NCBI GenBank assembly: GCA_027083135.1
Contig: JALWQH010000053.1
Span: forward strand, 1-34,885
Direction of reading: 5' to 3'
Length of the DNA: 34,885 nt
Source: Desulfurococcales archaeon
Lineage (GTDB): Archaea > Thermoproteota > Thermoprotei_A > Sulfolobales > WAQK01
Numbering within the stretch: position 1 is the first letter of the stretch; each line of letters begins with the position of its first letter. The notes below the pieces were generated by a model. It made no database searches. It saw nothing but the letters and a program-made list of their open reading frames with translations, and was not told where the DNA came from. A program made the position numbers and the translations under genes. Positions 1-34,885 of this stretch are shown piece by piece.

Positions 1-41
1 TCAAGCATCCTGAAGGCTATTCTAGGCTCCATGGCCACCAT
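1..41 (-). CDS. Possible 5' end of a gene leaving the window (minus strand)
   Basis: An ATG at 41 on the minus strand opens a reading frame that stays open to the window edge (MVAMEPRIAFRML...). A TATA-like core in a palindrome at 62-75 lies about 27 bases upstream, the spacing expected for a leaderless archaeal transcript starting at this ATG. Only 13 codons are visible, so no product can be named and the frame could be chance. Confidence 0.35.
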   Translation of the reverse strand, partial: MVAMEPRIAFRML

Positions 42-61
42 AATATCAGGTTATGATGCAT

Positions 62-75
62 GGGCATATATGCCC
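62..75 (-). promoter_or_regulatory. Perfect 14-bp palindrome containing a TATA core
   Basis: GGGCATATATGCCC is a perfect palindrome lying between the stop of the DUF99 gene (81) and the putative start at 41. Its CATATATG centre can serve as a TATA box for the leftward frame, and the symmetry would also suit a dimeric repressor. It could instead be a short hairpin after the DUF99 gene. Confidence 0.45.
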
Positions 76-80
76 TACGT

Positions 81-674
81 TTAAATTACCCCTGCTCTAA
101 GCATCTCCCTAGCAGCTGCTGAGGCAACCATATCCGCTATTCTCAGAGGCTCGGGTATGGGGGAGTATGTTTGAAGAGCCTCCACTATTCTCCTCACAGC
201 CTCCCTGTCTTTAAGCGTCGAGTAAACGTATAGTACACCTCTCCTAGTATTGACTGCTGACGCTCCCCTCACCTGCGGCTCTATGATTCTCCACCTCTCC
301 TCATGGTCGGGGAAATGCCTGCGGAGAGCCCTCTCCATGGCCTCGGGGTCAGGCCTATACCTGAAGACGGCTGTTGCCGGAGCCCTGCATGCCTCTGAGA
401 CTGATTCTAGGCTGATGTAATTGAAGCCAGCATACGTGACCCCATCTGTCAGGACATGCTGGGGCTTCAGCCCCCTTGATAGAAGCTCCCCGCAGATCTC
501 CGACGCCTTCTCGGAGGCATCCCTCCCATCAACAAGTATGAGGCGCAGAGATATATCGATAGGTATATCCATGTAAACCACTCCTACAAGCACTGTTCTC
601 CCAGCCCCACCCTTATAGCTTGGGGGGAAGAACCCGTCATCCAGGGCCAGTATTCTAGGGGAGTGCAGGGGCAA
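81..674 (-). CDS. DUF99 family protein (endonuclease V-like fold)
   Basis: This protein of about 197 residues belongs to the archaeal DUF99/UPF0215 family, which is related to endonuclease V but has no firmly assigned activity. Family features are the N-terminal LALDDGFF, a central LTDGVTYAGFN with an Asp in the same context as the VDG Asp of endonuclease V, and a C-terminal PEPLRIADM segment. I chose the TTG at 674 because a GGGGGAGGA ribosome-binding site lies about 8 bases upstream and the protein then begins near the conserved LALDD strand. The longer frame from 749 would overlap cdc6 by 95 bases and add a low-complexity, Arg/Ser-rich leader. From 674 the overlap with the cdc6 3' end is 20 bases, so the two genes are probably co-transcribed. 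Family identity is confident; biochemical function is unknown. Confidence 0.85.
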   Translation of the reverse strand: MPLHSPRILALDDGFFPPSYKGGAGRTVLVGVVYMDIPIDISLRLILVDGRDASEKASEICGELLSRGLKPQHVLTDGVTYAGFNYISLESVSEACRAPATAVFRYRPDPEAMERALRRHFPDHEERWRIIEPQVRGASAVNTRRGVLYVYSTLKDREAVRRIVEALQTYSPIPEPLRIADMVASAAAREMLRAGVI

Positions 675-1857
675 TCCTATAGTCCTCCCCCAATGCTCTA
701 CGGACCGCGTCGAGCGAGGCGTCGAGGCGTATGAGCCTCGTCTTCCCATACCTCCCCCTACTCACAACTCTTGCCTGTATTATTCCAAGCATGTCAAGCT
801 CATTTATAATGTCGCTTACCCTCCTCTGAGTGACCTCCTCAACCCCCACAGCCCTGCAGAGAGCCTTGTAAGTATTATAGACCTCCCCCGTAGTGGCGAC
901 GGTCCTATGCCCTCCAAGCCTAAGCATGGCTGCTAGGACGAGCTTGGCGTGGAGTGGGAGGCTTCTAACAACCTCCTCAACCCTATCCCGCTCTATCTCG
1001 ATCCTAGCATGCTTCACATGATTTATAGTGACCTTCTCCGAGCTCTCCCTCTCAGCTATCTCCCCTGCAACCCTGAGGAGATCCAGGGCTCTCCTAGCAT
1101 CGCCATGCTCCCTTGCAGCAAGGGCTGCACAGTAGCTTATGACCCCCTCCTCAAGCACCCCGGGGTAGAATGCCTCCCTCGCCCTCTCCCTCAAAATATC
1201 CTCCAGCTGGAGGGCATTGTAGGGTGGGAAGACAAGCTCCTCCTCCCCCAGGCTGCTCTTAACCCTCGGCTCAAGGCTCTCCACAAACTTCACGTCATTA
1301 GTTATGCCTATAATCGATACCTGGGCCTCTCCTCCAAGCTCCCCGTTCATCCTTGTAAGCCTGTATAACAGGTTCTCACCCCTCCCCTTCTCAATGAAGT
1401 CAACCTCATCCAACACTATGGTTAGAATAATCCTCCTAGACTTCAGGAACCTTATGATCCTCCTATAAACCTCGGCTGTTGAGAGCCCTGTGAACGGGAC
1501 TCTCAGGCCAAGGGACTCAGCAATATCTGCTAAAACCCTGTAAGCAGTGTCACTCTGCCTGCAGTTAACATAAGCATAGGTGAACGGTGCTCCAAGCTCC
1601 CCAGCCTTCACTGAAAGCCTCTTCAAAACATAGCGGGCCACAGCAGTCTTACCAGTCCCAGTCAAACCATATATGAAGACATTGTTAGGCTTAGTCCCCT
1701 TAAGAGCCTGAGCCAAGATGCTGCCAAGCCTCCTGATCTGCTCCTCCCTGTGGGGAAGAGTCTCTGGAACATAGTCCGGCCTCAAAATATCCCTATTCCT
1801 AAAGATCCTGGCCTCAGCTATCCTCTCAAAAACCTCCTCAAGCACATCGCGCTCCAC
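655..1857 (-). CDS. cdc6: Orc1/Cdc6 replication initiator
   Basis: AAA+ origin-recognition and helicase-loading protein. The order is an N-terminal segment with IFRNRDILRPDYVP and LPHREEQI, Walker A GLTGTGKT (about residues 64-71), Walker B IVLDEVDFI, sensor 1 IIGITNDVKF, sensor 2 GDARRALDLL, then a C-terminal winged helix used for origin binding. Length (about 400 aa) is normal. The frame extends to a GTG at 1887, but a TATA-like stretch at 1899-1907 would put transcription start inside that extension, and the GTG at 1857 has a GGTGAT ribosome-binding site 4 bases upstream, so I prefer 1857. Archaeal cdc6 genes often sit beside an origin. The sequence upstream (1888-1996) is short, holds the tRNA-Ala promoter, and shows no recognisable origin recognition box. 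Confidence 0.95.
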   Translation of the reverse strand: MERDVLEEVFERIAEARIFRNRDILRPDYVPETLPHREEQIRRLGSILAQALKGTKPNNVFIYGLTGTGKTAVARYVLKRLSVKAGELGAPFTYAYVNCRQSDTAYRVLADIAESLGLRVPFTGLSTAEVYRRIIRFLKSRRIILTIVLDEVDFIEKGRGENLLYRLTRMNGELGGEAQVSIIGITNDVKFVESLEPRVKSSLGEEELVFPPYNALQLEDILRERAREAFYPGVLEEGVISYCAALAAREHGDARRALDLLRVAGEIAERESSEKVTINHVKHARIEIERDRVEEVVRSLPLHAKLVLAAMLRLGGHRTVATTGEVYNTYKALCRAVGVEEVTQRRVSDIINELDMLGIIQARVVSRGRYGKTRLIRLDASLDAVRRALGEDYRIAPALP

Positions 1858-1898
1858 GGCAATCACCCTAGCATCACACTGGGCCACGCGCAGCAGGA

Positions 1899-1927
1899 AG
1901 TATAAACGGGGGCAGACAATTAATAAG
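1899..1927 (-). promoter_or_regulatory. Candidate TATA elements for cdc6
   Basis: Reading leftward there are two TATA-like stretches, CTTATTAATT (1927-1918) and GTTTATACTT (1907-1898). The nearer one places transcription start close to 1877, downstream of the GTG at 1887, which supports the shorter cdc6 start at 1857. The farther one would allow the longer form. Confidence 0.4.
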
Positions 1928-1954
1928 TATCCTCAATTACCCCAAGCCCTTACA

Positions 1955-1962
1955 TTTATATT
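1955..1962 (+). promoter_or_regulatory. TATA box of tRNA-Ala
   Basis: TTTATATT lies 35-42 bases before the mature 5' end of tRNA-Ala. With the usual 26-base spacing transcription would begin near 1984, giving a short 5' leader for RNase P to remove. Confidence 0.5.
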
Positions 1963-1996
1963 CCCGGCCGCCAGGGATAAATCACTGGCAAGCACA

Positions 1997-2073
<77 letters not shown>

Positions 2074-2156
2074 CTCACTGCTGGCGTCCATTTCATCCTC
2101 GACTCTTCGTCAGCTTTGATGCATGCTGGTAATCCTTTCCTTAGGATGCTTTTAAT

Positions 2157-3314
2157 ATGATTCTGCCCAGAGATATATCTGTCTGGTGTGCCTTGATGCT
2201 TGCTATTTATCCCGCGATTGCCTGGAAGGTTGCCTGGTCATATAGTGGTTATCGAGGCTGGGATCTCCAGGCTTACCGTGAATGGCTGAGAGGGGGTCTC
2301 CGCGGCTTCAAATACGTGGAGGAGCATGGTTTTGGCCATGAATGGTGGAATTTCTATGAAGGATTCAGCAAAGAGTACTACTATGGTTACGCGCCTCCTC
2401 TTCATTTCCGGAAGCCGAAGAAGCTTATGAAGGGCGGTGTTATCTTCTTTATATCCCGTCATCCATGGATGACCAGCTGGTTCCTTGCCGGCATATATGG
2501 AGGCGTCTCGGTCCTTGAGGAAAGCCCAGATATAGGGCCATTACTGAACCTAGTACCCGATGAATACAGGAATGAAGTCGCCGAGGATACAAAGAGAGAA
2601 CTCTTGAAAATAGGTTCCGATCCTGACCACACGTTTTACCTTCTCAGGGCTGAGAAGAAGTTTTCAACACCTATGCCTAAGCCAATGCTACTTAACTTGG
2701 AGGATGCCATAGGAGTAAAGAGGCTAGGGCAAGCACTTTACAAATATCTGAAGAAAGATATGTTGCTAGCTCTATTAGATAAAACCATAAAATCTATCGA
2801 AGATCTTCCAGAAGAGGAAATATCTACAACAAGCTACTGGGTAAGACCTAAAGAAGCCTTATCTAGGCTTAAGAGCCTTCGAGAACACTTAGCGGCACCT
2901 GATAAAACGTACAAGGCATCTCCGACTCTGCTAGGCCAGGAATCCGCTGAGAAGTTTCATAATGTTCCTGAAAGTCTGATAGAAGATGCATTGTTCTCGA
3001 ACCCTGAAGTATTGGAGGGGGGCCTTGTGGCTGAGGCAAGGCAGGTTATTATTCCGGATGCAGGAAGAGTAGATCTATTGATGCGGGATAAGAATGGAAC
3101 CCCCATAATCATAGAGATTAAAAGCGGTCTAGCTGATGACTCAGCACTAACCCAGTTATTAAATTATATGAGCCAAGTGAAGGGGAGTAGAGGAATAATA
3201 GTAGCAGAAGAATTTACAAGGAGGCTTAGACAGGCAGTCAGAATTCTCGATAATGTGAAATTAGTAAAAGTGGCTGTAAAGTTGGATATAGAGAAAGTTG
3301 AGGAAATAAAATAG
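2157..3314 (+). CDS. EVE-like domain fused to a PD-(D/E)XK nuclease
   Basis: The C-terminal third is a restriction-type nuclease core related to NucS/DUF91: E293, then D306 in GRVDLL, then E320-I-K322 in IIIEIKSG, followed by a QLLNYM helix. This is the E-D-ExK metal-binding set of the PD-(D/E)XK superfamily. The first ~190 residues resemble EVE/PUA-like domains that bind modified bases: an aromatic N-terminal strand, a W/Y-rich loop (HEWWNFYEG), a MKGGVIFFISRHP strand, WFLAGIYGG, and a closing LNLEDAIGVKRLGQAL helix. I infer a type IV-like restriction factor or a modified-base-guided nuclease; only the nuclease part is secure. The gene stands alone 83 bases past tRNA-Ala, and its second half looks clearly more A+T-rich than its neighbours, which suggests acquisition. 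The start is uncertain: ATG 2157 has no ribosome-binding site, and ATG 2196 is an alternative. Confidence 0.75.
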   Translation: MILPRDISVWCALMLAIYPAIAWKVAWSYSGYRGWDLQAYREWLRGGLRGFKYVEEHGFGHEWWNFYEGFSKEYYYGYAPPLHFRKPKKLMKGGVIFFISRHPWMTSWFLAGIYGGVSVLEESPDIGPLLNLVPDEYRNEVAEDTKRELLKIGSDPDHTFYLLRAEKKFSTPMPKPMLLNLEDAIGVKRLGQALYKYLKKDMLLALLDKTIKSIEDLPEEEISTTSYWVRPKEALSRLKSLREHLAAPDKTYKASPTLLGQESAEKFHNVPESLIEDALFSNPEVLEGGLVAEARQVIIPDAGRVDLLMRDKNGTPIIIEIKSGLADDSALTQLLNYMSQVKGSRGIIVAEEFTRRLRQAVRILDNVKLVKVAVKLDIEKVEEIK

Positions 3315-3426
3315 TTTCTATGTGTTAAGCCTCAAGGATCTTGGCTTTAACCCTTAGAAGATAATTTCTCAGCCTCTTAAATGGAGGAATGTAAAGCAAT
3401 GTATGTGTCGGGGTATCGAGGTTTAA

Positions 3427-3933
3427 CTACGCTATTCTTCTCGGTGGTGCTGCTTTCCATATCTTGTCTCCCACGTGGTGTAGGTTTTTGAGGGCTCTTC
3501 CCTTCTCCATCTCCCTTATCTGCTGGGAGCTATAGATGGCTTGGGCTACTGCTATGGGTAGCTGGTGCTTGGGATCCACTACTACAACTATGTCTTCCTC
3601 CCTGAATTCTCCCTCTACTCTTAGTATTCCTGGAGCCATTATGTCGGCTCCCCTTGATATTGGGCCTACTGCCCCTTCATCCACTACTACTCGGGGCATG
3701 GTGTGGAGGGCCTCTCTTCTAGCTAGAAGTATGTGGAGTGTTGGCACAAGCCTCCCATCAATCACTGTGAATATTGGTGTACCATCAGCAAGTATGAGTT
3801 CTACTCCCGGGGCCTGGGCGTGTTCAAGCGAGGTCTTCTTGGAAATAGTTATTCCTAGCAGCCGCTCAGCCTCCCCGGCTATCCGCCTCGCCTCCTTCTT
3901 GGAGAGGTGGTGGCGCTTAAACCCTTCAAGCAT
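3427..3933 (-). CDS. PUA-domain RNA-binding protein, MCT-1/Tma20-like
   Basis: A 168-residue protein with the archaeal pre-PUA domain (residues 1 to about 80, starting FKRHHLSKKEARRI) and a C-terminal PUA domain (about 85-160) recognisable from VVVDEGAVGPISRGADIMAPGI, EEDIVVVVDPKHQLPIAVAQA and the final GKALKNLHHVGD-type strand. This is the architecture of MCT-1/Tma20 and of eIF2D, which in eukaryotes bind the 40S subunit and act in ribosome recycling and reinitiation. A ribosome-associated role here is inferred from the family. A T/A-rich promoter lies at 3970-3986 and the gene is divergent from the LSm-L37e pair. Length is typical and no residues appear missing. Confidence 0.85.
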   Translation of the reverse strand: MLEGFKRHHLSKKEARRIAGEAERLLGITISKKTSLEHAQAPGVELILADGTPIFTVIDGRLVPTLHILLARREALHTMPRVVVDEGAVGPISRGADIMAPGILRVEGEFREEDIVVVVDPKHQLPIAVAQAIYSSQQIREMEKGRALKNLHHVGDKIWKAAPPRRIA

Positions 3934-3969
3934 AATGCATCCCTGCTGGAGAGGTGTAGTACCAGGATG

Positions 3970-3986
3970 CTTAAAATACTTAAAAG
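3970..3986 (-). promoter_or_regulatory. TATA element of the PUA/MCT-1-like gene
   Basis: On the minus strand CTTTTAAGTATTTTAAG gives overlapping TATA-like cores about 40-50 bases before the ATG at 3933, so the transcript would carry a short leader. Confidence 0.5.
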
Positions 3987-4027
3987 CAGGTGGGAAGCCG
4001 TGATGAGGTTAACAGGGTAGCACTAGT

Positions 4028-4036
4028 CTTATATAG
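4028..4036 (+). promoter_or_regulatory. TATA box of the LSm-L37e operon
   Basis: CTTATATAG is a good archaeal TATA core. The usual 26-base spacing puts transcription start at about 4057, exactly at the ATG of an 11-codon upstream frame (4057-4092) that overlaps the LSm start. Confidence 0.55.
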
Positions 4037-4084
4037 CCCCCTACTAGCTCTTCTCAATGAGCATGCCTAGATGGGTGGAAGAGG

Positions 4085-4312
4085 ATGTCTGAGACGACGC
4101 ATAGGGTTTTGATGGAGGCTCTTGGATCAATAGTTCTCGTGAAGATTAAGGGTGGAAGGGAGCTTAGAGGCAAGCTGAAGAGCTATGATCAGCATCTAAA
4201 CCTGATCCTGGAGGGGGCGGAGGAGATAAGGAGTGGGGGTTCTACAAGGCACTTGGGAACAATAATTGTCAGGGGAGACAATGTCATACTAATATCGCCC
4301 GCGCAGCTCTAG
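4085..4312 (+). CDS. LSm/Sm-like archaeal protein (SmAP)
   Basis: A 75-residue Sm-fold protein that forms heptameric rings binding U-rich single-stranded RNA and acts in RNA metabolism. Sm1 motif: [31 protein letters not shown] with the conserved G, the D-x-H-x-N-L signature and the hydrophobic pattern (residues about 12-42). Sm2 motif: [15 protein letters not shown] near the C-terminus, with the RGD/RGN-type turn. The ATG at 4085 is preceded by GGAAGAGG. It lies 23 bases before rpl37e, the usual archaeal pairing, and the two are presumably co-transcribed from the TATA box at 4028. Confidence 0.95.
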
Positions 4313-4335
4313 CCTGAAGGGAGGGGTGCTGGCTT

Positions 4336-4524
4336 ATGGTTAAGGGGACTACTTCTATGGGTAAGCATGGTCGCAGTAAGACGCATATAAGGTGCCGTAG
4401 ATGCGGTAGACATGCCTTTAACGTGGCTAAGGGGTACTGTGCTGCATGTGGGTTTGGGAGGAGCAAGAGGATTAGGAGATACTCGTGGGCTGCGAAGAAG
4501 GTGAATAGGGTTAGGGTAAGATGA
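4336..4524 (+). CDS. rpl37e: Ribosomal protein L37e (eL37)
   Basis: A 62-residue large-subunit protein rich in Arg and Lys with a zinc ribbon: C20-x2-C23 and C35-x2-C38 ([11 protein letters not shown]...YCAACGFG). The N-terminal [17 protein letters not shown] and C-terminal [11 protein letters not shown] segments are characteristic. It follows the LSm gene in the standard archaeal LSm-L37e operon. It ends 9 bases before the converging aCPSF1 stop. Confidence 0.97.
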
Positions 4525-4533
4525 TTCTTCTCC

Positions 4534-6495
4534 TCACGTCAGCCTCAGACTGTCAAGTATGTTGGGGGCATAAACCTCTACTGTGGGGGGTAAGCCTAGC
4601 CTCTGCTTAAGCCTCCTTATACTGTAAGCTAGGCTTGCAATGCTCTCAGGCTCCCCGTGGCCCAGTATTATTCTCTTAGGCTTAGGCTTAATCCTTGAGA
4701 GGAAGGATAGGAGCTGCCTCCTATCAGAGTGCCCTGAGAACCCCTCAATACTGTAAACCTCCATCGCTATCTTAAGTATCGACACCTTCCCTTCAGGGGA
4801 CACCATTTCTATCTCCCTTGCACCATCCTTGATCTTTCTTCCAAGGGTTCCTTGAACCTGGTAGCTTACGAAGACCAGGCTGTTCCTAGGATCCTCCGCC
4901 ATCAGCCTTAGATAGTCTACTGAAGGGCCTCCTGCAAGCATCCCTGAGGTTGCAAGTATTATGCAGGGTTCATCCGAGTCAACTATGCTTAGCCTTTCAT
5001 CCCTCCCGGCAACCCTCTTGAAGAACCCTGCCTCGAAGGGATTCTCATTTCTGAATATTGCTTCCCTAGGCTCCCTTGCAAGAAGGTCGGCGTGATGCGT
5101 GTGGATGGCTGTGACCTCGTCTATCATGCCCTCAATATATACGGGCACCTCTGGCAGCAGGCCTCTCCTAAAGGCGTCTGAGAGGACAAGCATTATCTCC
5201 TGGCCTCTTCCAACAGCCATGACTGGGATCAGGATCTTCCCCCCACGCTCAACGGTCTTCTTAACGATGTCTATGAGCTGCTCCTCAGCCTGCTGGCGTG
5301 GAGGCTGGTCCGTCGAGCCATACGTGCTCTCCATTATCAGGGTCTCAAGCCTCGGAAACTCGTCTACAGCCCTGTCAAGCAGCCTTGTCCTAGCATACTT
5401 GAAGTCACCCGTGTAGACTATGTTGTGCAGCCCCTCGCCTATGTGGAGGTGAACCATGGCTGAGCCGAGGATATGGCCTGCATTGTAGAACGTTATCCTT
5501 ATGTCAGGAGTGATATCGGTGACCTCGCCGTATCTTAGGGGAATGGTGTGAAGGATCATTTTCCTAACTTCCCTCTGAGTGTATGGTGGAACTCTCCCCT
5601 CCCTCTTCAACACGTCGAGGTAGTCGAGGCTCACAACAGTCATTAGATCCCTTGTAGCCTCTGTAGCGTAGATCGGCCCCTCATACCCGTACTTGAAGAG
5701 ATAGGGGACGAGGCCTGAGTGGTCTAGGTGGGCGTGGCTTACAACCACAGCGTCCAGCTCATCTATCCTCAAGTCATCGACATCTAGGCGTGGGAACTCT
5801 GAGGCATACCCCCTCCCCCCAGGGTTTACCCCTAGGTCGAGGAGGATCTTGCTCTCAGCTGTTTCAACAAGTATGGCTGAGCGTCCAACCTCCCTGAAGG
5901 CTCCTAGAGCCGTTATCCTCACATAGTTGTCCCTGTATAGTGGGGATCTATGTATTCTTTCCCCCACTCTTCTGAGAACCCTTATCCTATACTCGCTCTC
6001 ATATAGTAGTTGGCCTAGAATCCAGTTCCTAGTCTTGGATTCGAGGAGTGAGGCCCTCTCAACATTTATCCTCCACCCAGTCTCAACCAGCAGCTTTCTT
6101 CTAAGCTGGCCTCCCTTCCCTATCACTAGGCCAGGCTTGCCTGCACGTATAACCATTTCTCCAAGGGTCTCATCGAAGTGGACGGATTTTATCTCAGCCT
6201 CGCTTGGCACGAGTTCCCGTACTATTCGTTCAGCCTCATCTTTAGGCTTCCTGACACTAGGATCCGTGCGTATAACCACCCTCTTCCTAATAGCCCTGGC
6301 TATCTTCTTGACTATGCTCATCTGCTCCATGATTATCCTAGGGTTACGCACATAGATCGCTATCTCAGGGCCTTCGAACTCGATTCTGGTTACCCCTGCC
6401 TCTGGAGGCATGTTGGAAAGCACTGTATCCCTTATCAGGACTATGCCTGTCTTAGCGTTCTGGAAGCCTCTACTAGCCTTGCTTCCCATCAACAC
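4534..6495 (-). CDS. fttA: aCPSF1/FttA, beta-CASP ribonuclease of transcription termination
   Basis: A 653-residue KH-MBL-beta-CASP protein, the archaeal homologue of CPSF73. The N-terminal half holds two KH-like RNA-binding domains (about 1-75 and 80-150; the second has GKGG at 126-129). The metallo-beta-lactamase core follows with H254-x-H256-x-D258-H259 (SHAHLDHSG), then YTGDFKY, the beta-CASP domain with ILIPVMAVGRGQE and ATSGMLAGGP, and C-terminal GFSGHSDRRQ and ILGHGE that complete the zinc site. In archaea this enzyme cleaves nascent RNA at U-rich sites and releases RNA polymerase. The frame starts at a GTG; an in-frame ATG at 6489 follows GAGAGGTATGAG and is an equally good start. It lies directly downstream of the proteasome beta gene on the same strand, 65 bases away, so co-transcription is possible. 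Confidence 0.96.
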   Translation of the reverse strand: MLMGSKASRGFQNAKTGIVLIRDTVLSNMPPEAGVTRIEFEGPEIAIYVRNPRIIMEQMSIVKKIARAIRKRVVIRTDPSVRKPKDEAERIVRELVPSEAEIKSVHFDETLGEMVIRAGKPGLVIGKGGQLRRKLLVETGWRINVERASLLESKTRNWILGQLLYESEYRIRVLRRVGERIHRSPLYRDNYVRITALGAFREVGRSAILVETAESKILLDLGVNPGGRGYASEFPRLDVDDLRIDELDAVVVSHAHLDHSGLVPYLFKYGYEGPIYATEATRDLMTVVSLDYLDVLKREGRVPPYTQREVRKMILHTIPLRYGEVTDITPDIRITFYNAGHILGSAMVHLHIGEGLHNIVYTGDFKYARTRLLDRAVDEFPRLETLIMESTYGSTDQPPRQQAEEQLIDIVKKTVERGGKILIPVMAVGRGQEIMLVLSDAFRRGLLPEVPVYIEGMIDEVTAIHTHHADLLAREPREAIFRNENPFEAGFFKRVAGRDERLSIVDSDEPCIILATSGMLAGGPSVDYLRLMAEDPRNSLVFVSYQVQGTLGRKIKDGAREIEMVSPEGKVSILKIAMEVYSIEGFSGHSDRRQLLSFLSRIKPKPKRIILGHGEPESIASLAYSIRRLKQRLGLPPTVEVYAPNILDSLRLT

Positions 6496-6560
6496 TCATA
6501 CCTCTCAGAGCCTAGTCTGGTAAGATGTATTCTTTTACGTGGAGATGAGGAGTATACGCT

Positions 6561-7211
6561 TCAACGCGCCTTTGCTAGAGCCTCCCTCCACTCATATCCC
6601 TTCAGCTTCAAGCCCTCCCCCGTTATTACAGCTACATCCACGCCGTTCCCTGTTGCTGTATCTCTCTTAAGAGCCGATGTAACGGCTCTTAAGACCAGCT
6701 TCTCAGCCTCCTCTATGGAGAGGTCCTCCCTATACCCGTCCTCTATAACCCCCATGGCTATAGGGGAGCCTGAGCCTGTTGCTATGTACTTCTCCTCTGT
6801 AAGTGTTCCAAACCAGTCCAGGTTGTAGAGCCGGGGGGCATCATCATATCCTCCCACGAGCAGCTGGACAATGTATGGGAACATCTTGGAGGAGGAGAAT
6901 ATGGCGTTTGACAGCAGGTTGGCTACAGCTGACACCTTCATAGGCTTCTTGAATAATAGTTTATACCTTCTAATCTCGTTTTTAATCCAGTCTGCAAGCA
7001 TCTGCGCGTCGGCTACGAGGCCTGCCGTAGTCACAGCTATCCTATCATCAACAACGAGTATTTTCCTCGTCTTCTTGTGGGCTACATAGTAGCCTGTCGT
7101 GGCTCTACGATCAGCTGCAAGCAGCACGGCGCTCGATGTTCTTACACCCACCGTGGTGGTGCCGTGTTTGAGCATGTCGCGCAGAGCCGCATTATCCCTT
7201 AAGCCCAGCAT
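6561..7211 (-). CDS. psmB: Proteasome beta subunit, catalytic
   Basis: A 216-residue beta subunit of the 20S proteasome. A 17-residue propeptide ends in KHG, and cleavage would expose Thr18 as the catalytic Thr1 (TTTVGV). Counting from that Thr, D17 (AADRRA) and K33 (KKTRKI) are in place, as are the GSGSP motif and the late D-x-x-x-G-x-G-V-D (RDTATGNGVD) that complete the active site. It is therefore predicted to be autoprocessed and active. A second beta paralogue at 16298 lacks the N-terminal Thr. The gene is divergent from G1P dehydrogenase, and a 19-bp palindrome at 7235-7253 sits about at its transcription start. No alpha subunit gene lies in this window. Confidence 0.96.
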   Translation of the reverse strand: MLGLRDNAALRDMLKHGTTTVGVRTSSAVLLAADRRATTGYYVAHKKTRKILVVDDRIAVTTAGLVADAQMLADWIKNEIRRYKLLFKKPMKVSAVANLLSNAIFSSSKMFPYIVQLLVGGYDDAPRLYNLDWFGTLTEEKYIATGSGSPIAMGVIEDGYREDLSIEEAEKLVLRAVTSALKRDTATGNGVDVAVITGEGLKLKGYEWREALAKAR

Positions 7212-7234
7212 GCATGTTCATCCCACAGAACCTT

Positions 7235-7253
7235 TACAGGACGCAGTCCTGTA
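7235..7253. promoter_or_regulatory. 19-bp palindrome in the psmB/egsA divergent promoter region
   Basis: TACAGGAC-GCA-GTCCTGTA has two perfect 8-base arms around a 3-base centre. On the minus strand a GTATATGTA TATA-like core lies at about 7263-7271, putting the psmB transcription start near 7241, inside the palindrome. That position suits a repressor operator. The egsA TATA box (7278-7287) lies on the other side, so one bound dimer could affect both genes. Confidence 0.55.
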
Positions 7254-7277
7254 CAATAAGCGTACATATACTAGGAC

Positions 7278-7287
7278 TATATAAAAC
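7278..7287 (+). promoter_or_regulatory. TATA box of egsA
   Basis: CTATATAAAA, followed by another A/T stretch (CTTATTTATCC), lies about 45-50 bases before the TTG start. Transcription would begin near 7308, just ahead of a GGTGAG and a purine-rich GGAAGAGGAAGGG run. Confidence 0.55.
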
Positions 7288-7330
7288 TTATTTATCCACA
7301 TCTTGCTAGGTGAGCTAGGAAGAGGAAGGG

Positions 7331-8392
7331 TTGAGCCAGCCTATACATACCATAGATCTGCCTAAGAAGGTTGTCGTGGGGAGAGGCGTTATAGAGGATG
7401 CTCCATCCTTTATAGCGGAGCTGCGTCTACCCCACCCCCTTCTCCTAGTCACGGGGCCGAGGGTTCTAGGCGTAGCTGGACGCCGCCTACAGGAGCTCCT
7501 AGAGGATAAGGGATACAGTGTATACAGCGTGGTGGTTGAGGAGGCTACTGTGAAGGAGGCTGAGAAAGTAGCATCCATGGCGAGGGAGACGGGTGCAGGC
7601 ACAATAATAGGCCTGGGAGGGGGGAAGAGCATAGATGTGGCTAAGTATGCTTCATCCAAGACAGACAGGGTGTTTGTAAGCATGCCTACAGCCCCCTCGC
7701 ATGACGGCGTTGCATCCCCCTTCGCCTCGCTTAAAGGGAGCACTAGTCACCCCATGTCTTTCAGGGCCAGGGAGCCCATGCTGATACTAGCCGACCTCGA
7801 CGTGATGGCTGAGGCTCCTCGGAGGCTAGTTGCATCAGGGGTAGGCGACATGGTCGGCAAGTTCACAGCAGTGCTTGACTGGAGGCTGGCGCATAGGCTT
7901 CTAAACGAGTATTACGGGGAGTACGCTGCGTCCCTGGCACTCATGTCAGCCAAGCATGTTGCAAGGTATGTTAATGAAATAGCTAGGGGAGGGGCTGAGG
8001 GTGTGAGAATACTTGTGGAGGCCCTGATAAGCAGCAGCGTCGCCATGTGTATAGCAGGATCCACGAGGCCTGCCAGCGGCTCCGAGCATCTATTCAGCCA
8101 TGCATTGGATCTAGTGGCGTCGCATCCAGCCTTACATGGAGAGCAGGTGGGTGTGGGTACAATAATGATGAGTTATCTTCACGGGAGGAACTGGAAGGCT
8201 ATAAGGAAGGTTCTACGCATAGTAGGCGCACCAACCACTGCAAAAGAACTGGGAGTAACTGATGAACAAGTGCTGAAAGCCCTAGTCACAGCCCATAAGA
8301 TCAGGCCTGAACGCTACACTATTCTCGGCGATAGGGGGTTGAGTTGGGAGGCGGCTGAGAAGCTTGCCAGAATAACAGGGGTTATAGACTAG
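7331..8392 (+). CDS. egsA: sn-Glycerol-1-phosphate dehydrogenase
   Basis: Reduces dihydroxyacetone phosphate to sn-glycerol-1-phosphate with NAD(P)H, the step that fixes the stereochemistry of archaeal ether lipids. The 353-residue protein has the expected N-terminal LPKKVVVGRGVI, the nucleotide-binding GLGGGKSIDVAKY, the SMPTAPSHDGVASPFAS substrate segment, and zinc ligands in SGVGDMVGKF (Asp), GSEHLFSHAL (His) and HGEQVGVG (His). Length matches the family. The only usable start is TTG 7331; an in-frame stop lies just upstream. UPF0179 follows 5 bases after the stop, so the two are likely one transcript. Confidence 0.95.
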   Translation: MSQPIHTIDLPKKVVVGRGVIEDAPSFIAELRLPHPLLLVTGPRVLGVAGRRLQELLEDKGYSVYSVVVEEATVKEAEKVASMARETGAGTIIGLGGGKSIDVAKYASSKTDRVFVSMPTAPSHDGVASPFASLKGSTSHPMSFRAREPMLILADLDVMAEAPRRLVASGVGDMVGKFTAVLDWRLAHRLLNEYYGEYAASLALMSAKHVARYVNEIARGGAEGVRILVEALISSSVAMCIAGSTRPASGSEHLFSHALDLVASHPALHGEQVGVGTIMMSYLHGRNWKAIRKVLRIVGAPTTAKELGVTDEQVLKALVTAHKIRPERYTILGDRGLSWEAAEKLARITGVID

Positions 8393-8397
8393 GAGAG

Positions 8398-8850
8398 ATG
8401 AGCGTCATGGAGGCCTCCCCAATCATAACGCTGCTCCCAGAGAACATGGCTAGGAAGGGTGTAATATTTGTGAGCGGGGAGGCGGGGCCTGAGTGCACTA
8501 GGTGTAAGCTTAGGAGGGTATGCATAGAGAACCTGAAGCCTGGACACGTGTACAGGGTTGTAAGAGCTAGGAGAATGACGCATAAGTGCCCGATCTACGG
8601 GACGGTGAGAGTAGTTGAGGTGGAGGAGGCTGAGTTTGAGGTGGCTGTGGAGCCTAGATTAGCCATGCCTGGAGCAATCATAAAATACAGGCCTATAAGA
8701 TGCCCGTTCAAACTATGCCCCCACTACAGGTCATGCTCCCCTGAATTCATTAGGGGGGAGATCAGGGTTAAGATCCTTGAGGTTCGCGGCCCTCTTGAGT
8801 GTCCTCGGGGGCTTCGGCTACGCCTTGTCCTTGTACGGGCTGTTGACTAG
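8398..8850 (+). CDS. UPF0179 family cysteine-rich protein
   Basis: A 150-residue archaeal protein of the uncharacterised UPF0179 family. It shows two cysteine groups, CTRCKLRRVC (residues about 33-42) and CPFKLCPHYRSC (about 102-113), plus MTHKCPIYG and a C-terminal LECPRG. The spacing is suggestive of metal or iron-sulfur binding, which is inference. The start follows TAGGAGAG and lies 5 bases after egsA. Its last 83 bases are antisense to the 3' end of the FKBP gene; the conserved GPLECPRG lies inside the overlap, so the C-terminus appears real. Confidence 0.85.
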   Translation: MSVMEASPIITLLPENMARKGVIFVSGEAGPECTRCKLRRVCIENLKPGHVYRVVRARRMTHKCPIYGTVRVVEVEEAEFEVAVEPRLAMPGAIIKYRPIRCPFKLCPHYRSCSPEFIRGEIRVKILEVRGPLECPRGLRLRLVLVRAVD

Positions 8851-9604
8851 GCTCTTCACCCTCCTCAGGCTTCTCCCCAGCTTCCCCTGTCTTTTCAGCA
8901 GGCTTCTCAGCTGGCTGCGGGTTAACATGCTTCTCGATGAATCTCACCTCCCTGATCCATGGCAGATACCTGAAGATCTCCGTTGCGGCAGCCTTCTTAG
9001 CATACTGTATGTCCTCGGCTAGGAACGCCTCCTCAGGTATTTCCACACTAACTACTCCGTCCTCACTCATGGTGACCTTGATTTTCTCCTCTGGTATCCT
9101 CCTCATACGTCTGTGTAGAAGTGCTTTGATTTTCTCCTCAGGCTCCTCTATCTTCCTCACAACCTTCAACTCGTATACTAGTGTCTTGCCTGCCAGGGGG
9201 TGGTTGAAATCCACTACTACGCGTCCCCCGCTCACGCTCTTCACTGTTGCTGGGACACCATTAACCTCGACTATTTTTCCAGGCCTGGGCTCTATGTTAG
9301 CCCGCCTGAACTCGCGTAGGGGGAGTATTCTCACCTTCCTGGGATCCCTTGCCCCATAGGCTTTTTCCGGCGGAACCTCTATTTCCTTCTCCACTCCCAC
9401 GTCGAGATCATAGAGTGCTTCCTCAAGGCCTTTAACAATCCTCCCCTCCCCCAGCACTACTAGGAGAGGCTCATACACCTTATCCTCGCTGAAGATCTTC
9501 GCCTTCCTCGCTGTTTCAGCGCTGGTCGTCTCTATGATCTCACCTGTCTCCTTGATCCTGGCAGTATATTCTATGACTATGAAGTCCCCTTTCTTAAATG
9601 CCAC
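8768..9604 (-). CDS. FKBP-type peptidyl-prolyl isomerase, long archaeal form
   Basis: A SlyD-like FKBP of about 278 residues that assists protein folding. The FKBP domain runs from KKGDFIVIEYTARI through a flap insert (about 85-130, SGGRVVVDFNHPLAGKTLVYEL) and LVVLGEGRIVKGLEEAL. A C-terminal domain (about 150-215) typical of the long archaeal form follows, then a ~50-residue tail dominated by Pro, Glu, Gly and Gln (PAEKPAEKTGEAGEKPEEGE). I chose GTG 9604 because GGTGAT lies 4 bases upstream and the protein then begins MAFKKGDFIV like its relatives; GTG 9613 is the longer alternative. It has its own TATA at 9640-9650. The acidic tail is coded antisense to the end of UPF0179. Confidence 0.93.
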   Translation of the reverse strand: MAFKKGDFIVIEYTARIKETGEIIETTSAETARKAKIFSEDKVYEPLLVVLGEGRIVKGLEEALYDLDVGVEKEIEVPPEKAYGARDPRKVRILPLREFRRANIEPRPGKIVEVNGVPATVKSVSGGRVVVDFNHPLAGKTLVYELKVVRKIEEPEEKIKALLHRRMRRIPEEKIKVTMSEDGVVSVEIPEEAFLAEDIQYAKKAAATEIFRYLPWIREVRFIEKHVNPQPAEKPAEKTGEAGEKPEEGEEPSQQPVQGQGVAEAPEDTQEGREPQGS

Positions 9605-9639
9605 TGCAATCACCGCTAGAAGCCGTGGGTACTACAAGT

Positions 9640-9650
9640 ATTTTAATATG
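9640..9650 (-). promoter_or_regulatory. TATA box of the FKBP gene
   Basis: CATATTAAAAT on the minus strand lies about 40 bases before the GTG at 9604, predicting transcription from about 9619. Confidence 0.55.
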
Positions 9651-9660
9651 TTTCCGTTTC

Positions 9661-9696
9661 CCCATCCTAGGTCGTTGTAGGCTTCTCTAGGATGGG
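9661..9696. repeat. Inverted repeat with perfect 10-bp arms
   Basis: CCCATCCTAG (9661-9670) and CTAGGATGGG (9687-9696) are exact inverted copies around a 16-base loop. The extended left-arm 12-mer CCATCCTAGGTC recurs at 9902-9913 at the end of the Nip7-like gene, where it codes DLGW. The hairpin lies upstream of the FKBP TATA box and downstream of the Nip7-like gene, so it could be a transcript 3'-end structure, an operator, or a relic of partial duplication. Confidence 0.7.
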
Positions 9697-9880
9697 TTGC
9701 CTCATCTCCATGCTTCACTGTAGCCGCTCAGTATAGGGGTCATGGATATCCTCGGGTAAACGGCACACCCTGCATCCATGATGACTCCTCCCTCAGGGGC
9801 AAAGCTCATCACAGGCAACAATAAAGCAACACGCACAGACCCATAGAACCTTATCCAGGAAACTGTAGCATACTTTAAGC
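9697..9880. other. Non-coding gap between the FKBP and Nip7-like genes
   Basis: No convincing gene was found here. A 67-codon minus-strand frame (9702-9905) starts inside the Nip7-like gene but has no recognisable domain. A minus-strand TATA-like GCTTAAAGTA at 9871-9880 could start a short transcript of about 180 bases ending at the 9661-9696 hairpin, which would suit a small RNA, but no C/D-box or other RNA signature is complete. Confidence 0.4.
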
Positions 9881-10420
9881 CTAGCCTGCGCGGCGGAGAT
9901 ACCATCCTAGGTCAAGCTTGTTCTCCACGCATACACTCCCCTTCTTCTCGAAGACTCCTAGGCCTAGCGCTTCTCCCCGCTTGTTGGCAACTATCACTAA
10001 CTGCCTCCTCCTCGGCTTCCCACCCTTCACCCTTAACACCGAGGAGCATAGTATGTCCCTACCGTATAGGAAGAGCATCCCCGCCTTCTCTGAGACATAG
10101 ACTACCCCTCTCTCAGCTATTCCAACAATGAGCTGTATTAGGGGTAGGGAAGGAGTGAATGAGCCTCTCCTCACCCATCCTAGGAACAAGCCTGCGGAGT
10201 ATGGGTGTCTTCCAAGCCTGCCTATAATGCCTGTAAGCTTCTCCACCTCTGCTCCAAGTAGGTGGAGCTCCACCCAGTAGGCCTCCACAGCATATATTTC
10301 TCCTCCCCTAAGCACGTTTAGGGCTTCTTCTCCAAAACTATCTGCTAGGGTTTTTCTGAGGAGGCGCTTCTCCCAGGGGGAGGCCTTCCTGAACACTACT
10401 TCTCTTTCACCAGCCTGCAT
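9881..10420 (-). CDS. PUA-domain protein, Nip7-like
   Basis: A 179-residue protein with an N-terminal pre-PUA domain (about 1-95, with SFGEEALNVLRGGEIYAVEAYWVELH) and a C-terminal PUA-like domain (about 95-179, with GVVYVSEKAGMLFLYGRDILCSSVLRV and a late GEALGLGVFE strand). This arrangement resembles archaeal Nip7/UPF0113-type RNA-binding proteins involved in ribosome biogenesis; the assignment rests on architecture and is moderate. It overlaps the RNA m5C methyltransferase gene by 25 bases and has GGAGGG 9 bases before its ATG, so the pair is co-transcribed. Together they suggest rRNA or tRNA modification and assembly. Confidence 0.7.
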   Translation of the reverse strand: MQAGEREVVFRKASPWEKRLLRKTLADSFGEEALNVLRGGEIYAVEAYWVELHLLGAEVEKLTGIIGRLGRHPYSAGLFLGWVRRGSFTPSLPLIQLIVGIAERGVVYVSEKAGMLFLYGRDILCSSVLRVKGGKPRRRQLVIVANKRGEALGLGVFEKKGSVCVENKLDLGWYLRRAG

Positions 10421-11376
10421 GTGAAGAAACCCTCCGTTCCATGCCTATGAGGATAAAGTCTGCGGCACATCTTTGCCTCCTCGAACAGCAGGCCTCTATA
10501 CTCAATTAGCCCTGGATCCCCCACGCTTATTCCAGGCTCAGACACCCTCACACCGCTCCTCATCCTCAAAACCCTGCTGACAACATATTCGTTCTCCTCA
10601 GGCGCTATACTGCATGTCGAGTAAACTATTACGCCTCCGGGAGACGCTATATCAATGGCTGTTAAGAGGAGTTCGACCTGAAGGCTCGACGCTTTTTTAA
10701 GGTCACCTATAGTCCTGCTCCTCTTCCTCGAAGGATCCAGGGGTATTAATCCCTCCCCAGTGCAGGGAGCATCTAGGAGAACCTTGGAGAAAGTATTCTT
10801 CAATGGTGCCAGCATTCTTGCATCCATTCTCAGCACCACTGTGTTAGTGACACCCATCCGATTCAGAGATGCCCTCAGAGCCTTCACTCTCCTCCTCGAA
10901 GCCTCGACCGCCAGTATGGCCCCCCTGTTACCCATAAGCTGGGCGAGCTGGGTGGTCTTCCCCCCAGGAGCCGCAGCCATGTCTACTACAAGGTCATCCG
11001 CTGTGGGTGAGAGGGAATAGGCTGGAAGCATGGAGGCTGCACCCTGTATATAATAGTATCCAAGCAGGTATTCGAGCGTCGCTCCAAGGGATACTGTGCT
11101 CCCTGTAACCCAGAATCCATGCGGGGCCCAGGGTACGGGTTCAAGCCTGAAGCCCTTCTCCCTAAGCCTCGACTCCAGGCTACTGCACTCCGTCTTAAGG
11201 GTGTTGCACCTTATGGATCTCCTTAAAGGATGCTCACATGCTTCAAGGAACTCCACGGTCTCCTCGAGGGATCCGAAGATCTCAAGATATCTCTCCACCA
11301 TGTATGGTAGATACCCGTACTTCTCAGCAAGCCTCACAGCCTGCCGCCCAGGCTTCACGTTAAAGATTTCTTCCAT
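10396..11376 (-). CDS. NOL1/NOP2/Sun family RNA cytosine-5 methyltransferase
   Basis: Transfers a methyl group from SAM to C5 of cytosine in tRNA or rRNA. The 326-residue protein has an N-terminal RNA-recognition region (SIRCNTLKT), SAM motif I VVDMAAAPGGKTTQ (APGGKT at 136-141), motif IV DAPCTGEG with Cys205, and motif VI YSTCSIAPEENE with the catalytic Cys255. Both cysteines of the RsmB/Nop2 dual-cysteine mechanism are present. Whether it is the tRNA (aTrm4-like) or rRNA enzyme cannot be told from the sequence. The ATG follows AGAGGCGGG, the gene is divergent from the CYTH gene with only 39 bases between them, and it overlaps the Nip7-like gene downstream. Confidence 0.92.
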   Translation of the reverse strand: MEEIFNVKPGRQAVRLAEKYGYLPYMVERYLEIFGSLEETVEFLEACEHPLRRSIRCNTLKTECSSLESRLREKGFRLEPVPWAPHGFWVTGSTVSLGATLEYLLGYYYIQGAASMLPAYSLSPTADDLVVDMAAAPGGKTTQLAQLMGNRGAILAVEASRRRVKALRASLNRMGVTNTVVLRMDARMLAPLKNTFSKVLLDAPCTGEGLIPLDPSRKRSRTIGDLKKASSLQVELLLTAIDIASPGGVIVYSTCSIAPEENEYVVSRVLRMRSGVRVSEPGISVGDPGLIEYRGLLFEEAKMCRRLYPHRHGTEGFFTCRLVKEK

Positions 11377-11415
11377 CCCGCCTCTAAGAAAAATTGTCGC
11401 GGGGCTGTATATGAA

Positions 11416-11958
11416 GTGCTCGAAACAGAGGCTAAGTTCAGGGTTGAGAGCCTGGAGCCCGTGAGGAGGCGCCTCAAAGATCTAGGCGCAGTGTTCCTAG
11501 AGGCATGCGAGGAGACCGACATATACTATAATTATGAAGCCGAGGTATGCGGGGATCTAGCCTTAAGCGACGAGGCGCTTAGGCTTAGAATAAGCAAGGG
11601 GGGAGCGGAGCTAACATATAAGGGCCCCCGGCTGGAAGGGCCTTATAAGAGCAGGGTGGAGCTAACAGTCACAGTATCGGATCCCGCCATGATGTCGGAG
11701 ATCCTCAGGCATATAGGCCTAGCAGAGGCTGCCGTGGTTAGGAAGAAGAGAGAGAAATATGGGCTTGGAGACACGGTGATCTCCCTGGACTCCGTGGAGA
11801 GGCTGGGAACCTTCGTTGAAATAGAGTATGCTGGTGGGAGGGGAGACGCATCTAAGACTATAAGCAGGGTGGCGGGCCTCCTAGGCCTCACTAATCCTAC
11901 CTCAAAGAGCTACCTTGAACTAATAGTAGAGGGCACTGCGGGGGAGAGGCATGCATAG
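11416..11958 (+). CDS. CYTH domain protein (CyaB/class IV adenylate cyclase-like)
   Basis: A 180-residue CYTH-fold protein, a family that binds triphosphorylated substrates with divalent metals (class IV adenylate cyclase, thiamine triphosphatase, inorganic triphosphatase). The ExExK signature is at residues 3-7 (ETEAK). Further tunnel residues include LRLRISKGGAELTYKGP, SRVELTVTV, VVRKKREKY and GTFVEIEY. The start is GTG 11416, which gives the signature its usual N-terminal place. The substrate cannot be assigned. It overlaps the DUF62 gene by 8 bases and heads the run CYTH - DUF62 - nadM - rtcA, a set of nucleotide-handling enzymes. Confidence 0.9.
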   Translation: MLETEAKFRVESLEPVRRRLKDLGAVFLEACEETDIYYNYEAEVCGDLALSDEALRLRISKGGAELTYKGPRLEGPYKSRVELTVTVSDPAMMSEILRHIGLAEAAVVRKKREKYGLGDTVISLDSVERLGTFVEIEYAGGRGDASKTISRVAGLLGLTNPTSKSYLELIVEGTAGERHA

Positions 11959-12739
11959 AAGGATAATCACGCTCACAACGGATTTCGGCTACTCGGACCC
12001 CTATGTAGGCATAATGAAGGGGGTTATCCTGGCAATAAACCCTGAGGCCAGAATAATTGACATTAGCCACGGAGTTAGGCCTTACAGTATTATTCACGGA
12101 GCCTATGTCCTACTAGCCTCCTATAAGTGGTTTCCACAGGGCTCCATACATGTAGTAGTGGTTGATCCAGGAGTAGGTACGGGTAGGAGGGCGTTGATCA
12201 TAAAAACCAGGAACTACTTGTTTGTCGGACCCGACAACGGCGTATTATCATGGGCTGCCCGCGAAGACGGTGTTGCAGAGATAATTGACGCCAGCCTATC
12301 AGAGTTCAGGCTGCCAAACCCCTCCCATACTTTTCATGGCAGAGACGTGTTCGCCCCTATAGCGGCGTGGCTTAGCCTAGGCTTCAAGCCCAAGGATCTC
12401 GGAGAACCTGTAGGCAGCATGGTTACCCTAAAGCCTCCCAGATGCGAGGCCTCGGAGAACACTATTGAGACTGAGGTCATAGTTGTAGACGGCTTCGGCA
12501 ACCTTATACTTGGATGCAGGGGCCCCATGGGTCTGAAACCAGGGATGAAGGTACTGGTATCTGCCGGCGGCAGGGTTTTCCAAGCCTCCTTCACTCTGAG
12601 GTTCGCTGATGTCCCACCCGGACAAACGTTGCTGCATGTTAATAGCCTCGGCTTCCTAGAGGTCAGCGTTAATATGGGTAATGCCTCTGTCACCACGGGC
12701 CTAAAGGAGGGAGATGAGGTATGGTTGAAGAGAAGCTGA
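11951..12739 (+). CDS. SAM hydroxide adenosyltransferase (DUF62)
   Basis: A 262-residue member of the DUF62/duf-62 family, whose characterised archaeal members hydrolyse S-adenosylmethionine to adenosine and methionine. Motifs in order are LTTDFGYSDPYVGIMKG at the N-terminus, DISHGV, VVVDPGVGTGRRAL, FVGPDNGVLS and TFHGRDVFAPIAA, including the Asp/Arg/His activating-water set reported for these enzymes, followed by the C-terminal beta domain with IVVDGFGNLI. The ATG is preceded by GGGGGAGAGG and the gene overlaps nadM by 19 bases. Its role in the cell is unsettled; SAM turnover is the family-level inference. Confidence 0.92.
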   Translation: MHRRIITLTTDFGYSDPYVGIMKGVILAINPEARIIDISHGVRPYSIIHGAYVLLASYKWFPQGSIHVVVVDPGVGTGRRALIIKTRNYLFVGPDNGVLSWAAREDGVAEIIDASLSEFRLPNPSHTFHGRDVFAPIAAWLSLGFKPKDLGEPVGSMVTLKPPRCEASENTIETEVIVVDGFGNLILGCRGPMGLKPGMKVLVSAGGRVFQASFTLRFADVPPGQTLLHVNSLGFLEVSVNMGNASVTTGLKEGDEVWLKRS

Positions 12740-13251
12740 GAAGAGCTGTTTTTCCAGGAAGGTTTCAGCCTCCACACTACGGGCATCTGAGATCCATTAA
12801 GTGGGCCTTGGAGAGGGTGGAGGAGCTGGTAATAGTGATAGGCAGTGCTCAGGAAAGCCACACACTGGTCAACCCCTTCACTGCGGGGGAGAGGATGCTC
12901 ATGGTTAAATCAATGCTTAGGGAGGAGGGAGTCGACTTGTCGAGAATATACATAGTTCCAGTTGCAGACATAGCTATGAACGCGGTATGGGTGACCTATC
13001 TCTCAATGCTCATACCGCCCATAGATGCCGTTGTATCGAGGAACCCGCTTGTACTACGCTTGTTCAGGGAGGCTGGGTACAGGCTTCTAGTACCGCCGGC
13101 CTTCGAACGCGAGCAGCTGATGGCAACGAAGATCAGAGACCTCATGTTGAGAGGTAATGATTGGACGAGATATGTTCCCCCAAGCGTCGCCAGAATAGTT
13201 GAGGAGATAAGGGGGGCTGAGAGAATACGTGAAATAGCTCTCAGAGACTAG
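12721..13251 (+). CDS. nadM: Nicotinamide-nucleotide adenylyltransferase, archaeal type
   Basis: Joins NMN (or NaMN) and ATP to form NAD(+). The 176-residue protein carries the archaeal NMNAT signature PGRFQPPHYGH at residues 12-22 (the GRFQPPHxGH nucleotidyl-transferase motif), GSAQESHTLVNPFTAGERMLM for ribose/adenine contact, and ATKIRDLM, the counterpart of the ISSTKIR motif. The ATG lies after GGGAGATGAGGT inside the end of the DUF62 gene, so translation is probably coupled. rtcA follows 23 bases after the stop. Confidence 0.95.
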   Translation: MVEEKLRRAVFPGRFQPPHYGHLRSIKWALERVEELVIVIGSAQESHTLVNPFTAGERMLMVKSMLREEGVDLSRIYIVPVADIAMNAVWVTYLSMLIPPIDAVVSRNPLVLRLFREAGYRLLVPPAFEREQLMATKIRDLMLRGNDWTRYVPPSVARIVEEIRGAERIREIALRD

Positions 13252-13274
13252 TAGGGAAGCCTGGTGGCACAGGC

Positions 13275-14324
13275 ATGCTGGTAATAGATGGCAGCATGGG
13301 TGAGGGAGGAGGCCAGATACTCCGCACAACGCTGGCCCTAGCGGCAGCCACACTTAAGCCTGTTAAGATTATTAATATTAGGGCTAAGAGGAGGAATCCA
13401 GGCCTCGCTAGGCAGCACATGGTCGCGGTCAAGGTTCTAGCAGCGCTGAGCAACGCCTCTGTGGAGGGCCTCAGCCTAGGCTCCACTACGCTTGTCTTCA
13501 AACCCAGGGAGCTTAGAGGAGGATCCTACAGGTTTGACATAGGTACTGCGGGCAGTGTAACACTGGTTATACAGGCCCTCACACCCCTATCAGCATTCCT
13601 CCCCGAACCCATTGAAATAGAGCTTAGAGGTGGGACGGATGTGCCTTGGAGCCCAACTATAGACTATATACGCAGCGTGTACTCCTGGTTCCTGCGGCGC
13701 ATGGGCCTGGACATGGATGTGAGGCTGATTAGGCGGGGCCACTATCCACGTGGCGGAGGAGTGGTGAAGGTAACCGTGCCTAATCCTCCGAGAAGACTTA
13801 GGGGAATAACCATTGACCGTAGGGGCAGGGTGCTCAGAATACTGGGTAGAAGCCATGCTGTAAGGCTGCCGTCACACGTGGCTTTGAGGCAGGCGAGAGC
13901 GGCTGAAGATGCTCTGAGGAGGGCGGGGTACAGTGATGTAAGCATAGAGGCCGAGTACTATTCTAGGAGAAGTGACCCGCATCTAGGGCCTGGAAGCGGA
14001 ATAACACTGTGGGCTGAGGCTCAGAGCAGCGTGCTGGGAGCCGATGCTCTGGGAGCCCGAGGCAAGCCTGCAGAAAAGGTTGGTGAGGAAGCAGCATCTA
14101 AGCTCCTCTACGAGCTTAGAACAGAAGCGGCTCTTGACTCCCATATGGGGGACATGATCATCCCTCTAGCAGGCCTCGCACACGGCTACACTGATGTCAC
14201 CTGCTCTAAGGTGACCTCGCATACTGTGACAAACCTAGAGGTCACAAGGGTGATCCTGGGTATCGACGCCGACCTTACGGAGGGTTCTCCATGTAGGATC
14301 AGGGTCCATGGCCTCGGCTTATAG
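13275..14324 (+). CDS. rtcA: RNA 3'-terminal phosphate cyclase
   Basis: Converts RNA 3'-phosphate ends to 2',3'-cyclic phosphates with ATP through an adenylated histidine. The 349-residue protein has MLVIDGSMGEGGGQILRTTL at the N-terminus, ARQHMVAVKVLAAL, the GSVTLVIQALTPL segment, RGHYPRGGG, GSGITLWAE, and the C-terminal SHMGDMIIPLAGL in which H290 is the expected nucleotidylated His. The ATG has GGTGGC 7 bases upstream. It is the last gene of the CYTH-DUF62-nadM-rtcA run and overlaps the converging Nog1 gene by 26 bases. An MJ1316 RNA-end domain protein is coded 1 kb away. Confidence 0.95.
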   Translation: MLVIDGSMGEGGGQILRTTLALAAATLKPVKIINIRAKRRNPGLARQHMVAVKVLAALSNASVEGLSLGSTTLVFKPRELRGGSYRFDIGTAGSVTLVIQALTPLSAFLPEPIEIELRGGTDVPWSPTIDYIRSVYSWFLRRMGLDMDVRLIRRGHYPRGGGVVKVTVPNPPRRLRGITIDRRGRVLRILGRSHAVRLPSHVALRQARAAEDALRRAGYSDVSIEAEYYSRRSDPHLGPGSGITLWAEAQSSVLGADALGARGKPAEKVGEEAASKLLYELRTEAALDSHMGDMIIPLAGLAHGYTDVTCSKVTSHTVTNLEVTRVILGIDADLTEGSPCRIRVHGLGL

Positions 14325-15327
14325 TAGTTCTCCTAAGAGCTGTGAGGGCTATTCTACAGGCGGCTTCAACCATGGGTTCCAGGCCTAACCCTGTCTCAGC
14401 CGACACTACATACACGTTTTCATAGCCTCTTCTCCTCAGCTCCTCAACTATGGTTTCCGCCTCCCCTACGCCCAGCAGGTCAGCCTTATTCACACCTACA
14501 ATTATTCTCTCCCTACCAGTGATCCTCGTAATAGTGTTGTCAAGCAGGCTGAACTGCTGCTTCAGGTCATAGTAGGCTTGGGGGGAAGGATCTACCAGGA
14601 ATATGAGTGAATCTGCCAGATGCCTTATTGCCAGGATAGCCTTCATCTCTATCTCATTCCTCTCCTCCAGAGGCCTGTCAAGAATGCCTGGAGTATCTAT
14701 GAGCTGATACCTCGTCTCCCCTAAGAACATGTGGCCGACCATTATGCTCTTAGTTGTGAAGGGGTAGGAGGCTATTTCAGGCCTCGCCCTCGAGAGCCTT
14801 GAGAGAAGCGTTGACTTACCTGAGCTTGGAGCCCCAGCTATGATTATCTTAGGCTCATCCATGACTATTCCAGGAGCCCTTGAAAGAGCTATAACTCCCC
14901 TTTTAACTATGCCTAGACACTTCTCCCTTCTAAGCACCGATATCATTCTGCCCACAGCCTCCCTCCTAAGCCTGGAGGCTTCACGCGGATTCTCTGATGC
15001 AAGGATCCTATAGCGATACGTCTCATATATTCTCCTCAGAATGCGTGGCATGTAGCGTAGCCTGTAGACGCATTTACCGTACATTCCGTTGCATGCTAGT
15101 TCAGCCAGCTCAGCGTAAAATGGCGGCATGCTCTTAGGGCTAGGAAGATGCTTGACGAATAGCAGTCTACCCGTAATAATGTCGTACACCCTGCCCATCA
15201 ACCTCAGCTCGGATTCATAGTATTTTCCACCCCTCTCCAACGATAGTTTTCTCCTAGTGATCCTTGAGACTATTTCATCAGGAGTAGGGACATATATTTT
15301 CTTCATGATCTCCGGTATCGGCTCCAA
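14299..15327 (-). CDS. Nog1-like GTP-binding protein
   Basis: A 342-residue Obg-family GTPase of the archaeal Nog1 type, associated with large-subunit assembly. An alpha-helical N-terminal domain of about 155 residues (IYVPTPDEIVSRITRRK, KHLPSPKSMPPFYAEL) precedes the G domain with G1 GAPSSGKST, G2/G3 YPFTTKSI and LIDTPGILDRPLEERN, G4 NKAD and G5 VSAETG. It lacks the long C-terminal extension of eukaryotic Nog1, as is usual for archaea. Two starts are possible: TTG 15327, with GGGGTG 7-8 bases upstream, or ATG 15306, which forms an ATGA overlap with the DUF504 stop. Either way it is translationally linked to the DUF504 gene. Confidence 0.9.
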   Translation of the reverse strand: MEPIPEIMKKIYVPTPDEIVSRITRRKLSLERGGKYYESELRLMGRVYDIITGRLLFVKHLPSPKSMPPFYAELAELACNGMYGKCVYRLRYMPRILRRIYETYRYRILASENPREASRLRREAVGRMISVLRREKCLGIVKRGVIALSRAPGIVMDEPKIIIAGAPSSGKSTLLSRLSRARPEIASYPFTTKSIMVGHMFLGETRYQLIDTPGILDRPLEERNEIEMKAILAIRHLADSLIFLVDPSPQAYYDLKQQFSLLDNTITRITGRERIIVGVNKADLLGVGEAETIVEELRRRGYENVYVVSAETGLGLEPMVEAACRIALTALRRTTISRGHGP

Positions 15328-15560
15328 GTCTCAGCACCCCCTCTTAAAATAGCCTGAACTCTATGAAGGGGGATTAGTGTTTCCTCCTCGTCCCTGCATT
15401 TAACATGAATGTACGCCTTATCTACATGCCTTATACATGAGGCACTAATATGCTTGAAGCCCCTTGGGTCAAGCCTATCTATGATTACCACGCTGTACTG
15501 GTCTTTATCCCTGCTCCACAGCACACGTATCAGCTCGTTTCTTATGGTGTTTTTCTTCAC
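15303..15560 (-). CDS. MJ1316/DUF504 (UPF0248) RNA-end recognition domain protein
   Basis: An 85-residue stand-alone MJ1316 domain, recognisable from IRNELIRVLWSRD, YSVVIIDR, the K-H-I-S strand and the closing ETLIPLHRVQAILRG, which matches the family's T-x-I-P-x-H-R-V ending. The family has been proposed to recognise RNA ends with cyclic phosphate groups and is linked to RNA processing and repair. The start is GTG 15560, 56 bases inside the TFB-like gene. It overlaps Nog1 downstream and lies 1 kb from rtcA on the opposite strand. Molecular function is inferred from the family only. Confidence 0.82.
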   Translation of the reverse strand: MKKNTIRNELIRVLWSRDKDQYSVVIIDRLDPRGFKHISASCIRHVDKAYIHVKCRDEEETLIPLHRVQAILRGGAETWSRYRRS

Positions 15561-16146
15561 GGCTGGCCTGCACTTCCACTGTGACCTGTTCTGCTAGTTC
15601 CCTAATAAGATGGGTTCTCCGAGCCCATCTAATAATCCCTGCAATATGCTTCTCATTTACGCCTGTAAGCCTCGCCAATATTCGGGGAGGCGGAGGGCCT
15701 TCCTTCACAGCCATGCATACATAGTAGGCTATAGCCAGCTTGACTCTAAGGGTGCGGGATGAGAGCCTGGGATAATTATCCATCAGTGTTAACGCCCTCT
15801 TAACGCATGGATGCCTGGAGACAATAGTGCTCATCAGCCTGGAGGTGTCTCTACGAACATATATTCTAACATGCCTATGCTGATCCACGTATAGCTTCAA
15901 TGCATCATTATTTATCACGTATCCAGGCTTGGTTTTCCTAAGCACTCTGAGAGCCTCTCTAATTCCATGCTTGCTGGGGGGAGCCGTGGCACCATGCCTT
16001 ACAACGCCCTCTTGAAGGGATGTGCTCCTAGAAGCCTCGTATATCTTGCCTACTACGCAGCCGCAGTCGCCGCATACTATGTCGCCTGATGAGTAGTCCC
16101 AGATAATGTTCTTCGAGCCGCAGCACGGGCATCTGAGATCCCCCAT
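15505..16146 (-). CDS. Short TFB-like protein with N-terminal zinc ribbon
   Basis: The first ~35 residues form a TFIIB-type zinc ribbon: CPCCGSKNIIWD...IVCGDCGCVVG. The remaining ~175 residues hold a degenerate B-finger/linker zone and helical, cyclin-like segments (LYVDQHRHVRIYVRRD, RTLRVKLAIAYYVCMAVKEG, PRILARLTGVNEKHIAGIIRWARR) and end in a basic tail. At about 213 residues it is some 90 short of a normal TFB with two cyclin repeats, so it is a divergent or truncated paralogue rather than the main factor. The longer ATG at 16176 sits inside the gene's own TATA box (16177-16185), so I use the ATG at 16146. The tail overlaps the DUF504 gene by 56 bases. Confidence 0.78.
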   Translation of the reverse strand: MGDLRCPCCGSKNIIWDYSSGDIVCGDCGCVVGKIYEASRSTSLQEGVVRHGATAPPSKHGIREALRVLRKTKPGYVINNDALKLYVDQHRHVRIYVRRDTSRLMSTIVSRHPCVKRALTLMDNYPRLSSRTLRVKLAIAYYVCMAVKEGPPPPRILARLTGVNEKHIAGIIRWARRTHLIRELAEQVTVEVQASREEKHHKKRADTCAVEQG

Positions 16147-16176
16147 AGTGTCCACGGTTCCCCAGGGGGGAATCAT

Positions 16177-16185
16177 ACTATAATT
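16177..16185 (-). promoter_or_regulatory. TATA box of the TFB-like gene
   Basis: ATTATAGTA on the minus strand predicts transcription from about 16155, only 9 bases before the ATG at 16146. It excludes the upstream ATG at 16176 as a start. Confidence 0.55.
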
Positions 16186-16250
16186 GTTGGAGCAGGCTAC
16201 TAGTGTGGGGGAGGGGGTGGGGGCAGGGTAAAACTATTCCGCGGCCTAAG

Positions 16251-16262
16251 AGTTAATTAGTA
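16251..16262 (+). promoter_or_regulatory. TATA element of the second proteasome beta gene
   Basis: AGTTAATTAGTA lies about 36-47 bases before the ATG at 16298, giving a leader of about 15 bases that contains the GGTG/GTGATGGGG ribosome-binding stretch. Confidence 0.45.
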
Positions 16263-16297
16263 TCCTTTGCTTCCAGTCTAGGTGTAAGTGATGGGGT

Positions 16298-16906
16298 ATG
16301 ACGGGGTACAATGTCTACGGTATGGGGGCAACTACCGTCGGCATAAAGGCAGCGGATGGAGTTGTTCTAGCCTCGGAGAAGAGGGCTAGCTATGGAGGAT
16401 ACATTGTAAGTAGAAGTGCTAGGAAGGTTTTCGCCATTAATGATAGATTCGGCATAGCTTGTGCAGGGCTTTTCGCCGACATGCAGGCTATAAGCCGTAT
16501 GCTTAAAGCTGAGATAAGCTACTATGAGGTGGAGCTTAAGAGGAGGATGAAGGCATCTGCCGCTGCTAAGCTTCTAGCCAACATATTGTACTCATATAAG
16601 CTTATGCCGCTGCTTTCAGAGACCCTTTTCGGAGGGGTGGATGAGGAGGGGCCCCACCTCTTCGTCATGGATCCACTGGGATCCATGATAGAGGATAACT
16701 ATGCCTCTGTAGGCTCAGGCGCCCCCATAGCCATAGGCTTGCTTGAAGCCAGGTATAAGGAGGATCTAGGCGTGGAGGATGCTAGGAGCCTGGCAGTAGA
16801 GTCTATAAAAGTTGCTGTGGAGCGGGATGCTATATCGGGTGATGGCATAGATTTGCTGGTAATCACGCCTAGAGGTGTAAGGGAGGAGACCCTCCCCCTA
16901 GGGTGA
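16298..16906 (+). CDS. Proteasome beta subunit paralogue lacking catalytic Thr1
   Basis: A 202-residue proteasome beta fold protein. When aligned by its VGIKAADGVVLASEKR strand, the residue in the Thr1 position is Ala11 (MGATTVG), whereas the sister subunit at 6561 has GTTTVG. The Lys33 counterpart (SARKVF) is kept, and Glu replaces Asp17. If processing occurred at the usual place the N-terminus would be Ala, so the subunit is predicted to be inactive or structural, as described for one of the two beta subunits in several Crenarchaeota. The rest (GLFADMQAISRM, GSGAPIAIG, DAISGDGIDLLVI) is intact. Its stop overlaps a GTG (GTGA) that probably begins the endonuclease V region. Confidence 0.93.
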   Translation: MTGYNVYGMGATTVGIKAADGVVLASEKRASYGGYIVSRSARKVFAINDRFGIACAGLFADMQAISRMLKAEISYYEVELKRRMKASAAAKLLANILYSYKLMPLLSETLFGGVDEEGPHLFVMDPLGSMIEDNYASVGSGAPIAIGLLEARYKEDLGVEDARSLAVESIKVAVERDAISGDGIDLLVITPRGVREETLPLG

Positions 16907-17594
16907 AGATAACACGGGGTTCGATTACTCTAGGGCTAGGAGAGCGCAGGCACTGCTCTCCAAGAAGGTTTCCTTCAGCGATGAGTTTGGGCCTATACGT
17001 AGGGTTGCAGGGCTGGACGTCTCCTACTTTAAGACTCCTGGGGGGATGTGCGGTGTTGCTGTGGCAGTGCTCCTCGAATACCCCTCTATGAGGCTTATCA
17101 AGTACGGCTATGCATCCGCCCCTCCCCCCATCCCCTACGTGCCTGGATTCCTCGCCTTTAGGGAGGCCCCCCTCCTCCTTAAAGCATGCCTCCCCGTATG
17201 CGGAGAAGCGGATCTCCTTGTGGTTGACGGTCACGGAGCTTCTCATCCTAGAGGCCTCGGAATAGCCAGCCATATTGGAGTAGTGTTAGATAAGCCTAGC
17301 ATAGGTGTGGCTAAGAAGAGGCTGGCGGGAGGAGTAGTAGAGTCGGGCGGTGAGATGCTCCTAGTACTGCATGGACAGGTGGTTGGGGTTCTGCTTAGAG
17401 TGAGGGGGCGCAGCCTCTACGTCAGCACGGGTCATAGGGTTTCACCTAGAACTGCAGGCAGACTTGTGGAGAGGATGATGCGTGGAGGCAGGTTGCCCGA
17501 GCCTACGAGGATTGCTGATATGATCTCACATGAGCTTGTATCCAGGCTTAGGTCTTCTCACTGCACCCGCAGAAGCGGCGAAGAACAGCCTTAA
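16903..17594 (+). CDS. nfi: Endonuclease V (5' end needs a frameshift or unusual start)
   Basis: Endonuclease V cleaves near deoxyinosine in DNA or inosine in RNA. The ATG-initiated frame (17046-17594, 182 aa) contains YVPGFLAFREAP, LLVVDGHGASHPRGLGIASH, KPSIGVAKKRL and PEPTRIADMISHEL but lacks the first catalytic Asp. That Asp (codon 17016-17018, AGLDVSYF) and the preceding family helix (FDYSRARRAQALLSKKVSF) are coded in the same frame from 16902 to 17045, where no ATG, GTG or TTG exists. A GTG at 16903, overlapping the proteasome stop, is in another frame; one extra base in the GGGG run at 16916-16919 would join the two. So the gene has a frame disruption, a sequence error, or a non-standard start. 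Its 3' end overlaps the converging DUF357 gene by 47 bases. Confidence 0.85.
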
Positions 17595-18252
17595 TTATGC
17601 TGCTACTACTAGTAGGGCACTCCTCTCCCATTATCCTGGCCGGAAGCTTTAGGACCTCAACTCCTCTGAGGCCCCTCTGCTCAAGCTTCCTCTTAAGCTC
17701 GCCGGGCTTGTAGGGTTGATCAGGGCCCAGCACAACTATGTCTGGACGCAGCTCTACGACCCGTTTCAACAAGTCTTCCTCTCCGCCTAGAACCGCTTTT
17801 CTAACATACCTTATGGCTGAGACTAATTCTAGCCTGCAGTTCTCGGGGAATATGGGGCTTCTACCCTTACTTCTCCTAACATTCCTATCCCTAGCTATTA
17901 TGACGTATAGTTCGCCGAGCCTGCTAGCCTCCCTGAGGAAGTATATGTGGCCTGGGTGAAGCAGGTCGAATGTTCCTGCCACGAGCACTCTACGCTGCCT
18001 AGGCATGCTCCAAGAAGGCTCAAGCACGCCTAGATATTTGAGAGAGTCCAGTAGGCCTTCAGCATACGATGATGCTACGAGAGCTGTAGCTGGATCCCCC
18101 TTGCCGAGATAGTATTCAGCATCCTCCAGGTATCTGCGTACAGCCTCGATGAGCGCCTGGTAGTTGAGGTTTCCTTCAGGTACAGCTAGGTTTCTAAGCG
18201 CTGCCTTCAGGCCTGCTATGTATCTTGACGCCCTCTCCTCAAGCTTCCCCAC
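17548..18252 (-). CDS. DUF357 domain fused to a RibL-like cytidylyltransferase
   Basis: The N-terminal ~80 residues are a helical DUF357 domain (YIAGLKAALRNL, VRRYLEDAEYYLGKGDPATALVASSYAEGLLDSLKYLG). The C-terminal ~145 residues are a nucleotidyltransferase with VAGTFDLLHPGHIYFL (HxGH motif), DRNVRRSKGRSPIFPENCRLELV, VLGPDQPY and a PTSSSSII C-terminal motif, close to archaeal FAD synthetase RibL and to glycerol-3-phosphate cytidylyltransferases. FAD synthesis from FMN is the leading inference; the function of DUF357 is unknown. GTG 18252 has GGAGG 5 bases upstream; TTG 18264 is the longer alternative. It overlaps the dph5 end, so the two are co-transcribed. Confidence 0.88.
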   Translation of the reverse strand: MGKLEERASRYIAGLKAALRNLAVPEGNLNYQALIEAVRRYLEDAEYYLGKGDPATALVASSYAEGLLDSLKYLGVLEPSWSMPRQRRVLVAGTFDLLHPGHIYFLREASRLGELYVIIARDRNVRRSKGRSPIFPENCRLELVSAIRYVRKAVLGGEEDLLKRVVELRPDIVVLGPDQPYKPGELKRKLEQRGLRGVEVLKLPARIMGEECPTSSSSIIKAVLRRFCGCSEKT

Positions 18253-19042
18253 GTCTGCCTCCAATCATGTGCACCCTTACTGCTTCCTCCTCAATGAAAT
18301 GCATCTTGCCGGGAACTATAAGCATGTGGGGTGGGGGAGGAAGGCACTCACAGCTCTTCAGCTCAGAGAAGCGTCCTGCAACCAGCTTCTCCTCACTAAA
18401 CCCTATTCTAGCAAGGCCTATCGCCACTGTGTCTCCGCTTACCACCCCCTCCCCCCTCATATCCTCAACCCTGAGGAGCAGCTCCACAGCCTCCCCCACG
18501 CTCATACCCTTCCCATCCTCCCTGACGTCAAGGTAGAAGAGCGTGTGAAGCCCCCTCACCGCATTCTCCTTCAACACGTCGTAGGGATACTCTGAGACTA
18601 TTCCGTCCCTAGGGTAAACTATGGTGGCGGACTTGCCGAACTTGTAGGCGAATAGGCCTGAAGCCGAAATAGCGGCGCAGTGTGCTGAGACCCCGTAGAT
18701 TATTCTGACACTGTATCCTCGCCTAACAGCCTCCAACCGCAGGGCGGCATGAGTCGTGGCGATCATTGGGTCACCGATCACGGCTAGGGCTGGGTTTAAC
18801 CCCTTCTCCAATGCTGAAAATATCTTGGCGCCGCTCTCATCCTCTATGTCCCTCCTAGAAAGTATTATGGGATGCTTACCGGCGATCTCACCCACCTTTT
18901 CAGGAGTCCACGGTGATCCAGGAACGGTGTAGTGTTCGAGGAACACCACATCTGATCCTCTAAGAGCATCCTCCGCAGCCCTGGTCAGATACTTAGGGGT
19001 TAATCCCAGTCCAACCAGGTAGAGCACAGGCTTCACGGCCAT
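18239..19042 (-). CDS. dph5: Diphthine synthase
   Basis: SAM-dependent methyltransferase that builds diphthamide on elongation factor 2. The 267-residue tetrapyrrole-methylase-fold protein starts LYLVGLGLTPKYLT and shows VVFLEHYT, IIGDPMIATTH-like AVIGDPMIATTHAAL, IIYGVSAHCAAISASGLFAYKFG, TLFYLDVRED and GDTVAIGLARIG, all typical of Dph5. The ATG follows AAAGGATGA. It lies 27 bases downstream of tRNA-Lys on the same strand and overlaps the DUF357/RibL gene by 14 to 26 bases. Confidence 0.95.
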   Translation of the reverse strand: MAVKPVLYLVGLGLTPKYLTRAAEDALRGSDVVFLEHYTVPGSPWTPEKVGEIAGKHPIILSRRDIEDESGAKIFSALEKGLNPALAVIGDPMIATTHAALRLEAVRRGYSVRIIYGVSAHCAAISASGLFAYKFGKSATIVYPRDGIVSEYPYDVLKENAVRGLHTLFYLDVREDGKGMSVGEAVELLLRVEDMRGEGVVSGDTVAIGLARIGFSEEKLVAGRFSELKSCECLPPPPHMLIVPGKMHFIEEEAVRVHMIGGRRGEA

Positions 19043-19063
19043 TCATCCTTTAAGGACTGTGTG

Positions 19064-19146
<83 letters not shown>

Positions 19147-19179
19147 TAGGAGCCTCAAAAGCAAGAATAGCATAACTCT

Positions 19180-19188
19180 AAATTAAGC
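19180..19188 (-). promoter_or_regulatory. TATA box of tRNA-Lys
   Basis: CTTAATTTA on the minus strand lies 35-43 bases before the tRNA 5' end, like the spacing at tRNA-Ala. Confidence 0.45.
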
Positions 19189-19254
19189 ACTGCGGTGGAA
19201 GCATAAATGAAGCCAGCCTGCATCGAGGAGGAGCGGTCATCGTATTAAGCATAC

Positions 19255-19269
19255 GCGAAAAATTTATTA
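19255..19269 (+). promoter_or_regulatory. BRE/TATA promoter of the RNA polymerase operon
   Basis: GCGAAAAA (BRE-like, 19255-19262) followed directly by TTTATTA (19263-19269) is the strongest-looking promoter in the window. Transcription would begin near 19292, leaving a 31-base leader before rpoH. It presumably drives rpoH-rpoB-rpoA1-rpoA2-rpl30e-nusA. Confidence 0.65.
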
Positions 19270-19322
19270 TTGCATGCTGTATGAGCCGTTTCCAGTGCAC
19301 CCCCCAATAAGGTTGAGTCTCC

Positions 19323-19565
19323 ATGGTTACAAGGTTTAATGTTTTAGATCATGAATTAGTCCCCAAGCATGAGGTGCTGAAGCCCTCGGAGGCAGTAGAG
19401 GTGCTTAGAAAGCTAGGCACAACGCCCGACAAGTTGCCCTGGATACGTGCATCCGACCCTGTAGCCAGGGCTATTGGAGCGAAGCCTGGGGACATTGTGA
19501 AGATAACTAGGCGGAGCCCCACAGCAGGGGTAAGCATAGCATACAGGTTTGTGATAGCAGGGTGA
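19323..19565 (+). CDS. rpoH: RNA polymerase subunit H (Rpb5-like)
   Basis: An 80-residue protein equal to the C-terminal domain of eukaryotic Rpb5. Hallmarks are [49 protein letters not shown] and [12 protein letters not shown]. It is the first gene of the polymerase operon and ends 5 bases before rpoB. It sits on the jaw of RNA polymerase. Confidence 0.97.
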
Positions 19566-19570
19566 GCTGA

Positions 19571-22500
19571 ATGTCGTTTCCAACACCTGAGGATAGATGG
19601 ATTATCAGTAAGGCATTCTTCCAGGAGAAAGGCCTTGTAAGGCAGCACTTGGACTCCTATAATGACTTCATTGAGAACAAGCTTCAGGAAATAATAAATG
19701 AGAATAATAGGATCGAGACTGATATTCCAGGCTTCTACATAAAGCTGGGTAAGGTGAGGATAGGGGAGCCGAGGGCCAGGGAGGCCGATGGCGGGGAGCA
19801 TGCCGTTACACCTATGGAGTGCAGGTTCAGGAACATAACCTATGCTGCCCCCATATTCCTCGAGATGAGTGTGGTTGAGAACGGTATTGAAAGCGAGCCT
19901 AGGGAGATAATGATAGGCGAGATGCCTATAATGCTGAAATCGGCTAAGGATCCTATATCCAAGATGAGCCCCGAGGAGCTTATTAAGATAGGGGAGGATC
20001 CTAAGGATCCTGGAGGCTACTTCATAGTCAACGGTTCTGAAAGGGTTATTGTAACCCAGGAGGACCTGGCTGTCAACAGGGTTCTAGTAGATGTTGTCAA
20101 AGGCAATGCGGCGGCGACTCATGTGGCAAAGGTTATATCGGCGACATCGGGGTACAGGGTTCCATTAAGGCTGGAACGCCATAAGGATGGGACACTGCAC
20201 GTGGACTTCTCCTCGGTTCCCGGGAAAATACCCCTTGTAGTCATGATGAGGGCCTTAGGATTAGAGAAGGATGTGGAGATAGTTTACGCTGTTTCACTCG
20301 ACCCCGAGATCCAGAATGAGCTTATACCCTCCCTAGAGCAGGCAAGGCCGATAGCGACAGTTGAGGATGCCTTAGACTTCATAGGCAATAGGGTTGCAAT
20401 AGGTCAGACCAGGGAGAACAGGATAGCGAAGGCTGAGCAGGTTATAGACAGGTATCTCCTCCCACACTTAGGGACAAGCCCTGAGGATAGGAGGAAGAAG
20501 GCATACTATCTAGGGCAGATGGCCAGCAAGCTGCTGGAACTCTTCCTGGGTAGGAGGGAGCCCGACGACAAGGATCACTATGCTAATAAGAGGCTTAAGC
20601 TTGCTGGAGAACTCCTGGCCTCGGTCTTCAGAGTAGCGTTCAGGGTGTTTGCCCGGGACCTCAAATACCAGGTTGAGAGGGCAAGGGCTAAGAATAGGAA
20701 AATCAACCTCAACACTCTTGTAAGAATGGATGTTATAACCGAGAGGGTTAGACACGCGCTGGCCACGGGCAACTGGGTTGGAGGGAGAACAGGGGTAAGC
20801 CAGCTTCTAGACAGGACGAACTGGATGTCGATGCTAAGCCACCTTCGAAGAGTAGTCTCGCCTCTAAGCAGAAGCCAGCCTCACTTCGAGGCCAGGGACC
20901 TCCACCCCACGCAGTGGGGTAGGATATGCCCCTTCGAGACCCCTGAAGGCCCCAACTGCGGCCTCGTTAAAAACCTCGCCCTAATGGCATACCTCTCAGT
21001 AGGCATAGATGAGTCGAATGTTGAGAGAACCCTATACTCGCTAGGCGTCATACCCTTAGAGAAGGTGGTGAAGGAGGCTTCAAGGGGACGGACCCCCAGC
21101 TATGTTACCGGTGGAAGCAAGGTATTCCTGAATGGGAGGCTGATAGGATATCATCCTGACGGGGAGAAGCTTGCAAGGGAGATAAGGAGGCGCCGCAGGG
21201 CAGGGATGCTGGACCCCGAGGTCAATGTAGCCCACTATAAGGACCCCTACATAGACGAAGTCTACGTGAACTGCGATGCCGGGAGGGTTAGGAGACCCCT
21301 ATTCATAATTGAGGCTGGAGCCCTCAAGCTGAAGCCCGAGCATGTGGAGAGGATCAGGAAGGGGGAGTGGGGCTTCGAGGATCTGGTTAAACACGGCATA
21401 GTAGAATACCTGGATGCTGAGGAAGAGGAGGATGCCTACATAGCCCTAGACCCCGATAAAATCACACCTGAGCACACCCACATGGAGATATGGACGCCGG
21501 CTATTCTAGGAATAGCTGCTGCAACCATACCTTATCCGGAGCATAACCAGTCTCCCAGAAACACGTATCAGGCTGCAATGGTTAAGCAGGCTTTAGGCCT
21601 ATATGCATCCAACTTCCAGCTCAGAACGGATTCTCGTGGACACTTCCTACACTACCCTGAGAAACCATTGGTTCAGACCAAGGCCCTTGAAGCCATAGGG
21701 TATAATGAGAGGCCTGCGGGGCAGAACATGGTTGTAGCAATAATGTCCTATACTGGCTACAATATAGAGGACGCCCTAATATTCAATAGGTCGGCTGTTG
21801 AGAGGGGGCTGGGACGGTCAACGTTCTTCAGACTATACGCGGCGGAGGAGCGGAAGTATCCCGGCGGGCAGGAGGATCGAATAGAGATACCTGAGCCTGG
21901 TGTAAGAGGGTATAAGGGCAGACAGGCCTACGAGAAGCTGAGCGAGGACGGCATAATAGAGCCTGAAACCCCTGTGGGCGGTGGAGACGTGCTGGTAGGC
22001 AAGACGAGTCCTCCGAGATTCATGGAGGAGTACAGGGAGATGGGTTTGACAGCAGCTCAGAGGAGAGACACATCCGTCACCATGAGGCATGGGGAGAAGG
22101 GCATAGTGGATATGGTTATGATAACGGAGACGAGTGAGGGTAATAGGCTGATAAAGGTTAGGGTGAGAGACCAGAGGATGCCTGAAATAGGAGACAAGTT
22201 TGCCAGCAGGCATGGGCAGAAGGGAGTTATAGGGATGCTCCTACCCCAGTATGATCTACCCTACACTGAGGACGGCATTGTGCCGGACATCATAATCAAC
22301 CCCCATGCATTCCCATCAAGAATGACTCTAGGACAACTTATGGAGAGCATTGCAGGCAAGGTGGCGGCGCTTCAAGCCAGATTTGTGGATGCGACCCCCT
22401 TCTACAAGGAGCCTATGGATAAACTGGAAGTAGAGCTCACGAGGATGGGGTATCCCGGAGATGGCACTGAGATAATGTATGATGGTAGGACGGGAGAGCT

Positions 22501-22933
22501 CATCAACTCTCCTATTTACATAGGCCTAGTATACTATCAGAGACTCCACCACATGGTTACAGATAAGATGCATGCGAGGGCCCGTGGACCCGTGCAGATA
22601 CTGACTAGGCAGCCAACGGAGGGCAGGGCTAGGGAGGGAGGCCTAAGATTCGGCGAGATGGAGAGGGACTGCCTGATAGGCCATGGAGCAGCCCTACTAC
22701 TCCAGGAGAGACTGCTCGAAGAGTCTGATAAGACTATAATATACGTCTGCGAGCTATGCGGGCATATAGGATGGTATGATAGGAATAAGGGTAAGCTGAT
22801 ATGCCCGATCCATGGGGATAAGGGTAAGCTCCACCCAGTCAAGGTGTCCTACGCTTTCAAGCTCCTCGTACAGGAGATGATAAGCATGGGCATAGCAGTA
22901 CGCCTCAAGCCTGGAGACCTGTTTGAGAGGTGA
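19571..22933 (+). CDS. rpoB: RNA polymerase subunit B (unsplit)
   Basis: The second-largest RNA polymerase subunit, 1120 residues, in one piece, unlike the split B'/B'' of many euryarchaea. It begins with [27 protein letters not shown] and contains [14 protein letters not shown], the [18 protein letters not shown] fork region, [52 protein letters not shown] and [22 protein letters not shown] zinc site near the C-terminus uses C1060, C1063, C1078 and the PIHGD stretch. The ATG has GGTGAG 5 bases upstream. The stop overlaps the ribosome-binding site of rpoA1. Confidence 0.98.
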
Positions 22934-22938
22934 GAAGC

Positions 22939-25581
22939 ATGCCTGAGAAAATAATTAAGAGCATAAGCTTCGGCATACTATCCCCCTCAGAGATAAGGAA
23001 GCTTTCCCGCACAGCAATAGTCACAGCTGAAACATACGATGAGGACGGGCTGCCTATACCAGGAGGACTAATGGATCCAAGGCTGGGGGTAATAGAGCCC
23101 GGGCAGAGATGCCAGGTCTGCGGAAACACCATGGCTAACTGTCCAGGACACTTCGGGCACATAGAGCTGGCTAGGCCAGTAATACATGTTGGATTCGTAA
23201 AGCATATACATGACATATTGAGGGCGACGTGCAGGCACTGTGGAAGGCTGCTGATACCTCAGGAGGAGATAGACAGGTATCTCAGGCTCCTGGAGAAGCT
23301 TGAGAAGAAATGGCCTCTCCTAGCACTCAGACTAATAGAGCATGTGAAGAAGAAGGCTATAAAGAGGATGGAATGCCCCCACTGTGGGGAGAAGCAGTAT
23401 AAGATAAGGCTGGAGAAGCCTACCACGTTCTACGAGGAGCGTAGGGGAGGAGTTGTAAGGCTAACCCCCATAGATGTTAGGTCGAGGCTGGAGCGGATAC
23501 CTGACAGCGATGTAAGGCTGCTGGGCCTGGATCCCAAGGAGGCGAGGCCTGAATGGATGGTTCTAACGGTTCTCCCTGTACCTCCAATACAGGTACGCCC
23601 CTCCATTCTGCTTGAAAGCGGTATAAGAGCCGAGGACGACCTAACCCATAAGCTCGTAGATATTGTTAGAATAAATGAGAGGTTGAAGGAGAGCATAGAG
23701 GCAGGCGCGCCTCAGCTGATCGTAGAGGACCTTTGGTCGCTTCTCCAATACCATGTTACAACATATATTGACAATGAGGTTCCAGGAATACCTCCAGCCA
23801 AGCATAGGGCTGGCAGAGTTTTAAGAACCCTTGCCCAGAGGCTTAAAGGCAAGGAAGGCAGGTTTAGGGGGCATCTCTCAGGCAAGCGTGTAGACTTCTC
23901 CGCTAGGACGGTCATATCCCCTGACCCTAATATAAGCATAAATGAGGTTGGGGTTCCCTTAGACATAGCCAAGATACTGACAGTTCCATTAAAGGTATCA
24001 TACTGGAATGTTGATGAGGCTAGGCGCTACGTCATCAACGGCCCTGAAAAGTGGCCTGGAGCAAACTACATAATAAGGCCTGATGGGAGGAGAATAGATC
24101 TTAGATTCGTGAAGGATAGGAAAGCGTTGGCTGAGACGATAACACCTGGCTTCATCGTCGAGCGTCATCTAATAGATGGGGACATAGTACTCTTCAACAG
24201 GCAGCCAAGCCTGCATAGGATGTCCATTATGGCGCATCTGGTCAAAATACTTCCAGGCAAGACTTTCAGGCTGAACCTGCTTGTCTGCCCGCCATATAAC
24301 GCTGACTTCGACGGGGATGAGATGAACCTCCACGTACCTCAGACAGAGGAAGCCCAGGCAGAGGCAAGGGAACTCATGCTTGTCCAGAACCAGATCCTCT
24401 CGCCGAGATATGGTGGGCCAATAATAGGAGGCCTTCAGGACTATATTAGTGGAGCCTACCTCCTAACCTCTAAGGCAACGTTTCTCACAAAGAGAGATGT
24501 GGTTGAACTCCTAGCTGCAGGGGGGTATGAGGGACCCCTGCCTGAACCAGCTATATTGTCGCCGAAGAAGCTGTGGACGGGGAAGCAGGTCTTCAGCCTC
24601 TTCCTGCCAAGCGACTTCAACTATAAGAAGAAGGCCAACATCAATGTTGGCGAAATGGCATGCGAGGATGAGGAATGCTTCCACGACTCATACGTCGTCA
24701 TCAAGAAAGGCAAGCTTCTCCTAGGAGTGATAGATAAGAAGTCTATTGGAGCACAGCAGCCTGAAAGCCTCATACACTTCATAGCCAAGGAGTACGGGTA
24801 TGACGCTATACGCGAGTTCTTCGACAAGGCCTTCAAGATATTCCTCCGCTACATAGAGAAGCATGGGTTCACCATGACCCTCAGCGACGTCGAGATACCA
24901 GTAGAGGCTGAAGAGAAGATACAATCGATCCTAAGTGAAGCTGAGGAGAAGGTCAGGGAACTAATAGCGCAGTTCAACCAGGGTGTCCTAGAGCCAATAC
25001 CTGGGAGAACAGCTGAGGAAACCCTTGAGCTGAGAATAATGGAGGTCCTGGCAGAGGCAAGGGATAGGGCTGGAGAAATAGCGGCAGAATACCTCGATCC
25101 CTTCAACCACGCGTTCATCATGGCCCGCGCTGGTGCTAGGGGAAGCCCCCTTAACCTCACACAGATGGCGGCAGTGCTTGGACAGCAATCTGTGAGAGGC
25201 GAACGTATAAGCAGGGGATACAAGGATAGAACACTGCCACACTTCAGGAAAGGGGACATAGGAGCCGCTGCCAGAGGCTTCGTGCGCAGCAGCTTTAGAA
25301 GAGGCCTCACACCTACAGAGATGTTCCTACACGCAGCAGGAGGCAGGGAGGGATTAGTAGACACCGCTGTGAGAACATCTCAGAGCGGATACATGCAGAG
25401 AAGGCTTATCAACGCCTTACAGGATATAAGAGTAGAGTACGACCGCTCAGCACGCCTGCCAAACGGCGCTATAGTGCAGTTTACCTACGGGGAGGATGGG
25501 GTAGACCCCATGAGAAGCATACATGGAAAAGCCGTTGATGTCAACAGGATTGTCGAAAGAGTCGTAGGGTGGAAGAGGTGA
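22939..25581 (+). CDS. rpoA1: RNA polymerase subunit A' (N-terminal part of the largest subunit)
   Basis: An 880-residue protein carrying the catalytic centre: NADFDGD at 454-460 binds the two catalytic magnesium ions. Zinc sites are C58-x2-C61-x6-C68-x2-H71 and the C98/C101 pair with the later [49 protein letters not shown] and the trigger/bridge region [27 protein letters not shown] are present. It ends [14 protein letters not shown], the usual A' split point. The frame is open from GTG 22930, but GGTGA lies 5 bases before ATG 22939, which I take as the start. Six bases separate it from rpoA2. Confidence 0.98.
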
Positions 25582-25587
25582 AGAGCC

Positions 25588-26910
25588 ATGGGGGGTAAGA
25601 AGACATCCAGGAAAAGCTCCGGGAAGAAGCAGGGCAAAACCTCAGGCTCGAAGAAGAGCAGGGCGGGAGGAAAGAAATCCAGGAAGACTAGGCGCGAATC
25701 AGGCTTAGAGAAGCATATTGAGAAAGAATTGAAACGTGTTTCAGAAGTCCTGCCTCCAAGCCTCATAGAGGAGCTGAGGACGAAGCTCCTGGAAGTGAAG
25801 GACATAATCACCAAGGAGGAGGCTTCAAGGATCATCGAGCTGGCTAGGCTCGACTACCTGAACAACCTTGTAGAGCCTGCTGAACCTGTTGGAACAGTGG
25901 CTGCACAATCCATGGGGGAGCCTAGCACGCAGATGACGCTTAGAACATTCCACTTCGCAGGCGTCAGAGAGCTTAACGTTACCCTCGGCCTCCCACGCCT
26001 CATAGAGATAGTTGATGCTAGGAAAACCCCCTCCACGCCCATAATGACAATATATCTCGACGAGGAGCACAGAGGGGATAGGGAGAAGGCGAAGGAGGTT
26101 GCCAGGCGCATAGAGCTGACAAAAGTGGAGAATGTGACCAGGAGGCATGAGATAGAACTCTACGAGGATCCCGAGACAGGCAACTATATCTTCACAGTGA
26201 TCCTCGAGCTGGATCCAGTAATGCTCGAGGATAAGGGGGTGTCAAGAGACAGGATAATTAAAGCATTATCGAAGCTCAAAAACATAGAGGTAAGCGAGGA
26301 TCCTGAGAACCCTTACAGGATTATTGCATCATCCGTTGCAAGAGACCTAACACACATGCAGCGTATAAAGGAGCGCATCCTAGGCGTCAAGCTCAAAGGC
26401 ATAAAGGGCATTCGACGAGTAATCATTCAGAAGCGTGGAGACGAGTTCGTGCTTATGACTGATGGCTCAAATCTCGAACATGTGCTTGAAGTCAAAGGCA
26501 TTGACCCAACCCGTACTAGGACCAACAATATCAATGAGATAGAGCATGTGCTTGGAATAGAGGCTGCTAGAAGAGCCATAATAGACGAGATAAACAATGT
26601 TCTAGAGGATCAGGGTTTAGACGTGGATATAAGGCATGTCATGCTGGTGGCGGATGCCATGACCCGTACAGGGGAGGTTAAGCAGATAGGCAGGCATGGA
26701 GTTTCAGGGGAGAAGGAGAGCATACTGGCTAGAGCAGCCTTCGAGATGACTGTGAGACACTTATTCGACGCTGCTGCGAGAGGCGAGACAGATATGCTGA
26801 CAGGGGTTACAGAGAACGTTATCGTAGGCCAGATAATCCCTATGGGGACAGGAGTAGTAGACTTATATATGTCTCCCTCAAAGGCTAGACCCCCGGGCCA
26901 AGGTGAATAG
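25588..26910 (+). CDS. rpoA2: RNA polymerase subunit A'' with a basic N-terminal extension
   Basis: The C-terminal part of the largest subunit, 440 residues. The conserved region starts near residue 40 and includes YLNNLVEPAEPVGTVAAQSMGEPSTQMTLRTFHFAG (trigger loop), GLPRLIEIVDARKTPSTP, TRTNNINEIEHVLGIEAAR, HVMLVADAMTRTGEVKQIGRHGVSG and KESILARAAFE. The first ~37 residues are a low-complexity Lys/Ser/Gly/Arg tail (for example SGKKQGKTSGSKKSR) not needed for the fold. The only good start giving a ribosome-binding site (GGTGAAGAGCC) is this ATG, so the tail appears to be translated. The stop is 2 bases from the rpl30e start. Confidence 0.97.
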   Translation: MGGKKTSRKSSGKKQGKTSGSKKSRAGGKKSRKTRRESGLEKHIEKELKRVSEVLPPSLIEELRTKLLEVKDIITKEEASRIIELARLDYLNNLVEPAEPVGTVAAQSMGEPSTQMTLRTFHFAGVRELNVTLGLPRLIEIVDARKTPSTPIMTIYLDEEHRGDREKAKEVARRIELTKVENVTRRHEIELYEDPETGNYIFTVILELDPVMLEDKGVSRDRIIKALSKLKNIEVSEDPENPYRIIASSVARDLTHMQRIKERILGVKLKGIKGIRRVIIQKRGDEFVLMTDGSNLEHVLEVKGIDPTRTRTNNINEIEHVLGIEAARRAIIDEINNVLEDQGLDVDIRHVMLVADAMTRTGEVKQIGRHGVSGEKESILARAAFEMTVRHLFDAAARGETDMLTGVTENVIVGQIIPMGTGVVDLYMSPSKARPPGQGE

Positions 26911-26912
26911 CT

Positions 26913-27218
26913 GTGTCGTTCGAAGGATCGCTGCGGATGACCCTCCGCACAGGGAAAGTCGTGCTAGGGGCTAAGGAGACCCTGAAGCTGGTGCGGCTGG
27001 GGAAAGCTAAGATGGCAGTAGTCGCTGCAAACACTCCTCCAGACAAGAAGCGGGACCTGAAATACTACGCTAGGCTTTCAGGCATACCCGTATACGAGTA
27101 TCCGGGCACCAGTGTAGAGCTCGGAGCTCTCTGCGGCAAGCCGTACACCGTGTCAATGCTTGCAATAATAGATCCAGGGGACTCGGATATATTGGAGCTT
27201 GTTAGAGGTGAGGAGTAG
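26913..27218 (+). CDS. rpl30e: Ribosomal protein L30e (eL30)
   Basis: A 101-residue L7Ae-fold RNA-binding protein of the large subunit: LRMTLRTGKVVLGAKETLKLVRLGKAKMAVVAANTPPDKK, then YYARLSGIPVYEYPGTSVELGALCGKPYTVSMLAI. GTG start 2 bases after the rpoA2 stop, with GGTGA inside the end of rpoA2. Its place between rpoA2 and nusA is standard in archaea. Confidence 0.97.
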   Translation: MSFEGSLRMTLRTGKVVLGAKETLKLVRLGKAKMAVVAANTPPDKKRDLKYYARLSGIPVYEYPGTSVELGALCGKPYTVSMLAIIDPGDSDILELVRGEE

Positions 27219-27220
27219 CC

Positions 27221-27655
27221 GTGCCTCAGATAAGGCTGACAGCCGAGGAAATGCGCTACATATCCTTGTTCCAAGACATAACAGGTGCTACTGCCAGGGA
27301 CTGCATAATAGATGAGGAGAATAATAGACTCATATTCCTTGTAGCGAAGGGGCAGGCAGGCCTAGCTATAGGTAGAGGAGGAGTCAACGTTAAGAGGCTT
27401 AGGAAAATACTTGGAAAGGACATAGAGGTTGTAGAATACTCCGACGACTTCGAATCACTCGTCAGAAACATATTCATGCCTGCAAGGGTGAGGTCGATCA
27501 AGGTTATACAGATGCATGATGGTAGGAAGAGAGTTAGAGTCGCTGTTGAACCCAAGGATAAGGGCCTAGCTATAGGCAGGGGAGGCAAAAACGTGTCCAA
27601 GGCAAGGCTAATACTGAAACGATACCATGATATAGATGACGTGGTAATAGACTAG
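27221..27655 (+). CDS. nusA: Archaeal NusA-like protein with two KH domains
   Basis: A 144-residue protein equal to the paired KH domains of bacterial NusA, without the N-terminal polymerase-binding and S1 domains. The two RNA-binding loops are AIGRGG in GLAIGRGGVNVKRL and GLAIGRGGKNVSKA. GTG start 2 bases after rpl30e, with GGTGAGGAG upstream. It probably binds nascent RNA at the polymerase or ribosome. Confidence 0.95.
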   Translation: MPQIRLTAEEMRYISLFQDITGATARDCIIDEENNRLIFLVAKGQAGLAIGRGGVNVKRLRKILGKDIEVVEYSDDFESLVRNIFMPARVRSIKVIQMHDGRKRVRVAVEPKDKGLAIGRGGKNVSKARLILKRYHDIDDVVID

Positions 27656-27706
27656 TAGAGCTAAGCTTAAAACCCCCGTGTAACCTAGGGCTCTGGGAGA
27701 TGAGAA

Positions 27707-28150
27707 GTGACGGGTAAGAAGGCGCCTAACGGCTTCTATACTGCTAGGAAGCTGAGGCAGAAGAGGCTGAAGTTCAGGTGGAGTCAAAGAGAGTTTAAGA
27801 TAAGGATGCTCGGCCTTAAGAGGAAATACGATCCGCTTGAAGGAGCCCCCATGGCTAGAGGCATAGTCCTGGAGAAAATAGGAGTGGAGGCTAGGCAGCC
27901 CAACTCGGCTGTTAGGAAATGCGTGAGGGTACAGCTAGTTAAGAATGGAAGAGTTGTTACAGCGTTCGTTCCCGGTGACGGTGGGCTCAACATGATAGAC
28001 GAGCATGACGAGGTGCTTATAGAGGGTATAGGCGGCCCTAGAGGGCGCTCCATGGGCGATATTCCTGGAGTCCGCTACAAGGTTGTGCTTGTTAACGGCG
28101 TGTCTCTCAAGGCTCTCCTAGAGGGCAAGAAGCAGAAGCCGATGCGTTAG
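27707..28150 (+). CDS. rps12: Ribosomal protein S12 (uS12)
   Basis: A 147-residue decoding-centre protein: [38 protein letters not shown] with the PNSA-x-RK signature, [12 protein letters not shown], and [24 protein letters not shown] start with GGGAGATGAG upstream. There is a 51-base gap after nusA containing a weak CTTAAAAC TATA-like element, so it may have its own promoter as well as read-through. The stop overlaps the converging DUF151 gene by 4 bases. Confidence 0.97.
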
Positions 28151-28614
28151 GGCTCGGAGGCTCCGAACCCCTCGTCACGCTCCATTCTCTCCTGCTCCTC
28201 AACCAGTCTTTCATCAACATATATGGGTTTACCTGAAACCAGGGCGAGGTATATTGCATGGCTTGGAATCATCCTGCGTCTTATCCTTATGGAGTCGAGC
28301 CTAAGCTCAAGCGTGGCGGTGTACAGGTAGGTCTCCCTGTCAAGCTCGTTTATTATCACCCTGTCAACGAAGCTTCCAAGCTCCTCCAAGATCTTGTTGA
28401 AGGATAGGAGAAGCTCAAATATGCTTTCCCTATCTCCAGGCTCAGCATACCCCGAGTCCTGCAGCTTATTTATAGCCAACACTATGTCGGGGGGAACATA
28501 GTATAATGTAAACATCTTGCCGTTCTCCAGGTGGCATGAGATCACTGGTACGTGGGGAGGCGCAGGCGTCACGAATGCCTCAACATGCTCCACTCTGACA
28601 AGTCTTCCACCCAC
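28147..28614 (-). CDS. Bifunctional nuclease (DUF151) family protein
   Basis: A 155-residue DUF151/BFN domain protein: [41 protein letters not shown], then [29 protein letters not shown], a TATLELRL strand, and [25 protein letters not shown], matching the family's R-P-S-D-A-I-A-L-A-L and P-I-F-V elements (here S-H instead of S-D). Plant and some bacterial members have nuclease activity, but this is unproven for archaeal ones. It is inserted in reverse between rps12 and rps7. Start uncertain: GTG 28614 or a nearby TTG preceded by GGTGG. A TATA-like ACTAATTAAG at 28651-28660 serves it. Confidence 0.82.
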
Positions 28615-28650
28615 TCAGAGCACCCACTGTATCAGGAGTGCTGTACCAGC

Positions 28651-28660
28651 CTTAATTAGT
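28651..28660 (-). promoter_or_regulatory. TATA box of the DUF151 gene
   Basis: ACTAATTAAG on the minus strand predicts transcription from about 28630, just before the start codon. Confidence 0.45.
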
Positions 28661-28686
28661 TCTTCTCGGATAATGCATGTGGAAAG

Positions 28687-28696
28687 TATTTATAAG
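28687..28696 (+). promoter_or_regulatory. TATA box of rps7
   Basis: TATTTATAAG follows a purine-rich GGAAAG, predicting transcription from about 28717 and a 14-base leader. It gives rps7 an independent promoter, needed because the DUF151 gene interrupts the operon. Confidence 0.55.
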
Positions 28697-28730
28697 GAGG
28701 AGGCTTAGAAGCCCTAAAAGGTGCTAGTAG

Positions 28731-29330
28731 GTGTCCAGGGAAGCTGAGGCAATGGACGTGAGGCCTGAGGAGATAAGGCTTTTCGGCAAGTGGAGCTACG
28801 AGTCAGTGGATGTTAGGGATCCAAGCCTTAAGAGATACTTGTCCCTGAGGCCCGTATGGATCCCTCATACGGGAGGCCGCCACGAGCATAGGAGGTTCGG
28901 CAAGGCTGAGGTCCCAATAGTTGAGAGGCTTATGAACAAGCTCATGTTTCCCGGGAGAAACACCGGTAAGAAGCACCTGGCATACAATATTGTGAAGAAG
29001 GCTTTCGACATCATATATCTTAAGACAGGTGAGAATCCACTCCAAATCCTGGTTAGAGCTGTGGAGAACGCTGCTCCGCGGGAGGAGACCACTAGAATAA
29101 TGTTTGGAGGAATAGTCTACCATGTAGCCGTAGACGTGTCCCCGCAGAGACGCATAGACCTGGCGCTCAAATACATTGTTGAGGGGGCTAGGAGAGCAGC
29201 CTTCAATAACCCTAAGCCGATAGAGGAGTGCCTGGCCGACGAGATAATAGCTGCTGCAAACTATGATGAGAAGAGCTACGCCATACAGAAGAAGGAGGAA
29301 ATAGAGAGGATAGCTCTAAGCTCAAGGTAG
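28731..29330 (+). CDS. rps7: Ribosomal protein S7 (uS7)
   Basis: A 199-residue small-subunit head protein: the archaeal N-terminal extension [23 protein letters not shown], then [58 protein letters not shown], the [23 protein letters not shown] segment and [29 protein letters not shown] start with GGTG 7 bases upstream; an in-frame ATG at 28752 would be too late for the family. Confidence 0.97.
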
Positions 29331-29401
29331 ATGAACGGCCTGCAATACACTGCAACCAATACTTGCCCCGCATCCAAGCACATGTTTTCCATCAGGTTAG
29401 A

Positions 29402-29416
29402 GGAAACCCTTATATC
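29402..29416 (+). promoter_or_regulatory. BRE/TATA promoter of the EF-1alpha gene
   Basis: GGAAACC (BRE-like) followed by CTTATATC (29409-29416) predicts transcription from about 29438 and a 35-base leader with GGTGA before the ATG. Confidence 0.6.
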
Positions 29417-29472
29417 GGGGTCCATACCGTAGAAAATCCAGCCTGGAAAGGTATGCGTCGAGGTGAATAGGA

Positions 29473-30789
29473 ATGAGCAGCAAGCCTCACTTAAACCTGG
29501 TAATAATAGGGCATGTAGACCACGGTAAGAGCACACTGGCAGGCCACCTGCTCTACAGGCTGGGCTTCATAGAGGAGAAGAGGCTACGCGACCTGGAGGA
29601 GGAGGCTAAGAAGAAGGGCAAGGAGTCCTTCAAGTATGCATGGGTTCTAGACAGACTTAAGGAGGAGAGGGAGAGAGGCCTTACAATAGATCTAGCGTTC
29701 CTCAAGTTCGAGACGAAGAAATACATGTTCACCATCATAGATGCACCAGGCCACAGGGACTTCGTGAAAAACATGATTACAGGCGCCAGCCAGGCCGATG
29801 CAGCAATAGTCGTCGTGTCGGCTAGGAAAGGTGAGTTTGAAGCAGGTATGAGCGCTGAGGGCCAGACGAGAGAGCACTTGATCCTTGCTAAAACCATGGG
29901 TATAAGCCAGTTCATAGTAGCTGTAAACAAGATGGATGCCACTGATCCTCCGTGGAGCAAGGAGAGATACGAGTATGTTAAGAACGTGCTCGGCAAGTTC
30001 ATGAAGACATGGCTTCAAATGGATCCAAGCAAGATTCCATTCATACCTGTGTCAGCATGGACTGGAGACAACCTCATTGAGAGAAGCATCAACATGCAGT
30101 GGTACAATGGCCCCACACTGGTAGAGGCGCTTGACATGCTTGAGACACCTAAGAAGCCTGTGGACAAGCCTCTCAGAATACCCATACAGAACGTCTACGC
30201 CATCTCAGGGGTCGGAACAGTGCCTGTAGGGAGAGTGGAGACAGGCGTTCTGAGAGTAGGGGATAAGGTAGTATTTATGCCTCCTGGAAAAGTGGGAGAA
30301 GTGAGAAGCATAGAGATGCATCACCAGAGAATGGAGAAAGCCGAGCCTGGAGACAACATAGGCTTCAATGTGAGGGGAGTATCAAAGAACGATATAGCTA
30401 GGGGAGACGTGGCAGGCCACCTGGACAGCCCGCCCACAGTTGCAGAGGAGTATACTGCCAGGATAATCGTGATCTGGCATCCAACAGCCATAACGCCGGG
30501 ATACACACCTGTAATCCACGCGCACACAGCCAGCATAGCGTCAAGGATAACGGAGATAGTAGCTAAGCTTGATCCTAGGACAGGCAAGATCCTGGAGAAG
30601 AATCCAGCCTTCATCAAGCAGGGAGACGTCGCTGTCGTGAAGTTCAAGCCGATAAAGCCCATGGTTATAGAGAAGTTCCAGGACTTCCCACAGCTAGGAC
30701 GCTTCGCCATGAGAGATATGGGTAAGACCGTGGGCATAGGTGTCGTAGTAGACATAAAATCCATGGAGATACCCATAGGTAAGAAGTAA
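29473..30789 (+). CDS. tef1: Translation elongation factor EF-1alpha (aEF1A)
   Basis: GTPase that delivers aminoacyl-tRNA to the ribosome, 438 residues. G1 GHVDHGKST at 13-21, switch region [17 protein letters not shown]3 DAPGHRDF, G4 NKMD, G5 VSAWTGDN, then the two beta-barrel domains with [20 protein letters not shown] and the C-terminal [21 protein letters not shown]. The ATG has GGTGA 8 bases upstream. The order rps7 - EF-1alpha - rps10 is conserved in archaea. Confidence 0.98.
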
Positions 30790-30796
30790 GGCAAGA

Positions 30797-30807
30797 GGTT
30801 TTTTAAG
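30797..30807 (+). promoter_or_regulatory. T-rich element after EF-1alpha, possible rps10 TATA or terminator
   Basis: GGTTTTTTAAG follows the EF-1alpha stop by 8 bases. It can act as a TATA box for rps10 with a start near 30829, and its T run could also promote termination of the upstream transcript. Confidence 0.4.
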
Positions 30808-30840
30808 CACCTTAGTTCCCACACCCAGATGGTGTCCCTA

Positions 30841-31149
30841 ATGGTATCTAAGGCCCGGATAAGAGTGTGGAGCACCAACGTCGAGCACCTGAACTACGTT
30901 GTCAATCAGATTAGAAGCATAGCTGAGAAGGCGGGAATACGTGCACGAGGTCCCATACCGCTACCCACCAAGCGCCTAGTAGTACCGGTACTCAGGCTGC
31001 CCCACGGCGAGGGAACCAAGCGTTGGGAGAAGTGGGAGATGAGGATACATAAACGCGTAATCGATCTCGCAGCGGATGAGAGGGTTATGAGGCAAATAAT
31101 GAGGGTAAGAGTGCCCGACGACGTATACATTGAGATACAGCTTTTATAA
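30841..31149 (+). CDS. rps10: Ribosomal protein S10 (uS10)
   Basis: A 102-residue small-subunit protein: [69 protein letters not shown], and a C-terminal [11 protein letters not shown]. The frame opens at ATG 30829, but ATG 30841 has GGTG 5 bases upstream and gives the usual archaeal length, so I prefer it. A leaderless start at 30829 is possible from the TATA-like element at 30797. Confidence 0.96.
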
Positions 31150-31206
31150 GCCTGAACCCAGCTGGGAAGAAATATTATCCTAGCCATTAGGATTAAGACT
31201 TGAGGC

Positions 31207-31321
31207 GCCGGGGTGACCGAGCGGCCTAAGGTGCCGGCCTTGAGAGCCTCCTAGCTTCATGGACCAGGTGAGCCGGTGCCCCCTGCGGGGCGCGCGGGTT
31301 CGAATCCCGCCCCCGGCGCCA
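31207..31321 (+). tRNA. tRNA-Ser(UGA) with a 26-base anticodon-loop intron
   Basis: Acceptor stem GCCGGGG/CCCCGGC, anticodon stem CCGGC/GCCGG with loop CTTGAGA after splicing (anticodon UGA), a long variable arm GCCCC-CTGC-GGGGC typical of class II tRNA-Ser, T arm GCGGG-TTCGAAT-CCCGC, discriminator G at 31318 and encoded CCA at 31319-31321. The intron falls after position 37, at about 31245-31270; the exact ends are ambiguous because AG occurs at both junctions. Flanking GCCT/AGGT pairing fits a bulge-helix-bulge substrate. Confidence 0.93.
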
Positions 31322-31380
31322 AACACAAAGCAATTCTCCCCTAGCTAGCCGAGAAGGATTCTCAAAGCGATATGTTAGAT

Positions 31381-31435
31381 ATTCTAAGCTGATTCTAAGT
31401 AAAGTTATATGGAAAATACTTAAATATGAACATAT
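31381..31435 (+). promoter_or_regulatory. Peroxiredoxin promoter with upstream direct repeats
   Basis: GGAAAATACTTAAATATG (31411-31428) supplies a BRE/TATA-like promoter with a predicted start near 31447. Upstream, ATTCTAAG occurs at 31381-31388 and again at 31392-31399, 11 bases apart (one helical turn). Near the TATA box ATATG-AA-CATAT (31424-31435) is a small inverted repeat. Both are plausible regulator sites. Confidence 0.5.
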
Positions 31436-31475
31436 ACCATTGTCTATTCTAGAGGAAAAACTAAGGGTGGTGAAT

Positions 31476-32177
31476 ATGCCAGGCAATATACCTCTTATAG
31501 GGGAGAAGTTTCCGGAGATGGAGGTTGTAACGACTCATGGTAAGATAAAGCTGCCCAATGACTTTAAGGGGAAATGGTTCGTATTGTTCAGCCATCCAGC
31601 CGACTTCACACCTGTATGTACTACGGAGTTCTACGCGTTTGCTAAGAGATACGAGGACTTCAAGAAGCTGAACACGGAGCTAATAGGCCTAAGCGTTGAC
31701 AGTACCTACAGCCATATAAAATGGATGGAGTGGATCAAGGATAATCTAGGCGTGGAGATACCTTTCCCAATAATAGCTGATCCCCGTGGAAGAGTGGCTG
31801 ATAAGCTTGGCCTGCTCCACGCTCAGTCAGCAACACATACTGTGAGAGCAGTGTTCATAGTTGACCCTAACGGCATTATCAGAGCCATACTATACTACCC
31901 GCAGGAACTCGGCAGAAACATGGATGAGCTGCTGAGAATGGTGAAGGGATTACAGGTAGTAGACTTGGAGAAAGTAGCTTTGCCTGCCAACTGGCCTAAC
32001 AACGAAATCATCGGCGACCATGCTATAGTGCCTCCAGCCTCAACAGTGGAGGAGGCTGCGGAAAGGCCCAAGAAGTACACATGCTTCGACTGGTGGCTAT
32101 GCCACAAGGAGATCCCGAAGGAGCACGCCGAGGAGGCACGCCGCTTCCTGGAGCGTGTGGCCAGGCCGTCCAAGTAA
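31476..32177 (+). CDS. Peroxiredoxin, archaeal Prx6 type
   Basis: Thiol peroxidase that reduces hydrogen peroxide and organic peroxides. The 233-residue protein has the peroxidatic Cys48 in [15 protein letters not shown], the companion Arg in the [20 protein letters not shown] region, and two C-terminal cysteines, C203 and C209 ([14 protein letters not shown]), in the positions seen in archaeal thioredoxin peroxidases such as that of Aeropyrum. The open frame begins at TTG 31440, but that lies upstream of the predicted transcript start; ATG 31476 has GGTGGTG just upstream and gives the family N-terminus [16 protein letters not shown]. It opens the oxygen/iron locus. Confidence 0.96.
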
Positions 32178-32188
32178 TCTGAAAACCA

Positions 32189-32204
32189 GTCTATTTTTCC
32201 CTCT
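32189..32204 (+). terminator. Pyrimidine-rich terminator candidate after peroxiredoxin
   Basis: TCTATTTTTCCCTCTC begins 12 bases past the peroxiredoxin stop. Archaeal intrinsic termination and FttA cleavage both favour such U-rich tracts; no hairpin is needed. Confidence 0.4.
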
Positions 32205-32261
32205 CCCCCATGCATAGCACCCTGCCCCTCGCAGGGCAGCCTCTAGCCTAATGGCGGGATA

Positions 32262-32523
32262 ATGGATCCTCTCAGCCAGTGGCTAGAGTATCCTGCAGGC
32301 CATGACAGAGTTCTCTCAATGATTGGAATAACTGTTCACTGGACAATACTACAATATGTTTTAGGCTTATCGTTCATGGCGTTTATAGCAAAGCTGATTT
32401 ACCTTAGAACCCGTGAGGGGAAGTGGGATAAAAATAGCCCTAACCATAACTAAGGGGTTCATCATAGTATTCGCCGTAGGCGCCCTTATACTGGCAGCGG
32501 TATTCCCCGATACCTACTGTTAA
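32262..32523 (+). pseudogene. Frameshifted remnant resembling the N-terminus of cytochrome bd subunit I
   Basis: The first frame (32262-32453, 63 codons) reads MDPLSQWLEYPAGHDRVLSM followed by a membrane helix and FIAKLIYLRTREGKWDK, which resembles the first helix and the E-x-LYLRTGD-x-x-W segment of CydA. It then runs out of frame at an A5 tract (32430-32434). Skipping one A continues as IALTITKGFIIVFAVGA, like the K-x-FAxxFAVGAxTG start of the next CydA helix, and ends at a TAA at 32521 after LILAAVFPDTYC. The rest of the ~450-residue subunit and any CydB are absent. I read it as a decayed quinol oxidase gene. A small functional membrane protein made by frameshifting is the alternative. Confidence 0.5.
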
Positions 32524-32558
32524 GCCGCCTAGAACGAGTGGGCAGGCCTAGTATCATT

Positions 32559-32567
32559 GTTTTTTAC
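32559..32567 (+). promoter_or_regulatory. TATA element of the flavodiiron protein gene
   Basis: GTTTTTTAC lies about 35-42 bases before the ATG at 32601, predicting a short leader of about 11 bases. No ribosome-binding site is seen before this ATG. Confidence 0.4.
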
Positions 32568-32600
32568 TTCTCAGCCCTATAACATGCATGGTACTCTGCG

Positions 32601-33818
32601 ATGACACGTATATGGGTTGAGAAGATAAGCCGTGACGTTTATGTCCTCAGAATAGATGATTCCAGGACAAGATTCTTCGAATCCCTCTGGAGCATTCCCG
32701 AAGGGATAACTTATAATGCATACCTCCTCGCCTCACCTAAATACACAGTGCTCTTCGACGGCTGGAAAGCCTGGTACTCAGAGGACTTCCTAGAGACTAT
32801 TTCAACCATAATTGAGCCCCGCAGCATAGACTACATTGTGATACATCACATGGAGCCCGATCACACAGGCTCTCTTCCAAGAATCCTAGGTGTAAGTAGA
32901 GAGGCCACTGTCCTCGGACATCCTATGAGTAAGACTATGTTAAAGGAGTTCTATGGCCTTGAACCCCGCTTCAAGCCTGTGAGGAATGGCGAGACGTTCA
33001 GCCTGGAAGGCCTAACGCTTAGATTCATACATGCCCCCTGGCTCCACTGGCCTGAAACAATGATGACCCTCTTGGAGGAGGAGGGCATACTGTTTACAGG
33101 CGATGCTTTCGGAGGATACTCCATACCCTCCAGCCTCTTCGACGATGATGAAAGCCTCGTCGAGTGGTATATGAGGTATGCGAGGAAATACCTGGCAACA
33201 GTCATAGGCCACTATAGGCAACATGTGGTGAAGGCTGTGGAGAAGCTATCATCAATGGATGTGAAGCCTAGAATACTGGCTCCTGCCCACGGCCTCATAT
33301 GGCGCCGGTCGCCTGAAACAATAGTCTCGAAGTATGTTTCATGGGCTAAGGCTGAGCCTCAGCCAGGTAAGATTACAGTGGTATATGGTTCAGCCTACGG
33401 ATCCACGGAGACCATGGTTAAGCTAGCTGTGAAGATCCTCGGTAAGGCAGGATGCAGTGTGGTCACCTATAAGTACACTGATCTTGAAGAAGGATCCCTC
33501 TCCGACCTGCTTGGAGATGCCTTGGACTCCGCGGCACTTGTGATTGGAGCCTCAACCTATGAGGCAGGCATACTTCCCTCGATTAGACGGATGGTTGAAG
33601 AGCTAGCATGGAAGACTGCGGCGCCTAAGCCCGTCCTAGTGCTCTCATCCTATGGGTGGGGAGGAGTGGCTGGCAAGAAGATCGCCGAGATCCTAGGTAA
33701 GGCTGGCTTCAACGTAGTCGAGGTTGTTGAGGCTAGAGGCATGCCCAGCGATGAGGAGGCAGACAGGATAATGGATGCTGCTGGAAGGCTTGCCGAGGCT
33801 TGCGGGGAGAAGGCTTGA
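32601..33818 (+). CDS. Flavodiiron protein, FprA-like A-type flavoprotein
   Basis: Reduces oxygen to water (or NO to N2O) in anaerobes; in archaea often called FprA or F420H2 oxidase. The 405-residue protein has a metallo-beta-lactamase-like diiron domain with H83-x-E85-x-D87-H88 (HHMEPDHTGS), HAPWLHWPETMMT, TGDAFGGY and LAPAHG, supplying the iron ligands. A flavodoxin domain (about 255-400) follows with the FMN-phosphate loop VYGSAYGSTETMV, GASTYEAG and LSSYGWGGVAG. No rubredoxin domain is attached, so an external donor is needed. Its TGA overlaps the TTG start of the rubrerythrin-VIT1 gene, which implies coupled translation. Confidence 0.95.
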   Translation: MTRIWVEKISRDVYVLRIDDSRTRFFESLWSIPEGITYNAYLLASPKYTVLFDGWKAWYSEDFLETISTIIEPRSIDYIVIHHMEPDHTGSLPRILGVSREATVLGHPMSKTMLKEFYGLEPRFKPVRNGETFSLEGLTLRFIHAPWLHWPETMMTLLEEEGILFTGDAFGGYSIPSSLFDDDESLVEWYMRYARKYLATVIGHYRQHVVKAVEKLSSMDVKPRILAPAHGLIWRRSPETIVSKYVSWAKAEPQPGKITVVYGSAYGSTETMVKLAVKILGKAGCSVVTYKYTDLEEGSLSDLLGDALDSAALVIGASTYEAGILPSIRRMVEELAWKTAAPKPVLVLSSYGWGGVAGKKIAEILGKAGFNVVEVVEARGMPSDEEADRIMDAAGRLAEACGEKA

Positions 33819-34885
33819 AGGGCAGGGAGGATCAAGACATAGTTAAGGCTGCGCTTAAAGCATATAGCGATGAACTATTCGCCGCCACTATTTACAGCGA
33901 GCTTGCAGATATGTATAGGGGTGACAAGACTTTATCCTCAAGGCTGAAGGCTATCTCGGAGATGGAGAAGCGCCACGCATTATTCTGGAGGCGCTTCCTG
34001 GAGAATAAGGGTATAAGTGTTTCAGGGATCCGTGTCAGCAGGCTTAAGGTAGGGTTCCTCAAGGCTCTTTCAAGGATTATTGGACCGGGCTTCATATTGA
34101 AGATGCTAGAGTCAGGGGAGGGGGATGCAGTTAAACATTACTCAGCCATCCTAAGTACGGCTGAGCTTGAGGATGATGAGAGAAGGGAGGTTCAAAGAAT
34201 ACTTGAGGATGAGCTTCTACATGAACACGAGTTGGAGGAGGAGTCATCCAGGTTTAAGGAGTTCATGGATCATGTGAGGGATGCGGTGCTAGGGATGAGC
34301 GACGGCCTTGTAGAAGTATTATCAGTGGCTGCAGGGCTGGCTGGAGCCTACGGCGACCCCTTCTACGTGGCTGTTGGAGGAGCTATAGTGGGTGTGGGGG
34401 GAGCTCTCTCCATGGGTATCGGGGCCTTCACAAGCGTTAGGGCTCAGAACCAGGTTAGGCTAAGCGTGCTGAGCAGGATAAGGCTTGCCTCAAGGCATGC
34501 TGCAGGCGTGCTTAAGCGGAGGATAGTGGAGTACATGGCTAGGAGAGGGGTCTCCAGGAGGACTTCAGAGATGCTTGCAGAGGAGGCTGCATCCAACCCC
34601 GAGCTAATGGGCAGCATCATAGCGGAAGAGGAATACGGGTTGAGCGAGGCATCCTTGGAGAATCCAGCCAAGGCTGGACTATATACAGGGCTATTCTATG
34701 CTGTAGGAGCTGTTGTGCCACTACTACCCTACTTCGCGAGGATGAGGATAACATACGCCACGCCATTATCATTCATCCTTGCAGGCATCATGCTTGCAGC
34801 CACAGGCTTCATAATAGCAGTGTCAGCAGGGCTTAACTACAAGTACAAGATGATCGAGCTTGCTGCTGCGGGGCTTGGCTCAGCC
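33815..34885 (+). CDS. Rubrerythrin-like/VIT1 fusion iron transporter (3' end beyond window)
   Basis: A frame of 357 codons from TTG 33815 stays open to the window edge. The N-terminal ~150 residues are a ferritin-like diiron domain with an early ELFAATIYSELAD helix, EMEKRHALFW (E-x-x-H), a Glu-containing AELEDDERRE helix and EDELLHEHE (E-x-x-H). A VIT1/CCC1-type membrane domain follows: DHVRDAVLGMSDGLVEVLSVAAGLAGA, a GGAIVGVGGALSMGIGAF helix, a charged cytosolic stretch of about 90 residues, then two hydrophobic spans. This is the architecture of erythrin-VIT1/membrane-bound ferritin A proteins, which move iron out of the cytosol. GGGGAGAAGG precedes the TTG, which overlaps the flavodiiron stop (TTGA). 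The C-terminus is not seen. Confidence 0.9.
   Translation, partial: MKGREDQDIVKAALKAYSDELFAATIYSELADMYRGDKTLSSRLKAISEMEKRHALFWRRFLENKGISVSGIRVSRLKVGFLKALSRIIGPGFILKMLESGEGDAVKHYSAILSTAELEDDERREVQRILEDELLHEHELEEESSRFKEFMDHVRDAVLGMSDGLVEVLSVAAGLAGAYGDPFYVAVGGAIVGVGGALSMGIGAFTSVRAQNQVRLSVLSRIRLASRHAAGVLKRRIVEYMARRGVSRRTSEMLAEEAASNPELMGSIIAEEEYGLSEASLENPAKAGLYTGLFYAVGAVVPLLPYFARMRITYATPLSFILAGIMLAATGFIIAVSAGLNYKYKMIELAAAGLGSA

Follow-up and report, generated by a model that had tools for sequence, protein, structure and literature searches.

The endonuclease V gene and its leader

The DNA analyzed here, referred to as the window, is a 34,885-nt stretch belonging to a 1.75-Mb metagenome-assembled archaeal genome of 57 contigs (G000; the window is its contig C53). 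On the forward strand, a proteasome beta subunit gene (16298 to 16906; Pfam PF00227, E = 5e-55) is the upstream partner of a gene for endonuclease V (EndoV; 16914 to 17594, 226 codons plus stop), and this gene order is kept in about 20 of the 30 relatives examined. The EndoV product matches Pfam family PF04493 (E = 2.1e-56) over profile positions 3 to 197 of 198, which is the whole domain, and EndoV entries in the PDB with values down to 1.6e-42. The GLD aspartate and the PYxPG, FRE, and DGHG motifs are all present; their columns are invariant in an alignment of 25 orthologs, and the alignments with PDB EndoV entries agree. The gene occurs once in the genome and the rest of it is intact. It is like other members of the family in fold, catalytic residues, and length; the start codon alone is unusual.

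The EndoV frame is open from position 16902, just after an in-frame TAG (16899 to 16901), to the stop codon at 17592 to 17594. Within the leader, CTAGGGTGAAGATAACACGGGGTTCGAT, six open codons (GGT GAA GAT AAC ACG GGG) stand ahead of the conserved TTC. The original prediction was that this enzyme has no usable start codon before its first catalytic residue, and a codon list bears this out: ATG, GTG, and TTG are all absent from 16902 to 17045. The first ATG of the frame (17046 to 17048) lies downstream of the catalytic aspartate codon GAC (17016 to 17018; alignment column D39, invariant in the 25-sequence alignment) and is an implausible start. It was also correctly noted that a GTG at 16903 to 16905 overlaps the proteasome stop codon in another frame and that one additional base in the GGGG run at 16916 to 16919 would join the two frames.

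The proteasome stop codon, TGA at 16904 to 16906, overlaps a GGTG Shine-Dalgarno (SD) motif (16902 to 16905) inside the hexamer GGGTGA. In this genome and in a sister genus (G001), the frequency of GGTG peaks 6 to 8 nt upstream of starts, whether ATG, GTG, or TTG; for the ATG starts of this genome, the counts at 6, 7, and 8 nt are 38, 27, and 15, respectively, over a background of 2 to 7 per position. Measured from the GGTG at 16902 to 16905, the only in-frame codon within 6 to 8 nt is the ACG at 16914 to 16916, at 8 nt. We propose this codon, overlooked in the original prediction, as the EndoV start. Prokaryotic start codons do not normally include ACG, and as far as we know it is absent from those listed in NCBI table 11. 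The bases 6 to 8 nt upstream of the GTG at 16903 are CCCCCT, which is not an SD; since this GTG lies within GGTG and lacks an SD of its own, it is best read as a component of the SD and not as a start. A pattern search of the genome for the 16S 3' end gave no match.

Four options had been offered for the missing start: a sequence error, a recent inactivating deletion, a frameshift used in expression, or a CTG or ATA start. The last comes nearest, but the codon is the ACG at 16914; initiation at the CTG at 16953 or the ATA at 16995 would remove conserved sequence.

Two further features of the window were recorded. A perfect 6-bp inverted repeat (GGGAGG-AGAC-CCTCCC, 16881 to 16896) occupies the final proteasome codons a short way 5' of the SD, and an over-long tRNA gene at 31207 to 31318, with an Rfam match and no ARAGORN match, probably contains an intron.

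EndoV leaders across the order

Comparison with relatives had been put forward as a check on whether the enzyme begins at the first ATG. The stretch F[DN]xxRAxxxQ...GLDxSY, which lies before 17046, is coded in every one of the 29 other orthologs that were compared within the order; none starts at the equivalent of 17046 and none lacks the upstream part. Position 17046 is therefore not a credible start. Nearly all of these orthologs start at ATG, GTG, or TTG 1 to 5 codons before the conserved F. One (L025) begins ATG GGC TTC GAT TAT, matching ACG GGG TTC GAT TAC of the window codon by codon. In two relatives from the same family (G001 and G002), the EndoV ATG falls one codon later than the ACG, at the GGG position (codon −1). 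From the proteasome stop to the F, the window and both of these relatives alike have 16 nt, and therefore no inserted base is called for.

Two further named archaeal EndoV loci lack a canonical start close to the conserved N terminus. In a metagenome-assembled genome (MAG) of the genus Pyrolobus (locus L212, genome G181), EndoV is 49% identical to that of the window and its first canonical start comes only at codon +28. The leader of this gene, TAGGGTGAAAACGCCACGAGGATATTCTTCGAC, has GGTG, 8 nt, and ACG, overlapping the proteasome stop in GGGTGA as in the window, and its GTG stands in the same frame relation to EndoV. A congener of this MAG (G019) has ATG at exactly the ACG codon (L009; ATG AAG TTG AGT TTT GAT). 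In the second locus (L208, Sulfolobales SKYB66), AGGT is followed after 8 nt by an ACG four codons before the F. From the frequency of ACG in such leaders, the chance of finding it in all three is about 5e-5. All three EndoV genes with ACG come from MAGs.

When 214 genomes of the order were scanned for GGTG-ACG ahead of a sequence resembling the EndoV N terminus, EndoV itself was matched in G000 and G181 only, so the arrangement is rare; the remaining pattern matches were not EndoV. Separately, two near-identical proteasome-EndoV contigs of one Staphylothermus MAG (L231 and L232) differ in having ATG versus ATA two codons before the EndoV F.

Near-cognate codons at SD distance elsewhere in the genome

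Codons lying at least 4 codons ahead of the first canonical start were scored for GGTG at 6 to 8 nt in 949 kb of G000. ACG ranked first of all codons (3/31) and CTG second (4/94), with an overall rate of 1.0%. The near-cognate class was enriched (P = 1.2e-4, or 2.9e-4 without EndoV), on small counts and with the grouping of ACG with CTG chosen after the data had been seen. At offsets of 0 to 2, 12 to 14, and 16 to 18 nt, the same 949 kb gave no near-cognate enrichment of GGTG. Applied to the sister genome G001, the test likewise gave no enrichment (ACG 0/116; class P = 0.42).

Two genes besides EndoV carry ACG at SD distance. A VWA-domain membrane protein gene (L130:10195) has GGTG-6-ACG, and its ACG aligns with the ATG of homologs in G001, G002, and G007, each of which has GGTG 7 to 8 nt before that ATG. 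The other, a gene of 129 codons (L155:5492), has GGTG-7-ACG; its homologs align from residues 1 to 3, and the next canonical codon lies 25 codons downstream.

CTG is the candidate start of the genes for TldD, PmbA, a protein with a T2SSF domain, and a RIO kinase, and the CTG of PmbA aligns with the ATG of a homolog. Similar candidates are ATA in a fumarase gene, ATT in that of a HEPN protein, and ATC in that of a DppB-like permease. Some of the CTG, ATA, ATT, and ATC candidates are weaker, having a canonical codon 6 to 8 codons on. Several other seemingly startless genes were rejected as shadow frames or as having a canonical start a few codons inside.

Individual loci among these deserve description. 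TldD and PmbA are neighbors (L156:7619-10353, on G000:C2), both without a canonical start at the place predicted from the SD and both with GGTG, 7 nt, and CTG; the CTG of PmbA overlaps the TldD stop as CTGA. The T2SSF-domain protein (L056, minus strand, 18557 to 19438) has GGTG, 7 nt, and CTG, with no canonical codon for 41 codons. The DppB-like permease (L147, minus strand, 15853 to 16827) has GGTG, 7 nt, and ATC, and its next canonical codon (+17) would cut a conserved N-terminal domain.

Explanations for the leader and their meaning

At the EndoV locus, no canonical start preserves the N terminus, ACG stands at the SD spacing of the genome, and ACG in this position recurs beyond chance (L212, L208, L130, and L155). 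We consider it likely that EndoV is intact and translated from the ACG at 16914, placed by the SD, within a wider low-frequency use of near-cognate codons. In this genome, ACG, along with some CTG and ATA, ATT, or ATC codons, probably serves as a genuine but rare start codon guided by the SD.

The main rival to initiation at ACG is loss of the start by mutation or error, in which 16914 once held ATG and a T-to-C change (a recent mutation, a minority strain allele, or a consensus error) turned it into ACG, leaving EndoV near-silent or leaky. ACG is one change from ATG, a recent event would spare the SD and the rest of the frame, as found, and minority alleles can become fixed in MAG assemblies. 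However, the same ACG, at the same place and SD spacing, is present in a second genus, with a third lineage also having ACG, and the genome holds two more genes with ACG and some seven candidates with other near-cognate codons. The condition of the assembly also bears on this point. When sister-genome proteins were compared with G000 DNA, one frameshift was flagged in 224 genes, and it was discarded as overlapping a tRNA-Pro gene (L047). A larger set of 284 genes (86,774 amino acids) gave one frameshift flag, which looks like a noncoding shadow frame, and seven stop flags, among them one that precedes the real start, two isolated stops in stretches of poor conservation, and three with several stops each that look like wrong-frame alignments. 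We thus found no raised rate of broken frames, with 0 convincing frameshifts in about 220 to 280 gene comparisons. Had random errors been common enough to hit some ten start codons among roughly 800 genes, many more frames than this would be broken, and with so few candidate disruptions among the 284 genes, none convincing on inspection, random damage at such a rate is unlikely. Start loss is accordingly an improbable account of the locus, though the strongest of the rivals.

The original prediction favored a single missing base, by error or real deletion, in the GGGG run at 16916 to 16919, with the GTG at 16903 as the start. A GTGA overlap of this kind commonly couples genes, and MKITRGFDYS, the N terminus that joining the frames would give, is plausible. 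This reading fares poorly against the evidence above: the GTG has no SD at 6 to 8 nt and is itself part of one, it stands 6 codons before the F while the start in most orthologs is nearer, at 1 to 4 codons, and the stop-to-F distance equals that of family relatives with no indel. Furthermore, the same layout and frame relation are found in a second genus, in the independent assembly containing L212, and the gene comparisons revealed no convincing frameshift in the present assembly. We regard a lost G as unlikely.

Still less probable is another noncanonical codon, such as the GGG at 16917, or editing of ACG to AUG in the RNA. G001 and G002 begin exactly at codon −1, in agreement with GGG, but this codon is 11 nt from GGTG, beyond the 6- to 8-nt peak. 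We know of no archaeal editing system of the ACG-to-AUG kind. In plant chloroplasts, such editing is known (PMC9845219) and likewise concerns ACG at the start of conserved genes, but it needs a C-to-U editing system. Least probable of all is a programmed −1 frameshift, with translation beginning at the GTG at 16903 and reaching the frame of EndoV in no more than about 6 codons. The frame relation is common to the window and L212, and archaea offer one precedent (fucA1 of Saccharolobus solfataricus [PMC8211752]). However, 16903 to 16925 has no slippery X-XXY-YYZ heptamer, the downstream structure is not unusually stable (z = −0.76), the GTG has no SD and no counterpart start in L208, and the equivalent GTG of the VWA gene runs straight into TAA. 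Like EndoV of the window, fucA1 is an archaeal gene without a simple start-to-stop frame, but it has a slippery heptamer and overlapping open reading frames in mid-gene, neither of which is present here.

Returning to initiation at ACG, we envisage that the GGTG overlapping the proteasome stop would position the ribosome on the proteasome-EndoV message and bring the ACG, which alone among the in-frame codons is suitable, into the P site. Initiator Met-tRNA would then decode ACG as methionine through a middle-position mismatch, giving (M)GFDYSRARRAQ. From the sequence we infer both initiation at this codon and insertion of methionine, as one instance of what may be low-frequency near-cognate initiation (ACG, CTG, and some ATA, ATT, or ATC) in this vent-type Desulfurococcales/Pyrodictiaceae relative. 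In an E. coli reporter, ACG initiation reached about 0.1 to 1.5% of that from ATG (PMC6925171). The initiation factor aIF1, the loss of which might have explained lax initiation, is present in the genome, and in S. solfataricus it is reported to favor canonical starts and discriminate against noncanonical ones (cited in PMC6237735). EndoV output is therefore probably low compared with that from an ATG, a level that may be tolerable or useful. A predicted stem at 16897 to 16934 pairs the SD (CCTAGGGTGA) with TTACTCTAGG at 16925 to 16934, so that ACG falls in the loop (z = −1.88); this hairpin was found in neither L212 nor L208, and hence we do not build upon it.

The arrangement resembles canonical SD-led archaeal initiation, as in Saccharolobus and Aeropyrum, in the GGTG-type SD at a fixed short distance, in serving a downstream operon gene, and in the overlap of the SD with the upstream stop. 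It differs in the codon: the canonical system uses AUG, GUG, and UUG, whereas ACG would be used here and CTG, ATA, ATT, and ATC elsewhere in the genome. A 2020 review of archaeal initiation gives AUG, GUG, and UUG only (PMC7531240), and starts in Aeropyrum are 52% TTG, 28% ATG, and 20% GTG (PMC5911459). No archaeal ACG start was found in a full-text literature search that covered few subscription journals. Eukaryotic and viral near-cognate initiation at ACG or CUG, such as the ACG initiation on Sendai virus P/C mRNA (cited in PMC9845219), involves the same ACG with one middle-position mismatch; those starts depend on scanning, while here the SD would place the codon. What is known, then, is SD-led initiation; what would be new is an unlisted start codon, ACG, in that role.

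We hold it to be an evenly balanced question whether, in hyperthermophilic Thermoproteota with strong GGTG SDs, ACG, CTG, and other near-cognates are genuine starts of about 1% of genes, with the EndoV ACG kept across genera, possibly holding the nuclease low, and with such genes truncated or dropped by gene callers blind to ACG. If the ACG reading is true, translation in these archaea can start at more codons than the ATG, GTG, and TTG of gene finders, and conserved genes would therefore be truncated or lost in annotation. It would also provide a natural test of how the SD and aIF1 jointly control start fidelity in archaeal, eukaryote-like initiation, in one gene and at one codon, and G019, the congener of the Pyrolobus-genus MAG with ATG in this position, would serve as its natural control.
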